Source: Ardenticatena maritima
GTDB taxonomy: Bacteria; Chloroflexota; Anaerolineae; Ardenticatenales; Ardenticatenaceae
DNA: 64,000 nt
Direction of reading: 5' to 3'
Assembly: GCF_001306175.1 (NCBI RefSeq)
Contig: NZ_LGKN01000009.1
Span: 248,001-312,000 of the forward strand
The position numbers were made by a program, and so were the translations under genes. Numbering within the stretch: the stretch's first letter is position 1; every line of letters begins with the position of its first letter. Positions 1 to 64,000 of the stretch are shown here, piece after piece. The notes below the pieces were generated by a model. It was not told the DNA's origin, searched no databases, and worked only from the letters and a program-made list of their open reading frames with translations.

Positions 1-67
1 CTGGACTCTGCACGAAGACCCGCCGGCATTCCAAGCAACGGGGTATGCAAAGCAGGAGGGAAACCTG
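1..67 (+). other. Window edge upstream of the FeS gene; possible 3' end of an upstream gene
   Basis: Two of the three forward frames stay open from base 1 and end at stop codons at 66-68 and 73-75. The third frame runs into the FeS gene itself. An upstream gene could therefore end here, overlapping or abutting the start at 68, but the piece is too short to identify. The only clear signal is the Shine-Dalgarno sequence AGGAGGG at about 54-60, which serves the gene starting at 68. Confidence 0.3.
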
Positions 68-1030
68 ATGAGTGACCAAATGATACCCATCAACACCATT
101 GACGTACAACCCGAAGACGTTTCGCCGGCGCCAGAAAACGAAGCGTTGGACGAAGAACGCCGCCGTTTTCTGGCCAAATTTTCCAGCGCCGTCTTTGCCG
201 GGTTGATGGCGCCCGCCATCTTCAGCAAGGATTTTCCGAAATCGGCGGAAGTCCCGGTTCCGACCGAAACACCCCAAAAGTTCCCCACCAAGCCGTTGCG
301 CAAACCCAACACCGACTATCTCGACCCCGAAGCCGGCGTCATTGACCGCATGTTGGTTGACTTGCGCCGTGCGCTTGAAAAACGCGAACGGGGCGAAAAA
401 GTGCGCTTCGGCATGGCGGTGGACTTGCAAAAATGCACCGGCTGCCGCGCCTGTACAGTCGCGTGCAAAGCCGAAAACCAAACACCGCCGGAAGTCTCCT
501 ACAACGTCGTGCTCGAACAGGAAGTGGGGCAATTCCCCAATGTGCGCCGTGTCTTCATGTACAAGCCCTGCTTCCACTGTGAAAACCCGCCTTGCACGCC
601 GGTTTGCCCGGTCGCGGCAACGTGGAAACGCGAAGAAGACGGCATCGTCGTCATTGACTACGATAAGTGCATCGGTTGCCGCTACTGCCTGACAGCCTGC
701 CCCTATGGCGCACGCTTCATTGACCTGGGCAAAACCTACACCGACCCGCTCCAACCGTATGAACAAATGGCCTCGCCTGAGTACGGCGAAAACCGTGTGC
801 GCGCAACCGGCAGTTCGCCTGTGGGCAACGCCCGCAAGTGCCACTTCTGCTTGCACCGCATCTATCAAGGCATGTTGCCGGCCTGCGCCGAAACCTGCAT
901 CGGGCGCGCCATTCACTTCGGCGACCTGGACGATCCCGAAAGCCTGGTGTCGGAACTCATCGCCAAACGTCCGTACATTCGCCTGAAAGAAGAATTGGGC
1001 ACCGAACCAAATGTCTACTACTTGCTGTGA
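68..1030 (+). CDS. Tat-targeted 4Fe-4S ferredoxin subunit of a molybdopterin oxidoreductase (PsrB/TtrB/DmsB type)
   Basis: This is the electron-transfer subunit that passes electrons between a NrfD-type membrane protein and the molybdenum subunit encoded downstream. The N-terminus carries a twin-arginine-like segment (ERRRFLAKF, about residues 30-38) before a hydrophobic stretch, so export by Tat is likely. Four cysteine groups follow, beginning with [11 protein letters not shown] at residue 123, then [29 protein letters not shown] and CHFCLHR...CAETC. This is the standard four-cluster pattern of the family and no ligand is missing. At 320 residues it is longer than DmsB-like proteins because of the N-terminal extension. 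It is followed 28 bases later by the NrfD gene, and the start is set by AGGAGGG 8 bases upstream. The substrate of the complex cannot be read from this subunit. Confidence 0.9.
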
Positions 1031-1058
1031 GCAAGGGCATAAAAGGGAGGCATGAATC

Positions 1059-2621
1059 ATGGAAGGCCAACTCCGCTATCAAAGCCCGAACCGCTGGCTC
1101 ACCCGCCTGGGCTGGGCAATCCTCTTCATCGTGACGGTCGTCGGTCTGGCGGCGGTCGTCATCCGTACCGTCGAAGGCCTGGGCGTTACCAACCTGAACT
1201 ACATCGTCCCCTGGGGGCTCTGGGTTGCGTTCTACATTTACTTCATCGGGCTCTCAGCCGGGTCGTTCCTGCTCAGTACCGCCATCTACGTTTTCGGCTA
1301 CAAGAAACTGGAACCTATCGGGCGGCTTGCCCTCTTTTCGGCGCTCATCGCCCTGATTGCCGGTCTCTTCTTCGTGTTGATTGACCTGGGGCACATGGAG
1401 CGCTTCTGGACCGTCTTTGTGAACCGCAACTGGTGGTCGGTTCTGGAAATCGAAATTCACTTCTACGTCCTCTACATCATCGTCATTCTGACCGAACTCT
1501 GGCTGCTCATGCGCCAGGATTTGATTCGCTGTGCGCAAAATGAAAGCGGCTGGCGCGCCACCATCTGCGGCTGGCTGACCCTGGGAAGCCGCGACCTTTC
1601 CGAAGCCTCTGCTCAGCGTGACCGCCGCTGGATGAAGATTTTGGGCATCTTCGGTATTCCGATTGCGATTGGCGTCCACGGTGGTACAGGGGCGCTCTTC
1701 GCCGTGGTGAAAGCCCGCCCCATGTGGTACGGGCCGCTCTTCCCCATCGTCTTCATCATCTCGGCGCTGGCATCCGGCGCGGCGTTGCTCACCTTCTTGC
1801 TGGCCTTCTTTGTGGGTCGCGCCCTTGATAAAGCCCAGCGCGATGACCTGGTGCTCACGTTGGGGAAAATCACGGCGGGCTTGCTCATTTTCGACTTGCT
1901 GCTCATCTGGTCCGAATTCTCGGTCGGCCTGTATGGCAACATCCCCGAAGACGTGGAAGTCCTGCGGCTGATTATGTTCGGTCCTTTCTGGTGGGTCTTC
2001 TGGCTGGTGCAAATTCTCTTCGGGGCGCTTGTGCCGCTCTTCTTCATCCTCTGGCCGCGCACCGGACGCGACCCACGCATGGTGGGGCTGGCGGGGTTGA
2101 TGATTGTCATCGGCATCATCGGGGTGCGCCTGAACATCGTTATCCCCGCGCTCAACGTGCCGGTCATTCCCGGTTTCGACCGCGCCTACACCATGCTACC
2201 GGCGCCAACACAAACAACGCCGACGCTTTCGCCCGAACAGTTGAACCTGCTCACATGGCTGATCCTCATCGCCGCCGTCATCACAGTGGGGGTGATTGCC
2301 GCCCTGGCCTGGCTGCACCGTGAAGGTCGCCACGATCACCCCATGCGTGAAGGGCTGGTCGCGGGCGGCACCGCTGCGCTCTTCTTCCTCGTTCTGCTTG
2401 TGTTGGTGCGCTGGCTCGGTTCAAGCACAGCCCTGGGGCTTTCAACAGCCGACCTGACGCACACCCCGATTGGCGGCATTCTGGGACACAGCGAAATTCG
2501 CTCGTACTACGTTCCGACACTCAATGAATGGTTGAGCAGTCTGGGCTTGATTGGGCTCTCCATCTTCTTGGGTGTGCTGGGATACAAAATCCTGCCACTG
2601 GAAACCAGTGAAGGACACTAA
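1059..2621 (+). CDS. nrfD: NrfD/PsrC-family quinone-interacting membrane subunit
   Basis: This polytopic membrane protein of 520 residues has about ten hydrophobic segments and the opening typical of NrfD/PsrC proteins (a Pro-Trp-Gly-Leu-Trp-Val helix near residue 50, followed by LSAGSFLLS). Family members exchange electrons between menaquinone and the FeS partner without binding haem. It lies between the FeS and molybdenum subunits in one transcription unit (28 bases after the first, 44 bases before the start chosen for the next), so it is taken as the membrane anchor of the complex. A Shine-Dalgarno GGGAGG precedes the ATG. At 520 residues it is longer than PsrC (about 250-400), mainly through loops between helices. 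Confidence 0.88.
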   Translation: MEGQLRYQSPNRWLTRLGWAILFIVTVVGLAAVVIRTVEGLGVTNLNYIVPWGLWVAFYIYFIGLSAGSFLLSTAIYVFGYKKLEPIGRLALFSALIALIAGLFFVLIDLGHMERFWTVFVNRNWWSVLEIEIHFYVLYIIVILTELWLLMRQDLIRCAQNESGWRATICGWLTLGSRDLSEASAQRDRRWMKILGIFGIPIAIGVHGGTGALFAVVKARPMWYGPLFPIVFIISALASGAALLTFLLAFFVGRALDKAQRDDLVLTLGKITAGLLIFDLLLIWSEFSVGLYGNIPEDVEVLRLIMFGPFWWVFWLVQILFGALVPLFFILWPRTGRDPRMVGLAGLMIVIGIIGVRLNIVIPALNVPVIPGFDRAYTMLPAPTQTTPTLSPEQLNLLTWLILIAAVITVGVIAALAWLHREGRHDHPMREGLVAGGTAALFFLVLLVLVRWLGSSTALGLSTADLTHTPIGGILGHSEIRSYYVPTLNEWLSSLGLIGLSIFLGVLGYKILPLETSEGH

Positions 2622-2665
2622 ATCGAATGGAGAAAGCGCAACCAAACGCGCATAAGGAGGCAACC

Positions 2666-5600
2666 ATGGCCGAGATTACGCGACGCGACTTCTTGAAAAC
2701 CAGCGCCCTCTTGGGTGGGGCGGCCGCTGTCACGCTCAGTGTGGATGAGGTCTTCGACCGCCTGCGCAACACACCCGACGGCTTGAACCGCCTGAGTGGG
2801 CAATTCGAATACCTGAACAACCAGCCCGAAAACATCATCTATTCAACCTGCTTGAACTGCCACACCGCCTGCACCATCAAGGGCAAAATCGTGGACGGCG
2901 TGCTCGTCAAGATTGACGGCAACCCGTATTCGGCGACCAACCGCATTCCAAACTTGCCGCTGGACGTGCCGCCCACCGAAGCCGCACACATCGAAGGGAA
3001 AGTCTGCCCCAAGGGGCAAGCCGGCGTGCAGGTGCTCTACGACCCTTACCGTGTGCGCAAAGTCCTGAAACGCGCCGGCAAGCGTGGCGAAAACAAGTGG
3101 GTGACGATCGAATGGGACCAATTCATTGATGAAGTGGTGAACGGGGGCGACCTGTTCGGTGAAGGGCCTGTGCCCGGCTTGAAAGACATCTGGAAACTGC
3201 GCGACCCCGAAGTGGCGAAAGCACTCGCCGAAGATACGCAGAAGGTGATGGACGGCGAAATGACCGTCGAGGAATTCAAGCAGAAGCACAAAGACCACCT
3301 CGACGTGCTCATTGACCCGGACCATCCCGATTTTGGGCCCATCAACAACCAGTTTGTCTTCCTCGGTGGGCGTGTGGAACACGGGCGCAAGGAATTCACC
3401 AAGCGCTGGGTGTACGAATCGTTCGGCTCGACCAACTACTACCTGCACACCACGATTTGCGAGCAATCGCACCACATTGCCTACGCGATGGTGACGGGCA
3501 AAACCCACATGAAGCCCGACATCATGAACAGCGAATTCATCATTTTCTTCGGTACCGGGGCATACGAAGCCAACTTTGGCCCGCCAGGAATGGCTGAAAA
3601 GGTCACAGAATCGCACGCCAACCGCAAGAACTTCAAGATGGCGGTGGTTGACCCGCGCCTGAACAAGACAGCCGCCCATGCCGACTGGTGGGTGCCCATC
3701 AAACCCGGCACCGACGCGGCGCTCGCCTTGGGGATGATTCGCTGGATTATCGAAAACGGCCGCTACGACAAGGCCTTCCTTGAAAACCCGAACCAGGCGG
3801 CCGCTGAAGCCGACAACGAAACATCCTGGACAGACGCCACCTGGCTGGTGCGTACCGATGAGATGGTCTTCCTGAAAGCGGAAGACGCGGGTCTGGAAGT
3901 GCCGGAAGGGGCTTCCCCCTATGTGGTGATGACCGAAAACGGCCCCGCCCTTGCCGATGAAGCCGAAGCCGGCCTGCTGGAAGGCGAATTCACCGTCAAC
4001 GGTATCCCCGTCAAACCCGCCTTCCAATTGCTGAAAGAACGCGCCTTTGAAAAGACGCTGGACGAATACGCCGACATCTGCGGCATCAAGCCCGATTTGA
4101 TTGCCGAGTTGGCAAAGGAATTCACCAGCCACGGCAAGAAGGCGGCCGCCGAGCTCTACCGCGGTCCGGTGCAGCACACCAATGGCTACTACAACGCGCA
4201 GGCCATCATCACGCTCAACCTGCTCATCGGCAACATTGACTGGAAGGGCGGCTTGATGAAAGGTGGCGGGCACTGGCACGAAGACGGTTCCAAGGGTGGC
4301 CCGTTCTCGCCGGACATGGTCATCAAGGCGCCGGGTGGCATTCACCACTTTGGCATCTACCTGACCCGTGAGCGCACCGCCTACGAAAAGAGCACGCTCT
4401 TCAAGGAACACGGCTATCCAGCCAAGCGGCTCTGGTATCCGTTCAGCAACGAAGTGTACCAGGAAGTCATTCCGTCGGCGTATATGGGCTACCCCTATCC
4501 CATCAAGGTGCTCTTCCTGCACAAGGGGACGCCCGTTCTCGCCACGCCCGCCGGCGACAAGCAGATTGAAATGTTGATGGACACCAAGAAGATTCCGCTC
4601 TTCATCGCCTGCGACGTGGTGATTGGCGAAACCACCATGTACGCCGACTACGTCCTGCCGGATTTGACGTACATGGAACGCTGGGGGACACCACACGTCT
4701 CGCCCGACATTCCGGTGAAGACGAGCAAGGTTCGCCAACCGATGGTGGCGCCGCTCACCGAAACGGTGGTGGTGGATGGCGAAGAAATGCCCATCAGCAT
4801 GGAAGCCTTCCTCATCGCGGTTGGGAAGAAACTGGGCTTGCCGGGCATTGGGAAGGACGGCTTCGGCCCCGGCCTGGACTTCAACCGCCCCGAAGACTAC
4901 TACCTGAAACTCGTTGCCAACATTGCCTGGGGCGACAAAGAAGATGGGTCGGACGCTGTGCCCGAAGCCAGCGATGAGGAACTGGAACTCTTCCGCAAAG
5001 CACGCCGTCATTTGCCGCCGTCGGTCTTCGACGAAGCCAAGTGGAAACGCGCCTTGGGCAACGATGAATCACTCTGGCGGCGCGTGGTCTATGTGCTCAA
5101 CCGTGGTGGGCGTTTCGACCACCTCTCCAAAGCCTACGACGGCGATAAAGTGGCCGCGAAGTTCAAGAACGTGGCGCACTTCTACGTTGAAAAAGTGGCG
5201 AAAGGACGCCACCCGATGACCGGCGAACGCTTCGACGGTCTGCCCAAGTACGACGTGCCGCGTAACGGGTTGGGCGAGCCGGCGGTTGATGACGAGTATC
5301 CGTTGCACCTCATCACGTTCAAGGAAATCACCGGTGGGCAAAGCCGCACCATTGCCGCCTACTGGCTCAGCAGTGTCCTGCCCGAAAACCCGGTGCTGAT
5401 GAACAAGCGCACCGCCAAAGAATTGGGGTTGAAAGATGGCGACCGCGTGCGCATCGTCAGCAAAAGCAACCCCGACGGCATCTGGAACCTGGGGCATGGT
5501 CAGGTGCGCCCCATGGAAGGCACCGTGCACACCGTCGAAGGCATGACGCCGGGCGTGGTGGCCGTTTCCTGGCACTACGGGCACTGGGCGTATGGTGCGA

Positions 5601-5773
5601 GCGACGTGGAAATTGACGGCAAGAAAGTGCCTGGCGACCCACGCCGTGGCACAGGGCTCTGCACCAACGCCGCCATCCGCGTGGACGACGCCACCGGCGA
5701 CATGTGCCTGACCGACCCCATTGGTGCGAGCGCCTCGTTCTACGACACGCGCGTCAATGTGGTGAAGGTCTAA
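2666..5773 (+). CDS. Molybdopterin oxidoreductase catalytic subunit, tetrathionate/thiosulfate/arsenate reductase-like
   Basis: This is the catalytic bis-MGD subunit, 1035 residues from the ATG preceded by AAGGAGG; an upstream in-frame ATG at 2627 lacks a good ribosome site. The protein opens with a Tat signal ([15 protein letters not shown]), so it acts outside the membrane. An FeS motif follows (CLNCHTAC, then GKVCPKG). Cys265 in [10 protein letters not shown] is the likely Mo ligand, placed as in the Phs/Psr/Ttr group. Length and the [10 protein letters not shown] opening best match the TtrA/SrrA/ArrA group of about 850-1050 residues. Gene order FeS-NrfD-Mo with a cytochrome c next suggests an extracytoplasmic respiratory enzyme. 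Tetrathionate, thiosulfate, selenate or arsenate are all possible substrates and I cannot choose between them. Confidence 0.82.
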
Positions 5774-5784
5774 CCACGTGCAAA

Positions 5785-5812
5785 AAGGGGCGGCTCATGT
5801 GGGCCGCCCCTT
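5785..5812 (+). terminator. GC-rich hairpin between the Mo subunit and cytochrome c genes
   Basis: A perfect 10-bp stem (AAGGGGCGGC with GCCGCCCCTT) closes an 8-base loop 11 bases after the catalytic-subunit stop. There is no run of T after it, so it may be a weak terminator or an mRNA-stabilising stem that lowers expression of the cytochrome gene relative to the complex. Confidence 0.5.
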
Positions 5813-5852
5813 GCCTTTGCTGATGAAGGATGACATGCGAGGAGGTCTCATC

Positions 5853-6233
5853 ATGAAACGTTATGCACCGCTCGGCATTCTGGTTGTGCTGATCCTTGTG
5901 GTTTGGTTCTGGGTCAGTCCACCACGCTTCTGGCTCAACATGACCAAGCGCGTTGCCCCCTCGCCGGAAGTGGGCGCACAACTCGTCGAAAAGTACGGAT
6001 GCCGGGGGTGCCATACGATTGGCGGGCAAGGCGCCATTCTCGCCCCCAATCTCGACCAGGTGGTGCGCCGCAACAAGGAAGAAGACCCCGCGTTTGTAAC
6101 CTTGCGGCTCTGGCTCCGCGATCCAACGGCTGTCAAACCCAATACCGCCATGCCCAACTTCAAACTATCGGACACTGAAATTGAGGCCATTTTGCAGTAT
6201 TTGCAAACCCAAGCCGAACAAGCGGCTGAATAG
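5853..6233 (+). CDS. Membrane-anchored monohaem cytochrome c
   Basis: This 126-residue class I cytochrome c has one N-terminal hydrophobic segment (residues 4-22) that should act as an uncleaved anchor or signal. A haem-binding CRGCH follows near residue 50, and NTAMPNF gives a probable Met axial ligand. The C-terminal [11 protein letters not shown] helix is typical of the fold. It lies 79 bases after the molybdenum subunit and is likely its redox partner, taking electrons to or from the wider chain. The ATG is chosen for the GAGGAGG 8-12 bases upstream; a longer open frame to 5778 crosses the hairpin and is not used. Confidence 0.87.
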
Positions 6234-6257
6234 CACCATCGGCTACCCTCCTCTCAG

Positions 6258-6287
6258 AAAGCGCTGCCCTGTATGGGTAGCGCTTTT
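6258..6287 (+). terminator. Rho-independent terminator after cytochrome c
   Basis: AAAGCGCTGCCC pairs with GGGTAGCGCTTT around a 5-base loop and ends in TTTT. It closes the oxidoreductase-cytochrome operon. Confidence 0.8.
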
Positions 6288-6297
6288 GCATTTTCGC

Positions 6298-6325
6298 TTG
6301 TCATCCTCCCCTGACAGGCTAGAAT
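6298..6325 (+). promoter_or_regulatory. Candidate sigma70-type promoter for the hydrolase gene
   Basis: TTGTCA and TAGAAT are separated by 16 bases, about 36 bases before the next start codon and directly after the terminator of the preceding operon. Confidence 0.5.
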
Positions 6326-6361
6326 TGCCCCCGCGCCAACCAACACGAAAGATATTCGCCC

Positions 6362-7729
6362 ATGCGTCCTATCGAAACCGTCATCGTGATTCTCGTTATC
6401 GTTGCGCTTGCGCTCCCCAAACACTTTCATGCCTGGTGGCGCTGGCTGTGGGGAGCAACACTCCTCGCCCTTGCGCTCCATCTCTGGCAAGAAGGCTGGC
6501 GATGGCAACTTGTCCCGCTCTATCTTGTCATCCTTGCCATCCCCCTCGCCATCCGGTTCAGCGGCAAAGCACGCGCCGCCGCCACCGCCTTCTTGCTCCT
6601 TTTCGTCACAAGCAGCCTGCTTGCCGCGTGGGCGTTTCCCATTCCCACCATGCCCACCCCAAGCGGTCCCTACGCAGTCGGGACAACGACGCTCCACCTG
6701 GTTGACCCATCGCGCGAAGAACGCTATACCCCCGACATTCCCGACGACCCGCGCGAACTCATGGTGCAAATCTGGTATCCGGCGGAAGCCACCGCCCAGC
6801 CACCCGCCCCTTGGAATCCGGACATGGATATCCTCGCCCCCGAACTCGGCAAATGGACGGGGCTCCCCGGCTGGATGTACAGCCACCTGCGGCTGGTGCA
6901 AAGTCATGCCGTCGCCGACGCTCCCTTTGCCAAAGAGGCATCCCCCGCCCCGATTCTCTTCTATGTCCACGGTTGGGGAGGGTTCCGCACAATCCACGCC
7001 AATCTCATGGAAACACTCGCCAGCCACGGCTACATCGTCATTGCCGCCGACCACACCTATGGCGCAATGGTCACCCGCTTTCCCGATGGGCGCGTCGCTC
7101 TCAACTATCCCGACGCTCTGCCCGAAGGCGCACCCCGCGACCAATACTTGGCTGCGGCGCGCATTCTTGTGGGCGTTTTCGCCGACGATGTGCGCTTCAT
7201 GCTCAACCAACTGGACACCTTCAACCAGACCCATCCCATTCTCAAAGACCACCTGGACACCAACCGCATCGGGCTTATCGGCCACTCCACCGGCGGCGGC
7301 GCTGTCGTGGAAGTTTGCCTGAGCGATGAGCGGTGCGACGCCCTGGTCGGATACGACGCCTGGGTCGAGCCGCTGCCGCGCGACATGCTCGCCGAAGGGC
7401 TCCACGTCCCCAGCATGTTCATGCGAAGCGAACCCTGGGTTGCAGGTAAGAACGCCCCCAACCTGGCGCTTCTGTACAATGCCAGCCAACCGCCAACATA
7501 CATGCTGACCATCAAGGGGGCGCACCATCGTGACTTTACCATGCTGCCCTTGCTTTCACCCATCGCCGACGACCTGGGGTTGCGGGGACCTATCCCGGCT
7601 GAAGAAATGCTGGAATTGACCGACGCCTACACGCTCGCCATGTTCGATACCTATCTGCGCAACACACCTTCACCGCTCCTATCCGGTGAAGCCCATCCTT
7701 ACCCCGACGTTCTTTTCGAGCAGCGCTAA
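6362..7729 (+). CDS. Membrane-anchored alpha/beta hydrolase, platelet-activating-factor acetylhydrolase-like
   Basis: The first 90 or so residues form three to four hydrophobic segments. The rest is an alpha/beta hydrolase domain with the oxyanion region FYVHGWGGFRTIH, a nucleophile elbow GHSTGG (the Ser), a likely acid in VGYDAWVEPL and a catalytic His in KGAHHRDF. The order and spacing match the PAF-acetylhydrolase/dienelactone-hydrolase-like family, whose members cleave short acyl esters. The natural substrate cannot be told. It stands alone between a terminator and the metal-transport operon. The start codon has little visible ribosome site, so the exact N-terminus is moderately sure. Confidence 0.75.
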   Translation: MRPIETVIVILVIVALALPKHFHAWWRWLWGATLLALALHLWQEGWRWQLVPLYLVILAIPLAIRFSGKARAAATAFLLLFVTSSLLAAWAFPIPTMPTPSGPYAVGTTTLHLVDPSREERYTPDIPDDPRELMVQIWYPAEATAQPPAPWNPDMDILAPELGKWTGLPGWMYSHLRLVQSHAVADAPFAKEASPAPILFYVHGWGGFRTIHANLMETLASHGYIVIAADHTYGAMVTRFPDGRVALNYPDALPEGAPRDQYLAAARILVGVFADDVRFMLNQLDTFNQTHPILKDHLDTNRIGLIGHSTGGGAVVEVCLSDERCDALVGYDAWVEPLPRDMLAEGLHVPSMFMRSEPWVAGKNAPNLALLYNASQPPTYMLTIKGAHHRDFTMLPLLSPIADDLGLRGPIPAEEMLELTDAYTLAMFDTYLRNTPSPLLSGEAHPYPDVLFEQR

Positions 7730-7764
7730 ACACAAAACAGCACTATGGTTTGGAGGACCTTCCC

Positions 7765-8754
7765 ATGTTCAAACGTCTCTTGCTCATCGTCATCATGATG
7801 ACGCTTGCCGCGTGTAGCGGCACCACCACGCGCGAAGAAGGCAAACTGCGCGTGGTGACAACCGTTTCGCCCATCACCAACATTGTGTACAACATCGGGG
7901 GCGACCGCATCGAACTCAGCGGTATTGTTCCCGAAGGCGTCAACTCCCACACGTTTGAACCCGCCCCATCCGACGCCCGCAAACTCGCCGAAGCCGACTT
8001 GATTTTTCTGAACGGGCTGAACCTGGAACTCCCGACCCTGCGCCTGGCGGAAGCCAACAAGCGCGATGACGCCAAAATTATCCTGCTGGGGGAACAAACC
8101 ATCACCCCGGATGAATACGTCTATGATTTCTCCTTCCCCAAAGAAGCCGGCGACCCGAACCCGCACCTCTGGCCCAATCCCTGGTACGCCCTGCGGTACG
8201 CCGAGATTGTGAAAGATGAACTCAGCGCCGCCGATCCCGACAACAGCGATTACTACGAGCAAAACTTCCTCGCGTTCGAACAGCGTATCCGCGAACTGGA
8301 CGCCGCCATTCGCGCCACCATCGAGACCATTCCCCCCGAAAATCGAAAATTGCTCACCTACCACGACTCCTGGGCGTACTTTGCGCCACTGTATGGTATG
8401 ACCGTCATCGGCGCTATCCAGCCCGCGGACTTTGCCGAGCCCTCGGCGCGTGAAGTCGCCAAAATCATCGAACAAATTCGGCGCGAGCAGGTGCCGGCGA
8501 TTTTCGGCTCGGAAGTTTTCCCCTCGCCGGTGCTTGAACAAATCGCCCGTGAAACCGGCGCAACCTATGTAGATGACCTGCGCGACGACGACCTGCCCGG
8601 CGACCCCGGCGATCCCAACCACTCTTACTTTGGGCTCATGGCGGAAAACATCCGCATTATGGCGGAAGCCCTGGGCGGCGACCCTACGCCTATCCTGGGG
8701 TTCGACACCAGCAACATACCCGGTCCCGACACAAACGTTGACCAGGCACGCTAA
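7765..8754 (+). CDS. znuA: Zinc/manganese ABC importer substrate-binding lipoprotein (ZnuA/MntA family)
   Basis: This cluster A-I solute-binding protein captures a divalent metal outside the cell for the ATPase and permease encoded next. A lipoprotein signal with lipobox LAAC (Cys17) anchors it. Metal ligands are visible in SHTFEP (His62), NPHLWPN, YHDSWAYF and a C-terminal Asp-rich segment. No His-rich loop is present, which slightly favours Mn or a mixed-metal role over a dedicated Zn scavenger. The ATG follows GGAGG by 8 bases. An upstream in-frame ATG at 7750 would precede the signal peptide with five extra residues and is less likely. No Zur/MntR-type operator could be recognised in the short 5' region. 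Confidence 0.88.
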   Translation: MFKRLLLIVIMMTLAACSGTTTREEGKLRVVTTVSPITNIVYNIGGDRIELSGIVPEGVNSHTFEPAPSDARKLAEADLIFLNGLNLELPTLRLAEANKRDDAKIILLGEQTITPDEYVYDFSFPKEAGDPNPHLWPNPWYALRYAEIVKDELSAADPDNSDYYEQNFLAFEQRIRELDAAIRATIETIPPENRKLLTYHDSWAYFAPLYGMTVIGAIQPADFAEPSAREVAKIIEQIRREQVPAIFGSEVFPSPVLEQIARETGATYVDDLRDDDLPGDPGDPNHSYFGLMAENIRIMAEALGGDPTPILGFDTSNIPGPDTNVDQAR

Positions 8755-8759
8755 ATCAC

Positions 8760-9578
8760 ATGGACCCTTTGCTGGAACTTCGCAACGTCACATTCGGATA
8801 TGGTCGCATCCCAACTGTGCGCAACATCTCGCTCCACATCCACGAGGGGCAATTTGTCGCCATTGTGGGACCAAGCGGCGCGGGCAAAACCACCGTTCTC
8901 AAACTGGTGCTGGGGCTCCTCTCGCCACAGCAAGGGGAACGGTGGTGCGCCCGCCCCTCATTGCGCATCGGCTACGTGCCGCAAATCGAAACGGTGGACT
9001 GGTCGTTTCCCGTCACGGTTGAACAAGTCGTTCTCATGGGGGCGGTGCGACGCGCTCCCTTCTGGCCCTGGCCACGCCGCGGCGACCGTGAACAGGCGCA
9101 ACGCATTCTTGACCAGTTAGGCATTGGCGCTCTGCGCACGCGCCACATCCGCGACCTCTCCGGCGGGCAACAACAACGTGTCTTCCTGGCTCGCGCCCTC
9201 ATGGCTGAACCGGACATGCTTGTGCTGGATGAACCAACAGCGGGCGTGGACATGCAAACCGCGGAAAACATCCTGCATCTGCTCGCCGACCTCAACCAAC
9301 AAGGGATGACGATTCTGCTCACCACCCACGATTTGAACACAGCCGCGGCGCATGTGCCCTGGATTGTTTGCCTCAACGAAACCATCATCGCCCAGGGACC
9401 ACCGCATGCTGTCTTCACCGAAGAGATTTTGAACCGAACCTATCGCGCCGATATGATGGTGATTCACCATGAAGGGCTGCTCATTGTGCAACAACGCCCA
9501 CACCCGCACACCCTGCACGACATTTTGCCCACACCGGTTCCCGGTCATCCACCAGAAGAAAGCCCTGGCGAGGAATAA
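8760..9578 (+). CDS. znuC: Metal ABC importer ATP-binding protein (ZnuC/MntB family)
   Basis: This 272-residue ATPase energises metal uptake. Walker A is GPSGAGKTT near residue 40, the signature is LSGGQQQR, Walker B is LVLDEP and the switch His is in TTHDL. A C-terminal tail of about 30 residues rich in His and Pro (RPHPHTLHDILPTPVPGHPP) is added to the usual domain and might sense or bind metal. The start is 5 bases after the binding-protein stop and the stop is 2 bases before the permease, so the three genes form one operon. Confidence 0.92.
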   Translation: MDPLLELRNVTFGYGRIPTVRNISLHIHEGQFVAIVGPSGAGKTTVLKLVLGLLSPQQGERWCARPSLRIGYVPQIETVDWSFPVTVEQVVLMGAVRRAPFWPWPRRGDREQAQRILDQLGIGALRTRHIRDLSGGQQQRVFLARALMAEPDMLVLDEPTAGVDMQTAENILHLLADLNQQGMTILLTTHDLNTAAAHVPWIVCLNETIIAQGPPHAVFTEEILNRTYRADMMVIHHEGLLIVQQRPHPHTLHDILPTPVPGHPPEESPGEE

Positions 9579-9580
9579 CC

Positions 9581-10426
9581 ATGTTGGAGACACTCTGGCA
9601 ACCATTCACCTTTGAATTCTTTCGCAACGGCTTCCTGGCGGCGGTACTCGTCGGCGCTTTATGCGGCTTGCTGGGCGTCTACATCATCTTGCGCGGCATG
9701 TCGTACATTGGGCACGGGCTGGCGCACGCGATTTTCGGGGGAGCGGTTGTCTCGTTCGTCTTGCAGTGGAACTTTTACCTGGGGGCGGGTGCCTGGGGTT
9801 TTCTGACGGCACTCCTCATCAACCAACTGGCGCGGCGCACCAAAGTCAGCGCCGACGCCGCCATTGGCGTTGTCACAACCGCGAGTTTTGCCGTTGGCGT
9901 GGCGCTCATCAGCCGCTACCGGCGCTTCACGCGCTCATTCGACGCGGCGCTTTTCGGCAATGTGCTGGGGGTGACAAGCGGCGACGTGTTGGTGGTGCTG
10001 GGGGTGACCCTGGCGGTGCTCTTTCTGGTGCTGCTCTTCTACAAGTACCTGCTTTTCACAACCTTCGATGAACCAGTAGCCCGCGTCTATGGCGTCCCCA
10101 CCGGCTGGGTGGACACCCTTTTTGCGCTCATGTTGGCGGCGGCACTCATTGCATCCCTGCAAATCCTAGGCGTGACGTTGATTGCAGCAGCACTTGTTAT
10201 TCCGGCCATCACAGCACGCCTGCTCACAGATAGTTTCGACCGCCTGATGCTGCTTTCCACGCTGATTGGTATGCTCACCGGTGCCGGCGGCATGTATCTT
10301 TCGTACTATGTGGACGTTGCCTCCGGTGCAAGCATTGTGATTTTACAAGCCACGATTTTCAGCATCGTGTTGCTGTATGGGGCATGGCGACAGCGCACCG
10401 ACGTGCTGGAACATACGCATTTTTGA
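9581..10426 (+). CDS. znuB: Metal ABC importer permease (ZnuB/MntC family)
   Basis: A membrane permease of 281 residues with about eight hydrophobic helices, including the ABC-3 family opening (FLAAVLVGALCGLLGVYIILRG within residues 19-40, then MSYIGHGLAHA). The C-terminal half has the ALIASLQILGVTLIAAALVIPAITARLL region that contacts the ATPase. It is the last gene of the import operon and converges with the next gene, leaving only 8 bases between the two stops and no separate terminator. Confidence 0.9.
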   Translation: MLETLWQPFTFEFFRNGFLAAVLVGALCGLLGVYIILRGMSYIGHGLAHAIFGGAVVSFVLQWNFYLGAGAWGFLTALLINQLARRTKVSADAAIGVVTTASFAVGVALISRYRRFTRSFDAALFGNVLGVTSGDVLVVLGVTLAVLFLVLLFYKYLLFTTFDEPVARVYGVPTGWVDTLFALMLAAALIASLQILGVTLIAAALVIPAITARLLTDSFDRLMLLSTLIGMLTGAGGMYLSYYVDVASGASIVILQATIFSIVLLYGAWRQRTDVLEHTHF

Positions 10427-10434
10427 ACCTTGCC

Positions 10435-11574
10435 TCATGTCTCCTCATCGTAGTACAACTCGGCTTTCAACTCGTCCTCTTCTTCCAGATTCCCACCGAG
10501 CGCCCCCGCCAGGACACCCAACGTGGCCATAAAAGCGGCATAACGCATGAGAAGAAGCCAATCCAGTGGACGAGACGCCCAACCGCTTACCACATCACGT
10601 GGAAGAAGCAGCAAAATGCCCCACATGAGTAAAAACAATACCGCCCACAAAAAAAGCATGCCGATGAGCAAAATGGAAAAGAGAACAAATTGCGTGCGCA
10701 CAATCTGCTCACGCCAGCCCGTTTCGCGCGCTACATCGCTGACATTCTGACCAAGAAAAATAAAAAGCGCCGCAATCAAAATCGCCCCAAATGTGGCTAT
10801 ACTTTCTACCCACAATGACAAATTGACCCCCACCTCCCAGGCTTCTGCCGTCAACACCAAAAAGACCGTGGAAACAGCCGCAGCGGCTGTCAAACGTCCC
10901 ATGCGAAAGGGAAAGCGCCACGGCGCGTACCCCAAAATATCAGCAAGCAAACTGGTTGGATTAGCGCGCAACGTGCGCCAATAGAACACAAGCCGCCCCC
11001 AGCGCACTCGTTCTTCTTCCAGGCGAGTATCCGCTGTTTCTTTCAAACGGTTCAGAATGGCAGCCCACTGCTCATTGGTAAAGGGTTCTGGTACAATCGC
11101 CAAAGGGTCTTCCGGCGGGCGCATTGGTCCATCACCATGGTCTAACCCCCAGATATGCCCCAACAAATGAAGCGCCAGCCCAACAATACGCTCCGCCAGC
11201 AGGGATGAATCCCCCAAACGTGCCGTTGAAAGCACCGCCACCTCCAACGCCGAAGATGGCACACCAATCACAAAAGGCCGGTGGCGCGGATGCAAATCAT
11301 TCGGCACAAGCACGATGGCATAATCCCAACCATGATACAACTTTTCCTGCACACCAATCTCTAACAAATCGAGCGGCGGCAACGCCCCACGCGGCGGAAA
11401 CGTGCGTCGTTCCCAAAAATGAATCTGCCATTCAAACTGCGGAAACTGATCGGCCAGCATTGCCTGCAAACGATGGCGAGCAGCCTCATACGCTGATAGC
11501 AGTTGAGGGTCTCGCACATCCGACGCGAGCACCCACCCAATGCTCACCATCTGGCGCACCATATCAGCAGACAT
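10435..11574 (-). CDS. Metzincin-like membrane protein with altered zinc motif
   Basis: The soluble N-terminal half (residues 1-190) contains HLLGHIWGLDH at 136-146. This matches the zinc-binding metzincin pattern HExxHxxGxxH at all three His and the Gly, but Leu replaces the catalytic Glu. The surrounding fold resembles archaemetzincin-type proteins (a strand IVLVP, then PFVIGVP, before the helix). The C-terminal half holds four hydrophobic segments (about 225-365), so the domain would sit at the membrane. Family members with Glu are peptidases; this copy may bind zinc without cleaving, or use another base. The ATG follows AAGGAG. It lies downstream of the jag terminator and may depend on readthrough. 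Function is unknown. Confidence 0.6.
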   Translation of the reverse strand: MSADMVRQMVSIGWVLASDVRDPQLLSAYEAARHRLQAMLADQFPQFEWQIHFWERRTFPPRGALPPLDLLEIGVQEKLYHGWDYAIVLVPNDLHPRHRPFVIGVPSSALEVAVLSTARLGDSSLLAERIVGLALHLLGHIWGLDHGDGPMRPPEDPLAIVPEPFTNEQWAAILNRLKETADTRLEEERVRWGRLVFYWRTLRANPTSLLADILGYAPWRFPFRMGRLTAAAAVSTVFLVLTAEAWEVGVNLSLWVESIATFGAILIAALFIFLGQNVSDVARETGWREQIVRTQFVLFSILLIGMLFLWAVLFLLMWGILLLLPRDVVSGWASRPLDWLLLMRYAAFMATLGVLAGALGGNLEEEDELKAELYYDEET

Positions 11575-11601
11575 TGTTCACTCCTTCTCCAGCACATCCA
11601 C

Positions 11602-11630
11602 AAAAAAAACACCCGCACGAAGCGGGTGTT
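11602..11630 (-). terminator. Rho-independent terminator after jag
   Basis: On the minus strand AACACCCGC pairs with GCGGGTGTT and runs into eight T residues. It lies 19 bases beyond the jag stop, a strong end for the rpmH-jag operon. Confidence 0.88.
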
Positions 11631-11648
11631 CGTCCGCAAGCCATCTTC

Positions 11649-12494
11649 TCAGCGCGGGAAAATCCCCACGCGGCGGTTGGGCTCCTGCCCACGGCTTTGC
11701 GTTGTCACCTTGGGGTGGTCGCGCAACGCCAGGTGAATAATGCGGCGCTCGTACGGCGTCATGGGTTTGAGGAAGAAAGGCCGCCCGGTACGCGCCACCT
11801 GTTCGGCTTTGCGCAACGCCAGTTCGCGCAATTTTTCAGCGCGGCGCTTCTTGTACCCTTCCACATCCACCACCAGGTTGACGCGCCCTTGCACATGATG
11901 CCCCACCATCAAGCGCAACAAATATTGAATATCGCGCAACGTGCTGCCATGACGCCCAATGATGATTCCCAGGTTATCGCCGACCACATCGAGCATCAGC
12001 GTGGGCTCTTCGGTTTCATCGGCGGCCTCGCTCCAATAGGCTTGCACGTCGGCAATCACATGCATGCGCGTCAACAATTCAACCAGCAATTCATGCGCCA
12101 GGTTGAGAATAGCCTCCTGCGTCCACTCGCCGGATGGGGGCACCGTCACCGTGAACGGCGCTTCATCCTCATCAAGGGCCACCGCCGAATGCGCAACGGC
12201 GTCAGCCTCGCCCACATCAGCCGGTTCATCAACGACGGCGTCTTCTACAGCAGGCGCAGCGGTTGATGGCGTCGGTTCTTCTTCCACTGGCTCAATCGGC
12301 AACAAAACCGTCACGCGTACAATGGCATCTTGCGCGCCAATTCCCAAAAAACCGCTCCGCGGCTCGCGCAACACTTCAACTTCTACTTCATCGCGGCTTT
12401 TGCCCAACCGCTGCAAGGCGTTTTCAACGGCCTGCTCTATGGTTTTTCCGCTCGCCTCAACGCTTCTTCCTCTTACGACGTTTCGCTGCTCCAT
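11649..12494 (-). CDS. jag: Jag/KhpB RNA-binding protein
   Basis: This RNA-binding protein is normally encoded with YidC and is linked to sRNA/mRNA binding and cell-envelope control. It has the Jag-N domain at 10-62 (VEASGKTIEQAVENALQRLG), an acidic, low-complexity linker, a KH domain (GIIIGRHGSTLRDIQYLL) and a C-terminal R3H domain (PYERRIIHLALRDHPKVTT...SRG). The length of 281 is within the family range of about 205-310. The ATG lies 38 bases inside the end of yidC; no later in-frame ATG or GTG precedes the Jag-N domain, so the overlap seems real and suggests translational coupling. Confidence 0.9.
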   Translation of the reverse strand: MEQRNVVRGRSVEASGKTIEQAVENALQRLGKSRDEVEVEVLREPRSGFLGIGAQDAIVRVTVLLPIEPVEEEPTPSTAAPAVEDAVVDEPADVGEADAVAHSAVALDEDEAPFTVTVPPSGEWTQEAILNLAHELLVELLTRMHVIADVQAYWSEAADETEEPTLMLDVVGDNLGIIIGRHGSTLRDIQYLLRLMVGHHVQGRVNLVVDVEGYKKRRAEKLRELALRKAEQVARTGRPFFLKPMTPYERRIIHLALRDHPKVTTQSRGQEPNRRVGIFPR

Positions 12495-13335
12495 TTTTAT
12501 CTCGCCCCTTTTCCTCAGTTTGCACGCTTTCGCTGCTGCCGTTCGGGTTCACCACAGAAGAAGCAACCGCGTCGGTATCATTCGCCGACAACGACGCCAC
12601 CGAAACCGATTGCCCCCCACCGAACAGCCAGGCAAAGCGTGTCTCGTTGTTGATAATCCATTGCTGCAACATTTGGAAGAGGTTGGACGTCACCCAGTAG
12701 AGCGACAGCCCGCTCGGCACTTGCAACGCGAAAAACCCGAACATGAGCGGCATCATGTACATCATCTGCTGCATCATGGCCTGGTTCGGGTCGCGGGCGC
12801 CGTCATTATTGCTGGGCGGCGTCATCATGCGCTGGACAATCAACTGGGTCATCACCAGCACCACAGGCAAGAGCAAATACTGCACGGTTTGCGGTCCCCA
12901 GTTTGCCGTGTTGGTCAACCAGTCCAAACCGCGCGGTTCCGCCAAACTGGGAATGAACAACCAACCGCCCTGCAAGAGTCCCTCATCCGCCAGGTGCAAA
13001 ATAGCCCGATAGAGCCCAATCCAGATGGGGAACTGCAACAGCATGGGCAAACAGCCCGACAACGGGCTCACGCCGGCTTCCTGATACAGACGCATCATTT
13101 CCTGCGTCTGCTTTTCGCGGTCTTTCTTGTACTTTTCTTGAATTTCTTTGATTTTGGGCTGCAATTCCTGCATCGCCCGCGATGAACGCAACTGTTTGAG
13201 CGTCAGCGGGAACGTCAGCAGGCGAATGAGGATTGTAAAGAGGACGATTGCCAGCCCATAACTTCCTACAATGTTGTGAAGAAAAACAAGGGCGTCAACA
13301 ATGAGTTGGACGAATGCACCCCACAAACTACCCAA
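12457..13335 (-). CDS. yidC: YidC/Oxa1 membrane protein insertase
   Basis: This protein inserts membrane proteins, alone or with SecYEG. At 292 residues it is the short form without the large periplasmic domain of enterobacteria. It has five membrane segments, the conserved LLTFPLTLKQLRSSRAMQELQPKIKEI region split here by the insertase coiled coil, and the hydrophilic-groove region LSGCLPMLLQFPIWIGLY. The C-terminus ends in a strongly basic tail (KRRKRKKR), as in species where YidC touches the ribosome. It sits in the usual order rpmH-rnpA-yidD-yidC-jag. Confidence 0.93.
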   Translation of the reverse strand: MGSLWGAFVQLIVDALVFLHNIVGSYGLAIVLFTILIRLLTFPLTLKQLRSSRAMQELQPKIKEIQEKYKKDREKQTQEMMRLYQEAGVSPLSGCLPMLLQFPIWIGLYRAILHLADEGLLQGGWLFIPSLAEPRGLDWLTNTANWGPQTVQYLLLPVVLVMTQLIVQRMMTPPSNNDGARDPNQAMMQQMMYMMPLMFGFFALQVPSGLSLYWVTSNLFQMLQQWIINNETRFAWLFGGGQSVSVASLSANDTDAVASSVVNPNGSSESVQTEEKGRDKNGAAKRRKRKKR

Positions 13336-13365
13336 GGAAAGCCTCCTCTTCTCTCAGAATCACCC

Positions 13366-13575
13366 TCACGGAACGGGGTCGTAGCCACCGGGATGAAACG
13401 GGTGGCAACGCAAAATGCGCCTGATACCGAGCCACATGCCTTTTATCACGCCATATTTCTCAATGGCCTCGTATGTGTAATGCGAGCATGTCGGCTGAAA
13501 ACGGCACGTGGGTCCCGTGAGCGGCGAGATATAGCGTTGATAAAACCGGATAAGCCCTAGCGCAAGACGTTTCAT
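13366..13575 (-). CDS. yidD: Membrane protein insertion efficiency factor YidD
   Basis: A 69-residue protein with the family hallmarks [21 protein letters not shown], here with the three conserved Cys (two in that segment, one in [14 protein letters not shown]). YidD helps YidC-dependent insertion and is predicted to associate with the inner face of the membrane through an amphipathic helix. Its start overlaps the rnpA stop by 4 bases (ATGA) and it ends 30 bases before yidC. Confidence 0.93.
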
Positions 13576-13973
13576 ACCGCTTCCTCAAAGAGGCCGGCAC
13601 GCACAAACACATCATGCACGGCTCGCCTCAATGTTTCAAAATCCGCTGTGGTGGCCGCTGTACGCGGAATAAGCACCACATCAAACCCATTGCGCACATG
13701 CCCGGTTTGCCACAAATGGCGCACAATCTCACGCAAGCGGCGTTTCAAACGATTGCGCTGCACGGCTTTACCCATGCGCTTGCTTACCACAAAACCAAAC
13801 CGCGAATGTGGTAAACCGTTGGGCGCAACCAGCAACACCACCCACCGATTGCGGTAGGCTTGGCCATGCCGCCGGACATGCTCGAAATCGGCACTGGCAC
13901 GTAAACGATACTTGCGCTGCACGGTTCTGGCAAACAATGAAGCGCGGAGACATGGTCTGTCTCCGCGCCTCAT
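13572..13973 (-). CDS. rnpA: Ribonuclease P protein component
   Basis: The basic protein cofactor of RNase P, which processes the 5' ends of tRNA precursors. Visible features are the central-cleft region [39 protein letters not shown] (the family RNR motif) and the order rpmH-rnpA-yidD. The length is 133 residues, slightly long because of about 20 extra residues at the N-terminus; a shorter start cannot be excluded. The start is 10 bases after the rpmH stop. Confidence 0.92.
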
Positions 13974-13983
13974 TCCTTCGTCG

Positions 13984-14142
13984 TTAGAACCAGCGGCGCG
14001 GGATCTTCACCGTCAACTGGTGGCGCCCCTTGCGGCGGCGGTTCTTCAACACGCGGCGGCCGCCCGGCGTGCGCATACGGGCACGAAAACCATGAACACG
14101 CATGCGGCGGCGACGTTTGCGAATCAATGTTCGTTTCGGCAT
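13984..14142 (-). CDS. rpmH: 50S ribosomal protein L34
   Basis: A 52-residue, highly basic ribosomal protein with the L34 core [20 protein letters not shown] and RKGRHQLTV. It is longer than the usual 44-46 residues owing to a C-terminal tail KIPRRWF and a slightly altered N-terminus ([13 protein letters not shown]). The ATG follows GAGGAGG. A longer open frame to 14244 runs through the leader hairpin and is not used. It is the first gene of the cluster that ends with jag. Confidence 0.93.
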
Positions 14143-14207
14143 GGGTATCCTCCTCGATTCAGTCTCCCCGCCCTGCCGGCGGTCTGACAGATGACTCTCG
14201 ACACAAA

Positions 14208-14238
14208 GCAAGAGGATCGAGACATTCGACCCTCTTGC
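14208..14238 (-). promoter_or_regulatory. Stem-loop in the rpmH 5' leader
   Basis: GCAAGAGG and CCTCTTGC form an 8-bp outer stem; TCGA/TCGA adds an inner 4-bp helix with a 5-base loop. It lies about 30 bases after the predicted transcription start and 66 bases before the rpmH start codon. It could be an autoregulatory or stabilising leader structure; no T-run follows. Confidence 0.5.
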
Positions 14239-14267
14239 AAACATGGCAGGTCTTCATTCGGCCGTTC

Positions 14268-14296
14268 ATTATACGTGTTTCAGACGTTTCGCCAAA
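14268..14296 (-). promoter_or_regulatory. Promoter of the rpmH-rnpA-yidD-yidC-jag operon
   Basis: On the minus strand TTTGGC (14296-14291) and a perfect TATAAT (14273-14268) are 17 bases apart. The leader to rpmH would be about 120 bases. Confidence 0.72.
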
Positions 14297-14313
14297 CATT
14301 CGTATTGGTTCCA

Positions 14314-14613
14314 CTATGCCTCAGGGGGGTGTTGCGCCGCTTCCCACTCTTCACGCGAAATGAATTCGCCGCCTTGAATCCGCTGAGATTGTACCCGACG
14401 CCGGTTGTCAAAACGCAGTTCCACTTCCATGCGCTGAAAACAACGTGTGTCCACCAACCCCTTGCGCACAAAATAGCCGCCCCGCTCAAAATCCTGCGAC
14501 AAATCATGTTCCAAATCAATGCGCGACCGCACAAAAGCGCCACAGCGGTGGCATTTGGCATAGACGTACAGTTCCTGCGGTTGAGGGGTAAAGAATTTTT
14601 TGAAGAATGTCAT
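14314..14613 (-). CDS. Small CxxC protein of unknown function
   Basis: A 99-residue soluble, charged protein that I do not recognise. It has one CHRCGA pair (a possible half zinc ribbon or redox site), followed by acidic and Arg-rich stretches, and a further single Cys near the middle. The ATG is supported by GGAGG 5-9 bases upstream. It starts 20 bases after the glycosyltransferase stop and so is probably the last gene of the metG operon. It ends just before the rpmH promoter. The sequence shows no membrane segment. Confidence 0.6.
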   Translation of the reverse strand: MTFFKKFFTPQPQELYVYAKCHRCGAFVRSRIDLEHDLSQDFERGGYFVRKGLVDTRCFQRMEVELRFDNRRRVQSQRIQGGEFISREEWEAAQHPPEA

Positions 14614-14633
14614 GCGTTCCTCCACCTGTCCAC

Positions 14634-15950
14634 TCAACCCAAGCCGGGCAGAATAACCCACGCGCTCCATACTGCAAGCCACCACAGCCACCACAGCACA
14701 AGCCCAAGCGCAAGCCACTGATACCGTGGCGCAATCCATTCACGCCACCCCAGCACGGTGAACAGCGCCACAGCCGGCAACGCTGGGAAAAGATAACGCC
14801 CCTGGTGCTGGACAAACGTCAGGTTGTACCAGAGGAAACCACCCACAGTGAGGCTCATCCATGCCAATAACACCCAGACACTCTCTGGAAAAGCCGGGCG
14901 CGGCACGCCAAAACGCGCGTACAACAGAAGCCCCACCACTGCGAGCAGCGTAAGCGCCCACAACAATGAATAGACATTGGACGGCAACGGTGCCGCCATC
15001 CACCCAAATTGCCCCCAAAACGAGTGGAACGTGGTGAAAACCAGCCGTTTGAGCGTCCGCGCCACGCCCAATTCAGCCACCCACTCGGCAGTGCGCGGTT
15101 GCCCCACCACAATCGCATCATGGCGCGCCAAGCCGGTAATGTCCCCGTTCCCATAGACCACCGCATTACGCACGAACCAGGGCGCCGCCAGCACCAAAGC
15201 ACTCACCAATACGAGCCCCAATGATTCATAGCGCACACGCCGGTCATGCCGCCGATACGCCCAGAAGAGCGCTCCCACCACAAGCGGAAGCGCCACATAA
15301 GCGGTCGTCTTTGTCAACAGCGCACACGCCAGCAAGAGACCCTGCGCCACCCACGCACGGCGTTGCACCACAGGCGCACGCAACACACGCAGCGCATACC
15401 AGACATTGGCCGTCAGCACCAACTCTGCCAAGCCATCGTTATTCACGACCGAAAGCATAGCCACATGCATGGGGAGCGTGGCGCTCAAGCCCGCCGCCGC
15501 CAATGGGATAAGCGGCTCGGATGGAAAAACCAGCACCGCCAGACGCCACGTCATGAAAATGACGCCCAGCCCCAAAAAGGCCGAAAAGAGGCGCACAGCA
15601 TACAACGGGTTCACCCCCACCCAGACCGCCAGGCGATAGACCGGGGCAGCCAGGGCGTAGTACAGCGGCGGCTGATGGGCTTCGTAGCAAATGGAATCAA
15701 TGGGCTTGTCGGGGGGGAAATGCGTCGCTTTGAGTTCATCAAGATAGGCCTGATCGTAGCAATCGGCCGTCAACACAGGCGGCAAGCCGGTTTCAGCCAC
15801 ATGCCGCACATAGTTGAAATGTGCCGGCTCGTCCGGTGCTTGCCAGGGTGGTGTCCGCCAGACAAAAAGAAGGGCGGTTGTGGCATACATCACCACAACC
15901 AGCCCAATCCCCCAGCGCCATATGCGCGATTCAATCTCCTTCATTCGCAT
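14634..15950 (-). CDS. GT-C fold membrane glycosyltransferase (GT39/PMT-like)
   Basis: An integral membrane protein of 438 residues with about ten to eleven hydrophobic helices. The first extracytoplasmic loop carries APDEPAHFNYVRH, where the acidic pair matches the catalytic DE/DD motif of GT-C glycosyltransferases that use polyprenyl-phosphate sugars. A second motif, EAHQPPLYY, is also typical. The acceptor, protein or envelope glycan, is unknown. It follows metG by 22 bases in the same direction. A second ATG two codons in is an equally plausible start. Confidence 0.68.
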   Translation of the reverse strand: MRMKEIESRIWRWGIGLVVVMYATTALLFVWRTPPWQAPDEPAHFNYVRHVAETGLPPVLTADCYDQAYLDELKATHFPPDKPIDSICYEAHQPPLYYALAAPVYRLAVWVGVNPLYAVRLFSAFLGLGVIFMTWRLAVLVFPSEPLIPLAAAGLSATLPMHVAMLSVVNNDGLAELVLTANVWYALRVLRAPVVQRRAWVAQGLLLACALLTKTTAYVALPLVVGALFWAYRRHDRRVRYESLGLVLVSALVLAAPWFVRNAVVYGNGDITGLARHDAIVVGQPRTAEWVAELGVARTLKRLVFTTFHSFWGQFGWMAAPLPSNVYSLLWALTLLAVVGLLLYARFGVPRPAFPESVWVLLAWMSLTVGGFLWYNLTFVQHQGRYLFPALPAVALFTVLGWREWIAPRYQWLALGLVLWWLWWLAVWSAWVILPGLG

Positions 15951-15972
15951 AAGGCTTTGCCTATTCTGTTGG

Positions 15973-17712
15973 TTATCCCAAGCGGCTCAATTCTTCCTGA
16001 ACGATACTTTCATCCAGTTTCTTGAACAACACATCAAGACGTTGCAAAGGACGCCCGGCTTCCAGTTCAGTCGGCTGCCAATGCACGCGCCCCGAAGCGG
16101 AGCGATAGCGCAACACCTTGTAGGCGCGTTCGCCTTCTTGCACGGTTTCGATGACAGGTTCGCCGAACAACGGCTCCGCGTAGCCCAACGCTGCATGGAC
16201 CTTTTCACTGCTGAATGGAAGTACCGGCGCAAACAACACCTTCAACCAATCAATCGCCTGCAACGCCACGTAAATTGTTGTTGCAGCGGCCTGCTTATCT
16301 TCCTTGATTTGGAACCAGGGGGCTTTGTCGTCCAGATACTTGTTGACCTCACGCGCCAAAGCCATCGTCAACCGCAAGGCGTCGCGCAGTTGCACACGCT
16401 CATACGCCTCGCCAACCTCATCAAAACCGGCGCGAATGGTCTCCAACAGCGCCGTATCACGGGCGTCAAGGTCGCCAGGCGTGGGGATAACGCCTTTCCA
16501 GCGCTTCGACGCAAAACTGACCACCCGGTTGACCAGGTTCCCCCAGGCCGCTACCAATTCGTTATTGTTGCGCTCGACAAACCCTTCCCACCGAAAATCG
16601 CTATCGCGCGTCTCAGGCGCAATCGCTGTGAGATAATAGCGAATGGGGTCCGGGTCATAGCGGCTCAACATATCCCGCAGCCAAATCGCCCAGTTGCGGC
16701 TGGTGCTGAACTGGCGTCCTTCCAAGTTCAAAAATTCGTTGGCGGGAATATCGTAAGGCAAGCGCAGTTGTTCATCATACCCCATCAACTCCGCAGGCCA
16801 GATGATGGCGTGGAACGGGATATTGTCCTTGCCAATGAAGTAATAACTCCGCGCTTCGGGGGTGTACCAATATCGCTTCCACGCATCTGGCTCTCCTTGC
16901 AGGTGCGCCAACTGCACCGCCCCCGACAAGTAGCCAATCACCGCCTCAAACCAGACATACATCACCTTGTCTTCGTAGCCTTCAATCGGCAACGGAATCC
17001 CCCACGCAATATCACGCGAAACGGGACGACGCTGCAACCCTTCGCGCAAAAAATTCAGCGCGAAATTGCGCACATTGGGACGCCAATGCGTTTGGGCTTC
17101 CACATACGCTTTCAACTTGTCCTCAAAAGCGGGCAAATCCAGGAAGAAATGTTCGCTCTCAATGGGGCGCGGCGTATTACCGCACAATTTACAGCGCGGG
17201 TCAATCAATTCGGTCGCATCGAGTGTATGACCGCACTGGTCGCACTGGTCGCCACGTGCGTTTTCAAAGCCACAGTGGGGGCATGTCCCTTCAACAAAGC
17301 GGTCGGGCAGGGGCATGGCGTCGGTATCACAGTAGAGCTGCACCATAACATCCTTGACAATGTAGCCCCGCTCGTAGAGCCGCTTGAAAATATCCTGGGC
17401 AATTCGCGCATGATTCGCCGTGTCCGTATGCGTAAAGAGGTCATACGTAATGCCCAGTTGCACAAAATCTTCCAAAAAGCGTTCATGATAAAATTCAAAA
17501 ACTTCGCGCGGCGACCGTCCCAGCTCCTGGGCTTTGAGCATAATCGGCGTTCCGTGCGAATCTGAACCACTCACCATCACGACATCATTCCCGCGCAAGC
17601 GGTGATAGCGCGTGAAAATATCAGCGGGCAAATAACACCCGGCAATATGCCCCAAATGCAAATCACCATTGGCATACGGCCATGCCGTAAACACAATAAT
17701 CGGGTCGCTCAT
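15973..17712 (-). CDS. metG: Methionyl-tRNA synthetase
   Basis: This enzyme charges tRNA-Met. The class I HIGH site is HLGH within TAWPYANGDLHLGHIAG. The zinc insertion has four CxxC-type knuckles (CPHCG, CDQCG, CKLCG region). The KMSKS site reads QFSTSRNWAIW, a divergent form in which Lys-Met is Gln-Phe. The anticodon domain is present at 360-520 and no dimerising C-terminal domain follows (579 residues). The start MSDPIIVFT is chosen because it directly precedes the Rossmann core and lies about 35 bases after a good extended -10. Further upstream ATGs at 17742-17745 would sit at the transcription start. Confidence 0.93.
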   Translation of the reverse strand: MSDPIIVFTAWPYANGDLHLGHIAGCYLPADIFTRYHRLRGNDVVMVSGSDSHGTPIMLKAQELGRSPREVFEFYHERFLEDFVQLGITYDLFTHTDTANHARIAQDIFKRLYERGYIVKDVMVQLYCDTDAMPLPDRFVEGTCPHCGFENARGDQCDQCGHTLDATELIDPRCKLCGNTPRPIESEHFFLDLPAFEDKLKAYVEAQTHWRPNVRNFALNFLREGLQRRPVSRDIAWGIPLPIEGYEDKVMYVWFEAVIGYLSGAVQLAHLQGEPDAWKRYWYTPEARSYYFIGKDNIPFHAIIWPAELMGYDEQLRLPYDIPANEFLNLEGRQFSTSRNWAIWLRDMLSRYDPDPIRYYLTAIAPETRDSDFRWEGFVERNNNELVAAWGNLVNRVVSFASKRWKGVIPTPGDLDARDTALLETIRAGFDEVGEAYERVQLRDALRLTMALAREVNKYLDDKAPWFQIKEDKQAAATTIYVALQAIDWLKVLFAPVLPFSSEKVHAALGYAEPLFGEPVIETVQEGERAYKVLRYRSASGRVHWQPTELEAGRPLQRLDVLFKKLDESIVQEELSRLG

Positions 17713-17753
17713 ATCGTCTCGCACTCCATGTTCAAGTTGTTGCATCATCGGAG

Positions 17754-17762
17754 AGTATAGCA
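17754..17762 (-). promoter_or_regulatory. metG: Extended -10 promoter for metG
   Basis: Minus strand TGC-TATACT is an extended -10 element. No convincing -35 lies 17 bases upstream. The predicted leader is about 35 bases. Confidence 0.5.
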
Positions 17763-17828
17763 GTATTTGGCGCTTTTGCACACGCACACAACCAATACTG
17801 GACTTCTTTCCTATTTCCAAACAACAGA

Positions 17829-17850
17829 TATGTATGATATGGTATACATA
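17829..17850. repeat. Inverted repeat between the two divergent promoters
   Basis: TATGTAT and ATACATA are perfect 7-base arms separated by 8 bases, in an AT-rich patch 38 bases upstream of the forward -35. The form suits a dimeric repressor or activator site. Confidence 0.4.
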
Positions 17851-17887
17851 CAGGTTGCCGTGCCCTTTCAAGATATTTTCAATTCTG

Positions 17888-17916
17888 TTGACGGAGCAGG
17901 CACACACCTGTATAAT
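17888..17916 (+). promoter_or_regulatory. Promoter of the DUF4388-GTPase-V4R operon
   Basis: TTGACG and TATAAT with a 17-base spacer give a near-consensus sigma70-type promoter and a leader of about 53 bases. Confidence 0.75.
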
Positions 17917-17975
17917 CCGCACGAATAAACGGAGTTCCTTGCCTACCCCAAGCAACGGTATTTCTGGAAACACAT

Positions 17976-18875
17976 ATGGCACTTAAAGGACAACTACAAG
18001 ATATTCGCCTAACGCAATTTCTCAACCTCGTCAAACTTGCACGCAAGACGGGGTGCCTCTCGCTGCGCAGCCCACAAGGCAACGCTGTTTTGTATTTCCG
18101 CGAAGGAAAACTGATTCATGCCGCACTCACCAAAGATGCACGTGAAGAACCCGGCGGCGATCTCTACACGCTTCTGGTGCGCAGCGGAAAAGTGCAAGCC
18201 CACCAAATTGACGCCATCTTCCCCAACGGCGCAAGTGCCGACGACAAGCAACTTGGTATGCGCCTCATCAATGCGGGGCTGGTCTCGCGCAACGATATTT
18301 TGCGCGTTGTGCGCAAGAACATGCTCGATGTTGTGTATGAAACCCTCACGTGGGAAGAAGGCGCGTTTGAATTTCATCCGAACGCCGCCCCAGCCCCCGA
18401 ACGGCTCGCTGTGCCTATCACACTGGATAACATCATCCTCGAAGGTGACCGCCATCGTGAAGAGATGGTGGAACTGAAAGAGGAATTGCCTAGCCTTGAC
18501 ATCATCTTGCGCTTTGCCGAAGGGCCCCGCGCCAATCTGGTGAATATCAATTTGAGCCCAGAAGAGTGGCGCGTGATTTCATTCATCAACCCCCGTCATT
18601 CGGTTGCTGACATTGCACGCTACAGCGGCTTGAGCGAGTTTGAAACACGCCGTATTGTCCACAAACTGCTCAAAAACGGCTTGGTCGAAGTCGCCGGCAA
18701 AGCCGAGGCAAGCCCTGCCGGCAATAGCCGTTCCGGCACACGACACACTCGGCCAACCACAAGCCGCCCACAGAGTCGCGCCCAAACGGCAGCGCGCCCT
18801 GCTATGAAAGCCAAGCGACCTGATGTTGAGAAAAGCGTGGTCAATCGTCTGATTAAGTTTATTCGCGGTCTGTAG
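17976..18875 (+). CDS. DUF4388 (PATAN) domain signalling protein
   Basis: The N-terminal 110 or so residues have the DUF4388 pattern: GQLQDIRLTQFLNLVKLARKTG, then GNAVLYFREGKLIHA, then a small hydrophobic helix set. A middle region (VSRNDILRVVRKNMLDVVYETLTWEEGAFEF) matches the second part of this domain. A winged-helix-like segment follows at 185-235 (ARYSGLSEFETRRIVHKLLKNGLVEV), then a basic disordered tail. DUF4388 proteins often accompany response regulators and MglA-type GTPases. The next two genes follow within 54 and 18 bases, so this is the first member of a three-gene signalling module. Its ligand and partner are not known. Confidence 0.8.
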   Translation: MALKGQLQDIRLTQFLNLVKLARKTGCLSLRSPQGNAVLYFREGKLIHAALTKDAREEPGGDLYTLLVRSGKVQAHQIDAIFPNGASADDKQLGMRLINAGLVSRNDILRVVRKNMLDVVYETLTWEEGAFEFHPNAAPAPERLAVPITLDNIILEGDRHREEMVELKEELPSLDIILRFAEGPRANLVNINLSPEEWRVISFINPRHSVADIARYSGLSEFETRRIVHKLLKNGLVEVAGKAEASPAGNSRSGTRHTRPTTSRPQSRAQTAARPAMKAKRPDVEKSVVNRLIKFIRGL

Positions 18876-18929
18876 ACCGTTATTCAGATTTATGTCAACC
18901 CAACGGTATTATTAAAAGGTTCAAGGCTT

Positions 18930-19499
18930 ATGCAAACAGTCAAAATGGTCATCACAGGTCCTTTCGCTGCTGGAAAAACGGAGTTTATCCAAACCATCAG
19001 CGAAATTGCTGTTGTTGCCACCGAGCGCAAAATTAGCGACTTCACAAGCGCCATCAAAGAAAATACCACGGTGGCAATGGATTTTGGTCGTATTACTGTG
19101 GATGATGACCTGGTGCTCTACTTGTTCGGGACACCGGGTCAAAAGCGCTTTGACTTCATGTGGGAGATTTTGTCCGAAGGGATGCTCGGGTTCATTGTGC
19201 TTGTGGATAGCACCCGCAGTGAAACCTTCAAGGAAGCACGGCAAATCATTGACATTTTCCGCACGTTCTCGAACACGCCTTTTGTAGTTGCCGCCAACAA
19301 GCAAGATTTGGAAGACGCCTGGCCTCCCGAAGACTTGCGCATCATGCTTGATCTAGAGCCTCACATCAAGGTGTTGCCCTGTGTGGCCACCGACCGCGAA
19401 AGCGTCAAAACTGTTTTGCTGGAACTCCTCTACTCAATCCTTGAAACTTACGAAGACGACGAAGAAGAACAATTCGAAGCCGATACCGAAACGAACTAA
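18930..19499 (+). CDS. Arf/MglA-like small GTPase
   Basis: This 189-residue Ras-like GTPase has G1 GPFAAGKT (residues 10-17), a G3 region FGTPGQKRF in place of the usual DxxG, G4 ANKQD and G5 near VATDRES. This pattern (Thr-Pro-Gly-Gln after a short strand) is shared by the bacterial Arf-like GTPases found beside roadblock or DUF4388 proteins. The C-terminus is strongly acidic (EDDEEEQFEADTE). It probably switches the neighbouring DUF4388 and V4R proteins. No roadblock GAP gene is seen here. A myxobacterial polarity role cannot simply be transferred. Confidence 0.88.
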   Translation: MQTVKMVITGPFAAGKTEFIQTISEIAVVATERKISDFTSAIKENTTVAMDFGRITVDDDLVLYLFGTPGQKRFDFMWEILSEGMLGFIVLVDSTRSETFKEARQIIDIFRTFSNTPFVVAANKQDLEDAWPPEDLRIMLDLEPHIKVLPCVATDRESVKTVLLELLYSILETYEDDEEEQFEADTETN

Positions 19500-19517
19500 T
19501 CTTACGGAGTAGTAACA

Positions 19518-20147
19518 ATGACGACACGCGAAGACCGTGATCTGCCGAATGCAACGTTGTACGTCCTCTTCAAAGCCATTGAAGAGGTCATGGGTGAAAA
19601 GGGCTTTCACGCGATGCTGAATGCATCAGGTCTGCAACACTACATTCAGAACCCACCGCCGAACAATCTGGACCGTGACGTCCACTTTTCAGACTATGCG
19701 CGTCTGCAAAAAGCCGTTATTGACTTCTACGGTCCACGCGGGGCACGTGCCGTGCTCTCCCAAATTGGGCGTGTGCTCTTCCGTTACACGCTCGAACAGC
19801 AGCCGGCGATTCTGGGGTTGGCAGGCCTCGCGCTGAAAATGCTGCCCGAACAAGCCAAAGCCAAAACCATCATCAACCGTATTGCCGCTGCTTCCGCTGA
19901 ACGCACCAATATGCCCTCGCGCGTGGAAGAAGACGATGAAGCCTGGTATCTCATTATTGAAGAATGCCCGTGTGCTTTCCGTGAGAAGACGCCAACGGGC
20001 CCAAGTTGTTTCACGTCCGTAGGTACGATTGCCGAAGCATTGCGCTGGGCAACTGGCAAGCATTATCTGGTTACCGAAATAGAATGTATCAACCAAGGTG
20101 ATGCCACTTGCACCTACCGCATCGCCAAGAAGCCGCAATCCGACTAA
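19518..20147 (+). CDS. V4R (4-vinyl reductase) domain sensor protein
   Basis: This 209-residue protein has a helical N-terminal half and a C-terminal V4R domain. The domain's cysteine/His pattern is visible: EECPCAF, then SCFTSVGTIAEALRWATGKHYLVTE split over the core, then IECINQGDATCTY. V4R domains bind small hydrocarbons or metals and often act as input domains. The gene starts 18 bases after the GTPase (ribosome site ACGGAG) and is closed by a strong terminator, so the three genes are co-transcribed. It likely senses a small ligand and feeds the GTPase; the ligand is unknown. Confidence 0.8.
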   Translation: MTTREDRDLPNATLYVLFKAIEEVMGEKGFHAMLNASGLQHYIQNPPPNNLDRDVHFSDYARLQKAVIDFYGPRGARAVLSQIGRVLFRYTLEQQPAILGLAGLALKMLPEQAKAKTIINRIAAASAERTNMPSRVEEDDEAWYLIIEECPCAFREKTPTGPSCFTSVGTIAEALRWATGKHYLVTEIECINQGDATCTYRIAKKPQSD

Positions 20148-20166
20148 TCGTGAACGTGAACGAACA

Positions 20167-20195
20167 AAAAAGCCCCCGCTTGTGCGGGGGCTTTT
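20167..20195. terminator. Bidirectional terminator between the V4R gene and the nap operon
   Basis: AAAAGCCCCCGC and GCGGGGGCTTTT form a perfect stem with a 4-base loop. A-runs and T-runs flank both sides, so it can stop transcripts from both converging operons. Confidence 0.88.
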
Positions 20196-20212
20196 GCATG
20201 GCGAGCACGGTC

Positions 20213-21424
20213 TCACTTTTGGAGAGATTGATACCGCACTTCAACACCTACCGCCACTTTGGCCAAAATCGTAAATACCCATGCGCCTAACGCCCAGATA
20301 CCGATGGTGATCACCCATTCTACCCACGTCGGTGAGTATTCTGTGAAAATACGCCCCCACGGCTCAGGCACAAACCCCGGTACAATCAGCCCCATACCTT
20401 TCTCAATCCAAATACCGATAAACAGCAAGACAGAACAGAGATAAAGAATCGGCTTGCGCTGGCGAAGTTGAGGGACTGTTAAAATGAGCGTGGCCAGACC
20501 AGTCATTGCAAGAGAGGTCCACATCCAGGGCACCAGCGCATTGTGCCCATCAAGCCCAAAGAACAGGTAGATAGCGCTTTTGCTATGCTCGGTGGGCCAA
20601 TAAAATTCTTTGAACATTTCAGAGACGAGCATAATCAAGTTGACCTGTGCCGCCCCTGTCACAACCAGGCTTAATTTATTGATTGTGCTCTCCGTAATAG
20701 TGTACGGTGTGGTTCGCCGGATAATACTCAAAATGAGAATCATCAACGCCGGCCCCGCCGCAAAAGCGGAGGCAAGGAAACGCGGCCCCAGCAAAGATGA
20801 GTTCCAAAATGGGCGCGCAGGCAAACCGGCATACAAGAACGCTGTCACCAGGTGAATCCCCACAGCCCAGAAGAGTGAAAGCACAACGCCAGGTAAATAA
20901 ACCTTGGGGTTGGGTTTGCGTCCCTGGTAATGGTTCCAGAGGATGTAAAATGGAATGGTCAGGTTAATGAACAAGTACCCATTCAATACGATAACATCCC
21001 ATGTGAGCATCGAACGTGGCCAGTTGAAAATCCCTATCACCGGAATCATGTGCCACAAGCGCGCGGGTCCGCCCATGTCCACAATGACGAACGCCAGGCA
21101 CATGACCAGCGCCGCCACAGCCATGCCTTCGCCAAACAGGACCGCCCGCACAAAATCGGTATCGCGGAAGACATACGTCGGCAGGACAAGCATCAACGCC
21201 GCCGCAGCGACGCCCACCAGGAACGTAAAGTTCGAGATATAGATTCCCCAGCTGGCATAGTCATACATACCGGTAACGATAAGCCCCTCACGCAGCTGGA
21301 TGGTGTAGGCATACGCCCCCAGCAACATCAAGAACGTGAGAAAGCCCATCCAGATATGATAGCGCAGACTGCCCGCTGTGACGTTATCAATCGCATCCCG
21401 AACAAATGAGATGAATGTGCGCAT
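20213..21424 (-). CDS. nrfD: NrfD/DsrP-type quinol-interacting membrane protein of the nap operon
   Basis: A 403-residue polytopic protein with about ten membrane segments. The opening matches NrfD/DsrP/HmeB proteins (YASWGIYISNFTFLVGVAAAA, here residues 55-75). Charged residues in the helices (for example GPARLWHM and WDVIVLNGYLFINL) are those expected near a quinone site. It is the last gene of the nap cluster, 74 bases after the FeS gene. It probably oxidises menaquinol and passes electrons through the FeS protein and cytochromes to NapA, in place of NapC. Confidence 0.85.
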   Translation of the reverse strand: MRTFISFVRDAIDNVTAGSLRYHIWMGFLTFLMLLGAYAYTIQLREGLIVTGMYDYASWGIYISNFTFLVGVAAAALMLVLPTYVFRDTDFVRAVLFGEGMAVAALVMCLAFVIVDMGGPARLWHMIPVIGIFNWPRSMLTWDVIVLNGYLFINLTIPFYILWNHYQGRKPNPKVYLPGVVLSLFWAVGIHLVTAFLYAGLPARPFWNSSLLGPRFLASAFAAGPALMILILSIIRRTTPYTITESTINKLSLVVTGAAQVNLIMLVSEMFKEFYWPTEHSKSAIYLFFGLDGHNALVPWMWTSLAMTGLATLILTVPQLRQRKPILYLCSVLLFIGIWIEKGMGLIVPGFVPEPWGRIFTEYSPTWVEWVITIGIWALGAWVFTILAKVAVGVEVRYQSLQK

Positions 21425-21498
21425 CGTTCTGACTCCTCAATGCTCAGCAATTCGCCCAATCAGCGAGTTTGGATGAGTGTAAGCGTGTACGTTTCCCA

Positions 21499-22731
21499 TC
21501 AATCCATGTAGTACCAGAACTTTGGCTCCGTCCCCAAGTCTTCTTTCAAACGAAAGACCTTTTTGTTCTCCAAAATCCAGCGAATTTCACTGTTGGGGTC
21601 GAGTAGGTTGCCAAACACCCGCGCCCCTGTCGGGCAGGCTTCCACACAAGCAGGCAAACGCCCCTGGCGTGTCCGCTGAATGCAGAACGTACACTTCTCC
21701 ATCACACCCTTCTTGCGCAGACGATTGCCCAGATAGTGTTGATTGAGATTGATTTCATCCACCGGTACATGGGGCGTCTTCCAGTTGAAGCGGCGCCCAT
21801 CATAGGGACATGCCGCCTGGCAATAGCGGCAGCCAATGCACCAATCATAATCTACGACAACAATGCCATCTTCCTCTTTCCATGTTGCCTGAACCGGGCA
21901 GACTTCCACACAAGGCGGGTTATCGCAATGGAAGCATTGTGTCCCAATGTAGAAGTGCCCTTCCGCCGGCACGTCATGGTAGAAACTATCGTTCGCCCGC
22001 TCCATACTGAATTCGCCGCCGGGAATTTCGTGGATGCGGATATAGCGCATATCGGTGCTACGATCCTGGTTATTTTCGAGCACGCAGGCTTTGACGCATT
22101 CCAGATAGCCGCGGCATTTGGAAATGTTGAACGCATAGCCATACAGCACGTTTTTCCGCGGTCCTTGGGTCGAGATGGTGGGGCGTTTCCCGGTTTCAAG
22201 CTCAGCCAGTCGCTCCAGGCGTTCGATGGTTTGCCGTTTTTCCTCTTCAGTCATCAAGCGGTAATTGCGCTTGAAATATTCTTCCAGTTTCAAATTCGCG
22301 ATTTCGCGCTTTGTTTCATCACGCTGGCCGAAGGGAAGCAAAGGCGAACACGCTGTTTGCAAAAAACCAAACCCCAATACCATCCCCATCGCCAGCAATT
22401 TGACGGCGGTACGCCGATCCACCTGGCGGCTGAGCAACTGCTCCAAACGCGATTGCGTCGGCGGCTCTTCAGGTGGGAGATGCAGACCCGCCGCCGCCTC
22501 GGCTTCATCACCAAGGTTGAACATGCGTTTCAATTCGCTCCACGTGTACGAGCGCCCCTCTTCCTGGGGAATGTGTTCGAGAGGGACATCCTGCACCTCG
22601 TACTTGGAAAACATGCGTTGCACCAAATCACGCACGCCAATCTGCTCAGCACTGCGATGCTCATGAGCACCTTCCATTTGGGCGCACTGTTCAGCCAATT
22701 CACGCAAGTGATTGTGTTGTTGTGCGCTCAT
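21499..22731 (-). CDS. FeS electron-transfer protein of the nap operon, with long N-terminal extension
   Basis: The C-terminal 270 residues are a DsrO/PsrB-type ferredoxin with four cysteine groups. The first is KCRGYLECVKAC, where Tyr replaces the second Cys of the usual CxxCxxCxxxC. The other three are complete (CFHCDNPPCVEVC, CIGCRYCQAACPY, CTFCIQR...CVEAC). About 105 residues precede an internal RR signal-like helix (DRRTAVKLLAMGMVLGFGF then LQTAC). That extension is polar and would remain inside the cell. The ATG overlaps the stop of the cytochrome gene by 4 bases and has AAGGAG upstream, so the long form is accepted. It should link the NrfD protein to the cytochromes and NapA. Confidence 0.85.
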   Translation of the reverse strand: MSAQQHNHLRELAEQCAQMEGAHEHRSAEQIGVRDLVQRMFSKYEVQDVPLEHIPQEEGRSYTWSELKRMFNLGDEAEAAAGLHLPPEEPPTQSRLEQLLSRQVDRRTAVKLLAMGMVLGFGFLQTACSPLLPFGQRDETKREIANLKLEEYFKRNYRLMTEEEKRQTIERLERLAELETGKRPTISTQGPRKNVLYGYAFNISKCRGYLECVKACVLENNQDRSTDMRYIRIHEIPGGEFSMERANDSFYHDVPAEGHFYIGTQCFHCDNPPCVEVCPVQATWKEEDGIVVVDYDWCIGCRYCQAACPYDGRRFNWKTPHVPVDEINLNQHYLGNRLRKKGVMEKCTFCIQRTRQGRLPACVEACPTGARVFGNLLDPNSEIRWILENKKVFRLKEDLGTEPKFWYYMD

Positions 22732-23381
22732 GGTGTTTCAACTCCTTCATACACTTTTGGTGGTATCGCCGGCCAGCGAATATCCCATTCCGGTTCGTGC
22801 GGGTTGTGGCAGTCGGTGCATGTCTGCATCACACGCGGCGGCGCCCACCCGCCAACCTGTTTCCCATGCGCTCCGCCGACCCAATCCTCAAATTGGGAAG
22901 CGTGGCATTGGGCACAGAGTTGATAACTTTGGTCAAAATCAACTATTTGCCCGGTCAAGGTATGCAGAGCATCCACATTTTCTTCGACGTTGTGGCATGT
23001 TTCACAGGTCATGACCTGCTCACTGGCATGGTCAAGCGTGATTTCCCAGTGTTTCAAGCGCCCTTCCGCCTCACTCTGCGCCCGAAGTGTGGCCAGGTTT
23101 TCCGTATGACAGCGCGAGCAAGGGAAGAGGGTCAAATCCTCTTTGCGCGTGAGGACATACACTTCTTCTTCCAACGCTTCATGGTCGGCCGGAAGTTGCA
23201 ACAGCTGATACTGTTCGGTTTCGAGCAGGGGCGCACGGCTCACATCAACATGCACCGGCTCCTCTGCGGCATGTACCACCTCTTCCAACGACGATTCACG
23301 CAAAGGCGGGCGTTCCGGCGCACACGCACCGGCAAACAGGAGAAGCCAAAGCCCGCCCAGATACCAGAATAACCGCTTCAT
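22728..23381 (-). CDS. Tetrahaem cytochrome c lipoprotein of the nap operon
   Basis: This 217-residue protein has a lipoprotein signal ending in AGAC and four CxxCH haem sites (CSRCH, CETCH, CAQCH, CTDCH) with scattered His that can serve as second ligands. It is not a NapC/NrfH protein: that family has a transmembrane anchor and a distinct haem spacing. It overlaps the next gene by 4 bases and the NapB-like gene by 4 bases. It probably relays electrons between the FeS/NrfD quinol module and the NapAB part. The ATG at 23381 is chosen because it heads the signal peptide; a longer frame adds eight residues. Confidence 0.85.
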   Translation of the reverse strand: MKRLFWYLGGLWLLLFAGACAPERPPLRESSLEEVVHAAEEPVHVDVSRAPLLETEQYQLLQLPADHEALEEEVYVLTRKEDLTLFPCSRCHTENLATLRAQSEAEGRLKHWEITLDHASEQVMTCETCHNVEENVDALHTLTGQIVDFDQSYQLCAQCHASQFEDWVGGAHGKQVGGWAPPRVMQTCTDCHNPHEPEWDIRWPAIPPKVYEGVETP

Positions 23382-24115
23382 GGGCGCACCTCCTCCCGCA
23401 TCCATTCGTCATCGGTGCGCAAGGGCACGTGGCACTGCAAACAGTTGTCGCGTTCCAGATGGTCGGTACGAATTTCAGGCGGCGCCGAGGGTCCAATGTG
23501 GCACGCGGCGCAATTTTCACGCATGGCCGGCACAATTTCGTGCGGGACAGGTGGTGGTGCGCCATCATACGCTTCGTTGCCCAATGCGGGCGGCGGCGCC
23601 GGTTCGTAGGTATTCTCGCGGAAGAGCGTTTCTTCCAATACAGGAACGTGGCATTGGGTACAGTTGAGCAATTCGGGGTGTGGCGCCACCGGCGCATACG
23701 CTTCCATTGGCGGCACATAGCCCCCCGTTTCGTGGCATTGCAAGCACGTGTTGCTGCCATACGCCATGGCATCTTCAACAGGATGGGGAACCCAAGGCGG
23801 CGCTCCATCATACGCCCGGCGCGCATAGTACGTGTCAAGCGTGCGCACTTTCCCCATCACGGGGTCTTGCGTGGTGTACGCTTGCATTTCATCGAGGTAG
23901 AACAGGCTTCCTGCTTCCACATGCTGCGGTTCCGGACGGGCGGGTTGCGCTTCTGCCGCTTCATTGACGTCCAATTCAGCCGAGACCTGCCCCGCCAACC
24001 AACTGGTTCCCAGCACATAGGCAGTAGCAGCCATGAGCACAACCGCTAGCCCGATGAAAATCAGGCGGTATCCGGTGCGCAGCCAGGGTTGTTGGTTCGC
24101 TTTCGGTTCGCTCAT
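23378..24115 (-). CDS. napB: Tetrahaem NapB-like cytochrome with two NapB units
   Basis: NapB normally has two haems and feeds NapA. This 245-residue protein has one N-terminal membrane segment (residues 17-39) and two consecutive NapB-like units. The first has [21 protein letters not shown] and CTQCHVP. The second has [21 protein letters not shown] and CLQCHVP. The repeated YDGAPP-xVPH motif and the CxQCHVP ending show an internal duplication. The membrane anchor is also unlike soluble NapB. The start overlaps the napA stop by 4 bases. I assign it as NapB by the motif and by position beside napA. Confidence 0.82.
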
Positions 24116-26451
24116 GAGACTACCCTCTCAATGCGTACTGCGCACTTCTTGTAGTCGGGCTCTTTTGAAATCGGGCAGAAAGCGTCAATGGTGACTTCGT
24201 TGATGAGCATGGATTCGTCAAAGAAAGGCACAAACACATGTCCACGCTGTGGAATACCGCGGAAATTGATAGCCGCCGGCAATACAATTTCACCACGCCG
24301 ACTGATGACACGTACGAAGTCGCCCGTCCGAATACCAAGTTCCTTGGCGTCATCGGGGTGCAATTCCACGTAGGCGTGGGGCATCGCGCGGTGCAAAACC
24401 GGAATGCGGCGCGTCATGCTCCCGGTATGCCAGTGTTCCAGCACACGCCCGGTGCTCAGCCAGAAGGGGTATTCGTCATCCGGCGATTCAGCCGGCGGCT
24501 CGTATGGGCGGAAGATGAGCCATGCTTTGCCATCGGGCTTGCCGTAGAAGTAGAAATCATTGGAATGCTCGGCGGCCAGCGGGTCGTACTTGGCGTTGTA
24601 CCGCCACAGGGTCTCTTTTCCATTCACAAACGGCCACATCACCCCAGGGCGGCGCTTCAACTCTTCATACGGCGCCATTTCGTGCTTGGGGCCAGCGTGG
24701 AAACGGCGATACTCGTTCCAAATCGCCTCGATATGGTCTTCTTCGCTCCACGGGAACCATTTTTCATACCCCAGGCGACGCGCAACTTCAATCAGTTGCC
24801 AGGTATCGCTCATCGCTTCGCCCGGCGGTTCCACCATCTTGTTCCAATGCTGAGTACGCCGCTCGGAATTGCCGAAAAAGCCCTCGCGCTCAATCCACAT
24901 GGCCGATGGAAGGACGACATCCGCCACATCAGTTGTTGGCGTGAAGTAAACATCAGAGACGACGACAAAGCGATCGTCTTTGAGGGCGCCGTCGCGGTAG
25001 CGGCGCAATTTGGGCAACGAGACCATGGGGTTGGTCACCTGAATCCAGATGAAGCGAATATCGCCGCGATCGAGGGCGCGGAACATTTCAACGGTGTGGT
25101 AGGTCGGCTTATCGGGAATGTTTTCGAGGGGCACATTCCAAATTTCAGCGGCTTGTTTGCGCGCCTTCTCACTCGTCACCGGTCCACCAGGCAAACGCTG
25201 TGTGAGCGTCCCCACTTCGCGCACCGTACCACACGCACTGGGCTGCCCGGTCAGCGAGAACGGGCTGTTGCCGGGCTCGGCAATCTTGCCCACCAGCAAG
25301 TGAATGTTGTAGATGAGGTTGTTCATCCACGTACCGCGCACATGCTGGTTGACCCCCATGCACCAGAACGAAGTCACTTTCTTGTTGGGGTCGCCATAGA
25401 GCGCCGCGAGGTACTTGATGTCTTCCACAGAAACGCCTGACAGTTTCGAGACCTCTTCCGGGGAATACGCTTGCAAATACTCCACAAATTCATCATACGT
25501 GATATCGGTCAATTCATCGCTAAACGCAAAGTGGTCTTCCAACCCATAGCCAATGTTCGTCTTCCCCTTCTTGAACACCACATGCTTGCGCACAAACTCT
25601 TCTTTCACCCAACCATTGCGTACAATCTCGTAGCAAATGGCGTTGGCAATCGCCAGGTCGGTTTGTGGATTGAAGAGAATGGACTTATCAGCGGCAACGC
25701 TTGTGCGGGTTGTGCGTGTCGCCAGGTCAATAATCTTGACATGGGGGCGCAAGCGGCGTTGTTCCAGCATGCGCGAAAAGAGGACGGGGTGCATTTCAGC
25801 CATATTGTTGCCCCAGAGCACGAACACATCGGCATGGTCAATGTCGGCATAGTTCCCCATCGGTTCGTCCAGCCCGAACGAGGTGAGAAAGCCCGCGACG
25901 GCGCTCGCCATGCACAAACGGGCGTTGGCTTCAACATTGTTCGTGCCAATCAGCCCCTTGAAAAGTTTGACCGCAACATACCCATCGGGGATTGTCCATT
26001 GCCCAGACCCATAAATGGCCACTGAATCTTTGCCATGCTTTTCGATGGTTTCTTTCATCTTCTGGGCAACGATATCAAGCGCCTCTTGCACCGGCACCGG
26101 CTCCAACTTCCCATTGCGGCGCACATAGGCGGTTTTCAGGCGATCTTCACCATACAACGCTAAAATGGAATGGTATCCTTTGACGCAGGCCAGCCCCTTG
26201 TTCACCGGCGAGTTCGGGTCGCCTTTGACAGCCACGGCTTTGCCATTGCGCACACCAATCAGCAAGCCACAGCCGACACCGCAAAAGCGGCACGGGGCTT
26301 TATCCCACACAATATCATCCTGAAACCCATCCGACGCCGTCTCTTCCGGCATGAACGGACGCGCAAAGGTCACGTTCGGGGCTAAACTGGCGGCGGCGGT
26401 GGCAGCAGCGGCGGCTGCCATGCGTTTGAGAAAATCGCGACGTGTCATCAT
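24112..26451 (-). CDS. napA: Periplasmic nitrate reductase catalytic subunit
   Basis: NapA reduces nitrate to nitrite outside the membrane using bis-MGD molybdenum and one 4Fe-4S cluster. The Tat signal is [15 protein letters not shown]. The cluster ligands are Cys54, Cys57, Cys61 and Cys89 (CRFCGVGC and GLACVKG). The Mo ligand is Cys180 in NARLCMAS. The NapA-type stretches [14 protein letters not shown] and [12 protein letters not shown] are clear. At 779 residues it is somewhat shorter than proteobacterial NapA of about 830. The ATG pair at 26451/26448 follows GAGGAGC. Assimilatory nitrate reductase is the nearest alternative, but the Tat signal and linked cytochromes favour Nap. Confidence 0.92.
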
Positions 26452-26461
26452 GAGACGCTCC

Positions 26462-26695
26462 TCACTCCTCATCTCGATATGCTGCAACAAGTGCCAAACA
26501 TTGCAGGTGTTCCAGCGCCAAGAGACGCTGTTCCAATGCTTTCTCAGCGGCTTCATGTGGTGTATCGGTGACTAAAATGAAAAGGTCGTGGCTCGTTGAG
26601 GGAATGACTTCACACTCCGACATGGCTTGCAGAGTGCGTTGCAAGTCAGCGGCACGATTGGCAACAGGATAGACCAGATAACTTTTGATGGGCAT
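26462..26695 (-). CDS. napD: NapD Tat-signal chaperone
   Basis: A 77-residue protein with the NapD pattern: a first strand (KSYLVYPV), a helix [14 protein letters not shown], then [19 protein letters not shown]. NapD binds the NapA signal peptide and keeps it from export until the cofactor is loaded. It is the first gene of the operon, 10 bases before napA, with GAGGAGG ahead of its ATG. A longer frame extends to 27082 but lacks a ribosome site and any homology I can recognise. Confidence 0.9.
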
Positions 26696-27163
26696 GCAAT
26701 CCTCCTCAGTTGCGCACGTGGGAACAGTGCCCCCATGATAGACACAATGAAACTTTTTCGCCCGCATCATCCGGCGCGTTTTTGCCCTGACCAGATGACC
26801 AGGCTTCCTCATTTCACACCGACACAAGCCATCATCCCTTCCAGAGAGCCACCTTCTTTGCGCTAGCGCAAAGAGCAACAACAACCTGCCGGATATCATC
26901 TTGGCGATATGACATTGCACACCAATGGGGAGTAGATTGCTCAACATTGCAAGCATCCATCTCAGACGCCAACGGCGCCGCTTGCCCCACTCCTCCGCAG
27001 GTTTTCCTGTTCGGTATATGCCGTGCTTTTCTCCTTTTCCATCACACCTTCCACATGACACCTCACTTTCAAAGGACGACAATTGCCACTACACGCGCCC
27101 TTCACGACGTGCTACCTTTCTTGATGATGGGCAAAGGGTTTCGCGTCACATGGAGGTGCGCAC
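26696..27163. other. Divergent intergenic region between napD and ppdK
   Basis: No gene is supported in these 468 bases; short open frames here lack ribosome sites. A 20-base perfect palindrome lies at 26855-26874. I searched by eye for FNR/NarL-type sites and found none that convinced me. A TATCAT at 26735-26740 (minus strand) could be a -10 for napD but has no -35 partner, which would suit an activator-dependent promoter. Confidence 0.5.
26855..26874. promoter_or_regulatory. 20-base perfect palindrome, candidate operator
   Basis: TCTTTGCGCTAGCGCAAAGA reads the same on both strands. It is centred about 170 bases upstream of napD and 300 bases upstream of ppdK. It could be a dimeric regulator site or a cruciform; no T-run accompanies it, so a terminator is unlikely. 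Confidence 0.5.
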
Positions 27164-29899
27164 ATGATTCAAGCCTCAACCACCAACAACCAACCTGCAA
27201 CCCCCGACGCCCAACGCTGGGTTTACTGCTTTGACGAACTCGACCTAGTTGAAGCCCGTGTTGGGAACGACTGGGACGCTGTCCGTGGGCTTTTGGGGGG
27301 CAAAGGCGCCAACCTGGCTGAAATGACACGGCTGGGTATCCCCGTTCCCCCCGGCTTCACCATCACAACCCAGGCGTGTATCGCCTATCTGGAAGGGGGC
27401 GAGCGCCTACCCGATGGATTGTGGGAGCAAGTCCTGGAAGCCCTTCACCGTGTGGAAGCCAAAATGGGGCGACGTTTTGGCGACCCCGAAAACCCGCTCC
27501 TTGTCTCGTGCCGATCAGGGGCAAAGTTTTCCATGCCCGGCATGATGGATACCGTGCTCAACATCGGGCTCAACGATACCACCATGTTGGCAATGGCGCG
27601 GCTCACCAACGACGAACGCTTTGCCCACGACATCTACCGTCGCCTGCTCCAAATGTTCGGCAACGTGGTGCTGGGGATTCCTGATGAGCGCTTTGAAGCC
27701 GTCATTGACGACGCCCGCCGCAAAGCCGGCGTCCGCTATGACAGCGAATTGCAGGCGAGCGATTGGAAACCCGTCATCGAAGCCTTCAAAGCCATCATTC
27801 GGCAGGAAACGGGGCGCGACTTCCCGCAAGACCCCTTCGAGCAACTGCGCCTCGCCATCGAAGCCGTCTTCAAATCGTGGAATGGGAAGCGCGCGGTGGA
27901 CTACCGCAACGCCACAGGGATTCCCCACACACTCGGCACCGCCGTCAACGTGCAAAGCATGGTCTTCGGCAACCTGGGAGAAGATTCCGGGACGGGTGTG
28001 GTGTTCAGCCGCAACCCCGCCACGGGTGAAAACGAACTCTACGGCGATTACCTGAACAACGCCCAGGGTGAAGACGTCGTAGCCGGTATTCGCACGGTGA
28101 AACCTATCGCCACGCTGGCGCACGAAATGCCCGCCATCTACGAGCAACTGTACGAAATCGCCAAGCGGTTGGAACGCCACTTCCGCGACGTGCAGGACAT
28201 CGAGTTTACCATCGAAAAGGGCAAACTCTGGATTTTGCAAACGCGCGACGGCAAACGCACCGCCCGCGCCGCCATTCGGTTCGCCGTGGATTTCGTCAAC
28301 GAAGGCTTGATTGAACCACGCGAAGCCGTCTTGCGCGTCTCCCCGCAACAGGTGGAACGATTCCTGCACCCGCGCTTTGAGCAACACGTGCGCCAAAAAG
28401 CCATCAAGGCGGGGCGCTTGCTCGCCAAAGGTGTCAACGCATCACCGGGGGCGGCTGTCGGCATGGCGGCGTTCGACGCCGACACCGCCGAGGCGTGGGG
28501 CAAAGCCGGGAAACCCGTCATCATGGTGCGCCCCGAAACCAAACCCGACGACGTGCACGGCATGATTGCGTCCAAAGGCATTCTCACCGCGCTGGGCGGC
28601 AATTCCAGCCACGCCGCCATCGTTGCGCGGCAATTCGGCATTCCCGCCGTGGTGGGCTGCCACGAATTGCAGATTGACACCGAAAAGCGCCTTTTCCGCG
28701 TCGGCGCGATTGAAGTGCGTGAAGGCGATTGGCTTTCGATTGATGGCAGCACCGGCGAGGTCTTCCTGGGGCAACTCCCCACCGTCATGCCCGATTTGCA
28801 CGACCCCTATCTCACCACACTGCTGGGCTGGGCGGACGAATTCCGCACATTGGGGGTTTGGGCAAACGCCGACCTGCCGAAAGACGCCCAACGCGCCCGC
28901 GATTTCGGCGCGGAAGGCATTGGGCTGGCACGCACCGAGCACATGTTCCTGGGTGAAGACCGCCTGCCCATCGTCCAGCGCATGATTCTGGCTGAAACCG
29001 ACGAGGAGCGCGCCGCCGCCCTCGCCGAACTTCTGCCCATCCAGCGCGCCGATTTCGAGGGGCTGTTCCGCGTCATGGACGGCTTGCCCGTCATCATTCG
29101 CCTGATTGACCCGCCGCTCCATGAATTCTTGCCGCGCTACGAAACCCTGCTCGTCGAAATCGAACGCCTGCGGCTGACCGACCCCACATCGCCCGCACTG
29201 CGCGAAAAAGAGCGCCTGCTCCACGCCGTCGAACGGTTGCGCGAAGCGAACCCCATGCTCGGCTTGCGGGGTGTGCGGCTCGGCATCGTTTTCCCCGACG
29301 TGATGAAAATGCAGGTGCGCGCCATGTTTGAAGCCGCATGCGCCTGCGCGCTGGAAGGCGTACAGGTGCGGCTCGAAGTGATGATTCCGCTGGTGGCGCA
29401 TGTCAACGAACTGCGCCGCATGCGCGACATCCTGGAAACCGAGGCGCAAGCCGTCATGAACGAAAAAGGCGTGCGCATTCCCTATGCCTTCGGTACGATG
29501 ATCGAAGTCCCGCGCGCCGCCCTGACCGCCGACGCAATCGCCGAAGTCGCCGAGTTTTTCTCCTTCGGCACCAACGACCTTACCCAAATGACCTACGGGT
29601 TGAGCCGCGACGACGCCGAAGGGGCGTTCCTGCTCGACTATCTGGAACAAGGCATCTTGCCCGCCAACCCCTTCCAAACGCTGGACGTGGAAGGCGTGGG
29701 GCAACTCATGCGGTTGGCGGTTGAAAAAGGGCGCACCACACGCCCCGACCTGAGCGTCGGCATCTGTGGCGAACACGGCGGCGACCCCGCCAGCATCGCC
29801 TTCTGCCACGCCATCGGGTTGAACTATGTCAGTTGTTCGCCGTACCGCGTGCCAGTGGCGCGGCTTGCCGCCGCCCACGCCGCCCTGAAACAAGCCTGA
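27164..29899 (+). CDS. ppdK: Pyruvate, phosphate dikinase
   Basis: PPDK interconverts pyruvate, ATP and phosphate with PEP, AMP and pyrophosphate. The 911-residue protein has the N-terminal nucleotide-binding domain (GGKGANLAEMTRLGIPVPPGF; CRSGAKFSMPGMMDT), the phospho-His domain GGNSSHAAIVARQ with His483, and the C-terminal PEP/pyruvate barrel (SFGTNDLTQMTYG and CGEHGGDP). All expected regions are present and the length is normal. GGAGGTG precedes the ATG. Nearby nifJ suggests joint control of pyruvate use or gluconeogenesis. Confidence 0.95.
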   Translation: MIQASTTNNQPATPDAQRWVYCFDELDLVEARVGNDWDAVRGLLGGKGANLAEMTRLGIPVPPGFTITTQACIAYLEGGERLPDGLWEQVLEALHRVEAKMGRRFGDPENPLLVSCRSGAKFSMPGMMDTVLNIGLNDTTMLAMARLTNDERFAHDIYRRLLQMFGNVVLGIPDERFEAVIDDARRKAGVRYDSELQASDWKPVIEAFKAIIRQETGRDFPQDPFEQLRLAIEAVFKSWNGKRAVDYRNATGIPHTLGTAVNVQSMVFGNLGEDSGTGVVFSRNPATGENELYGDYLNNAQGEDVVAGIRTVKPIATLAHEMPAIYEQLYEIAKRLERHFRDVQDIEFTIEKGKLWILQTRDGKRTARAAIRFAVDFVNEGLIEPREAVLRVSPQQVERFLHPRFEQHVRQKAIKAGRLLAKGVNASPGAAVGMAAFDADTAEAWGKAGKPVIMVRPETKPDDVHGMIASKGILTALGGNSSHAAIVARQFGIPAVVGCHELQIDTEKRLFRVGAIEVREGDWLSIDGSTGEVFLGQLPTVMPDLHDPYLTTLLGWADEFRTLGVWANADLPKDAQRARDFGAEGIGLARTEHMFLGEDRLPIVQRMILAETDEERAAALAELLPIQRADFEGLFRVMDGLPVIIRLIDPPLHEFLPRYETLLVEIERLRLTDPTSPALREKERLLHAVERLREANPMLGLRGVRLGIVFPDVMKMQVRAMFEAACACALEGVQVRLEVMIPLVAHVNELRRMRDILETEAQAVMNEKGVRIPYAFGTMIEVPRAALTADAIAEVAEFFSFGTNDLTQMTYGLSRDDAEGAFLLDYLEQGILPANPFQTLDVEGVGQLMRLAVEKGRTTRPDLSVGICGEHGGDPASIAFCHAIGLNYVSCSPYRVPVARLAAAHAALKQA

Positions 29900-29912
29900 A
29901 CTGCCATTCCTG

Positions 29913-29936
29913 GGAGGCGGGGTGCGCTCCGCCTCT
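29913..29936 (+). other. Hairpin between ppdK and nifJ
   Basis: GAGGCGG pairs with CCGCCTC around an 8-base loop, with no T-run after it. It may stabilise the upstream message or partly limit readthrough into nifJ. Confidence 0.4.
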
Positions 29937-29994
29937 CAGTCTGTCCTTACAAGAAAGAAAACCGTTGGAAAAAATAGAGCGAAGGAGGTGTCCA

Positions 29995-32900
29995 ATGTCA
30001 GCAGAACAGACATATGTGACGATAGATGGCAACGAGGCAGCCGCCTATGTCGCCTATCGCACCAACGAAGTGATTGCCATCTATCCCATCACGCCCGCTT
30101 CCCCCATGGGTGAACTCGCCGACATGTGGAGCGCGCAGGGGAAGCCCAACATCTGGGGCAGTGTGCCGCGCATCATCGAAATGCAATCCGAAGGGGGCGC
30201 GGCGGGGGCTGTGCACGGCTCGTTGCAAGCCGGCGCCCTGACCACCACGTTTACCGCCAGTCAGGGCTTGCTGCTCATGATTCCCAACATGTACAAAATC
30301 GCCGGCGAACTGACCAGCACGGTCTTCCACATCGCCGCCCGCTCAATCGCCACGCACGCGCTCTCCATCTTTGGCGACCACAGCGACGTGATGGCGGCGC
30401 GCGCCACGGGCTGGGCAATGCTCTTTGCCGGTTCGGTGCAAGAAGCCCACGACTTCGCGCTGATTGCCCAAGCCAGCACACTCGCCGCACGGGTGCCCTT
30501 CCTGCACATCATTGACGGCTTCCGTACATCGCACGAAATCAACAAAATCGCCAAACTGCCCGACGCCGTCATCCGCGCGATGATTGACGATGACCTGGTA
30601 CGCGCCCACCGCGCACGCGCCCTCTCGCCGGACCGTCCCTTCATTCGCGGCACGGCGCAAAACCCGGACGTCTTCTTCCAATCGCGCGAAGCCGCCAACC
30701 CCTACTACCTCGCCACGCCGCGCATCGTGCAAGAAACGATGGACCGCTTTGCCGAACTGACCGGGCGGCGCTACAACCTCTTTGACTACGTTGGCGCACC
30801 AGACGCCGAGCGCGTCGTCGTGCTCATGGGGTCTGCCACCCAAACCGCCGAAGAAACCGTGGAGCACCTGCTGGCGCAGGGCGAAAAAGTCGGCGTGCTC
30901 AAAGTGCGGCTCTTCCGCCCCTTCAGCGCCGAACACTTCATCAAAGCCTTGCCGCCCACCGTGCGCGCCATCGCCGTGCTCGACCGCACAAAAGAACCCG
31001 GCAGCGCCGGCGAACCGCTCTACCAGGACGTGGTGACGGCGTTCACCGAAGCCTACGCGGCGGGGCAGTGGCAGGGCGAACACATGCCGCGCATCGTCGG
31101 CGGGCGCTATGGGCTTTCGTCCAAAGAATTCGACCCCGCCATGCTCATCAGCGTGTTTGAAGAACTGAAACAGCCCAAGCCCAAAAACCACTTCACAGTC
31201 GGCATCATTGACGACGTGACGCACACCAGCCTGCCGTGGGACGCCTCGCTCGACATCGAACGCGACGACGTGGTGCGCGCCGTCTTCTGGGGGCTTGGCT
31301 CCGACGGGACGGTCAGCGCCAACAAGAACTCCATCAAAATCATCGGCGAAACCACGCCCTTCTACGCGCAAGGCTATTTCGTGTACGACTCGAAGAAGGC
31401 GGGCGCGCGCACCATCTCGCACCTGCGCTTCGGTCCACGCCCCATCAAGAGCGCTTACCTCATCAAAAAAGCCAACTTCGTCGCCGTCCACCAATTCGGC
31501 TTCTTGCAGCGCTTCAACGTGCTGGAACCCGCCCAGGAAGGGGCGACCCTGCTGCTCAACGCGCCGTTTGGACCCGATGAAGTGTGGGATCGCCTGCCGC
31601 GCGAAGTGCAAGAGACCATCATCAAGAAACGCCTCAAACTCTACGTCATTGACGCCTACAAACTCGCGCGCGAATTGGGGCTGGGTGTGCGCATCAACAC
31701 CATCATGCAAACCTGCTTCTTTGCGCTGAGCAACGTCATTCCGCTGGAAGAAGCCGTCGCCAAAATCAAGGAGTACATCCGCAAGACCTACGGCAAACGG
31801 GGCGAAATCATCGTGCGCAAGAACTTCGCCGCAGTGGACGCCGCGCTGGAACATCTGCACGAAGTGCCCGTGCCGCAAACCATCACCAGCGCCATCGAAA
31901 TGCTGCCGCCTGTGCCCGCCAACGCGCCCGAATTTGTGCGCAAAGTGACGGCGAAGATGATTGCAGGCGAAGGCGACTGGCTCCCCGTGAGCGCCCTGCC
32001 GGCGGACGGCACATACCCAAGCGGTACGACGCGCTGGGAAAAACGCAACATCGCGCTGGAAGTGCCCGTGTGGGAACCGGACATCTGCATCCAGTGCGGG
32101 AAGTGTGTGCTCGCCTGCCCGCACCAGGTCATCCGCGCCAAAGTGGTGGACGAAAGCGCCCTCGCCGACGCGCCCGAAGGCTTCAAGTACACCGACGCCC
32201 GCTGGCGCGAACTGTCCGGCATGAAGTACACCCTGCAAGTGGCGGTGGAAGACTGCACGGGGTGCGCGCTCTGCGTCGCCGTCTGCCCCGCCAAGGACAA
32301 GAGCGCTGTGGGGCGCAAAGCCATCAACATGGCGCCGCAACTCCCCCTGCGCGAGGAAGGGCGCAAACATTGGGACTTCTTCCTGCAATTGCCCGAACCG
32401 CCGCGCAACGATGGGCTTTCGTTCAACAACGTCAAAAACACGCAGTTGCTGGAACCGCTCTTCGAGTTCTCGGGGGCGTGCGCCGGCTGTGGTGAAACGC
32501 CCTACCTCGGGCTGCTCACCCGCCTCTTTGGCGACCGCATCTTGGTGGCAAACGCGACGGGCTGCTCCAGCATCTACGGCGGCAACCTGCCCACCACGCC
32601 CTGGGCGTTCAACAAAGAAGGGCGCGGACCGGCTTGGAGCAACTCACTCTTCGAGGATAACGCCGAATTTGGGCTGGGTATGCGCCTCGCGCTGGACAAG
32701 CAAGCCGAATACGCCCGCGAATTGGTGCAACGCCTGCGCGACATCATCGGGCACGACCTCGCCGACGCCATTCTCAACGCCGACCAATCGGACGACGCCG
32801 GCATTCAGGCGCAACGCGAGCGGGTGGCGCAGATGAAAGCCCGCTTGAAGAACCTGGACGACGAAGACGCCTGGAACTTGCTCGAAGTCGCCGACGCATT

Positions 32901-33570
32901 GGTGCGCAAGAGCGTCTGGATTGTGGGCGGCGACGGCTGGGCTTACGACATCGGCTACGGCGGGCTGGACCACGTGCTCGCCAGCGGGCAGAACGTCAAC
33001 ATCCTGGTGCTCGACACCGAAGTCTATTCCAACACGGGTGGGCAATCCTCAAAAGCCACGCCGCTCGGCGCGGTGGCCAAATTCGCCGCAGGCGGCAAGC
33101 GCACGCCCAAGAAAGACCTCGGCTTGATGGCCATGTCCTACGGCAACGTCTATGTCGCGCAAGTGGCGATGGGGGCGAACGACAAGCAAACCATTCAAGC
33201 GTTCCTGGAAGCCGAATCCTACGAGGGACCGTCGCTGATTATCGCCTACTCGCACTGCATCGCCCACGGCATTGACATGTCCAAAGGCTTTGAACAGCAG
33301 AAACTGGCCGCCGAAGCCGCCTACTGGCCGCTTTACCGCTACGACCCGCGGCGCAAAGCCGAAGGCAAGAACCCCTTGCAACTCGATTCCAAGCCACCCA
33401 AGCGCCCGCTCAAAGAGTACGTGCTCAACGAAAACCGCTACCGCATCCTTGAAAAGGGCGCGCCCGAAACGTTCGAGCACCTGCTCGAAGAAGCGCAAGA
33501 ATGGGTCATCGAACGGTGGCATCACCTGGAAGAACTGGCGAAAGAAGAACCTGTGCAAGCCCAAGCCTAA
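29995..33570 (+). CDS. nifJ: Pyruvate:ferredoxin (flavodoxin) oxidoreductase, single-chain
   Basis: This enzyme oxidises pyruvate with CoA to acetyl-CoA and CO2, reducing ferredoxin, or runs in reverse. At 1191 residues all domains are fused. The order is the pyruvate/TPP domain (YPITPASPMGE near 30), the gamma domain, two 4Fe-4S clusters (CIQCGKCVLACPH and CTGCALCVAVCP), a further cluster with CAGCGE, and the TPP motif GGDGWAYDIGYGGLDHV. The start follows AAGGAGGTG; an in-frame ATG at 29833 lies within ppdK and is rejected. It is downstream of ppdK and followed by a DHOD-like gene, a common pairing. Confidence 0.95.
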   Translation: MSAEQTYVTIDGNEAAAYVAYRTNEVIAIYPITPASPMGELADMWSAQGKPNIWGSVPRIIEMQSEGGAAGAVHGSLQAGALTTTFTASQGLLLMIPNMYKIAGELTSTVFHIAARSIATHALSIFGDHSDVMAARATGWAMLFAGSVQEAHDFALIAQASTLAARVPFLHIIDGFRTSHEINKIAKLPDAVIRAMIDDDLVRAHRARALSPDRPFIRGTAQNPDVFFQSREAANPYYLATPRIVQETMDRFAELTGRRYNLFDYVGAPDAERVVVLMGSATQTAEETVEHLLAQGEKVGVLKVRLFRPFSAEHFIKALPPTVRAIAVLDRTKEPGSAGEPLYQDVVTAFTEAYAAGQWQGEHMPRIVGGRYGLSSKEFDPAMLISVFEELKQPKPKNHFTVGIIDDVTHTSLPWDASLDIERDDVVRAVFWGLGSDGTVSANKNSIKIIGETTPFYAQGYFVYDSKKAGARTISHLRFGPRPIKSAYLIKKANFVAVHQFGFLQRFNVLEPAQEGATLLLNAPFGPDEVWDRLPREVQETIIKKRLKLYVIDAYKLARELGLGVRINTIMQTCFFALSNVIPLEEAVAKIKEYIRKTYGKRGEIIVRKNFAAVDAALEHLHEVPVPQTITSAIEMLPPVPANAPEFVRKVTAKMIAGEGDWLPVSALPADGTYPSGTTRWEKRNIALEVPVWEPDICIQCGKCVLACPHQVIRAKVVDESALADAPEGFKYTDARWRELSGMKYTLQVAVEDCTGCALCVAVCPAKDKSAVGRKAINMAPQLPLREEGRKHWDFFLQLPEPPRNDGLSFNNVKNTQLLEPLFEFSGACAGCGETPYLGLLTRLFGDRILVANATGCSSIYGGNLPTTPWAFNKEGRGPAWSNSLFEDNAEFGLGMRLALDKQAEYARELVQRLRDIIGHDLADAILNADQSDDAGIQAQRERVAQMKARLKNLDDEDAWNLLEVADALVRKSVWIVGGDGWAYDIGYGGLDHVLASGQNVNILVLDTEVYSNTGGQSSKATPLGAVAKFAAGGKRTPKKDLGLMAMSYGNVYVAQVAMGANDKQTIQAFLEAESYEGPSLIIAYSHCIAHGIDMSKGFEQQKLAAEAAYWPLYRYDPRRKAEGKNPLQLDSKPPKRPLKEYVLNENRYRILEKGAPETFEHLLEEAQEWVIERWHHLEELAKEEPVQAQA

Positions 33571-33578
33571 CCACTCTG

Positions 33579-33606
33579 GCGGGGGCGGTCGCGTCGCCGC
33601 CCCCGC
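33579..33606 (+). other. Strong GC hairpin between nifJ and the DHOD-like gene
   Basis: GCGGGGGCGG and CCGCCCCCGC form a perfect 10-bp stem with an 8-base loop, 8 bases after the nifJ stop and just before the next gene's AAGGAGG. No T-run follows, so it is more likely an mRNA 3'-end protector than a full terminator. Confidence 0.5.
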
Positions 33607-33630
33607 ACAGTCCATCAAGGAGGATGAACA

Positions 33631-34647
33631 ATGCCTGACCTGACAACAACCTATCTCGGCATGAAACTGGCACACCCCATCGTCCCGTCTGCATCGCCGC
33701 TCTCACGCTCGCTCGACGGCATCAAGCGCATGGCGGAAGCCGGCGCTTCGGCGATTGTCATGTACTCCCTCTTTGAGGAACAAATCACACTTGAAAGCCA
33801 GCACCTGGACCACTACCTCGTGTACGGCAGTGAAAGTTATGCCGAAGCGTTGAGTTATTTTCCCGACATCCACGACTACAACGTCGGTCCCGATGAATAC
33901 CTGGAACTGATTCGCCGCGCCAAAGAAGCCGTGGACATTCCCATCATCGGCAGCCTCAACGGCGTTTCAACCGGAGGATGGATTGAGTACGCCCGCTACA
34001 TTCAGCAAGCCGGCGCCGACGCCATTGAACTCAACCTCTACTACATCCCCACCAACCCCGACCTGACCAGCGCCGAAGTGGAGCAAATGTACCTTGACGT
34101 GGTGGAACACGTGCGCCAAAACGTGCGCATCCCCATCGCCGTCAAGGTCAGTCCCTATTTCAGCGCCTTCGCCAACATGGCAAAACGGTTTGCCAAGGCG
34201 GGCGCAAACGGGCTTGTGCTCTTCAACCGCTTCTACCAACCCGATTTCAACCTGGAAACGCTGGACGTTGAACCGCGGTTGGTGCTCAGCAGCCCGCACG
34301 AAATACGCCTGCCCCTGCACTGGACGGCGATTTTGTACGGGCGCGTCAACGTGGATTTGGCGATCACCAGCGGGGTGCACACGCACGAAGAAGTGCTCAA
34401 AGGCGTCATGGCAGGCGCCAACGTCACCATGATGGCGTCCGCCCTGCTCAAAAACGGGGTGGAATACCTCGGCACGGTGCTGGAAAACGTGCGCCGCTGG
34501 ATGGAAGAGCACGAATACGAATCCATCGAACAAATGCGCGGCAGCATGAGCCAGATGAACATCGCCGAACCGGCGGCGTTTGAACGCGCCAACTACATGA
34601 AAGTCCTCGATTCGTGGCGCGACGACCCCACGGGCATGCTGCTCTAA
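33631..34647 (+). CDS. Dihydroorotate-dehydrogenase-like flavoprotein
   Basis: A 338-residue TIM-barrel flavoprotein of the DHOD/DHPD superfamily. Features are [20 protein letters not shown] at the N-terminus, [34 protein letters not shown] and a C-terminal [19 protein letters not shown]. This subgroup commonly lies beside nifJ and its true substrate is not settled. It lacks obvious pyrimidine-biosynthesis neighbours, so I do not call it pyrD. It may receive electrons from the same ferredoxin pool. The start has AAGGAGG 8 bases upstream and the gene is followed by a terminator. Confidence 0.82.
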
Positions 34648-34658
34648 ACGCCACCCGC

Positions 34659-35009
34659 TCAGCCAGTTGAAGGCGGTTCCCATCCAGGCGGGAACCGCTT
34701 TTCATTGCGCGCCACTTTGGCACGCACGGCACTGCTCACATCAATGCCGCACACATTCGCAAAGTGCAGCGCGTAAATCAGCACATCCGCCAATTCCTCG
34801 GCAATCTCGGCGCGCGCTTCCTCATCTTCCACCAATCGGCGGCTTTCTGCGCCAGAACACCATTGAAAATGCTCCATCAACTCGGCGGCTTCAATGGCAA
34901 TGCTCATCGCCAGATTTTTGGGCGTGTGGTGGCGTTCCCAACGGCGCGCCGCCACAAACTCGCGGAGCAACGCCCGCAATTCGGCAATCGTGGTGGTGGT
35001 GTCGCTCAT
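34659..35009 (-). CDS. MazG-like nucleotide pyrophosphohydrolase
   Basis: A 116-residue all-alpha NTP pyrophosphohydrolase of the RS21-C6/dCTPase type. Metal-binding residues are visible in SIAIEAAELMEHFQW (the ExxE of helix 2) and EIAEELADVLIYALHFA (the ExxD of helix 3). Such enzymes remove abnormal or excess dNTPs. The 3' end overlaps the terminator of the opposite operon. The start lies 12 bases after the stop of the HEPN-CBS gene, so the two are probably one transcript. Confidence 0.85.
   Translation of the reverse strand: MSDTTTTIAELRALLREFVAARRWERHHTPKNLAMSIAIEAAELMEHFQWCSGAESRRLVEDEEARAEIAEELADVLIYALHFANVCGIDVSSAVRAKVARNEKRFPPGWEPPSTG
34673..34702 (+). terminator. Terminator of the ppdK-nifJ operon
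   Basis: GCGGTTCCC and GGGAACCGC form a 9-bp stem followed by TTTT. It lies inside the 3' end of the opposing MazG-like gene, so that gene's last codons double as the stem. Confidence 0.8.
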
Positions 35010-35021
35010 CGTCCCCCTCGT

Positions 35022-35741
35022 TCAAATGTGCGGCAACAAATCCGACGTCGTCAGAATGCCCAGCAACTTGCCGTCCGGCGTCCCCGTGTCGGTAATCAGC
35101 ACCGCCTGCACGTAGCGTCCTTCCAGCATGCGCAACACATCTTCCAGCGGCGTCTCTTCACGCGCAAACTGCACCACCTCGCGCTTGTCGGCGTTCATCA
35201 CATCCGCCACCCGCAAATGGCGCAAATCGGCTTTCGTGCCCAACATGGTGAGCAAATCACGCGCCGACAACAAGCCAACATAGCGCCCATTTTCCACCAC
35301 CGGCAAATGCCCAATGTTGTATTTGAGCATAATGTTGCGGGCGTCTTCCACCGGCATGTTGGGGTGCGCCACACGTGGGTTGCGCGTCATCACATCGCCC
35401 GCGCGGTTGCCCTGCTCCTTGCAGACCTGCTTCACAAAGTCCACAATCTCGTGCGCCAACGGCGGGCTGATGAGCAACCCACTGCGGTGCGCCAGGCAGT
35501 TGCGAATATCGGCGTAGCGTCGCCCCTGCGCGATGGTCTCTTCACGCAACACACGCCGCTTTCCCAAAAAATCCATGTACTCGTTCATGCCGCCGTGCTT
35601 GCCGCGCCACCCGTGTGTGCGCGCCAGTTCGTACAGCAAATCCTCAAAAATTTTCAGGGCTTCCATTCCCGCCCCGTGGGGGTCTTCGTTCAACCGTTCT
35701 TCAACAACCGCCAGTTGGGCGCGAAAGGCTGAAACACTCAT
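35022..35741 (-). CDS. HEPN-like domain fused to a CBS pair
   Basis: Residues 1-110 are helical with RNCLAH at 80-85, the R-x4-H pattern of HEPN nuclease/nucleotide-binding domains, preceded by an alpha bundle (IFEDLLYELARTHGW). Residues 115-239 contain two CBS motifs: DVMTRNPRVAHPNMPVEDA, then GHLPVVENGRYVGLLSARDLL, and ADVMNADKREVVQFAREETPL, then QAVLITD...LLGILTTSDLL. CBS pairs bind adenosyl nucleotides and act as a sensor. So an adenosyl ligand may control the HEPN part. A toxin or an RNA-binding role are both possible. It precedes a MazG-like gene, and the ATG has GAGGAGAG upstream. Confidence 0.7.
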   Translation of the reverse strand: MSVSAFRAQLAVVEERLNEDPHGAGMEALKIFEDLLYELARTHGWRGKHGGMNEYMDFLGKRRVLREETIAQGRRYADIRNCLAHRSGLLISPPLAHEIVDFVKQVCKEQGNRAGDVMTRNPRVAHPNMPVEDARNIMLKYNIGHLPVVENGRYVGLLSARDLLTMLGTKADLRHLRVADVMNADKREVVQFAREETPLEDVLRMLEGRYVQAVLITDTGTPDGKLLGILTTSDLLPHI

Positions 35742-35760
35742 GGCACGCTCTCCTCATTGA

Positions 35761-35789
35761 TTGACACAACCGCGCTCGCCAACCATACT
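35761..35789 (+). promoter_or_regulatory. Promoter for the unknown gene at 35830
   Basis: TTGACA and CATACT separated by 17 bases, a good sigma70-type pair, about 41 bases before the start codon. Confidence 0.6.
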
Positions 35790-35829
35790 ACCACTGCATG
35801 CAGTTGGAAACCAACCCCGCGTCTCACCT

Positions 35830-36351
35830 ATGCGCACCATGTACCTGCTCGAAAAAACCTACCTTGATGAGGGCGTCCCGCTGGAAACGGTGCTGCGCGT
35901 CGCCTGCATGGCACTCGCCCCTTGGGCGGTGCGCTACGAAGCCCGCCTCATCATGCCGCGCGTTTCCGATACGCCCACGCTTCGCCGAGGGACGCTGCCG
36001 ACGGCGGTGGATGAACGACGTGCGGCGCTCGATACCTTGCTCACCTGGCTCACCACCAATACAGCCGTGGAAGACCTGTTCGCTCTCTCCTTGTGGGAAG
36101 CAGACCAGGCGCGCCCCTTCTTCCAGTACCCCGACACGCCGGACGTCTGGTCGTTGTGGCTCACACTAGCCCAATGGCACGCCCTGCAAACCGCATGCCA
36201 GAGCGCCCATCTCCCCACCGACCTTTTCTTCGACGCCGACCAGGTCATCTGTACGCCTGTGGAAGGCAACACACTGCTGGCGCGTCTGGCGCGGCGGCTT
36301 GGCTTTCAAAAGTGCTACACGCCCCGCCAGTGGAAACGTCGGCAGACCTAG
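35830..36351 (+). CDS. Hypothetical protein
   Basis: A protein of 173 residues that I do not recognise. It has an N-terminal helix (MYLLEKTYLDEGVPLETVLRVA, here in two pieces), a run of hydrophobic helix segments, a DLFALSLWEADQA motif and a basic C-terminus. There is no signal peptide and no membrane segment. The ATG at 35830 has a poor ribosome site; the next in-frame ATG is three codons later, and the frame also stays open upstream to a TTG at 35761 that falls in the promoter. The composition suits a real gene. Confidence 0.55.
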   Translation: MRTMYLLEKTYLDEGVPLETVLRVACMALAPWAVRYEARLIMPRVSDTPTLRRGTLPTAVDERRAALDTLLTWLTTNTAVEDLFALSLWEADQARPFFQYPDTPDVWSLWLTLAQWHALQTACQSAHLPTDLFFDADQVICTPVEGNTLLARLARRLGFQKCYTPRQWKRRQT

Positions 36352-36374
36352 GCGAACGTGGGCGACAGCACACA

Positions 36375-36403
36375 TTGCCACACAGCCACACCAACGGTAC
36401 AAT
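36375..36403 (+). promoter_or_regulatory. Promoter for the molybdenum hydroxylase operon
   Basis: TTGCCA and TACAAT with a 17-base spacer, 56 bases before the start codon. Confidence 0.6.
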
Positions 36404-36458
36404 GCCGCTACGAACCCACTGAGGAAACCCGCAACAGAATGCCGCGAGGAGGCGACAC

Positions 36459-39400
36459 ATGCGCATTACCCTGACCATCAACGGCGAGGTCAAAACGTTC
36501 GACGTTGCCCCGCACGAACGGTTGCTGTGGGTGCTCCGCCGCAATGGGTATTTTGGCGTCAAACATGGCTGTGAAACAGGCGAATGCGGTGCGTGCGCTG
36601 TCTTGCTGGACGGTCGCCCCGTGCCCTCGTGTGTGCTGTTCGCCGCCCAAGCCGACGGACACACCATCACCACCATCGAAGCCCTGGGCACACGCGACAA
36701 CCTGCACGCCCTGCAACGCGCCTTCGCCGAAGTCGGCGCGATTCAGTGCGGCTACTGCACGCCCGGCATGCTCCTCGCGGCAAAAGCCCTGCTCGACCAA
36801 ACCCTCACCCCCAGCGAAGCCGACGTGCGCGACGCTCTGAGCGGGGTGCTTTGTCGCTGTACGGGGTACGTGAAACCCGTGCAAGCGGTGTTGCTCGCCG
36901 CCGCCCGCCTGCGCGGCGAAGACCCACCCGCGCCGCCCCGTCTGCATGGGCAGCATGAATTGCCCACCTTCGACGAGGTGTTTGGCACACCGCACGCCCC
37001 CTCGCCCGCCCCATCCGCTCCCGCCGGTGGCGGCGGCGCCGACGTGCAAACGCGCACGCGCACACGCCCCTTCGTCATCACCGCCCCCGACGACCGCTGG
37101 CGCGTGGTCGGCAAGCCCGAAATCAAGGTGGACGCCATCAAACTCGCGTTGGGGAAACCCGCCTTCACGGACGATATCGAACTGCGCGGCATGCTCCACG
37201 CCAAAATTCTGCATTCCCCTGTCGCCCACGCCCGCATCAAGCGCATTGACGTGAGCAAGGCGCGCGCGTTGCCCGGCGTGCACGCTGTGCTGACCTACAA
37301 AGACATTCCGCGCGTGGTCTATTCCACCGCCGGGCAATCCGACCCCATCCCTGGTCCGCTGGACATGTTCAGCCTGGATGAAAAAGTGCGCCACGTGGGC
37401 GATCGCGTTGCGTTCGTCGCCGCCGAGACGCCCGAAATTGCCGAAGAAGCCCTGCGGCTCATCGAAGTGGAATACGAACCGTTGCCCGCCATCCTCGACC
37501 CCCGCGACGCCCTGCGCGACGACGCGCCCATCATTCACGATGAACCGGAGTATGTGCCCTTTGAAGGCTCAGACCCCCAACGCAACATCGCCGCCGCCAT
37601 TCGGATTGACATCGGCAACGTGGATGAAGGGTTCGCCGAAGCCGATTTTGTGTTTGAGGAAGAGTACGTCGTCCCGAAGGTGCAACAAGCCAGCATCGAG
37701 CCGCATGTGGTGGTCACCTGGTGGGACGAAGACGACCGGCTGGTCATTCGCACATCCACACAAGTGCCCTTCCATGTGCGCCGCATTCTTGCGCCGGTGC
37801 TGGGGCTTCCGCCCAAACGCATCCGCGTCATCAAACCGCGCATTGGCGGCGGGTTTGGCGGCAAGCAGGAAGTGCTCATCGAAGACGTCGCCGCCCATCT
37901 CACCATCGCCACCGGTCGCCCCGTGCGGCTGGAATACACACGCGAAGAAGAATTCATCGCCGCCCGTTCACGCCACCCCATGCGGGTGCGCATGAAAACC
38001 GGCGTCATGCGCGACGGCACAATCGTCGCCAACGAAATGTACCTGCTCTCCGATACGGGCGCATACGGCTGTCATGCGCTCACCGTCGCCGGCAACACCG
38101 GGCACAAAGCCATGGCGCTCTACCCCGGCAAATGGCGCGAACATCCCGACGGCTACAAATACGCCAACATTCGCTTCTACGCCGACATCGTTTACACCAA
38201 CACGCCCCCATCGGGTGCGTACCGCGGCTACGGTGTGCCGCAAGGCTTCTTGCCGCTGGAAGTGCACATGCAGCGCATCGCCCACGCGCTCGGGCTCGAC
38301 CCCATCGAATTCCGGCTGAAAAACGCGCTCAAAGCGGGCGATGAACACCCATTCAGCCGCGCATGGAGCGAAGGGCGCGAACCCCGCCCCGAAATCATCA
38401 ACACATGCGGCTTGCGCGAATGCGTGGAAGTGGGCACGCGCATGATTGACTGGCACGCCAAATACGGCAACCCCGATTGGCACACCGTGCCCGGCAAGCC
38501 CTACCTGCGGCGCGGCATCGGGCTGGCGCTCGTCATGCAGGGCACCGCCATCCCCTACCTCGACATGGGCGCCGCCAGCATCAAAATGAACGATGACGGC
38601 TCGTTCAACCTACTCGTCGGCGCAACCGACCTCGGCACCGGTTCCGACACGGTGCTGGCGCAAATGGCCGCCGAAGTGCTCGGCTGTCCGGTGGAAGATA
38701 TCCTCGTCTATTCGAGCGATACGGACTTCACGCCTTTCGACAAGGGCGCGTATGCTTCCAGCACCACCTACATCTCCGGCTACGCGGTCGTCAAAGCCGC
38801 CGAACACGCCGCCCGCCAGATCAAACGTGTCGCCGCACGGCTCATCAACCGCATGGGCGAACCTGAAATCACCCCCGACGACATCGAACTGCGCGACCGC
38901 GCCGCCTGGGCGCCCGACGGTCGCCATGTCTCGCTCGCCGACATCGCCCTGAACGCCCTGCACCACGAAGACCAGCACCAAATCATGGGCATCGCCTCGT
39001 ATGTGTCGCCCGAATCACCGCCCCCCTTCGCCGCCCAATTCGCCGAAGTGACCGTGGACACCGAAACCGGCGTTGTCCACGTGGACCGTCTGCTCATGGT
39101 GGTGGACGCCGGGCGCATCGTCAACCCGGCGACGGCGTCCGGGCAGGTGGAAGGCGGCATGACCCAGGCGCTCGGCTACGCCGTTTGCGAAGAAATGACC
39201 TACGACGCGCAAGGTGTGCCGCGCGAACGCAGTTTTGGCGATTACCACATCTTCACCGCGGATGAAATGCCCGTGCTGGAAGTCGCCTTTGTTGAAACGT
39301 TCGAGCCGTCGCACCCCTTCGGCGTCAAAGCCGTCGCCGAAATTCCCATGGACGGCGTCGCGCCGGCGGTTGTGAACGCCATCCATGACGCGGTCGGCAT

Positions 39401-39476
39401 CTGGCTGAACGAAATTCCCGCCACACCCGACCGTGTGCTGGCGGCGCTGAAACAACAACGCGCGGCGAATTCCTGA
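36459..39476 (+). CDS. Xanthine dehydrogenase-family hydroxylase: fused 2Fe-2S and molybdenum subunit
   Basis: The first 155 or so residues are a complete 2Fe-2S protein (CETGECGACAVLL with HGC before it, then CGYCTPGM and GVLCRCTGY). A Pro/Ala/Gly linker (PSPAPSAPAGGGG) follows, then a CoxL/XdhB-type molybdenum domain (IGGGFGGKQE, PSGAYRGYG, KGAYASSTTYISG) ending with AVAEIPMDGVAPAVVNAI, whose Glu is the catalytic base of the family. The 1005 residues resemble aldehyde oxidoreductase (MOP) fusions. Substrate specificity (purine, aldehyde, nicotinate, CO) is not clear. GAGGAGG precedes the start. The FAD subunit follows 42 bases later. Confidence 0.88.
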   Translation: MRITLTINGEVKTFDVAPHERLLWVLRRNGYFGVKHGCETGECGACAVLLDGRPVPSCVLFAAQADGHTITTIEALGTRDNLHALQRAFAEVGAIQCGYCTPGMLLAAKALLDQTLTPSEADVRDALSGVLCRCTGYVKPVQAVLLAAARLRGEDPPAPPRLHGQHELPTFDEVFGTPHAPSPAPSAPAGGGGADVQTRTRTRPFVITAPDDRWRVVGKPEIKVDAIKLALGKPAFTDDIELRGMLHAKILHSPVAHARIKRIDVSKARALPGVHAVLTYKDIPRVVYSTAGQSDPIPGPLDMFSLDEKVRHVGDRVAFVAAETPEIAEEALRLIEVEYEPLPAILDPRDALRDDAPIIHDEPEYVPFEGSDPQRNIAAAIRIDIGNVDEGFAEADFVFEEEYVVPKVQQASIEPHVVVTWWDEDDRLVIRTSTQVPFHVRRILAPVLGLPPKRIRVIKPRIGGGFGGKQEVLIEDVAAHLTIATGRPVRLEYTREEEFIAARSRHPMRVRMKTGVMRDGTIVANEMYLLSDTGAYGCHALTVAGNTGHKAMALYPGKWREHPDGYKYANIRFYADIVYTNTPPSGAYRGYGVPQGFLPLEVHMQRIAHALGLDPIEFRLKNALKAGDEHPFSRAWSEGREPRPEIINTCGLRECVEVGTRMIDWHAKYGNPDWHTVPGKPYLRRGIGLALVMQGTAIPYLDMGAASIKMNDDGSFNLLVGATDLGTGSDTVLAQMAAEVLGCPVEDILVYSSDTDFTPFDKGAYASSTTYISGYAVVKAAEHAARQIKRVAARLINRMGEPEITPDDIELRDRAAWAPDGRHVSLADIALNALHHEDQHQIMGIASYVSPESPPPFAAQFAEVTVDTETGVVHVDRLLMVVDAGRIVNPATASGQVEGGMTQALGYAVCEEMTYDAQGVPRERSFGDYHIFTADEMPVLEVAFVETFEPSHPFGVKAVAEIPMDGVAPAVVNAIHDAVGIWLNEIPATPDRVLAALKQQRAANS

Positions 39477-39518
39477 CCCGTGAACCATTGACAACCCACC
39501 TTTGATGAGAGGCGAACA

Positions 39519-40964
39519 ATGCGGCTCTACAAACAGTATGACGCACCCCGCACACTCGATGAAGCCCTGGCACTGCTTGCCGAACACGCGCCCCGCGCGC
39601 GCATCATCGCCGGCGGCACCGACTTGCTGGTTGAATTGGAACGCCGCCAGCGCGACCTGGACGCGGTGATTGACCTGACGCGCATTCCGGGGCTGGACAC
39701 GATTGACATTGACAACGAGGGGCGCATTCACCTGGGACCACTCGTCACGCACAATCAGGTGGCGAACAGCCGCTTGATCATCAAGCGGGCGTTTCCGCTG
39801 GCGCAAGCCGCCTGGCAAGTCGGCGCGCCGCAAATTCGCAATCGGGGCACGGTGGCGGGCAATCTCATCACGGCGTCGCCGGCGAACGACACCATCACCC
39901 CGCTCATGGCGTTGGACGCAGAGGTCACCCTGCAAAGCGCCGCACGCGGCAAGCGCACCATTCCCCTGCGCGAGTTCTACACCGGCGTGCGCCAAACCGT
40001 CATGCACCCTGACGAAATCATGGTGGACATCGCCTTCCCCGCGCTGCTGCCCAATCAGCATGGCGCGTTCGCCAAACTCGGCTTGCGCCGCGCCCAAGCC
40101 ATCTCTGTGGTCAACGTCGCCATCGTCATCACCGCCGACCGCAACGCGAGCGGCGGCATTTGCCCCCCCATCTTCGACGCACGTATCACACTTGGCGCAG
40201 TAGCACCGACCATCATTCGCGCGCCAGAAGCCGAACAAGCCCTCATCGGGCCCGACCTGAGCGATGAGCACCTGGCACACGTCGCCCAACTCGCCGCCGA
40301 AGCCGCCAGCCCCATTGACGACATCCGCGCACCAGCCGCCTATCGCCGCCACGCCGTGCGCGTGCTCACTCTGCGCCTGCTCAAAGCCCTGCGCGATGGC
40401 ACAGCCACCCGCGATTTTCCCACACGGCGCGCCAACCTCTGGACACAGCCGGGGCATCCACTCAGCCCACTCCCACCAGAACCGCCGGGCGAGGAAATTG
40501 TCGCCACCGTCAACGGGCGGCGGGTGGTGTTGTACAACACACGCGGCAAAACGTTGCTCCACGCCCTCCGCGACGCCGGGCTAACAGGCACAAAAGAAGG
40601 GTGCGGCGAGGGCGAATGCGGCGCGTGCACCGTCATGCTCGACGGTGCAGCGGTCATGAGTTGTCTTGTTCCCGCGGAACGGGCGCACGGCGCGACCATT
40701 CTCACGGTTGAAGGCATCGCCGAAGGCGAGACATTGCACCCCATTCAGCGCGCCTTCGTCACCCACGACGCGGTGCAGTGCGGCTACTGCACGCCCGGTT
40801 TTATCGTCAGCGCGTACGCCCTGTTGCAAGAAAACCCCACCCCCGCGCCTGATGAAATCCGCCAGGCGATCAGCGGCAACCTCTGCCGCTGCACAGGCTA
40901 CTACAAAATTGTGGAAGCCATCGAAGCCGTCGCCAGGGGGCTGGACGCCCCTTCGACGGCGTAA
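39519..40964 (+). CDS. Xanthine dehydrogenase-family FAD subunit fused to a second 2Fe-2S domain
   Basis: Residues 1-300 are a CoxM/XdhB-type FAD domain (RIIAGGTDLLVELE; GTVAGNLITASPANDT). Residues 325-475 are a second complete 2Fe-2S protein (KEGCGEGECGACTVMLDG, CGYCTPGF, GNLCRCTGYYK). So the operon encodes two 2Fe-2S domains, one in each protein. One may be redundant, or the second may build an alternative electron path. The FAD subunit would pass electrons to NAD or a quinone-linked partner. It ends at a strong terminator. Confidence 0.86.
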   Translation: MRLYKQYDAPRTLDEALALLAEHAPRARIIAGGTDLLVELERRQRDLDAVIDLTRIPGLDTIDIDNEGRIHLGPLVTHNQVANSRLIIKRAFPLAQAAWQVGAPQIRNRGTVAGNLITASPANDTITPLMALDAEVTLQSAARGKRTIPLREFYTGVRQTVMHPDEIMVDIAFPALLPNQHGAFAKLGLRRAQAISVVNVAIVITADRNASGGICPPIFDARITLGAVAPTIIRAPEAEQALIGPDLSDEHLAHVAQLAAEAASPIDDIRAPAAYRRHAVRVLTLRLLKALRDGTATRDFPTRRANLWTQPGHPLSPLPPEPPGEEIVATVNGRRVVLYNTRGKTLLHALRDAGLTGTKEGCGEGECGACTVMLDGAAVMSCLVPAERAHGATILTVEGIAEGETLHPIQRAFVTHDAVQCGYCTPGFIVSAYALLQENPTPAPDEIRQAISGNLCRCTGYYKIVEAIEAVARGLDAPSTA

Positions 40965-40980
40965 AAGTCAGCAGAACGCA

Positions 40981-41008
40981 AAAAGCCCGCCACAAAGCGG
41001 GCTTTTTT
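40981..41008. terminator. Bidirectional terminator after the hydroxylase genes
   Basis: AAAAGCCCGC and GCGGGCTTTTTT around a 6-base loop. It serves both the + strand hydroxylase operon and the opposing yqeB-ended operon. Confidence 0.88.
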
Positions 41009-41026
41009 CTTTCACCGCACAACGCC

Positions 41027-41854
41027 TTACGTTGCCGTCCGCTGTGTGTTCAGCCAGGTGAGCACCGCTTCAAGGACACCGCCGCCCACAGCAAGCGCCT
41101 TGTCCGAAATGGTGAAACAATGTTCGCGCACGCCGCGCGGGTCAATGTCCCCAATTTTGAGCCCGGCGGGGACCGGCGTGCCGTCGGCAATCAAGCCGCG
41201 CACCACGCCCGGAAACGGCGCATGCACCGCTTCGCCATCCACCAGCGCGACCGCCTGCCCTGCCTGCACCATGTCGCCAATCTCCACAAGCGCTTGCACC
41301 GTTCCCGCCACAGGCGCGCGCAACACCCGCTCGCGCCCATAGCCCTGCACCAGCCCCGGCGTGCCTGTGTCGGGCAGAGCCTGCCCCCGCCAGTACACAC
41401 GCCCCAGGAAGTGCCCGCGCGCCGTTTCCACCACCGCATGGCAATCCTCGCTGGCGGTAAAGCCGGGTCCCAACGCCACCACCAGCGGCGCGTCGGTTTG
41501 ATGCGTGCCCAGGTTGCGCTTCGCCATACGGGCGTCCACCAGCACGGTGGGGCGCACATGCGGAAGGGTCGCCCCTTCGGGGTCCACCAGCACGGGCACC
41601 ACACCCTCGCGCGCCAGGCGCACCGCGGTTGCCGCCGAGTCAACACGCCGGGCGTGCAGGTCTTCCACCGTAATCTCCCCTTGCAGAACAGCGGTCGCTA
41701 CGGCAACCGTTCGGCGCACCACGAGCGGGCGCGGCAATTCGAGCACCACCACCGGAAAGCCGGCGCGCACCAACCGCGCCACGGCTCCCGTCGCCAGGTC
41801 GCCGCCCCCGCGCAGGAGCACCAGCGTATCAGCAAACAAACGGGCAGGCGCCAT
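41027..41854 (-). CDS. yqeB: YqeB-type molybdenum hydroxylase maturation protein
   Basis: A 275-residue protein of the EF2563/YqeB family, which accompanies molybdenum hydroxylases, often selenium-dependent ones. It opens with VLLRGGGDLATGAVARLVRAG, has VALGPGFTA in the middle and ends with GGGVLEAVLTWL. It converges with the molybdenum hydroxylase genes, which makes a role in their maturation likely (inference). It starts 3 bases after the VanZ stop. Whether selenium is involved cannot be seen; no selD or selA is nearby. Confidence 0.78.
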   Translation of the reverse strand: MAPARLFADTLVLLRGGGDLATGAVARLVRAGFPVVVLELPRPLVVRRTVAVATAVLQGEITVEDLHARRVDSAATAVRLAREGVVPVLVDPEGATLPHVRPTVLVDARMAKRNLGTHQTDAPLVVALGPGFTASEDCHAVVETARGHFLGRVYWRGQALPDTGTPGLVQGYGRERVLRAPVAGTVQALVEIGDMVQAGQAVALVDGEAVHAPFPGVVRGLIADGTPVPAGLKIGDIDPRGVREHCFTISDKALAVGGGVLEAVLTWLNTQRTAT

Positions 41855-41857
41855 CGT

Positions 41858-42238
41858 TCACCATTCCCCTTGCCACATGCGCTTCTGCTTGCGATAGTGC
41901 ACAAACAACGCGACGCCAACCCCCAACGCATCCGCCAGCAGGTCAAGCACCGAGGGCGTGCGATTGGGGACAAACGATTGGTGCCATTCGTCGCTCACGC
42001 CATACGCGACACAGAGCAGGAACGTCGCCCAGGCGGCTTGTTGAAACGTCAGCCCTTCCGCACGCCAGGCGCGAAACGTCAGCCAGCCCAGAACCGCATA
42101 CACCAGCACATGCGCCACGTAATCGTCAACCGCATCCAACCAACCGGGGGCGTGCACCGGCACCGACGATTGGCTGGACAGGTAGAAGATGACGCCCATC
42201 CAGGCGAGCACCGGTCCCCATGTGCGCACGCGGTTCAT
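41858..42238 (-). CDS. VanZ-like membrane protein
   Basis: A 126-residue protein with four hydrophobic helices and the VanZ-family features WMGVIFYLSSQSS, YVAHVLVYAVLGWLTFRA and CVAYGVSDEWHQSFVPNRTPSVLDLLAD split across the loops. VanZ proteins are found in many bacteria with an unclear role; resistance is seen only in some. It overlaps the GlmU-like gene by 4 bases (ATGA). A longer frame to 42649 runs across that gene and is rejected. Confidence 0.8.
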   Translation of the reverse strand: MNRVRTWGPVLAWMGVIFYLSSQSSVPVHAPGWLDAVDDYVAHVLVYAVLGWLTFRAWRAEGLTFQQAAWATFLLCVAYGVSDEWHQSFVPNRTPSVLDLLADALGVGVALFVHYRKQKRMWQGEW

Positions 42239-43506
42239 GCTTCTTGCTCCACAACCGCCGCATAGCGGCGTTCTTCTCGCGTTGCGGCGAAAATGTACGT
42301 CAGCAAATCGGCTTCGGCTTGCGTGAGGGTTTTGTTGCGCCGCGCCATCACCCGCGCGGCGGTTTCCAGCGCCTGCTCCAGGCGGTATTCCACCAGGCGG
42401 CTCCCCGTTCCCCATGAAAAACTCGGCACGAATTTGGGGGGCATGGTCGCGCCGTAGAGGTTGCACGCCACGCCGAACACACTGCCCGTGTTGATGAGCA
42501 AGCCAATGCCGGTTTTGGTGTGGTCGCCGATGAAACAGCCCACAAACTGCTGACCGGTATCCACAAAGCGCCCGCTCGCCCAGACACGCACGCGGCTGTA
42601 ATTGTTCTTCAAGTCGCTGTTGGTGGTATGCGCGCCCAGATTGCACCACTCCCCAATGACGCTATGCCCCAAAAAGCCGTCGTGCTGCTTGTTGCTGTAC
42701 GCCTGGAAAATACTCGTTTCGACTTCGCCCCCGACTTTGCAGACCGGTCCAATGGTCGTGCCTTCGTAGATTTTCGCGCCAATCTTCACCCGCGAGCGCG
42801 CCCCCACCACGGCCGGCCCTTCAATAACGGCATTTGCCATCACCTGCGCGCCCGCTTCGATGATGATGGGACCATGCGTCGCATCCAGCACAACCTGCGG
42901 TGCGATGGTTGCGCCTTCGGCAACAAAAATGCGCTCAGGCGCCACAAGCACAGCGCGCTCGTGCACAGCGCCCAACAGCGTGCCCAGCGGGTAGAACGCG
43001 GCATCCGCCTCTATCTGCGCCGCATTGTGCACCACCAAATCCCAGGGCCACGCCAGCATCTCGGCGGCAATCGGCGTGGTGGGAAGATCGCCAAGCGGGT
43101 TGGGGTCGGCGTGCAAATCTTCACCCAGCGTCACCGCCGAAAGGGCGCGCAAGCGGTCAGCGCGCAGGCGCGCCGCCACAACGACGCCTTCTTCATCCAC
43201 CCACACATGCTCGTCGCCGTCCAGCGGAATGCGTTGCGCCACATCGGGCGGCGGCAACCAGCGCCCATTGATGAGGAGCACCATGCCACTTGTAGGGTGC
43301 AAGTTGACGGGTAAGCCGGTGCGTTCAGCAAGCGCCAGGGTCAAATGCGGGCGGGCGTACAGCCGGGTGGCGGGACGTCCGTAGAGCCGCTCAAATTTTT
43401 CGCGAATGGTGAAGACGCCACAACGCAACTCATAGACGGGGCGCGTCCAGGTCAGCGGCTTGAAATGCCGCGCGATTGCATCCTCGAAGAAAGCCAGTTC
43501 GGTCAT
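42235..43506 (-). CDS. GlmU-like sugar nucleotidyltransferase with left-handed beta-helix
   Basis: A 423-residue protein with the NTP_transf_4-type N-terminal domain (KPLTWTRPVYELRCGVFTI) and a C-terminal hexapeptide repeat (AEGATIAPQVVLDA, then GAQVMANAVIEGPAVVGARSR in pieces). It does not show the classical GlmU P-loop LAAGxGTRM, so it belongs to the putative sugar-nucleotide transferase group. Its place after glmS, yvcK and glmM-like genes suggests that it makes UDP-GlcNAc or a related nucleotide sugar. The start at 43506 is chosen for its AGGACG upstream; a longer frame overlaps the preceding gene. Confidence 0.75.
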   Translation of the reverse strand: MTELAFFEDAIARHFKPLTWTRPVYELRCGVFTIREKFERLYGRPATRLYARPHLTLALAERTGLPVNLHPTSGMVLLINGRWLPPPDVAQRIPLDGDEHVWVDEEGVVVAARLRADRLRALSAVTLGEDLHADPNPLGDLPTTPIAAEMLAWPWDLVVHNAAQIEADAAFYPLGTLLGAVHERAVLVAPERIFVAEGATIAPQVVLDATHGPIIIEAGAQVMANAVIEGPAVVGARSRVKIGAKIYEGTTIGPVCKVGGEVETSIFQAYSNKQHDGFLGHSVIGEWCNLGAHTTNSDLKNNYSRVRVWASGRFVDTGQQFVGCFIGDHTKTGIGLLINTGSVFGVACNLYGATMPPKFVPSFSWGTGSRLVEYRLEQALETAARVMARRNKTLTQAEADLLTYIFAATREERRYAAVVEQEA

Positions 43507-43535
43507 TGTGCACGTCCTGTCCTCGTGGGTTGTTC

Positions 43536-45035
43536 TCAGTCGCCGCGCCATTCCCCCATCAGGCGCACAATCGGTTCGGTGTTGGAGGGGCGCAGGCTCA
43601 ACCAGACATCGCCTCCATCCAGTTTGACGCCGTCTGTCAGGTCGAGGGTGGGCGCGGTTGTCGCAAGGCGTTGCACCAGCGTGCGGCTTTCGGCATCGGC
43701 GAGGGTGGTCGCAAAGCGGCGGCGGTCGGGGAGGACGCCTTCCACGCGCACGCCCTCATCATCCGCCGCGAGTGTGAGCGAACCGTCCCGACTGGCGAGG
43801 TAAACGTGCCCGTCGGAGCATTCCACGTGGGGCGGTGTCTGTTGCCAGGCGGCAAAGAGCGCGCGCACATCATCAGCGGCAATGCCGCGCGGCTCAATTT
43901 TGCGCTTGACCATACGCCATGCGGGAATCTGCGCCACCAACGCCGAAAGCGGTTCGCCTGTTTGCGCCAGCAGGCTCAGGATGAGCGCCGCCGCCGCCAT
44001 ACCATCACGCGCGAGGTGCACATCGGGCACGATAATGCCCCCGCTGCCCTCACCGCCCAACACCGCCTCGTGCGCCACAACGCCGTTCACCACGTTCATC
44101 TCGCCCACCGCGGTACGCACGACGCGCGCGTTGGGCAAGACATCTTCCAGCGCGTGGGTGGTCACCACATTCGTGACGACAACGCCGTCGCGGCGGTTCA
44201 TCAACCGCTCGCGGGCGCAGAGCACCACCGTAAACTCTTCGCTAATGGGGTCGCCCCGTTCGTCCACCAGCGCCAGGCGGTCGCCGTCGGGGTCAGCCGC
44301 CAGCCCGACATCGCATTGGGCGTTGCGCACCAACGCCGCCAATGTGCCCAGGTGTTGGGGAAGCGGTTCCGGTGGGCGGGCAAAGAAGCCGTGTTGCTCG
44401 GTATGGCAGGCGATGACTTCACACCCCAGGGCGCGGAGCATATCGCCCCAGCGCGCAGCGCCGCCGTTGCAGGCATCCAGCGCCACCCGCAAGCGCGCCC
44501 CGCGAATGGCTTCGACCGGCACAGCGTTGAGCACGGCTTGCATGTGGCGGCGGTGCGCTTCGTCGTGCCAGGGGCGCACATGGGGAATCTGCGTCAGCGG
44601 TAGCCAGACCCAGCCGGCGCGTTCCACAATCTCGTGCAGTCGCGCCCAGACATCCAGCGGAATGAAGCGCCCTTCGCCGTCCACGAATTTCAGCCCATTC
44701 CAGGGCAAGGGGTTGTGGCTCGCCGTCACCATGACACCGGCGGCAACCGTGGCATGGTGCGAAACGGTAAATTGCACGGTCGGCGTCAGGCTCAACCCCA
44801 GGTCGAGCACGGCGCACCCACTGCTGAGCAAACCGCCGCGTACCAGGTCGGCAATCATGGGGCTGGAACGCCGCCCGTCGTAGCCCAACGCCACAAGCGG
44901 GGTTCGCATGGGGCTGTTTTCGCGCACCCACGCGCCAAAGGCACGGGCATACGCCAGCACCACGTCGGGCGTCAGGTTGTCGGCTTCATCACCAATCGTG
45001 CCGCGTAAACCGGAAATGCCGAATTTGAGCGCCAT
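43536..45035 (-). CDS. glmM: Phosphoglucosamine mutase-like protein
   Basis: A 499-residue alpha-D-phosphohexomutase. It starts with FGISGLRGTIGDE, carries the active-site Ser in VMVTASHNPLPWNG, the metal loop DPDGDRLALVD, the sugar loop GEGSGGIIVPD and the phosphate loop RPSNTEPIVR. GlmM converts glucosamine-6-P to glucosamine-1-P. The position directly after glmS and yvcK supports GlmM; a phosphomannomutase is the alternative. It is slightly longer than the usual 445-455 residues. Gaps of 28-29 bases separate it from both neighbours. Confidence 0.85.
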   Translation of the reverse strand: MALKFGISGLRGTIGDEADNLTPDVVLAYARAFGAWVRENSPMRTPLVALGYDGRRSSPMIADLVRGGLLSSGCAVLDLGLSLTPTVQFTVSHHATVAAGVMVTASHNPLPWNGLKFVDGEGRFIPLDVWARLHEIVERAGWVWLPLTQIPHVRPWHDEAHRRHMQAVLNAVPVEAIRGARLRVALDACNGGAARWGDMLRALGCEVIACHTEQHGFFARPPEPLPQHLGTLAALVRNAQCDVGLAADPDGDRLALVDERGDPISEEFTVVLCARERLMNRRDGVVVTNVVTTHALEDVLPNARVVRTAVGEMNVVNGVVAHEAVLGGEGSGGIIVPDVHLARDGMAAAALILSLLAQTGEPLSALVAQIPAWRMVKRKIEPRGIAADDVRALFAAWQQTPPHVECSDGHVYLASRDGSLTLAADDEGVRVEGVLPDRRRFATTLADAESRTLVQRLATTAPTLDLTDGVKLDGGDVWLSLRPSNTEPIVRLMGEWRGD

Positions 45036-45063
45036 ACTGTTTCCCGTTGCTTGGTTGTCGTGT

Positions 45064-46335
45064 TCACACCAGTTCTTTGCGCATGATTTGCGCCAGCACG
45101 GCTTTCAAGCGGTGCGGGTCGTGGCGGGCAATCGCCATTTCGCGCATGCGAATATCGCCCGTTTCGGGGTCGCGGTAGGGAATGAGTTGCGGAGTTTCGG
45201 TAATCAAGGGGGCTGTGATCAGCACAGCACCTTCTACCAGCACGGTTTGCTCGCCTGTATCGGCAAACACCAGGCGGCTGATACCGGTCTCTTCATCACG
45301 CAGGCGTACCGGCTCCGCCCCTTCAAGGCGATATTTTTCGAGCACCTCTTCACTAATCGGCGCATCGTTGGCAATCACGTAATCCACGGTAATCTGCGCC
45401 AATTGGCGCAGCGTGGCAAGGTAGTCTTTCACCGAAAAGCCGTCTGTTTTGCCCGGTTCGGTCATAATGTTCGCCACAAATACCCGTTTCGCGCCACTGT
45501 GGTGGACGGCGCGGCGAATTTCGGGCAGGGTGAGCGTCGGCAAAATGTCGGTGTAGAGCCGCCCCGGCGCAATCACTACCAATTCGGCGTCTTGAATGGC
45601 TTTCAGCGCATCCGGGTTGACGTCGGGGGGGTAGTTGCTCAGCACATCGGCGGTCAAATTGCCGCGTGTTTCTTCCCAGACTTTGATACGGCGCACGTTG
45701 CGCGAGTAGAAAATGCGGCGAATGGCTTTTTCGCGTACATCATGCTGATTGATAGCGGTAGCGCCTTCCAGCAGGGTGCCGTCTTCCAATTCCGCCCAGA
45801 GGCTGACATGCTCACCTGTGGGGTAGAGCACTTGCTTGCCGCTCAGCCCCAATTCGTCGCGCAAGAGCGAGACAATACGCCCCCCTTCGTGAGAGGTGAG
45901 GATGACGGTCACATTCACAGGCTCATCCATGAGCAAGAAAGCGCGCACCACGGGAATCAGCCCCGTGCCGCTTCCAATCACCGCCACACGACGCCCCACC
46001 GCCTGGCGCTTGCGTTCGTAGAACAGGTCGGTCAAGCCGATATCCTCGTTCGCGTGCTCCGGCGCAAGGGTTGCCGCCATCTCATGGCTCAACGAGCGCC
46101 AGGCGTAGTAGGTGGCGGCACTGCCGGAAATCATCAAGAGAATGCCGCGCAACCAATCAGGTCCCCACGCAAACGCCTGCTTGACGCGACGGGGCACAGG
46201 CACAAAACGGCTCATGCTGTCCACAAGAAACTTGGCGCCCAATGTTGCCAGGGCAATGCCCTGCACCATCAGCGCCAAACGACGCTTGAAGCCGTATCCG
46301 GGTTTGAGGTATTCCGTCCAATTGTGTCGCTGCAT
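45064..46335 (-). CDS. yvcK: YvcK/CofD-like gluconeogenesis factor with membrane-spanning N-terminus
   Basis: The core from residue 110 is YvcK-like: VAVIGSGTGLIPVVRAFLL, where Ser replaces the first Gly of the usual GGGTG, then VIAPGRLYTDILPTL and VANIMTEPGKTDGFS. YvcK binds UDP-GlcNAc and links cell-wall precursor supply to carbon flux. The first 110 residues add about two hydrophobic segments (LALMVQGIALATLGAKFLV and LRGILLMISGSAATYYAW), so this copy should be held at the membrane. It lies between glmS (3 bases) and the glmM-like gene (28 bases), in keeping with UDP-GlcNAc sensing. Confidence 0.85.
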   Translation of the reverse strand: MQRHNWTEYLKPGYGFKRRLALMVQGIALATLGAKFLVDSMSRFVPVPRRVKQAFAWGPDWLRGILLMISGSAATYYAWRSLSHEMAATLAPEHANEDIGLTDLFYERKRQAVGRRVAVIGSGTGLIPVVRAFLLMDEPVNVTVILTSHEGGRIVSLLRDELGLSGKQVLYPTGEHVSLWAELEDGTLLEGATAINQHDVREKAIRRIFYSRNVRRIKVWEETRGNLTADVLSNYPPDVNPDALKAIQDAELVVIAPGRLYTDILPTLTLPEIRRAVHHSGAKRVFVANIMTEPGKTDGFSVKDYLATLRQLAQITVDYVIANDAPISEEVLEKYRLEGAEPVRLRDEETGISRLVFADTGEQTVLVEGAVLITAPLITETPQLIPYRDPETGDIRMREMAIARHDPHRLKAVLAQIMRKELV

Positions 46336-46338
46336 AGG

Positions 46339-48201
46339 TCACTCCACCGTTACGCTTTTGGCAAGGTTGCGAGGCTGGTCAATATCCCGCCCCAACGCAC
46401 GGGCGGCGTAGTAGGCAATCAACTGCACCTGCACGGCGGCGGGCAAGACATGCAGGTAATCGTTGCTGCGTGGAATGGTGAGCACATTTTCTTCGCCGAG
46501 GAGTTGCGTCACACGCTCATCCCCCTCGGGCACAATGCCAATGCACCAAGCATCACGCGCCAACACTTCCTGCATATTTGAGACCATCTTGTCATAGACG
46601 CTGCTTTGGGTTGCCAGCGCCACGACCGGCACGCCGCTTTCGAGCAATGCCAGCGTGCCGTGCTTCAATTCACCGGCAGGATACCCCTGCGCATGAATGT
46701 AGGAAATCTCTTTGAGTTTGAGCGCGCCCTCGCGTGCCAGCGGTTCATCCATGTTGCGCCCGATGAAGAAAGCAACCGGCTTTTCAGCAATGCGCTCGGC
46801 AATAGCGCGGGTTTTGTCCGCCGTTTCCAGCACGCGCTCAATATCCCGGGCGCTACGCCACAACCCTTGACGCAGTTCACGCACAACCTGCTGTGCCGAC
46901 GGCGAGAGGTGGCGGTATTGCGCCATGTACAACAACAAGAGATAGACGCCCACAATCTGCCCGATGAACGCTTTGGTCGAAGCCACCGCCACTTCGGGAC
47001 CGGCACGCGTATAGAGCACGCCATCCGCCAGACGCGCCACGCTGCTTCCCACAACGTTGGTAATCGCGAGGACACGCGCGCCTTGTTCCTTGCCTTCACG
47101 CATACTGGCAATGGTGTCCGCCGTTTCGCCCGACTGGCTGATAGCAATCACCCACTCGTTTTTGCCCAAAATAGGCTGACGATAGCGAAACTCAGACCCC
47201 ACATCCACATTCACGGGGATACGCAAAATCTGCTCGAACGCATACTTGGCAATGACGCCGGCATGATAGGCGGTCCCACAGGCGACGAACGTCAGGCGTT
47301 CCACACGGCGCACATCGTCGGGGGTGATATTGAGTTCGGGGATTTCGATGGGCAAGCGGCTATCTTCCGGCACGCGCCCCAGGAGCGTATCGGTCACAGT
47401 TTGGGGCTGTTCGTGCATTTCTTTGAGCATGAAATGCTCATAGCCGCCTTTTTGCGCCACTTCTGGCGACCAATCCACCACAATGACACGGCGGTCATAG
47501 AGCCGCTGCGGCGTGGTTGATTCACGGTAGCGCGTGATAATCACATCGTCCTTGGTGACGGTGGCAATTTCGCCGTCTTCGAGCACGTAGATTTTGTTGG
47601 TGTAATGCAAAAGCGCAGGAATATCGCTGGCAATATGGTTTTCGCCACGACCCAAGCCGATGATGAGCGGCGGGCTATCCATCTTGGCGGCCACAATGCG
47701 GTCTTCTTCGTCTTTGTGCACCACCAACACCGCCATCGAACCCACCATGCGTTGCATGGCAAGCGCCACGGCGGTGGTAATATTGCCGTCGTAATACTCC
47801 TCAATGAGGTGGGCAATCACTTCGGTATCTGTATCGGAACGAAACTCATGCCCTTTGGCGATCAGTTCCTGTTTCAGTTCCCAAAAGTTTTCAACGATAC
47901 CATTCTGCACAACAGCAATGCGCCCGGAACAATCCAGGTGGGGGTGCGCGTTGCGTGTGCTTGGCGGGCCGTGCGTTGCCCAGCGCGTATGCCCGATCCC
48001 CACATGTCCATGGGCTTTTTCAAGGTCAAGGCGCGCTTCCAGTTCTTCGACTTTGCCCTTGCATTTCTCAACGTAGAAATGCCCATTTTCGGAAACAGCA
48101 ATGCCCGCCGAGTCATAGCCGCGATACGTCAGCATGCGCAACTTATCCATCAGAATCGGCAAGGCTTCTTTTTCGCCAATATAGCCCACAATTCCACACA
48201 T
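46339..48201 (-). CDS. glmS: Glutamine--fructose-6-phosphate aminotransferase
   Basis: GlmS makes glucosamine-6-P from fructose-6-P and glutamine. Cys2 (MCGIVGYIG) is the nucleophile of the glutaminase domain, with GIGHTRWATHGPPSTRNAHPH nearby (split over the loop). Two SIS domains follow (VACGTAYHAG; ISQSGETADT; VASTKAFIGQ) and the end is DQPRNLAKSVTVE. The length is 620 residues. The start is fixed by Cys2 and GAGGACG upstream; an open frame to 48615 is not used. It is the first gene of the amino-sugar operon. No glmS ribozyme was seen in the short leader. Confidence 0.95.
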   Translation of the reverse strand: MCGIVGYIGEKEALPILMDKLRMLTYRGYDSAGIAVSENGHFYVEKCKGKVEELEARLDLEKAHGHVGIGHTRWATHGPPSTRNAHPHLDCSGRIAVVQNGIVENFWELKQELIAKGHEFRSDTDTEVIAHLIEEYYDGNITTAVALAMQRMVGSMAVLVVHKDEEDRIVAAKMDSPPLIIGLGRGENHIASDIPALLHYTNKIYVLEDGEIATVTKDDVIITRYRESTTPQRLYDRRVIVVDWSPEVAQKGGYEHFMLKEMHEQPQTVTDTLLGRVPEDSRLPIEIPELNITPDDVRRVERLTFVACGTAYHAGVIAKYAFEQILRIPVNVDVGSEFRYRQPILGKNEWVIAISQSGETADTIASMREGKEQGARVLAITNVVGSSVARLADGVLYTRAGPEVAVASTKAFIGQIVGVYLLLLYMAQYRHLSPSAQQVVRELRQGLWRSARDIERVLETADKTRAIAERIAEKPVAFFIGRNMDEPLAREGALKLKEISYIHAQGYPAGELKHGTLALLESGVPVVALATQSSVYDKMVSNMQEVLARDAWCIGIVPEGDERVTQLLGEENVLTIPRSNDYLHVLPAAVQVQLIAYYAARALGRDIDQPRNLAKSVTVE

Positions 48202-48362
48202 AACGTCCTCCAAATCTTCACTTTCTCGCAAAACGCGAGATTGTAGCCAAAGCCCTTCCAAGGGGAAACATACCACCCCACAGCATAGCGACAATGTAAG
48301 GTGTTTCCAAACCTTGCGCCAAAACAGAACCGCGATGGGGGCTCCCATCGCGGTGAACAGAC
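48202..48362. other. Region between glmS and plsC
   Basis: It contains a possible glmS -10 (TACAAT, minus strand 48245-48240) with a short hairpin TCTCGC/GCGAGA next to it (48224-48240), and the plsC terminator. The -35 is weak, so the promoter call is tentative. Confidence 0.35.
48321..48353 (-). terminator. Terminator of the aro-plsC operon
   Basis: On the minus strand CCGCGATGGG and CCCATCGCGG form a perfect 10-bp stem around a 4-base loop, followed by TTCTGTTTT. It lies 9 bases beyond the plsC stop. Confidence 0.8.
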
Positions 48363-49064
48363 TCATGCAGGCGTCATGGCCTCTTCCACCGTCAGCACAT
48401 CGCCCGCTATCGGTTCGCAATTCGCATACACGCCGCGATACTGCGGGGGAAGCAATTGCGCCAGGCGACACATCGCCGCATCGGTGAGTTTCTGCAACAC
48501 ATCGCGCGGTGGTCGCCGTTGTTCGCTCCGCAGCCAGAACGGACGCCCCACGCGAATATAGACATCGGGACGCCGCAACCGAGGCCACGCTTTGCGCCAC
48601 TGCTCTTGCCCCCAAATGGCAACCGGCACCACAGGCACATTGGCTTGCACCGCCAGGAGCGCCAGCCCTTCTTTCCCGCGCAACAGGCTATGCGTAGGGC
48701 TGCGTGTTCCCTCCGGGGCGAGGTAGAGCACCTGCCCATCACGCAAGACGCGCAACGCCTGCTTGAGCGCCCGAATATCCCCCGCCCCACGTCGAATCGG
48801 GAACGCTCCATACCAGCGCACAATCTGCCCGATAATGGGCTTCTCAAAGTTTTCGACTTTCGACATCATCACTACTTCGCGCGGGATGTACGTGCCAATC
48901 AACGGGGGATCGAGAAAAGACATGTGGTTGCTTATGAGAATAAACGCGCCCTTCTGTGGAATATGGTGCAGACCTTCCACGTGCACCCGCAACAAGAGAC
49001 GAAAGATCACATGGCGCAAAAGCCAGTTCGCAATATGGTAGAAGCGGGGGAGATAGCGTTGCAT
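48363..49064 (-). CDS. plsC: 1-acyl-sn-glycerol-3-phosphate acyltransferase (PlsC family)
   Basis: A 233-residue membrane-associated acyltransferase with one hydrophobic N-terminal helix, the catalytic H-x4-D in SNHMSFLDPP, FPIRRG in block II and the glycerophosphate motif LAPEGTRSP. It makes phosphatidic acid from lysophosphatidic acid. The start at 49064 has GAGG at a good distance; a GTG four codons upstream is possible. It is the last gene of the aro-headed string, and the nuclease gene ends 18 bases before it. Confidence 0.88.
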   Translation of the reverse strand: MQRYLPRFYHIANWLLRHVIFRLLLRVHVEGLHHIPQKGAFILISNHMSFLDPPLIGTYIPREVVMMSKVENFEKPIIGQIVRWYGAFPIRRGAGDIRALKQALRVLRDGQVLYLAPEGTRSPTHSLLRGKEGLALLAVQANVPVVPVAIWGQEQWRKAWPRLRRPDVYIRVGRPFWLRSEQRRPPRDVLQKLTDAAMCRLAQLLPPQYRGVYANCEPIAGDVLTVEEAMTPA

Positions 49065-49082
49065 GGCCTTCCTCACGTTGGT

Positions 49083-49892
49083 TTATGGTTCATACACGAA
49101 AATGTCAACCAACTCGCCCTGCGGTGTGCGCAGGTAGGCAACATCGCCGCTATTGTTCCAAATGGGATCGCGGCTGCCCCAATAGAGTGCGCCATTCTGC
49201 ATTGCGCCTTGCCCTGAATAAATCCGCACATGGTCGCCGGGGGCAAGTGTGTAAGCGGGCAAAATATATTCATTGTTGCTCTCGTCCGAGAGCCGAAATC
49301 CTTGCAGGTTGATGGGCTGCGAACCATTGTTTTCGAGTTCGACCCATTCGCCATTCACGTTTTGGTTGTCATTGCCGGGCGCATCGGCGTTCAGGTCCAC
49401 AATGCGCACCGTGATATGCTCATCACTCGGCTGCCAGAGTCCGCGCCGATACTCGCGCGCCTCCTGTTCGGCGGCGCGCAATTCGGCTTCATACGCCACA
49501 TTGGGCGGCACCGTGTAAACCTGGGCAAACCCTTGCCGCACAATTTCGAGGTTGACGAACGTCCCATCGGCGAGGAAAAGGTAGGCCAGGCGTCGCCCGT
49601 ACTGGTCGAACGCATCTACATCGTTTTCCAGGCGTACCGGCTCATGCAAAACCAACGACGCCACAAAATCGCGCGCCTCTTCATAAAAAGGCTGCCCACG
49701 TTCAGGCGTGTTGATACCAATCAAGCGCACGGTTTCTTCTGTATCGAGCACGACGGTATCGCCATCAATCACCTTGGAGACGCGCGGCCAATCGGCTGTA
49801 TCGGTATCGGTGCTGGGCGTTGCCGCACATGCAACGCCCAACACGCCCCACAGCATCACGAACACCAAACGAATGAGCATGTGCCGCTTCAT
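49083..49892 (-). CDS. Lipoprotein with a staphylococcal-nuclease domain and a lamin-tail domain
   Basis: A lipoprotein signal (WGVLGVAC then AATP) is followed by an SNase-type domain (VIDGDTVVLD, RLIGINTPERGQ, FDQYGRRLAYLF) with the expected Arg and Glu catalytic residues. Residues 165-269 form an immunoglobulin-like lamin-tail domain (NGEWVELENNGSQPINLQGFRLSD). Such surface nucleases can degrade external DNA or RNA. The gene overlaps the CysRS-like gene by 4 bases. The association with an aromatic-synthesis operon is probably positional only. Confidence 0.82.
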   Translation of the reverse strand: MKRHMLIRLVFVMLWGVLGVACAATPSTDTDTADWPRVSKVIDGDTVVLDTEETVRLIGINTPERGQPFYEEARDFVASLVLHEPVRLENDVDAFDQYGRRLAYLFLADGTFVNLEIVRQGFAQVYTVPPNVAYEAELRAAEQEAREYRRGLWQPSDEHITVRIVDLNADAPGNDNQNVNGEWVELENNGSQPINLQGFRLSDESNNEYILPAYTLAPGDHVRIYSGQGAMQNGALYWGSRDPIWNNSGDVAYLRTPQGELVDIFVYEP

Positions 49893-51085
49893 GCGAGCCG
49901 CAACCCTAACACACCCGCCATGCGATGCAAGGCTTCTTGCGCCAGGCGCACATCGCGCCCATGGTGCGCCGCTTCGCGAATGGCGCGCCCCACTTCGAGC
50001 ATGGTTTCCACCGCCACGGGGGTGTTGAGGTCGTCGTCAAGGGCGGCGGTGAAGCGTTGTTCATCATCGGATACGTCCAGCGGTTCGCCCGACCCTGAGG
50101 GCGCGTGGGCGGCTTCGGTGAGCATATTCGCCCACGCCTGGGCTTCTTCCTGCTCGGCGCGGTTCCACTCCCAGGCTTCGCGGTAGTGGTGGCGAATCAG
50201 GTTGAGGCGAATCGCGTCGGGCGAGAAGCCTTCTTCCAGCAAATTGCGCACCAACACGAGGTTGCCCAGCGACTTGGACATCTTCTCGCCATCTTTGCGC
50301 ACCATGGCAATGTGCATCCAATAGCGCACGAAGGGGCGTTGCCCCGTAAATTTTTCGCTCTGGGCAATCTCACATTCATGATGGGGGAAGAGCAAATCAG
50401 CGCCGCCCCCGTGAATGTCAATCGTCGCGCCCAAAAACTTCATGCTCATGGCTGAACATTCAATGTGCCAGCCAGGGCGTCCAGGTCCCCAGGGGCTATC
50501 CCACGTCGGTTCGCCCGGCTGTGCCGCCTGCCAGAGCACAAAATCGAGCGGGTCGTCTTTGTTGGGGTCGTTGGGGTTGTTGCCCCGCTCATTGGCAATC
50601 GCCAGCATCTCGTCGTAATCGAGGCGGCTCAATTTACCAAATTCGGGGTCGGCATGCACGCGGAAGTAAACATTGCCGTTGCGCTCGTAGGCAAAGCCAC
50701 GCCGCAACAAATCTTCCACAATGCGAATAATTTCGGGAATGGTTTCGGTGGCTTTGGGGTAAAAATCAGGCATGCGCACATTCAAATCGTGCAAATCGCG
50801 CAGAAAGGCTTCGGTGTGTATGCGCCCCAGTTCATCCCACGCCATTCCCACTTCGGCGGCTTTGCGCAAAATGTCGTCGTCAATGTCGGTGACGTTTTGG
50901 GTATAGCGCACGGTGTAGCCTTTGGCTTCCAGGTGGCGAATCAGCACGTCGAACGAAATGTAGGTGAAGGCGTGTCCGAGGTGGGTTGTGTCATACGGTG
51001 TCACGCCACACACGTAGAGCGTGACGGTTTTGCCAAACACGTGAAATGGTTCTTTGCGCTGCGTCATTGAGTTGTAGAGTTTCAT
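49889..51085 (-). CDS. MshC-like cysteinyl-tRNA synthetase paralogue
   Basis: A 398-residue class I synthetase with the Cys-activating site: [40 protein letters not shown] and KMSKS ([11 protein letters not shown]). It stops after the DALR-like helix (VLGLRLA) and lacks the C-terminal tail present in the other CysRS here (475 residues). The TPYDTTHLGHAFTY opening and IRLNLIRHHYREAWEW resemble MshC, the ligase that joins Cys to GlcN-inositol. It may charge tRNA-Cys, make a thiol, or do another Cys ligation. The start has an in-frame ATG choice; I use 51085 near the HIGH domain. Confidence 0.75.
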   Translation of the reverse strand: MKLYNSMTQRKEPFHVFGKTVTLYVCGVTPYDTTHLGHAFTYISFDVLIRHLEAKGYTVRYTQNVTDIDDDILRKAAEVGMAWDELGRIHTEAFLRDLHDLNVRMPDFYPKATETIPEIIRIVEDLLRRGFAYERNGNVYFRVHADPEFGKLSRLDYDEMLAIANERGNNPNDPNKDDPLDFVLWQAAQPGEPTWDSPWGPGRPGWHIECSAMSMKFLGATIDIHGGGADLLFPHHECEIAQSEKFTGQRPFVRYWMHIAMVRKDGEKMSKSLGNLVLVRNLLEEGFSPDAIRLNLIRHHYREAWEWNRAEQEEAQAWANMLTEAAHAPSGSGEPLDVSDDEQRFTAALDDDLNTPVAVETMLEVGRAIREAAHHGRDVRLAQEALHRMAGVLGLRLA

Positions 51086-51178
51086 GGCTGCTTCCTCATA
51101 TCGCCTTGTTTTTTTGTATCGCCAACATCTGTATCGTACCAAGTCATGCAATTTTGGCGAATATGAGCAGCATGAAAC

Positions 51179-52039
51179 TCAGCCGTTCGCGAGCGTCGCC
51201 TCCAACGCTGACCGCATCACATCCAGCGGTGCGGCTTGCCCCGTCCACAACTCGAACGCCGCTGCCCCCTGGTGCAAGAGCATGCCCACGCCGTCAATGG
51301 TGCGCGCCCCGACTTCAGCGGCAAGCCGCAACAGACGGGTTTGGCGGGGCACATACACCAAATCATTGACCGTCAGGTGGGGCAACAAGCGCACACCGTC
51401 GGGGAGCGGTACGGCGTTGGTGTGGGGGTGCATGCCAACGCTGGTGGCGTTCACCAACAACGTTGCTGCTTCCAGGGCGGTTTGCACCGCCTCACGTTCA
51501 AATGGCAGAACACGCGACACACCGCGCCCCACGGCTTGCATCGTTTCTGCCAGCGCCTCCGCACGCGCCTGTGTGCGGTTCGTCAACCAGACCGTGGCGC
51601 CCGCCTGCAACAAGGCGTACACCACCGCCCGCGCCGCGCCGCCTGCTCCCACCACCAGCGCACATTGCCCCGTCGGGTCAACGCCCGCTTCGCGCAAGGC
51701 GCGCAAGAAGCCCGTGGCGTCGGTGTTTTCACCAATCAAGCGCCCGTCTCGGTTGATGATGGTATTGACCGCGCCGACGGTGTGGGCGGTGGGCGTCATC
51801 TCGTCCAAAAAGGGCACCACGGCTTGCTTGTGCGGTACGGTGATATTGCATCCGGCGAAGCGCAGCGCGCGAATGCCCCGCACAGCGTCGCCCACATCGT
51901 CGGGGGCGACGGGCAGAAGCAGGTAGTGCCAATTGAGCCCCAAGGCGCGAAAGGCGGCGTTGTGCATGGCGGGCGAGCGGCTATGCGCCACAGGCCACCC
52001 CATCAAACCGACGTAGGTGGGAAGCGCGTGCTCGTTCAT
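51179..52039 (-). CDS. aroE: Shikimate dehydrogenase
   Basis: AroE reduces 3-dehydroshikimate with NADPH. The 286-residue protein has the shikimate site GWPVAHSRSPAMHN and GCNITVPHK (catalytic Lys), the Asp of GENTDATGF, and a Rossmann motif VVGAGGAARAV followed by LTNRTQARAE. Its start overlaps the aroA stop by 4 bases. There are 93 bases between its stop and the CysRS-like gene, where a weak promoter could exist. Confidence 0.94.
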   Translation of the reverse strand: MNEHALPTYVGLMGWPVAHSRSPAMHNAAFRALGLNWHYLLLPVAPDDVGDAVRGIRALRFAGCNITVPHKQAVVPFLDEMTPTAHTVGAVNTIINRDGRLIGENTDATGFLRALREAGVDPTGQCALVVGAGGAARAVVYALLQAGATVWLTNRTQARAEALAETMQAVGRGVSRVLPFEREAVQTALEAATLLVNATSVGMHPHTNAVPLPDGVRLLPHLTVNDLVYVPRQTRLLRLAAEVGARTIDGVGMLLHQGAAAFELWTGQAAPLDVMRSALEATLANG

Positions 52040-53379
52040 GCCTGCGTCTCTTCCACTTCGCCCAGCAGGGTTTCGACAAAGCGGGGGAAACTGTCCGCCA
52101 TCACATCAGCACCCTGCAACGTGGTTGGACCATCGGCGATGAGTGCCGCCACGGTGAGCGCCATCGCCAGACGGTGGTCGCCGTGGCTTTCGACGGTTGC
52201 GCCCCGCAATGGGGTGGGACCACGCACCACAAACCCATCGTCCAGCGGTTCAATGTCCGCGCCCATCTTGCGCAGTTCCCGCGCGACGTTGCCAATGCGG
52301 TCGGTCTCTTTGACGCGCAGTTCGGCGGCATCGCGCACGATGGTTTCGCCTTCCGCCTGGGTGGCGGCTACCGCAATGATGGGGAATTCATCAATGGCGC
52401 GCACCACAAGGTCGCCGGCAATGGTGGTGCCGTGCAACGGCTGGTGATGAACAATCAGGTCGGCGGTCGGTTCAATGGCGTCTTCGCGCACGTTGTCAAG
52501 CGCCCAGGTGGCGCCCATACGTTGCAAAATATCGAGAATGCCCGTGCGTGTCGGGTTGATCCCCACGTCAACGAGCCGAAGCGTGCTGTTTGGGACGAGG
52601 AGCGCCGCCACGATGAGAAAAGCGGCGGATGAAATATCGGCGGGGACCACAAACGCGCCACCATCGGGAGCCGTGAGGGGACGCAGCGGCGCTTGCGGCG
52701 CCTGGACACGCACGGTGTTCGCTTCAAGCGTCAGCGGTGCGCCCATGGCGTGTAACATGCGCTCGGTGTGGTCGCGCGCCGGACCGGGCTGGGTAATGAC
52801 GGTCTCCCCCTCGGCGTACAACCCCGCCAGCATGAGCGCACTCTTCACCTGGGCGCTGGCGATGGGCATCTCGTAGGTGATGGCGCGTAAAGGCGCGCCA
52901 CGAATCGCCAGCGGCGCAAGGTTGCCGCCGTCGCGCCCATCAATTGCCGCCCCCATACGGCGCAGAGGGTCGGCAACGCGCCGCATGGGACGTCGGCGCA
53001 AGGCGTCGCGCCCTGTGAGCACGCTGAAAAAGGATTGCCCCGCCAGCAATCCGCACAACAGGCGCATTGTTGTGCCCGAACCGTCGCAATCGAGCACGTT
53101 TTCAGGTTCACGCAAGCCGTGCAGCCCCACGCCATGCACACGCACGCGCGTGGGGGTGGCGGGGTCGTGTTCGATAGGCACCCCCAACGCGCGCATCACA
53201 TGCAGGGTGGCGTAGCAGTCCGCAGCCGGCAACCAGCCCACCACGTCGGATGTTCCTTCGGCCAGCGCCCCCAGGATGAGCGCGCGGTGGGAGATGGATT
53301 TATCGCCAGGAACGCGGCGCGTCCCTGTGAGCGGGTGTGTGAGTGGGTGAATCGTCAAGTTCTGCATGGTTTTGTGCAT
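52036..53379 (-). CDS. aroA: 3-phosphoshikimate 1-carboxyvinyltransferase (EPSP synthase)
   Basis: AroA joins shikimate-3-P and PEP. The visible motifs are VPGDKSISHRALI, SGTTMRLLCGLLAGQ, ADISSAAFLIVAAL, RVKETDRIGN and ESHGDHRLAMAL. In the PEP loop the usual GNSGTT reads DGSGTT, so Asn is replaced by Gly. The length is 447 residues. I use the ATG at 53379, 11 bases after tyrA; a second ATG four codons in is equally possible since the ribosome site is close to the first. It overlaps aroE by 4 bases. Confidence 0.92.
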   Translation of the reverse strand: MHKTMQNLTIHPLTHPLTGTRRVPGDKSISHRALILGALAEGTSDVVGWLPAADCYATLHVMRALGVPIEHDPATPTRVRVHGVGLHGLREPENVLDCDGSGTTMRLLCGLLAGQSFFSVLTGRDALRRRPMRRVADPLRRMGAAIDGRDGGNLAPLAIRGAPLRAITYEMPIASAQVKSALMLAGLYAEGETVITQPGPARDHTERMLHAMGAPLTLEANTVRVQAPQAPLRPLTAPDGGAFVVPADISSAAFLIVAALLVPNSTLRLVDVGINPTRTGILDILQRMGATWALDNVREDAIEPTADLIVHHQPLHGTTIAGDLVVRAIDEFPIIAVAATQAEGETIVRDAAELRVKETDRIGNVARELRKMGADIEPLDDGFVVRGPTPLRGATVESHGDHRLAMALTVAALIADGPTTLQGADVMADSFPRFVETLLGEVEETQA

Positions 53380-53390
53380 CTCTTCCTGGT

Positions 53391-54257
53391 TCAAGGGTGT
53401 TGGTTTTCCGCCCATGCACGGCGCAAAGCGGCGAGCGCTTCCAAACGGGCGCGTAAGGCGGCTTCGTCTTCCACCGCCAGCAAGGCGCTCAGCGTGCGCA
53501 ATGCGTGCATGGCGTTTTCGATGGCGTTCAACACCGCCTCGCGGTTCGTCAGCAGAATGTCGAGCATCATGGTGCTGTTGCTTGCCGCCAGGCGGCTGGT
53601 ATCGCGAAAGCCCGATGAAGCCAATTGGGCGGGAGCGGTGTCTTCCGTTTCGAGGGCGGCGGCGACAAGCGCCACACTCATCAAATAGGGGAGATGGCTG
53701 ACCAACGCCACAGCGGTATCGTGTTGGGCGGCGTCGAGCCAAAGGGGGCGCGCGCCCAGTGCGCGGGCAATGGTTTCTGCGGTGGCGCGGGCGACAGCAT
53801 CCGTGCGGTCGGTGGCACAGAGGGCAAAGGGGGCGTTTTCAAACAATGCGGCTTCGGCGTGGCGCAAGCCGGCGACTTCTTTGCCACACATGGGGTGCCC
53901 CCCCACCGCCCGCACATGCCGCGGCAAGGTGTTCATCCGCGCGACAATATCACGCTTGGTACTGCCCAAATCAAGCACGAGCGTACCGGGGCGCAGGCAC
54001 GGCGCAATCTCATCCAGCAACTGCAAAATAGCCCGCACGGGCGCCGCCAGCACCACAACGTCGGCATCGCGTACCGCATCGTGTGGGTCGCTGGCGGCCT
54101 GTTCAATCACGCCGTCCGTCACCGCGCGCACCATGACGTCGCGCTGGGGGTCGTATCCGATAATGAACGACGCCAACCCAGCACGACGGGCGGCCAATGC
54201 AAATGAGCCGCCCATCAAGCCAAGTCCCAAAATGGCCAGTTGCGTGATCGGTGTCAT
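53391..54257 (-). CDS. tyrA: Prephenate dehydrogenase
   Basis: A 288-residue TyrA. The N-terminal NAD-binding domain has LGLGLMGGSFALAAR, then DLGSTKRDIVARM and GGHPMCGKEVAG. The helical C-terminal half has the substrate helix with SHLPYLMSVAL and SSGFRDTSRLAAS. It converts prephenate to 4-hydroxyphenylpyruvate, or arogenate to tyrosine. No ACT domain is seen, so feedback, if any, must come from elsewhere, for example the upstream attenuator. It lies between aroF (60 bases) and aroA (11 bases). Confidence 0.92.
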   Translation of the reverse strand: MTPITQLAILGLGLMGGSFALAARRAGLASFIIGYDPQRDVMVRAVTDGVIEQAASDPHDAVRDADVVVLAAPVRAILQLLDEIAPCLRPGTLVLDLGSTKRDIVARMNTLPRHVRAVGGHPMCGKEVAGLRHAEAALFENAPFALCATDRTDAVARATAETIARALGARPLWLDAAQHDTAVALVSHLPYLMSVALVAAALETEDTAPAQLASSGFRDTSRLAASNSTMMLDILLTNREAVLNAIENAMHALRTLSALLAVEDEAALRARLEALAALRRAWAENQHP

Positions 54258-54317
54258 GGGGTCAACGTGTCTTGGTCAGCCGTCCGCTCACGTTTACTCA
54301 CCACCGGTTTTTCGCCC

Positions 54318-55367
54318 TCACGCCGCAATGTGCGCCGCTTCATCCCGCGAACGCAACAGCCGCCGCCCGATGGCGTGGGTAATCCGTTCCACGTCGTCCA
54401 TCAGGCGCGCAAAGTTCTCAGGGGTGAGCGACTGCCCACCATCAGACCAGGCGTGTGCGGGGTCGGGGTGAACTTCGATAATCAACCCATCTGCCCCAGT
54501 CGCCACCGCCCCGCGGGCGACAGGCGTGACGTACTGCCATTTGCCCACACCGTGGCTGGGGTCGGCAATGACGGGCAAGTGGGTGAGTTCTTTCAACACG
54601 GCAATGGCATTCAGGTCGAACGTGTTACGGGTCATTTTTTCGTAGGTGCGAATGCCACGCTCGCAAAGCATCACCTGGTAGTTGCCCTCGCTGAGAATGT
54701 ACTCCGCTGCGAGCAACCACTCTTCGATAGTAGCGCTCAACCCGCGTTTGAGCAACACGGGCTTGTTGGTGCGCCCCACGGCTTTCAGCAAGGGGTAGTT
54801 CTGCATGTTGCGTGCGCCAATCTGCAAGATATCGGCATACTCGCACACGAGGTCAAGGTCTTCGACACCCATCACCTCGGTAATAATCGGCAAACCGGTT
54901 TCCTCACGGGCTTCGGCAAGGTATTTCAGCCCCTCTTCGCCCAACCCCTGGAAACTGTACGGCGACGTGCGCGGCTTGAATGCGCCCCCACGCAACACCG
55001 TTGCACCAGCCGCTTTGACGGCATGCGCCGTCTCCAAAATTTGTTCGCGTGATTCAACCGAGCAGGGTCCAGCCATGACGACGACGGCATCGCCGCCAAT
55101 TTTCACGCCATTGACGTCAATAATGGTGTTTTTTTGTTGGAAATCACGGCTGGCGAGTTTGTAGGGGCGCAAAACACGCATGGCTTCCTCCACTCCTGGT
55201 AAAGCCGTCCATTGTTGCGGGTCGAGATGGCGTTCATCGCCGATAACGCCAATGATGGTGCGCTCTTCACCGCGCGAAATGTGGGCACGCATGCCTTGTT
55301 CTTCAATAAGGTTGAGCACTTCACCGATTTCAGCGGCGGTTGCATGGGCTTTCATGACGATAATCAT
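54318..55367 (-). CDS. aroF: 3-deoxy-7-phosphoheptulonate synthase (DAHP synthase, type I beta)
   Basis: This is the first committed step of the aromatic pathway, joining PEP and erythrose-4-P. The 349-residue protein carries an N-terminal ferredoxin-like regulatory domain of about 90 residues ([18 protein letters not shown]) and a barrel with [25 protein letters not shown] and [11 protein letters not shown]. The domain order is like that of the Thermotoga enzyme, where the N-terminal domain binds Tyr/Phe. The start follows AAGGAGG. The ATG overlaps the stop of the aroH fusion by 4 bases. Confidence 0.94.
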
Positions 55368-56734
55368 ACAGTTCCTCCTTTTTTGGTTGATGTGGTTGAA
55401 AACGTCTGTTGCATTGAGAGTGTTTTTGCGTACTGCAAACAGCCATCCAGCACCGTTGGGACCGCCTCTACGGTGCATGGCGTCAGTCCATACTCCGCCA
55501 GTGTCTGTTCGAGGCTCTGCCCGACCAGTGGGTGCAAGTCCAGCGCCTCACCACTCACAAACACCGGCAATGCCTCGCGCACGTCCAGACGCTGCACACC
55601 ACGCCAAAGTTGGCGGGCGATGTGCGCCCCCATGCGCTGCAACAGGGTTTGCGCTGTCGCATCGCCTTCTTCCGCCGCCGCCCGCACCATCGGCGCCAAA
55701 GCCGCCAATTCATCGGGCGTGTGGGATTGCGTGAGCCAATCAGCGAATGCGTGGCGGTCATCAATTCGCAGGGCGGCGCACAGGTGATTGGCAAGTGGGC
55801 TTGGCGTATCGGTGTACAAAGCATCGAGGGCGGCATCGCAGGCGTGGCGCACCAATGAGGGGAGCAGGTCAGGCCAATCAGCGGATGGGGGGAGAGACAG
55901 CGGGATGTCGTGTCCCGAAAGCCAGGCGTGCGCATCAAGTGCGAAGTCGGCCAGCGCGACAAGGGCATGGGGCGGCGCTCCGAGCGCTTGATGGCGGGCG
56001 GCGGGTCGTGTGAGCAGCGCGAGCCGCGGCGCTTGCCACCCGTAGCGGTCGCCCAACATGGTGAGCAGGAGATCGCTCGGCGGCTGTTCCAGCGCCAACA
56101 CCACGGCGCTCACCAATGAGGGATGAATGGGGCGGGGGCGGGCTTCCATGAGTGTGGCATCAATCGCATCGAACAGCCGCGACGCGACCAAGTCGCCCTG
56201 CGCCATCCAGAGAGATTGCGAGGAACGGTGTCGGCTCAAGACCGTGCCTTGTTCGTCCTCCAGGCGGCACGTATAGCCCAAACGGTGGGCGTCGAAGACC
56301 AGCCGCAAGGGCCCCAACGGAGCAGGCTCCAGGGCGTCATCGGGCAGCGGCGGCAACGGCACAGTCGCTTCAATGGCGCGGTCGGGGCGCAGGTGGCGGG
56401 CGTCGCGCAGGTAAATGTGGCGGATTTCATGCTGTTTGCGGGTTGTGTTCCACTGGATGAGAACGCGGATACACTTGGGAACAGCGCCCGGCACGTCCAT
56501 TTCATGCGTGCAAAGCAGCGCCGCATCGTGCCAGCCCATCTGGCGCAAGGCAAGCGCCGGGAATGTGGCGTTCAAATCGCGCGTGGTGCTCAAAATCACA
56601 CACGCCACATCTTCTTGCCGAATGCCATTTGCCAGAATCATTCGCTGCAACAACTCGCGTGTTGCTTCGAGAATGGCCTCTTTGGTATTGGCAGAAGCGG
56701 TTGTCGCGCCGCGCACCCCTCGACAGACTTTCAT
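55364..56734 (-). CDS. aroH: AroH-type chorismate mutase fused to a BadF/GlcNAc-kinase-like domain
   Basis: Residues 1-120 are AroH-type chorismate mutase: [57 protein letters not shown]. Residues 125-456 form a second domain that resembles the C-terminal half of BadF/N-acetylglucosamine-kinase proteins ([21 protein letters not shown], then PVFVSGEAL, and a final DGCLQYA). The clear ATPase phosphate loop of the family is not visible, so the domain may bind ligand without kinase action. AroH proteins are normally 120-130 residues. It is the first gene of the aro operon and lies directly behind the attenuator. The start has AGAGGAG upstream. Confidence 0.75.
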
Positions 56735-56763
56735 GGCTTTGCTCCTCTGGTGATTGGGCAAAC

Positions 56764-56794
56764 AAAAAAGCGTGGAGCCGGCTGCTCCACGCTT
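56764..56794 (-). terminator. Attenuator terminator upstream of aroH
   Basis: Minus strand AAGCGTGGAGC and GCTCCACGCTT make an 11-bp stem with a 5-base loop and end in six T residues. It lies 30 bases before the aroH start and 21 bases after the leader peptide stop, so transcripts must read through it to reach the operon. Confidence 0.9.
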
Positions 56795-56861
56795 GTGATC
56801 CCGATGTGAAGGGGTCAGGTCAGAGAATGCGGCGCGTCGCAGCCGGGCGCTTTCCAGCGCC
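56778..56861 (-). promoter_or_regulatory. Mutually exclusive hairpin segments of the aro attenuator
   Basis: Segment 1 GGCGCT (56861-56856) lies inside the Trp codons and pairs with segment 2 AGCGCC (56851-56846). Segment 2 continues into CCGGCTGC (56846-56839), which is complementary over 8 bases to GCAGCCGG (56785-56778) in the terminator arm and loop. So 1:2 leaves the terminator free, and 2:3 prevents it. The logic is that of a ribosome-paused attenuator. Confidence 0.72.
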
Positions 56862-56982
56862 AGCCAAAATAAAAGTAAAAGTACGCGCCGCCGAACACAC
56901 CATCATACCCAGCCATTGGGCTGTGCATCGTGCGAGATGTTTGGTTGGTGATGATGGCGTGGTTCCACATAAAGCCTGACAC
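56815..56982 (-). CDS. Aromatic leader peptide of the aro operon
   Basis: A short open frame runs from GTG at 56982 (55 residues) or ATG at 56970 (51 residues) to a stop at 56815. Codons 30-39 counted from the ATG (56883-56854) read [10 protein letters not shown]. The GTG has AAGGA 8 bases upstream; the ATG has only AGG. It sits between a good promoter and the attenuator terminator. This density of all three aromatic residues just before a hairpin switch is the hallmark of a leader peptide, whose translation reports charged tRNA-Tyr, tRNA-Phe and tRNA-Trp. The peptide itself probably has no other role. Confidence 0.82.
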
Positions 56983-57008
56983 TCACGTTTTCCTTCGCAG
57001 GTGTGCGT

Positions 57009-57037
57009 ACTATACCAAAGCCATGCAGCAAAGTCAA
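57009..57037 (-). promoter_or_regulatory. Promoter P2 of the aro leader and operon
   Basis: Minus strand TTGACT and TATAGT with a 17-base spacer. The transcription start should be near 57002, giving a leader of about 270 bases up to aroH. Confidence 0.8.
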
Positions 57038-57083
57038 TAGCGGAAAAAACGAATTCGCCCAAATGGGTAAGCGCCAGACACCC

Positions 57084-57109
57084 AAAAGCCCCCGCCGGAG
57101 CGAGGGCTT
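57084..57109 (-). terminator. Terminator T1 of the upstream leader unit
   Basis: Minus strand AAGCCCTCGC and GCGGGGGCTT form a stem with one U-G pair and a TCCG loop, followed by TTTT. It lies 28 bases after the 17-residue ORF stop and 47 bases before the P2 -35. Confidence 0.75.
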
Positions 57110-57118
57110 CGGTTGGGC

Positions 57119-57259
57119 GGCATCACCGTTGGCGGCCTAGCGGCTCACCTCCGGTGATGCCCACGTGCACCGACAAGAACTATAATCCATGGGCATCACC
57201 TCCTTTTCTAAAAGATAGCAAGCGGTACGAGATGAATCGGAATAATACGGAAGTGATGC
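57119..57259 (-). promoter_or_regulatory. Complementary segments around the 17-residue ORF
   Basis: Four segments share one sequence and its complement. GCATCACTTCC (57259-57249) pairs with GGAGGTGATGC (57203-57193), the Shine-Dalgarno sequence. GGTGATGCCCA (57200-57190) pairs over 11 bases with TGGGCATCACC (57163-57153) inside the ORF. That segment can pair instead with CGGTGATGCC (57128-57119). So the ribosome site can be hidden or exposed by alternative folds. Confidence 0.65.
57137..57190 (-). CDS. 17-residue leader-type peptide with optimal ribosome site
   Basis: The ORF encodes MDYSSCRCTWASPEVSR. Its ribosome site AAAAGGAGGTGAT matches the end of 16S rRNA over ten or more bases, 4 bases before the ATG. 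It lies between promoter P1 and terminator T1, so it looks like a translated leader rather than chance. It has two Cys, one Trp and one Tyr in 17 residues, so the sensed amino acid, if any, is less clear than for the aro leader. It could also be a small functional peptide. Confidence 0.6.
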   Translation of the reverse strand: MDYSSCRCTWASPEVSR

Positions 57260-57280
57260 GTACCGGTGCACGGTGCAGGC

Positions 57281-57310
57281 ATTATGGCACACATGCAGGG
57301 CAATTGTCAA
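57281..57310 (-). promoter_or_regulatory. Promoter P1 upstream of the 17-residue ORF
   Basis: Minus strand consensus TTGACA and CATAAT with an 18-base spacer; the transcription start should be near 57274. Confidence 0.75.
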
Positions 57311-57503
57311 CAAGGTGGGAAAAACGCTTGAAAAACCGATTTCGTGAATTTTTGAACAACGCCCACACATATTTGCCTTTTTTCTCTTTTGCCCTATCAT
57401 CTGATGAATTGCCGCTCAGAAAGCAGGCAAGAATCAATCAACAGCGTTTCATCGAGTCGAGTTGCACGTGCCCTTGGCTCTGTGAAGCCCAAAGGAGCAT
57501 TGT

Positions 57504-58670
57504 GTGACTTTTCAGCAGTTTTCGTTCGATTCCCGTATTCAGCGTGGTATTTCCGCCGCAGGGTTTCATACCCCAACCCCCATTCAAGCCGAAGCCATCC
57601 CGCACATTCTGAAACAGCGTGATGTGCTTGGACTGGCGCAAACAGGCACCGGCAAAACCGCCGCGTTTGTGCTGCCCATTTTGCAGCGCCTGCACGCCAC
57701 CGCCAACCGCCGTCCGCGCGCCTTGGTGCTTGCCCCCACCCGCGAACTCGCCGAGCAAATTGAAGGTGTTTTCCGCACGTTGGGGCGCTATACCAAGGTG
57801 CGCAGCCTGAGCATTTATGGCGGTGTCAGCAAACGCCGTCAGGCGGCTATTTTGCGCCGTGGAGTGGATGTGATTGTGGCATGCCCCGGTCGCTTGCTCG
57901 ATCATATGCGCGATGGCGCGATTGACTTCCGCCAGATTGAGACGCTCGTGCTGGACGAAGCCGACCGCATGTGCGATATGGGCTTCCTGCCCGATATTCA
58001 CGCCATCATCAAGCAATTGCCTGCACAGCGCCAAACGTTGCTCTTTTCGGCAACGATGCCGCGCGATATTCGCATGCTGGTCAAAACATTCATGCAGAAC
58101 CCTGTGACCGTGCAGGTGGGGGAAACAGCCCCCGTCGCCTCGGTTTCACACGCCCTGTACACCGTCCACCCGCGCGCCAAAGCCGATTTGCTCTTGGCGT
58201 GGTTGCAGCGCACCACTCGCGGTCGCGTGCTCGTGTTCACCCGCACCAAGCGGGGCGCGCGCGACCTGACGCACACGCTACGCCGCCAGGGGCACGCCGC
58301 CGCTGCGCTGGAAGGTGATATGTCGCAACGTCAGCGCCAACGCGCGATTGACGGGTTCCGCCGTGGGCACCACGATATTCTCGTCGCGACGGATGTCGCC
58401 GCGCGGGGTATTGACGTCCCCGGTATCACGCACGTCATCAACTTCGATGTCCCCGACACAGTGGACGCCTACACCCACCGCATTGGGCGCACCGGACGCG
58501 CCGACCAAACAGGCGAAGCCATCTCGTTTGTGTCGCGCCATGACCGTTCGCTGGTGCACAGCCTTGAAAAAACGTTGGGCGAGCGCATTGAACGCCGCTG
58601 GATGGAAGGGGCGCAGTTCGACAGCCCGCCAGCCTCACGCCCGCGCGGCAAGCGCCGCCGCACCGCCTAA
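57504..58670 (+). CDS. DEAD-box RNA helicase (RhlE-like)
   Basis: A 388-residue ATP-dependent RNA helicase. Motifs run in order: Q-motif FHTPTPIQAEA, I AQTGTGKT, Ia PTRELAEQ, II DEAD, III SAT, IV VLVFTRTKRGA, V ATDVAARGIDVPG and VI HRIGRTGRA. The C-terminus is short and ends with a basic tail (RPRGKRRRTA). The start codon is GTG at 57504, supported by AAAGGAG 6 bases upstream. It is transcribed away from the aro leader and closed by a strong terminator. It probably unwinds rRNA or mRNA; the exact target is unknown. Confidence 0.93.
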   Translation: MTFQQFSFDSRIQRGISAAGFHTPTPIQAEAIPHILKQRDVLGLAQTGTGKTAAFVLPILQRLHATANRRPRALVLAPTRELAEQIEGVFRTLGRYTKVRSLSIYGGVSKRRQAAILRRGVDVIVACPGRLLDHMRDGAIDFRQIETLVLDEADRMCDMGFLPDIHAIIKQLPAQRQTLLFSATMPRDIRMLVKTFMQNPVTVQVGETAPVASVSHALYTVHPRAKADLLLAWLQRTTRGRVLVFTRTKRGARDLTHTLRRQGHAAAALEGDMSQRQRQRAIDGFRRGHHDILVATDVAARGIDVPGITHVINFDVPDTVDAYTHRIGRTGRADQTGEAISFVSRHDRSLVHSLEKTLGERIERRWMEGAQFDSPPASRPRGKRRRTA

Positions 58671-58685
58671 CCCTGTCTGCACAAC

Positions 58686-58715
58686 AAAACGCCCGACTAC
58701 GGTCGGGCGTTTTTT
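58686..58715 (+). terminator. Rho-independent terminator after the helicase gene
   Basis: AAAACGCCCGAC and GTCGGGCGTTTT form a stem closed by a stable UACG tetraloop and followed by six T residues. Confidence 0.92.
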
Positions 58716-58741
58716 GCTGTTTTCTGCATGCGCATTTTGGC

Positions 58742-58747
58742 TATAAT
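58742..58747 (+). promoter_or_regulatory. Candidate -10 element for the AIR-synthase-like operon
   Basis: A consensus TATAAT lies 28 bases before the ATG. No good -35 is seen 16-18 bases upstream. Confidence 0.4.
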
Positions 58748-58775
58748 GCCCCCACACCAATGATGCGAGGTGAGC

Positions 58776-59786
58776 ATGACATTCCCAACCGGCAAACTAC
58801 CACCCGAAGTGCTCTCCCGTCTGTTACAGCACCGCGCCGCCGCCGACCCCAACGTGCTGATTGGGCCCGGTATTGGGCTGGATGCGGCGGCTATCGCCGT
58901 GGATGATGCCGTCATTGTCGCTAAAAGCGACCCCATCACGTTCGCCACGGAAGAAATTGGCTTTTACGCGGTCAATGTCAACGCCAATGATGTCGCGTGC
59001 ATGGGCGCAGAGCCGCGATGGTTTCTGGCGACGCTCTTGCTTCCCGAAGCGCAAACAGACGAAGCCTTGGTGGAACGCATTTTCATGCAGTTGCACCACG
59101 CCTGTGATGCCCTTGGCATTACACTCATCGGCGGGCACACCGAAATCACCTATGGGCTTGACCGCCCCATCATCGCCGGGCACATGCTGGGGCTGACCAG
59201 ACGCGAGCGCCTGGTTGACGCGCGCCACGCTCAACCCGGCGACGCAGTGTTGCTTGTGCGTGGGTTTCCCATCGAAGGCGCCGCCATCATCGCCCACGAA
59301 AAAGCCGAGGCATTGCGCGCACTCGGCTTTGACGAAACCACCATCGCCGCCGCACGCAACTTCCTGCACGATCCGGGCATCAGCGTGGTGGCTGCGGCAC
59401 GCCTCGCACTGGACACAGCGCCGGTCCATGCGCTACACGACCCCACCGAGGGGGGTGTGGCCACCGGATTGTGGGAACTTGCCGAAGCCGCGCGTGCGGG
59501 CATTCTCGTTCAGGAGGAGGCTTTGCAACCGCTGCCACTCGCCGCCGCATTGTGCGCCGCCTTCGGGCTTGACCCGCTAGGCACGATTGCCAGCGGCGCC
59601 CTTCTGCTTGTTGCGCCCCCTGACGCCGTAGAAACACACCTGGCGGCGTTTGCCGCTGCCAACATTCCGGCTGCGGTGGTCGGCGAACTGCGCCCGATTG
59701 AAGAAGGGCGTTGGCTGGTCAAAAACGGCGAACGGCGTCCCCTGCCTCGGTTCGACGCCGACGAAATCACACGTTTGTTTACGTGA
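58776..59786 (+). CDS. AIR-synthase-related protein (HypE/ThiL/PurM superfamily)
   Basis: A 336-residue protein of the PurM-like fold with the N-terminal LIGPGIGLDAAAI, VNVNANDVACMGAEP and GGHTEITYG, and HDPTEGGVATGLWE in the C-terminal half. These motifs place it close to HypE, but it lacks the C-terminal Pro-Arg-Ile-Cys that HypE needs for cyanide transfer. No other hyp genes are nearby, so it is called only by fold. It may phosphorylate or activate an unknown substrate. The ATG has GAGG at a suitable distance; a GTG two codons upstream is possible. Confidence 0.78.
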   Translation: MTFPTGKLPPEVLSRLLQHRAAADPNVLIGPGIGLDAAAIAVDDAVIVAKSDPITFATEEIGFYAVNVNANDVACMGAEPRWFLATLLLPEAQTDEALVERIFMQLHHACDALGITLIGGHTEITYGLDRPIIAGHMLGLTRRERLVDARHAQPGDAVLLVRGFPIEGAAIIAHEKAEALRALGFDETTIAAARNFLHDPGISVVAAARLALDTAPVHALHDPTEGGVATGLWELAEAARAGILVQEEALQPLPLAAALCAAFGLDPLGTIASGALLLVAPPDAVETHLAAFAAANIPAAVVGELRPIEEGRWLVKNGERRPLPRFDADEITRLFT

Positions 59787-59793
59787 GGCGCCT

Positions 59794-60150
59794 ATGGATT
59801 TCAGCACAGCCTTTACCGTTTTGGTGCTCGTTTTCATGCTTGTTGGTGGCACGTTTCTCATCATCATGTGGGCGCGCGAGGAAAGCGAAAAGAGCGCCAC
59901 GCCCCCGTTCTTTGAACGCGCGCAACCGGGCGCGTATCGCGTGGTACTCGAATCACCAGGGCGGCGCAAATCCGCCGTCATGCGGCTGGTACGCCAGGCG
60001 CGCCCCAACGTCTCACTCAAAGAGGCGTTGACCGCTGTCGAACACCCGCCGGCGGTGATTGCTGAAAACATCAGCAAACCGGACGCCGAGGCGCTGGTGG
60101 CTTTGTTGGCTGAAAAAGGCGCGCAAGCGCGCATCGAGATGAGGGAATGA
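59794..60150 (+). CDS. Membrane-anchored protein with an L7/L12 C-terminal-like domain
   Basis: A 118-residue protein. One N-terminal hydrophobic helix ([19 protein letters not shown], residues 7-25) is followed by a polar linker. Residues 47-118 match the pattern of the ribosomal L7/L12 C-terminal domain: [22 protein letters not shown], then [23 protein letters not shown] split over the hairpin, then [16 protein letters not shown]. It is not part of the ribosomal stalk gene set. It may bind translation factors or just share the fold. It lies 7 bases after the preceding gene and 10 before the next. Confidence 0.72.
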
Positions 60151-60160
60151 AGGAGGGCGT

Positions 60161-60751
60161 ATGTTCGAGCGATTCAAGAAACTGCCCGACGATTGGCGCG
60201 AGCGGCTGCCCCCTGGACAACATCTCACGCAAAAATGGCCAGTACTCCATTACGGCGCCATCCCCCACATTGACCTGGAGACGTGGCGTTTACGGCTGTT
60301 TGGTGAAGTGGAAGAAGAGGTTGAACTCACATGGGATGAGTTCATGGCGCTTCCCCAAACCACGCGCACCAACGACATTCATTGCGTGACGGGGTGGAGC
60401 CGCTTGGACAACACCTGGACGGGGGTCGCCATTCCCGATTTGATGAGACTGGTGCGTTTGAAGCCCACCGCTACGCATGTGATGGTGCATGCTTATGGCG
60501 GCTATACCACCAACATGCCGCTGGATGAATTCCTGCGCGAAGATGTTCTGCTGGCGCACAGCCACGATGGGCAACCATTGACGCCGGAACACGGCTGGCC
60601 GCTCCGACTGGTTGTGCCCCATCTCTACTTCTGGAAAAGCGCTAAATGGGTGCGGGGCATCGAATTTATGGCCGGCGACCGTCCCGGGTTCTGGGAGCGC
60701 TATGGGTATCACAACCACGGCGACCCGTGGAAAGAAGAGCGCTTTGGCTGA
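60161..60751 (+). CDS. Sulfite-oxidase-like molybdopterin protein
   Basis: A 196-residue protein of the oxidoreductase molybdopterin-binding family (YuiH/YedY-like). Cys75 in DIHCVTGWS is the likely Mo ligand, and the flanking [18 protein letters not shown] and [22 protein letters not shown] (split around the loop) are typical. No Tat or Sec signal is seen, so it appears cytoplasmic, unlike YedY. No haem domain is attached. The substrate is unknown. GGAGGG precedes the ATG and a terminator follows. Confidence 0.85.
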
Positions 60752-60756
60752 CAACG

Positions 60757-60785
60757 AGAGGCGCGGGTATCTTCCGCGCCTCTTT
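60757..60785. terminator. Terminator between the sulfite-oxidase-like gene and rlmB
   Basis: AGAGGCGCGG and CCGCGCCTCT form a perfect 10-bp stem around a 7-base loop, followed by TT and then ATG. It lies between two converging genes and may act on both, weakly, because the T-run is short. Confidence 0.65.
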
Positions 60786-60788
60786 ATG

Positions 60789-61529
60789 TTATGTTGCCGC
60801 CAGCCGCTGGCGCACCACCTCGTAGATGACAATCCCCGCCGCCACACTCGCATTGAGCGATTGAATACGCCCCCGCATGGGAATACGCACCAGAAAATCG
60901 CACGCCTCGCGCACACGGCGGCTCAGCCCACGCCCTTCTGCGCCAATCACCACCCCAAGCGGTCCCGTCAAGACCGCTTCGGTGTGCGTTTGCGGCGCGT
61001 CCATATCAAGCCCAACCCACCAGAGCCCTGCTTCTTTGAGCGCTTGCATCGCATCGTACAGGTTCCCCACACGAGCGATAGGCAAGTACTGGACTGCGCC
61101 AGCTGACGTTTTGTACACCGTGGACGTGATACCGGCGGCGCGCCGTTCGGGCAGCAGAATGCCGTGAACGCCGGCGGCTTCGGCTGTGCGAATGATGGCG
61201 CCGACGTTGTGCACATCTTCCAAATGGTCGAGCAGCACGACAAACGGCGGCTCATGGCGTTCAGCGGCGCGCGCCAGAATGTCTTCCACCGTGGCGTAGC
61301 GAAACGGCGCTACACGCGCCACCACGCCCTGATGGTTCCCCTGCGCGAGTTTATCAAGCCGCTGACGCGGCACGAAACGCACGGGAATACCGCGCTGTTC
61401 AGCCAGCGCAAGCAGGTCGCGCAAGTGGGTGCGTGTTTTAGGCGTGTCGAGCACCCACAACGTCTCTACTTCCGCCTCACTGCGCAACAATTCGCGCACA
61501 GGGTGGCGACCATAGACAATGTCGCTCAT
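60789..61529 (-). CDS. rlmB: 23S rRNA (guanosine-2'-O-)-methyltransferase RlmB/TrmH family
   Basis: A 246-residue SPOUT methyltransferase with an N-terminal L30e-like RNA-binding part (YGRHPVRELLRSE) and the catalytic knot: LDHLEDVHNVGAIIRTAEAAG, VIGAEGRGLSR and IPMRGRIQSLNASVAAGI (given in parts). The SAM-binding knot is complete. RlmB modifies G2251 in E. coli 23S rRNA; other TrmH-family targets are possible. It ends 38 bases after the opposing sulfite-oxidase-like gene. Confidence 0.9.
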   Translation of the reverse strand: MSDIVYGRHPVRELLRSEAEVETLWVLDTPKTRTHLRDLLALAEQRGIPVRFVPRQRLDKLAQGNHQGVVARVAPFRYATVEDILARAAERHEPPFVVLLDHLEDVHNVGAIIRTAEAAGVHGILLPERRAAGITSTVYKTSAGAVQYLPIARVGNLYDAMQALKEAGLWWVGLDMDAPQTHTEAVLTGPLGVVIGAEGRGLSRRVREACDFLVRIPMRGRIQSLNASVAAGIVIYEVVRQRLAAT

Positions 61530-61570
61530 GATAGTGACTCCTGTTTACAAAAGATGACGCTGACGTAAAG

Positions 61571-61594
61571 AAAGCCCCCATGTTGGGGGCTTTT
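61571..61594. terminator. Terminator downstream of cysS
   Basis: AAAGCCCCC and GGGGGCTTT around a 5-base loop, with TTTT on the + side and TTTCTTT on the - side. It lies 20 bases beyond the cysS stop. Confidence 0.8.
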
Positions 61595-61613
61595 CAATGG
61601 CTTGCACACCCTT

Positions 61614-63041
61614 TTACGACTTGGCGCGCCACTTCGTCCCTTCGGGCGTATCTTCCAGCGCAATGCCTTGCTCCGCCAAGCGGTCGCGAATCAGGTCGGC
61701 GAGCGCCCATTCGCGCTTCTTGCGCAATTCACTGCGCACCTCAATCAGCAGTTCCACCAGCGGCGCAACGTCAGTTGCCGCCGCACCGCCACGCCGCGTT
61801 TCCTCCGTCAGGCGGAAGCCCAGCACTTCCAGCAATTCGCGCAATGTCGCCTGGGCTTCGGTAAAGCCGGGGCCAATCTCGCGGGCGTCGCGGGCGGCGT
61901 TGATGGCGCGCGCAAGGTCGAACAGCGCCCCCAGCGCCTGCGCCGTGTTGAAGTCATCGCTCATTGCGGCGTCAAACGCGGCATGGGTTTCGCGGGCTTT
62001 CGCCGCCAGGGCGGCATCGTTCGCGCCCGGCAACGTGTTGGCGGGCGGGTGTTCCAACGCGGCGTAGAAGCGTTCCAGCCCACGCTGTGCCGCGGCAAAA
62101 CTTTCATCGGTATAGGTCACAGGGCGGCGGTAGTGGCTGGACAACACAAACAGGCGGAACGCATTCGGGTCATAGCGCTCCAAAATTTCATTCAAGGTAA
62201 TCAGGTTGCCCAGGCTCTTGCTCATCTTCTCGCCGCCCAACTGCAACAAGCCGTTGTGCAACCAATACTTCACGAAGGGCGTTTTCCCCGTGTAGCATTC
62301 ACTTTGCGCGATTTCGTTTTCATGGTGGGGGAAAATAAGGTCTGCCCCGCCACCGTGAATATCAATTTGCTCACCCAGGTAGTGCAGGCTCATCGCCGAG
62401 CATTCAATGTGCCATCCGGGACGCCCCGGTCCCCACGGGCTTTCCCAAGACGGCTCGCCCGGCTTAGCGGCTTTCCACAAGGCAAAGTCGAGCGGGTTTT
62501 CCTTGCGTTCGTCCACTTCCACACGTGCGCCCGCCTTCAAATCTTCCAGGCGGCGACCGCTCAACTTGCCGTAATCGTCATCTTTGGCGACACGGAAATA
62601 GACATCGCCATCCACGACGTAGGCGTAACCTTTCTCGATCAGCCCTTCGATGAGTTCGATAATCTCGGCAATCTCGCGGCTGGCGTAGGGATAGACATGC
62701 GCCCGCTTTACATTGAGCGCATCCATTTGTTGCAGGAATTCCTCAATGTAGCGGTTGGTCAGTTCCTGCCATGAAATGCCGAGTTCGGCGGAGCGCTTGA
62801 TGATTTTATCTTCCACATCGGTGAAGTTCTGCACGTGGCGCACACGATAACCGCGATATTCCAGGTAGCGGCGAATCATGTCGAAGACGATATAACTCAT
62901 GCCATGCCCGATATGCGCGCTATCATACACCGTGGGACCACAGACATACATGCGCACATAGGGCGGTTCAAAAGGCTCAAAAGGTTCTTTTTCACGAGTA
63001 AGGGTGTTATACACAACGAGTTGCGGTTTGGATTCAGTCAT
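61614..63041 (-). CDS. cysS: Cysteinyl-tRNA synthetase
   Basis: The full-length 475-residue CysRS. It has the zinc and Cys site [37 protein letters not shown] and KMSKS ([10 protein letters not shown]), the DALR domain and a complete C-terminal anticodon region ([18 protein letters not shown]). It is the probable housekeeping enzyme, unlike the shorter MshC-like copy at 49889. It starts 3 bases after the cytidylate-kinase-like gene, in one transcript. Confidence 0.94.
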
Positions 63042-63044
63042 GGG

Positions 63045-63737
63045 TCATCCCTGCGTTTGGCGCGATTGTTTGTTGACAGTCTCATGCCAGCCGAGCGCAA
63101 TGAGGCGCACGGCGGTGGCTATTGTAATCGATTCTGTATTGAGCACCATATCATACAACAAAGGGTCTTGCCAATCGGCATGATAAAACCGGCGCAGATA
63201 TTCGGCGCGTGCTTCATCGCTGGCGCGCACTTGCTTGGCAACCACAGCCCGCGGCTGCCCCAACTGCTTGCGCACCCGCTCGACACGCAGCGGAAACGGT
63301 GCAGTGACACGCACATGAAACGCATCATCACGCCCCGCCAGCACAATTTGCGCGCCTCGTCCCACAATCACCACATGCCCTTCATCAGCAATCGCACGAA
63401 TGACCTCGCCAATGAGGCGCACATATTCTTCGACGGTAGGGGCAAGCGGCGCCATCAGTGGCGCAAACAAACCGCCAATCGGCGGCGGCGATTCCACAGG
63501 GTCGGATGAGGGCGGCACAGCAGGGTCAAGGTGGAGCAAGGCAAGCAATTTTTCCACGAAGGGGCGGCGTGTATCTGCCGCCAACTCATCAAGTGCACTC
63601 TGGGGCACATTGCTGGCGCGTGCAGCGCGGTAGATACGCTCGCGATCCACATACCGCCACCCCAGCGCGGCCGCCAGGCGCTGCCCGATATGGCTCCCCA
63701 GGCTGCCCCATTCGCGCGAAATCGTAATCACGCTCAT
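63045..63737 (-). CDS. Cytidylate kinase-like family protein
   Basis: A 230-residue protein of the cytidylate-kinase-like family. It opens with ITISREWGSLGSHIGQRLA, a variant of the P-loop seen in this family, then GWRYVDRERIYRAA and VIVGRGAQIVLAGR. A C-terminal helix with YHADWQDPLLYDMVLNTE ends the fold. It is not the housekeeping cmk, which has a different P-loop (GPAGSGKST). It starts 12 bases after the PIN/TRAM gene stop, so the three genes here are likely one operon. Confidence 0.78.
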   Translation of the reverse strand: MSVITISREWGSLGSHIGQRLAAALGWRYVDRERIYRAARASNVPQSALDELAADTRRPFVEKLLALLHLDPAVPPSSDPVESPPPIGGLFAPLMAPLAPTVEEYVRLIGEVIRAIADEGHVVIVGRGAQIVLAGRDDAFHVRVTAPFPLRVERVRKQLGQPRAVVAKQVRASDEARAEYLRRFYHADWQDPLLYDMVLNTESITIATAVRLIALGWHETVNKQSRQTQG

Positions 63738-63749
63738 ACGCCATCACGT

Positions 63750-64000
63750 TCAGGGATTGGGTTGTGTATGCGGTTCGGGAACTTGGGCAAAAATCATGCG
63801 TCCGGCCACCGTTTGCAACATGCGGGTGACGACCACATCAACCGTCTGGCCAATGAAGTCACGCCCATTTTCGACCACCACCATCGTGCCATCATCGAGA
63901 TAGCCAACCCCCTGGCCGGGCTCTTTTCCTTCCTGAATAAGCGTGACGGTAATCGTCTCACCGGGAATCACCACCGGGCGCAATGCGTTGGCAAGTTCGT
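63750..64000 (-). CDS. PIN/TRAM domain protein (YacL-like), C-terminal part
   Basis: The open frame continues to the window edge, so the N-terminal PIN domain is outside. The visible part has the linker into the TRAM domain: [37 protein letters not shown] (shown in two pieces) and [16 protein letters not shown], ending with a Pro-rich tail. YacL-like proteins have four N-terminal membrane helices and a PIN nuclease fold, but only the C-terminal 80 or so residues can be seen here. It is the first gene upstream of the kinase-like gene. Confidence 0.82.

Follow-up and report, generated by a model that had tools for sequence, protein, structure and literature searches.

The aro operon of Ardenticatena maritima is preceded by what, with a probability of about 0.9 from sequence comparison and folding models, is a ribosome-mediated transcription attenuator of the common aromatic pathway. 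The mechanism is classical ribosome-mediated attenuation, with an intrinsic terminator and a predicted, mutually exclusive antiterminator just downstream of the control codons of a leader peptide. This reading is carried by the sequence elements in the window (the whole 64,000-nucleotide stretch of DNA that was analysed), by their conservation across the class Anaerolineae, by the match between antiterminator and terminator, and by the energetics of the stalled states. Genome comparison further indicates that aromatic leaders of this type are a real and widespread family, present in about 100 related genomes, for which the open literature searched apparently holds no description and Rfam no entry.

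The leader in the window is assembled from well-defined elements (Table 1). The promoter hexamers match the consensus at 10 of 12 positions and are accompanied by an extended -10 TG; this promoter had been proposed in the original prediction, and its hexamers are kept at the same positions in G001, G003, G004 and G005, where they read TTGAC(T/A)-17-TA(T/C)(A/C)(G/A)T. The leader peptide starts at an ATG that has an AGG ahead of it and aligns with the start found in relatives, while a GTG at 56982 offers an alternative start. Codons 30-39 comprise six Tyr/Phe and two Trp codons and read as had been claimed, and when the window's own 400 nt ahead of the conserved aroH motif were dinucleotide-shuffled 3000 times, no shuffle reached the density of this run (seven aromatics in eight codons). 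The GGCGCT/AGCGCC pair (56861-56856 and 56851-56846), the 11-bp terminator with its six T residues and the classical order of the attenuator elements, all part of the same prediction, were likewise located. The terminator hairpin is calculated at -19.5 kcal/mol, the 251-nt leader as a whole folds with a z-score of -5.6 relative to dinucleotide shuffles, and the chorismate mutase gene begins about 30 nt beyond the terminator. A strong extra hairpin, CCATCATCACC ... GGTATGATGG (56931-56897, minus strand), lies within the 5′ half of the leader ORF and has a counterpart in G001. It could act as a pause hairpin, giving the ribosome time to draw level with the polymerase.

Table 1. Positions of the leader elements and of the operon genes in the window
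Feature	Position	Strand	Details
Promoter	57009-57037	minus	-35 TTGACT 57037-57032, 17-nt spacer, -10 TATAGT 57014-57009
Leader peptide ORF	56815-56970	minus	ATG 56970 to TGA 56815, 51 codons
Control codons 30-39	56854-56883	minus	TAC TTT TAC TTT TAT TTT GGC TGG CGC TGG
Segment 1:2 structure	56829-56891	minus	GCGGCGCG 56891-56884 with CGCGCCGC 56836-56829, enclosing GGCGCT/AGCGCC hairpin
Antiterminator 5′ strand (segment 2)	56832-56846	minus	CCGGCTGC-GA-CGCGC
Antiterminator 3′ strand (segment 3)	56778-56792	minus	GCGTG-GA-GCAGCCGG, in terminator 5′ arm and loop
Intrinsic terminator	56764-56794	minus	AAGCGTGGAGC-AGCCG-GCTCCACGCTT, 11 bp, six-T run 56769-56764
Chorismate mutase type I (first gene, aroH)	55364-56734	minus	PF07736, 5e-45; residues 5-118, plus fused C-terminal region
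DAHP synthase, aroF type	54318-55367	minus	PF00793 and PF18152; start inferred from sequence, overlaps end of chorismate mutase gene
Prephenate dehydrogenase, tyrA	53391-54257	minus	PF02153, PF20463
EPSP synthase, aroA	52036-53400 (start approximate)	minus	PF00275
Shikimate dehydrogenase, aroE	51179-52039	minus	PF08501, PF18317

The operon content that had been read from the sequence, chorismate mutase, DAHP synthase, TyrA, AroA and AroE, was confirmed for all five genes by Pfam. The C-terminal fusion of the chorismate mutase, about 340 residues long (55364-56380, minus strand), has no Pfam match. Long frames at the chorismate mutase gene are also found in G001, G003 and G004 and in family f22 (G026, G061, G088, G111, G130, G148), and the chorismate mutase of most Anaerolineae members is a short protein. 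The gene following aroE on the same strand (49889-51151, minus) resembles cysteinyl-tRNA synthetase, as judged by eye from its translation. Another DAHP synthase gene of this type is found elsewhere in four genomes, at G000:C4:164467, G001:C37:47600, G500:C1:941928 and G493:C1:3403183. In family searches, a convincing aromatic run was sought before pheA and before the second aroF and none was found; the aroF of G009, a genome without aroH, has no leader.

The alternative pairing that competes with the terminator had been foreseen as CCGGCTGC/GCAGCCGG. This 8-bp pair is present (56846-56839 with 56785-56778) but was incomplete, its extension CGCGC (56836-56832) with GCGTG (56792-56788) having been missed. 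As the whole antiterminator the 8-bp pair was rejected, since most of it falls in the terminator loop and little of the stem would be disrupted by it; this difficulty is removed by the extension, which carries the antiterminator into the terminator stem, and the complete pairing occupies most of the terminator 5′ arm. In the core alignment of five species (A2), the antiterminator pairs at 13 of 13 positions in every sequence. One C-G pair is replaced by U-A in a double change between genera, at a position in the terminator loop that the terminator does not need, which speaks for the alternative pairing. The original prediction also lacked GCGGCGCG, the segment directly ahead of the aromatic run; the segment 1:2 structure in which it takes part keeps 95.7% of its pair cells in the five species, and two of its pairs are changed on both sides. 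These compensatory and pair-conservation counts, drawn from five sequences only, are suggestive. Across the class, segment 1:2 pairing is no better than in shuffles (median z -0.6, with 22% of leaders within the best 5%), so that this structure is seen only in the window and its closest relatives.

On this arrangement, the steps from transcription and translation through stalling to a response under amino-acid shortage can be pictured as follows. RNA polymerase would initiate at about 57002, with a trailing ribosome translating the leader peptide. With Tyr-tRNA and Phe-tRNA charged, and probably Trp-tRNA too, the ribosome would pass codons 30-39 and reach the stop codon, where it would cover segment 2, allowing the terminator to form and transcription to end. 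When aromatic aminoacyl-tRNA is scarce, the ribosome would stall on the run and mask segment 1, leaving segment 2 available for pairing with segment 3 while the terminator 3′ arm has yet to be synthesised. The antiterminator formed in this way would let the polymerase enter the chorismate mutase-aroF-tyrA-aroA-aroE operon.

Stalling was simulated by scanning the A site codon by codon, with an assumed fixed downstream footprint of 15 nt, and in these models a stall on the control codons is predicted to favour readthrough and passage to favour termination. In the window, the terminator class is favoured by about 10 kcal/mol without a ribosome; when a ribosome occupies codon 34 (Tyr), the antiterminator class is favoured by about 5.6 kcal/mol. 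The calculated probability of the terminator is 0.03, 0, 0 and 0.08 for stalls at codons 33-36 (Phe, Tyr, Phe, Gly), 0.46 on Trp37, 1.0 on Trp39 and about 1 for codons past the run. The class-wide mean of this probability is lowest for the sixth run codon, where it is 0.67, compared with 0.86-0.88 well upstream and 0.99 beyond. Folding of the nascent transcript, in which the terminator 3′ arm is not yet made, gave results expressed as fractions of leaders, not means: for stalls on run codons 4-7, 98% of leaders form the antiterminator, and about 0% do so when the ribosome is at least 14 codons past the run. With the ribosome far upstream the antiterminator forms in about 60% of leaders, so that untranslated transcripts may read through. 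Equilibrium folding of the leaders of the sister genus (G003-G005) and of G001 favours the terminator at nearly every stall position, and switching there therefore has to be kinetic; the trp attenuator mechanism is itself generally held to be kinetic.

Within the order, chorismate mutase is present in six of seven genomes, and the leader was found in all five other Ardenticatenaceae that have aroH (G001, G002, G003, G004 and G005). The leaders read GAFPFYYYFFFAWCPPAPGCDAPSPEGLT in G005, GAFSFYYYFYFAWRSRAPGCAAPSLEGLT in G003 and GAPYYFFYFAWCLPAPGCDAPYLEGLT in G004, the terminator is almost invariant in five Ardenticatenaceae sequences, and the leader start and the peptide C-terminus W..APGCDAP align across the relatives. 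The leader of G002 is divergent (GAYYYAWSLSVETRLG), with its own diverged run, terminator and antiterminator. Conservation of the run and of the base-pairs, which had been put forward as a check, thus extends over the run, terminator and antiterminator of five family relatives and about 100 genomes of the class.

Chorismate mutase was detected in 268 of 396 Anaerolineae genomes, which provided 106 usable regions upstream of aroH. An ORF with an aromatic run, defined as at least five aromatics in eight codons in frame, is present in 100 of these regions, compared with 4 of the 106 opposite strands and 24 of 530 shuffles. Position by position the run is composed of approximately 20-65% Phe and 16-57% Tyr, and no more than about five codons beyond the run the composition is back at background level. 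Under a run cut-off looser than that used for the 106 regions, 104 leaders were collected, 102 of which are followed by an intrinsic terminator. The leader stop codon lies at a median of 24 codons after the start of the run and 26 nt before the terminator, and the antiterminator 5′ strand begins at a median of 36 nt after the run start. Pairing of the post-run segment with the terminator 5′ arm and loop is stronger than in shuffles (median z -2.3, with 62% within the best 5%). Because terminator arms have a GCGTGG motif in common, each leader was also compared with the other distinct terminator arms, 81 in all. The post-run segment prefers its own arm with a median rank of 0.075, against 0.465 for a control upstream region; once duplicate arms are removed the median is 0.1, with related genomes still not independent. 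Outside the Anaerolineae, a run before aroH (for example FYTYFFYFT or FFSSYFYYF) was found in 11 genomes, which belong to families f71 (seven), f81 (three) and f110 (one). G411 may carry one as well, and the run is absent in some 21 other genomes of the phylum examined.

Three explanations that do without codon reading can be weighed against this survey. A nascent-chain arrest peptide of the TnaC or SecM type, stalled in the exit tunnel by a free aromatic amino acid and not by uncharged tRNA, would fit the length of the peptide (51 codons) and the conserved C-terminal W...APGCDAP after the run within Ardenticatenaceae. It is nevertheless very unlikely: the order of F and Y varies freely over about 100 leaders and the flanking residues are unconserved, a pattern that codon reading would produce but a specific arrest sequence would not, and the conserved GCDAP codons overlap segment 2, so that their conservation is explained by RNA pairing. 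Still less credence is given to control of the terminator by a metabolite riboswitch, a T-box or a protein-bound leader with the ORF incidental. T-boxes do occur in the lineage, before trpE, but the leader has no Rfam match, and it is the coding run that is conserved class-wide, not the RNA sequence. In this search the window held no match at the gathering score of any Rfam family, and at E<=10 the interval 56500-57300 gave no meaningful match; the T-box (RF00230) and the Rfam amino-acid leader families (Trp leader, Leu_leader) gave no match at the aro leader, and the best leader score, 17.5 bits for Leu_leader against a gathering score of 50, fell on an element upstream and not on the aro leader. 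Chance, meaning that a spurious ORF happens to precede a constitutive terminator or an mRNA processing site, might be suggested by the abundance of terminator-like sites (1.3 expected in shuffles of a 911-nt region, both strands). It can be practically dismissed in view of the strand difference among the 106 regions, the 3000 shuffles of the window leader that never reached the run, and the match of each antiterminator to its own terminator; the class-wide survey refutes it.

Codon reading being preferred, the question is which amino acids are read. The original prediction held that one peptide reads Tyr, Phe and Trp; this is firm for Tyr and Phe and only plausible for Trp. Of 102 leaders, 41 have a Trp codon within the 18 codons surrounding the run, in some of them before the run, and the position of this codon varies by family, being fixed inside the run in some (FWFGYYFG, FWFYGYFA) and ahead of it in others. 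Tyr and Phe are thus taken as the primary signals and Trp as a lineage-dependent addition. It is possible, at somewhat less than even odds, that the leader senses Tyr and Phe only, with Trp37 and Trp39 incidental or structural (part of the GGCTGGCGCTGG hairpin arm) and Trp sensed by the trpE T-box. The composition of the control segment class-wide (about 40% Tyr and Phe, 2.5% Trp), the intact terminator on a Trp39 stall, the borderline equilibrium value on Trp37 and the T-box leader of Ardenticatenaceae trpE all agree with this. Against it, each of the six Ardenticatenaceae leaders, from three genera, has a Trp codon after the run despite changing neighbour codons; Trp occupies set places inside the run elsewhere; stalls on Trp37 and Trp39 both keep the antiterminator formed in nascent transcripts; and the operon supplies all three aromatic amino acids. 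In the nascent transcripts of Ardenticatenaceae the first post-run Trp codon falls within the permissive stall zone in every case. The second Trp codon of the window leader (codon 39) perhaps stands too near the antiterminator to contribute. A tentative alternative, for which a probability a little below one half seems appropriate, is that the single leader peptide works as an OR gate, answering to any of the three aromatic amino acids, a trait ancestral in a large part of the Chloroflexota (Anaerolineae and f71/f81), with Trp codons gained and lost inside a stall window fixed by the RNA structure and the terminal trp branch left to the T-box.

Matches to the T-box (RF00230) are found before trpE in Ardenticatenaceae (L173, L174, L175, L176), with 77-91 bits, slightly below the curated Rfam gathering score of 93 bits, and E values of 1e-15 to 1e-19; the match before trpE of G110 is above the cut-off. 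Trp-rich ORFs (NEWGW...) before trpE were considered as a Trp leader and rejected, as they overlap the T-box. Like the aro leader, the trpE T-box responds to the charging state of tRNA and acts on a terminator in aromatic biosynthesis; unlike it, it binds tRNA directly without a leader peptide and sits before trpE, not aroH. One lineage thus appears to sense tRNA charging in two different ways, through a ribosome-read leader on the common pathway and through a T-box on the trp branch.

In E. coli, the pheA (pheL), pheST and trp (trpL) leaders control their genes by ribosome-mediated attenuation through segments 1-4, each reading mainly one amino acid. The general mechanism is identical to that proposed for the aro leader, but the E. 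coli systems control a terminal branch or a synthetase and not the common pathway. The Rfam Trp leader family RF00513 (named in PMC4046766) is without a match at the Ardenticatena aro leader, and a survey of Actinobacteria reported that no conserved RNA elements precede the Phe and Tyr operons (PMC1262725). The nearest precedent is aroR of Corynebacterium glutamicum, a Phe-Tyr-Phe leader before aroF for which ribosome stalling and a response to Phe limitation have been reported (Neshat et al. 2014; PMC11802643, PMC4046766), and which is likewise a mixed aromatic leader before a DAHP synthase operon. As described there, aroR is actinobacterial, has three aromatic codons with no Trp in the reported run, and has aroF as its first gene, whereas the Anaerolineae leaders mostly hold 5-7 aromatics in eight codons and precede chorismate mutase, the Ardenticatenaceae adding Trp. 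The likeness is one of function alone, the leaders being too short and divergent to bear on common descent. An upstream ORF of the motif uORFC-13-1 (24 representatives) precedes aroF, the DAHP synthase gene, in Acholeplasma and similarly combines at least one Phe codon with a terminator (Brewer et al. 2021, PMC8632094); it is confined to Acholeplasma, and the accessible part of that report describes no antiterminator.

The suggestion that a combined aromatic leader is new to Chloroflexota accordingly holds in part: none was found for Chloroflexi or Chloroflexota in the titles, abstracts and passages of the open literature covered, an earlier mention in older surveys in subscription journals being possible, but aroR is an existing mixed Phe/Tyr precedent. 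The leaders described here add to a phylum with little on record a large attenuator family ahead of chorismate mutase-DAHP synthase genes, spanning about 100 species. As their Phe, Tyr and sometimes Trp codons stand at positions fixed relative to the RNA switch, they offer natural variants for testing how signals from several amino acids are integrated.

A second short transcription unit lies just upstream of the leader (57310-57085, minus strand) and consists of a promoter TTGACA-18-CATAAT, a 17-codon ORF and then a terminator. Ahead of the ORF stands GCTATC...AAGGAGGTGATGCCCATGG, which is almost fully complementary to the 3′ end of 16S rRNA, and GGTGATGCCC pairs with GGGCATCACC. The stem that sequesters the SD is kept in nine of nine aligned sequences (A3), with no covariation, and the peptide is poorly conserved. 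Relatives of the unit occur in at least nine Anaerolineae genomes; those beyond the genus sit at other loci with no consistent neighbour, and for this reason the element at 57240-57085 was rejected as a tandem aro leader. The unit is possibly an undescribed small RNA or mini-mRNA.
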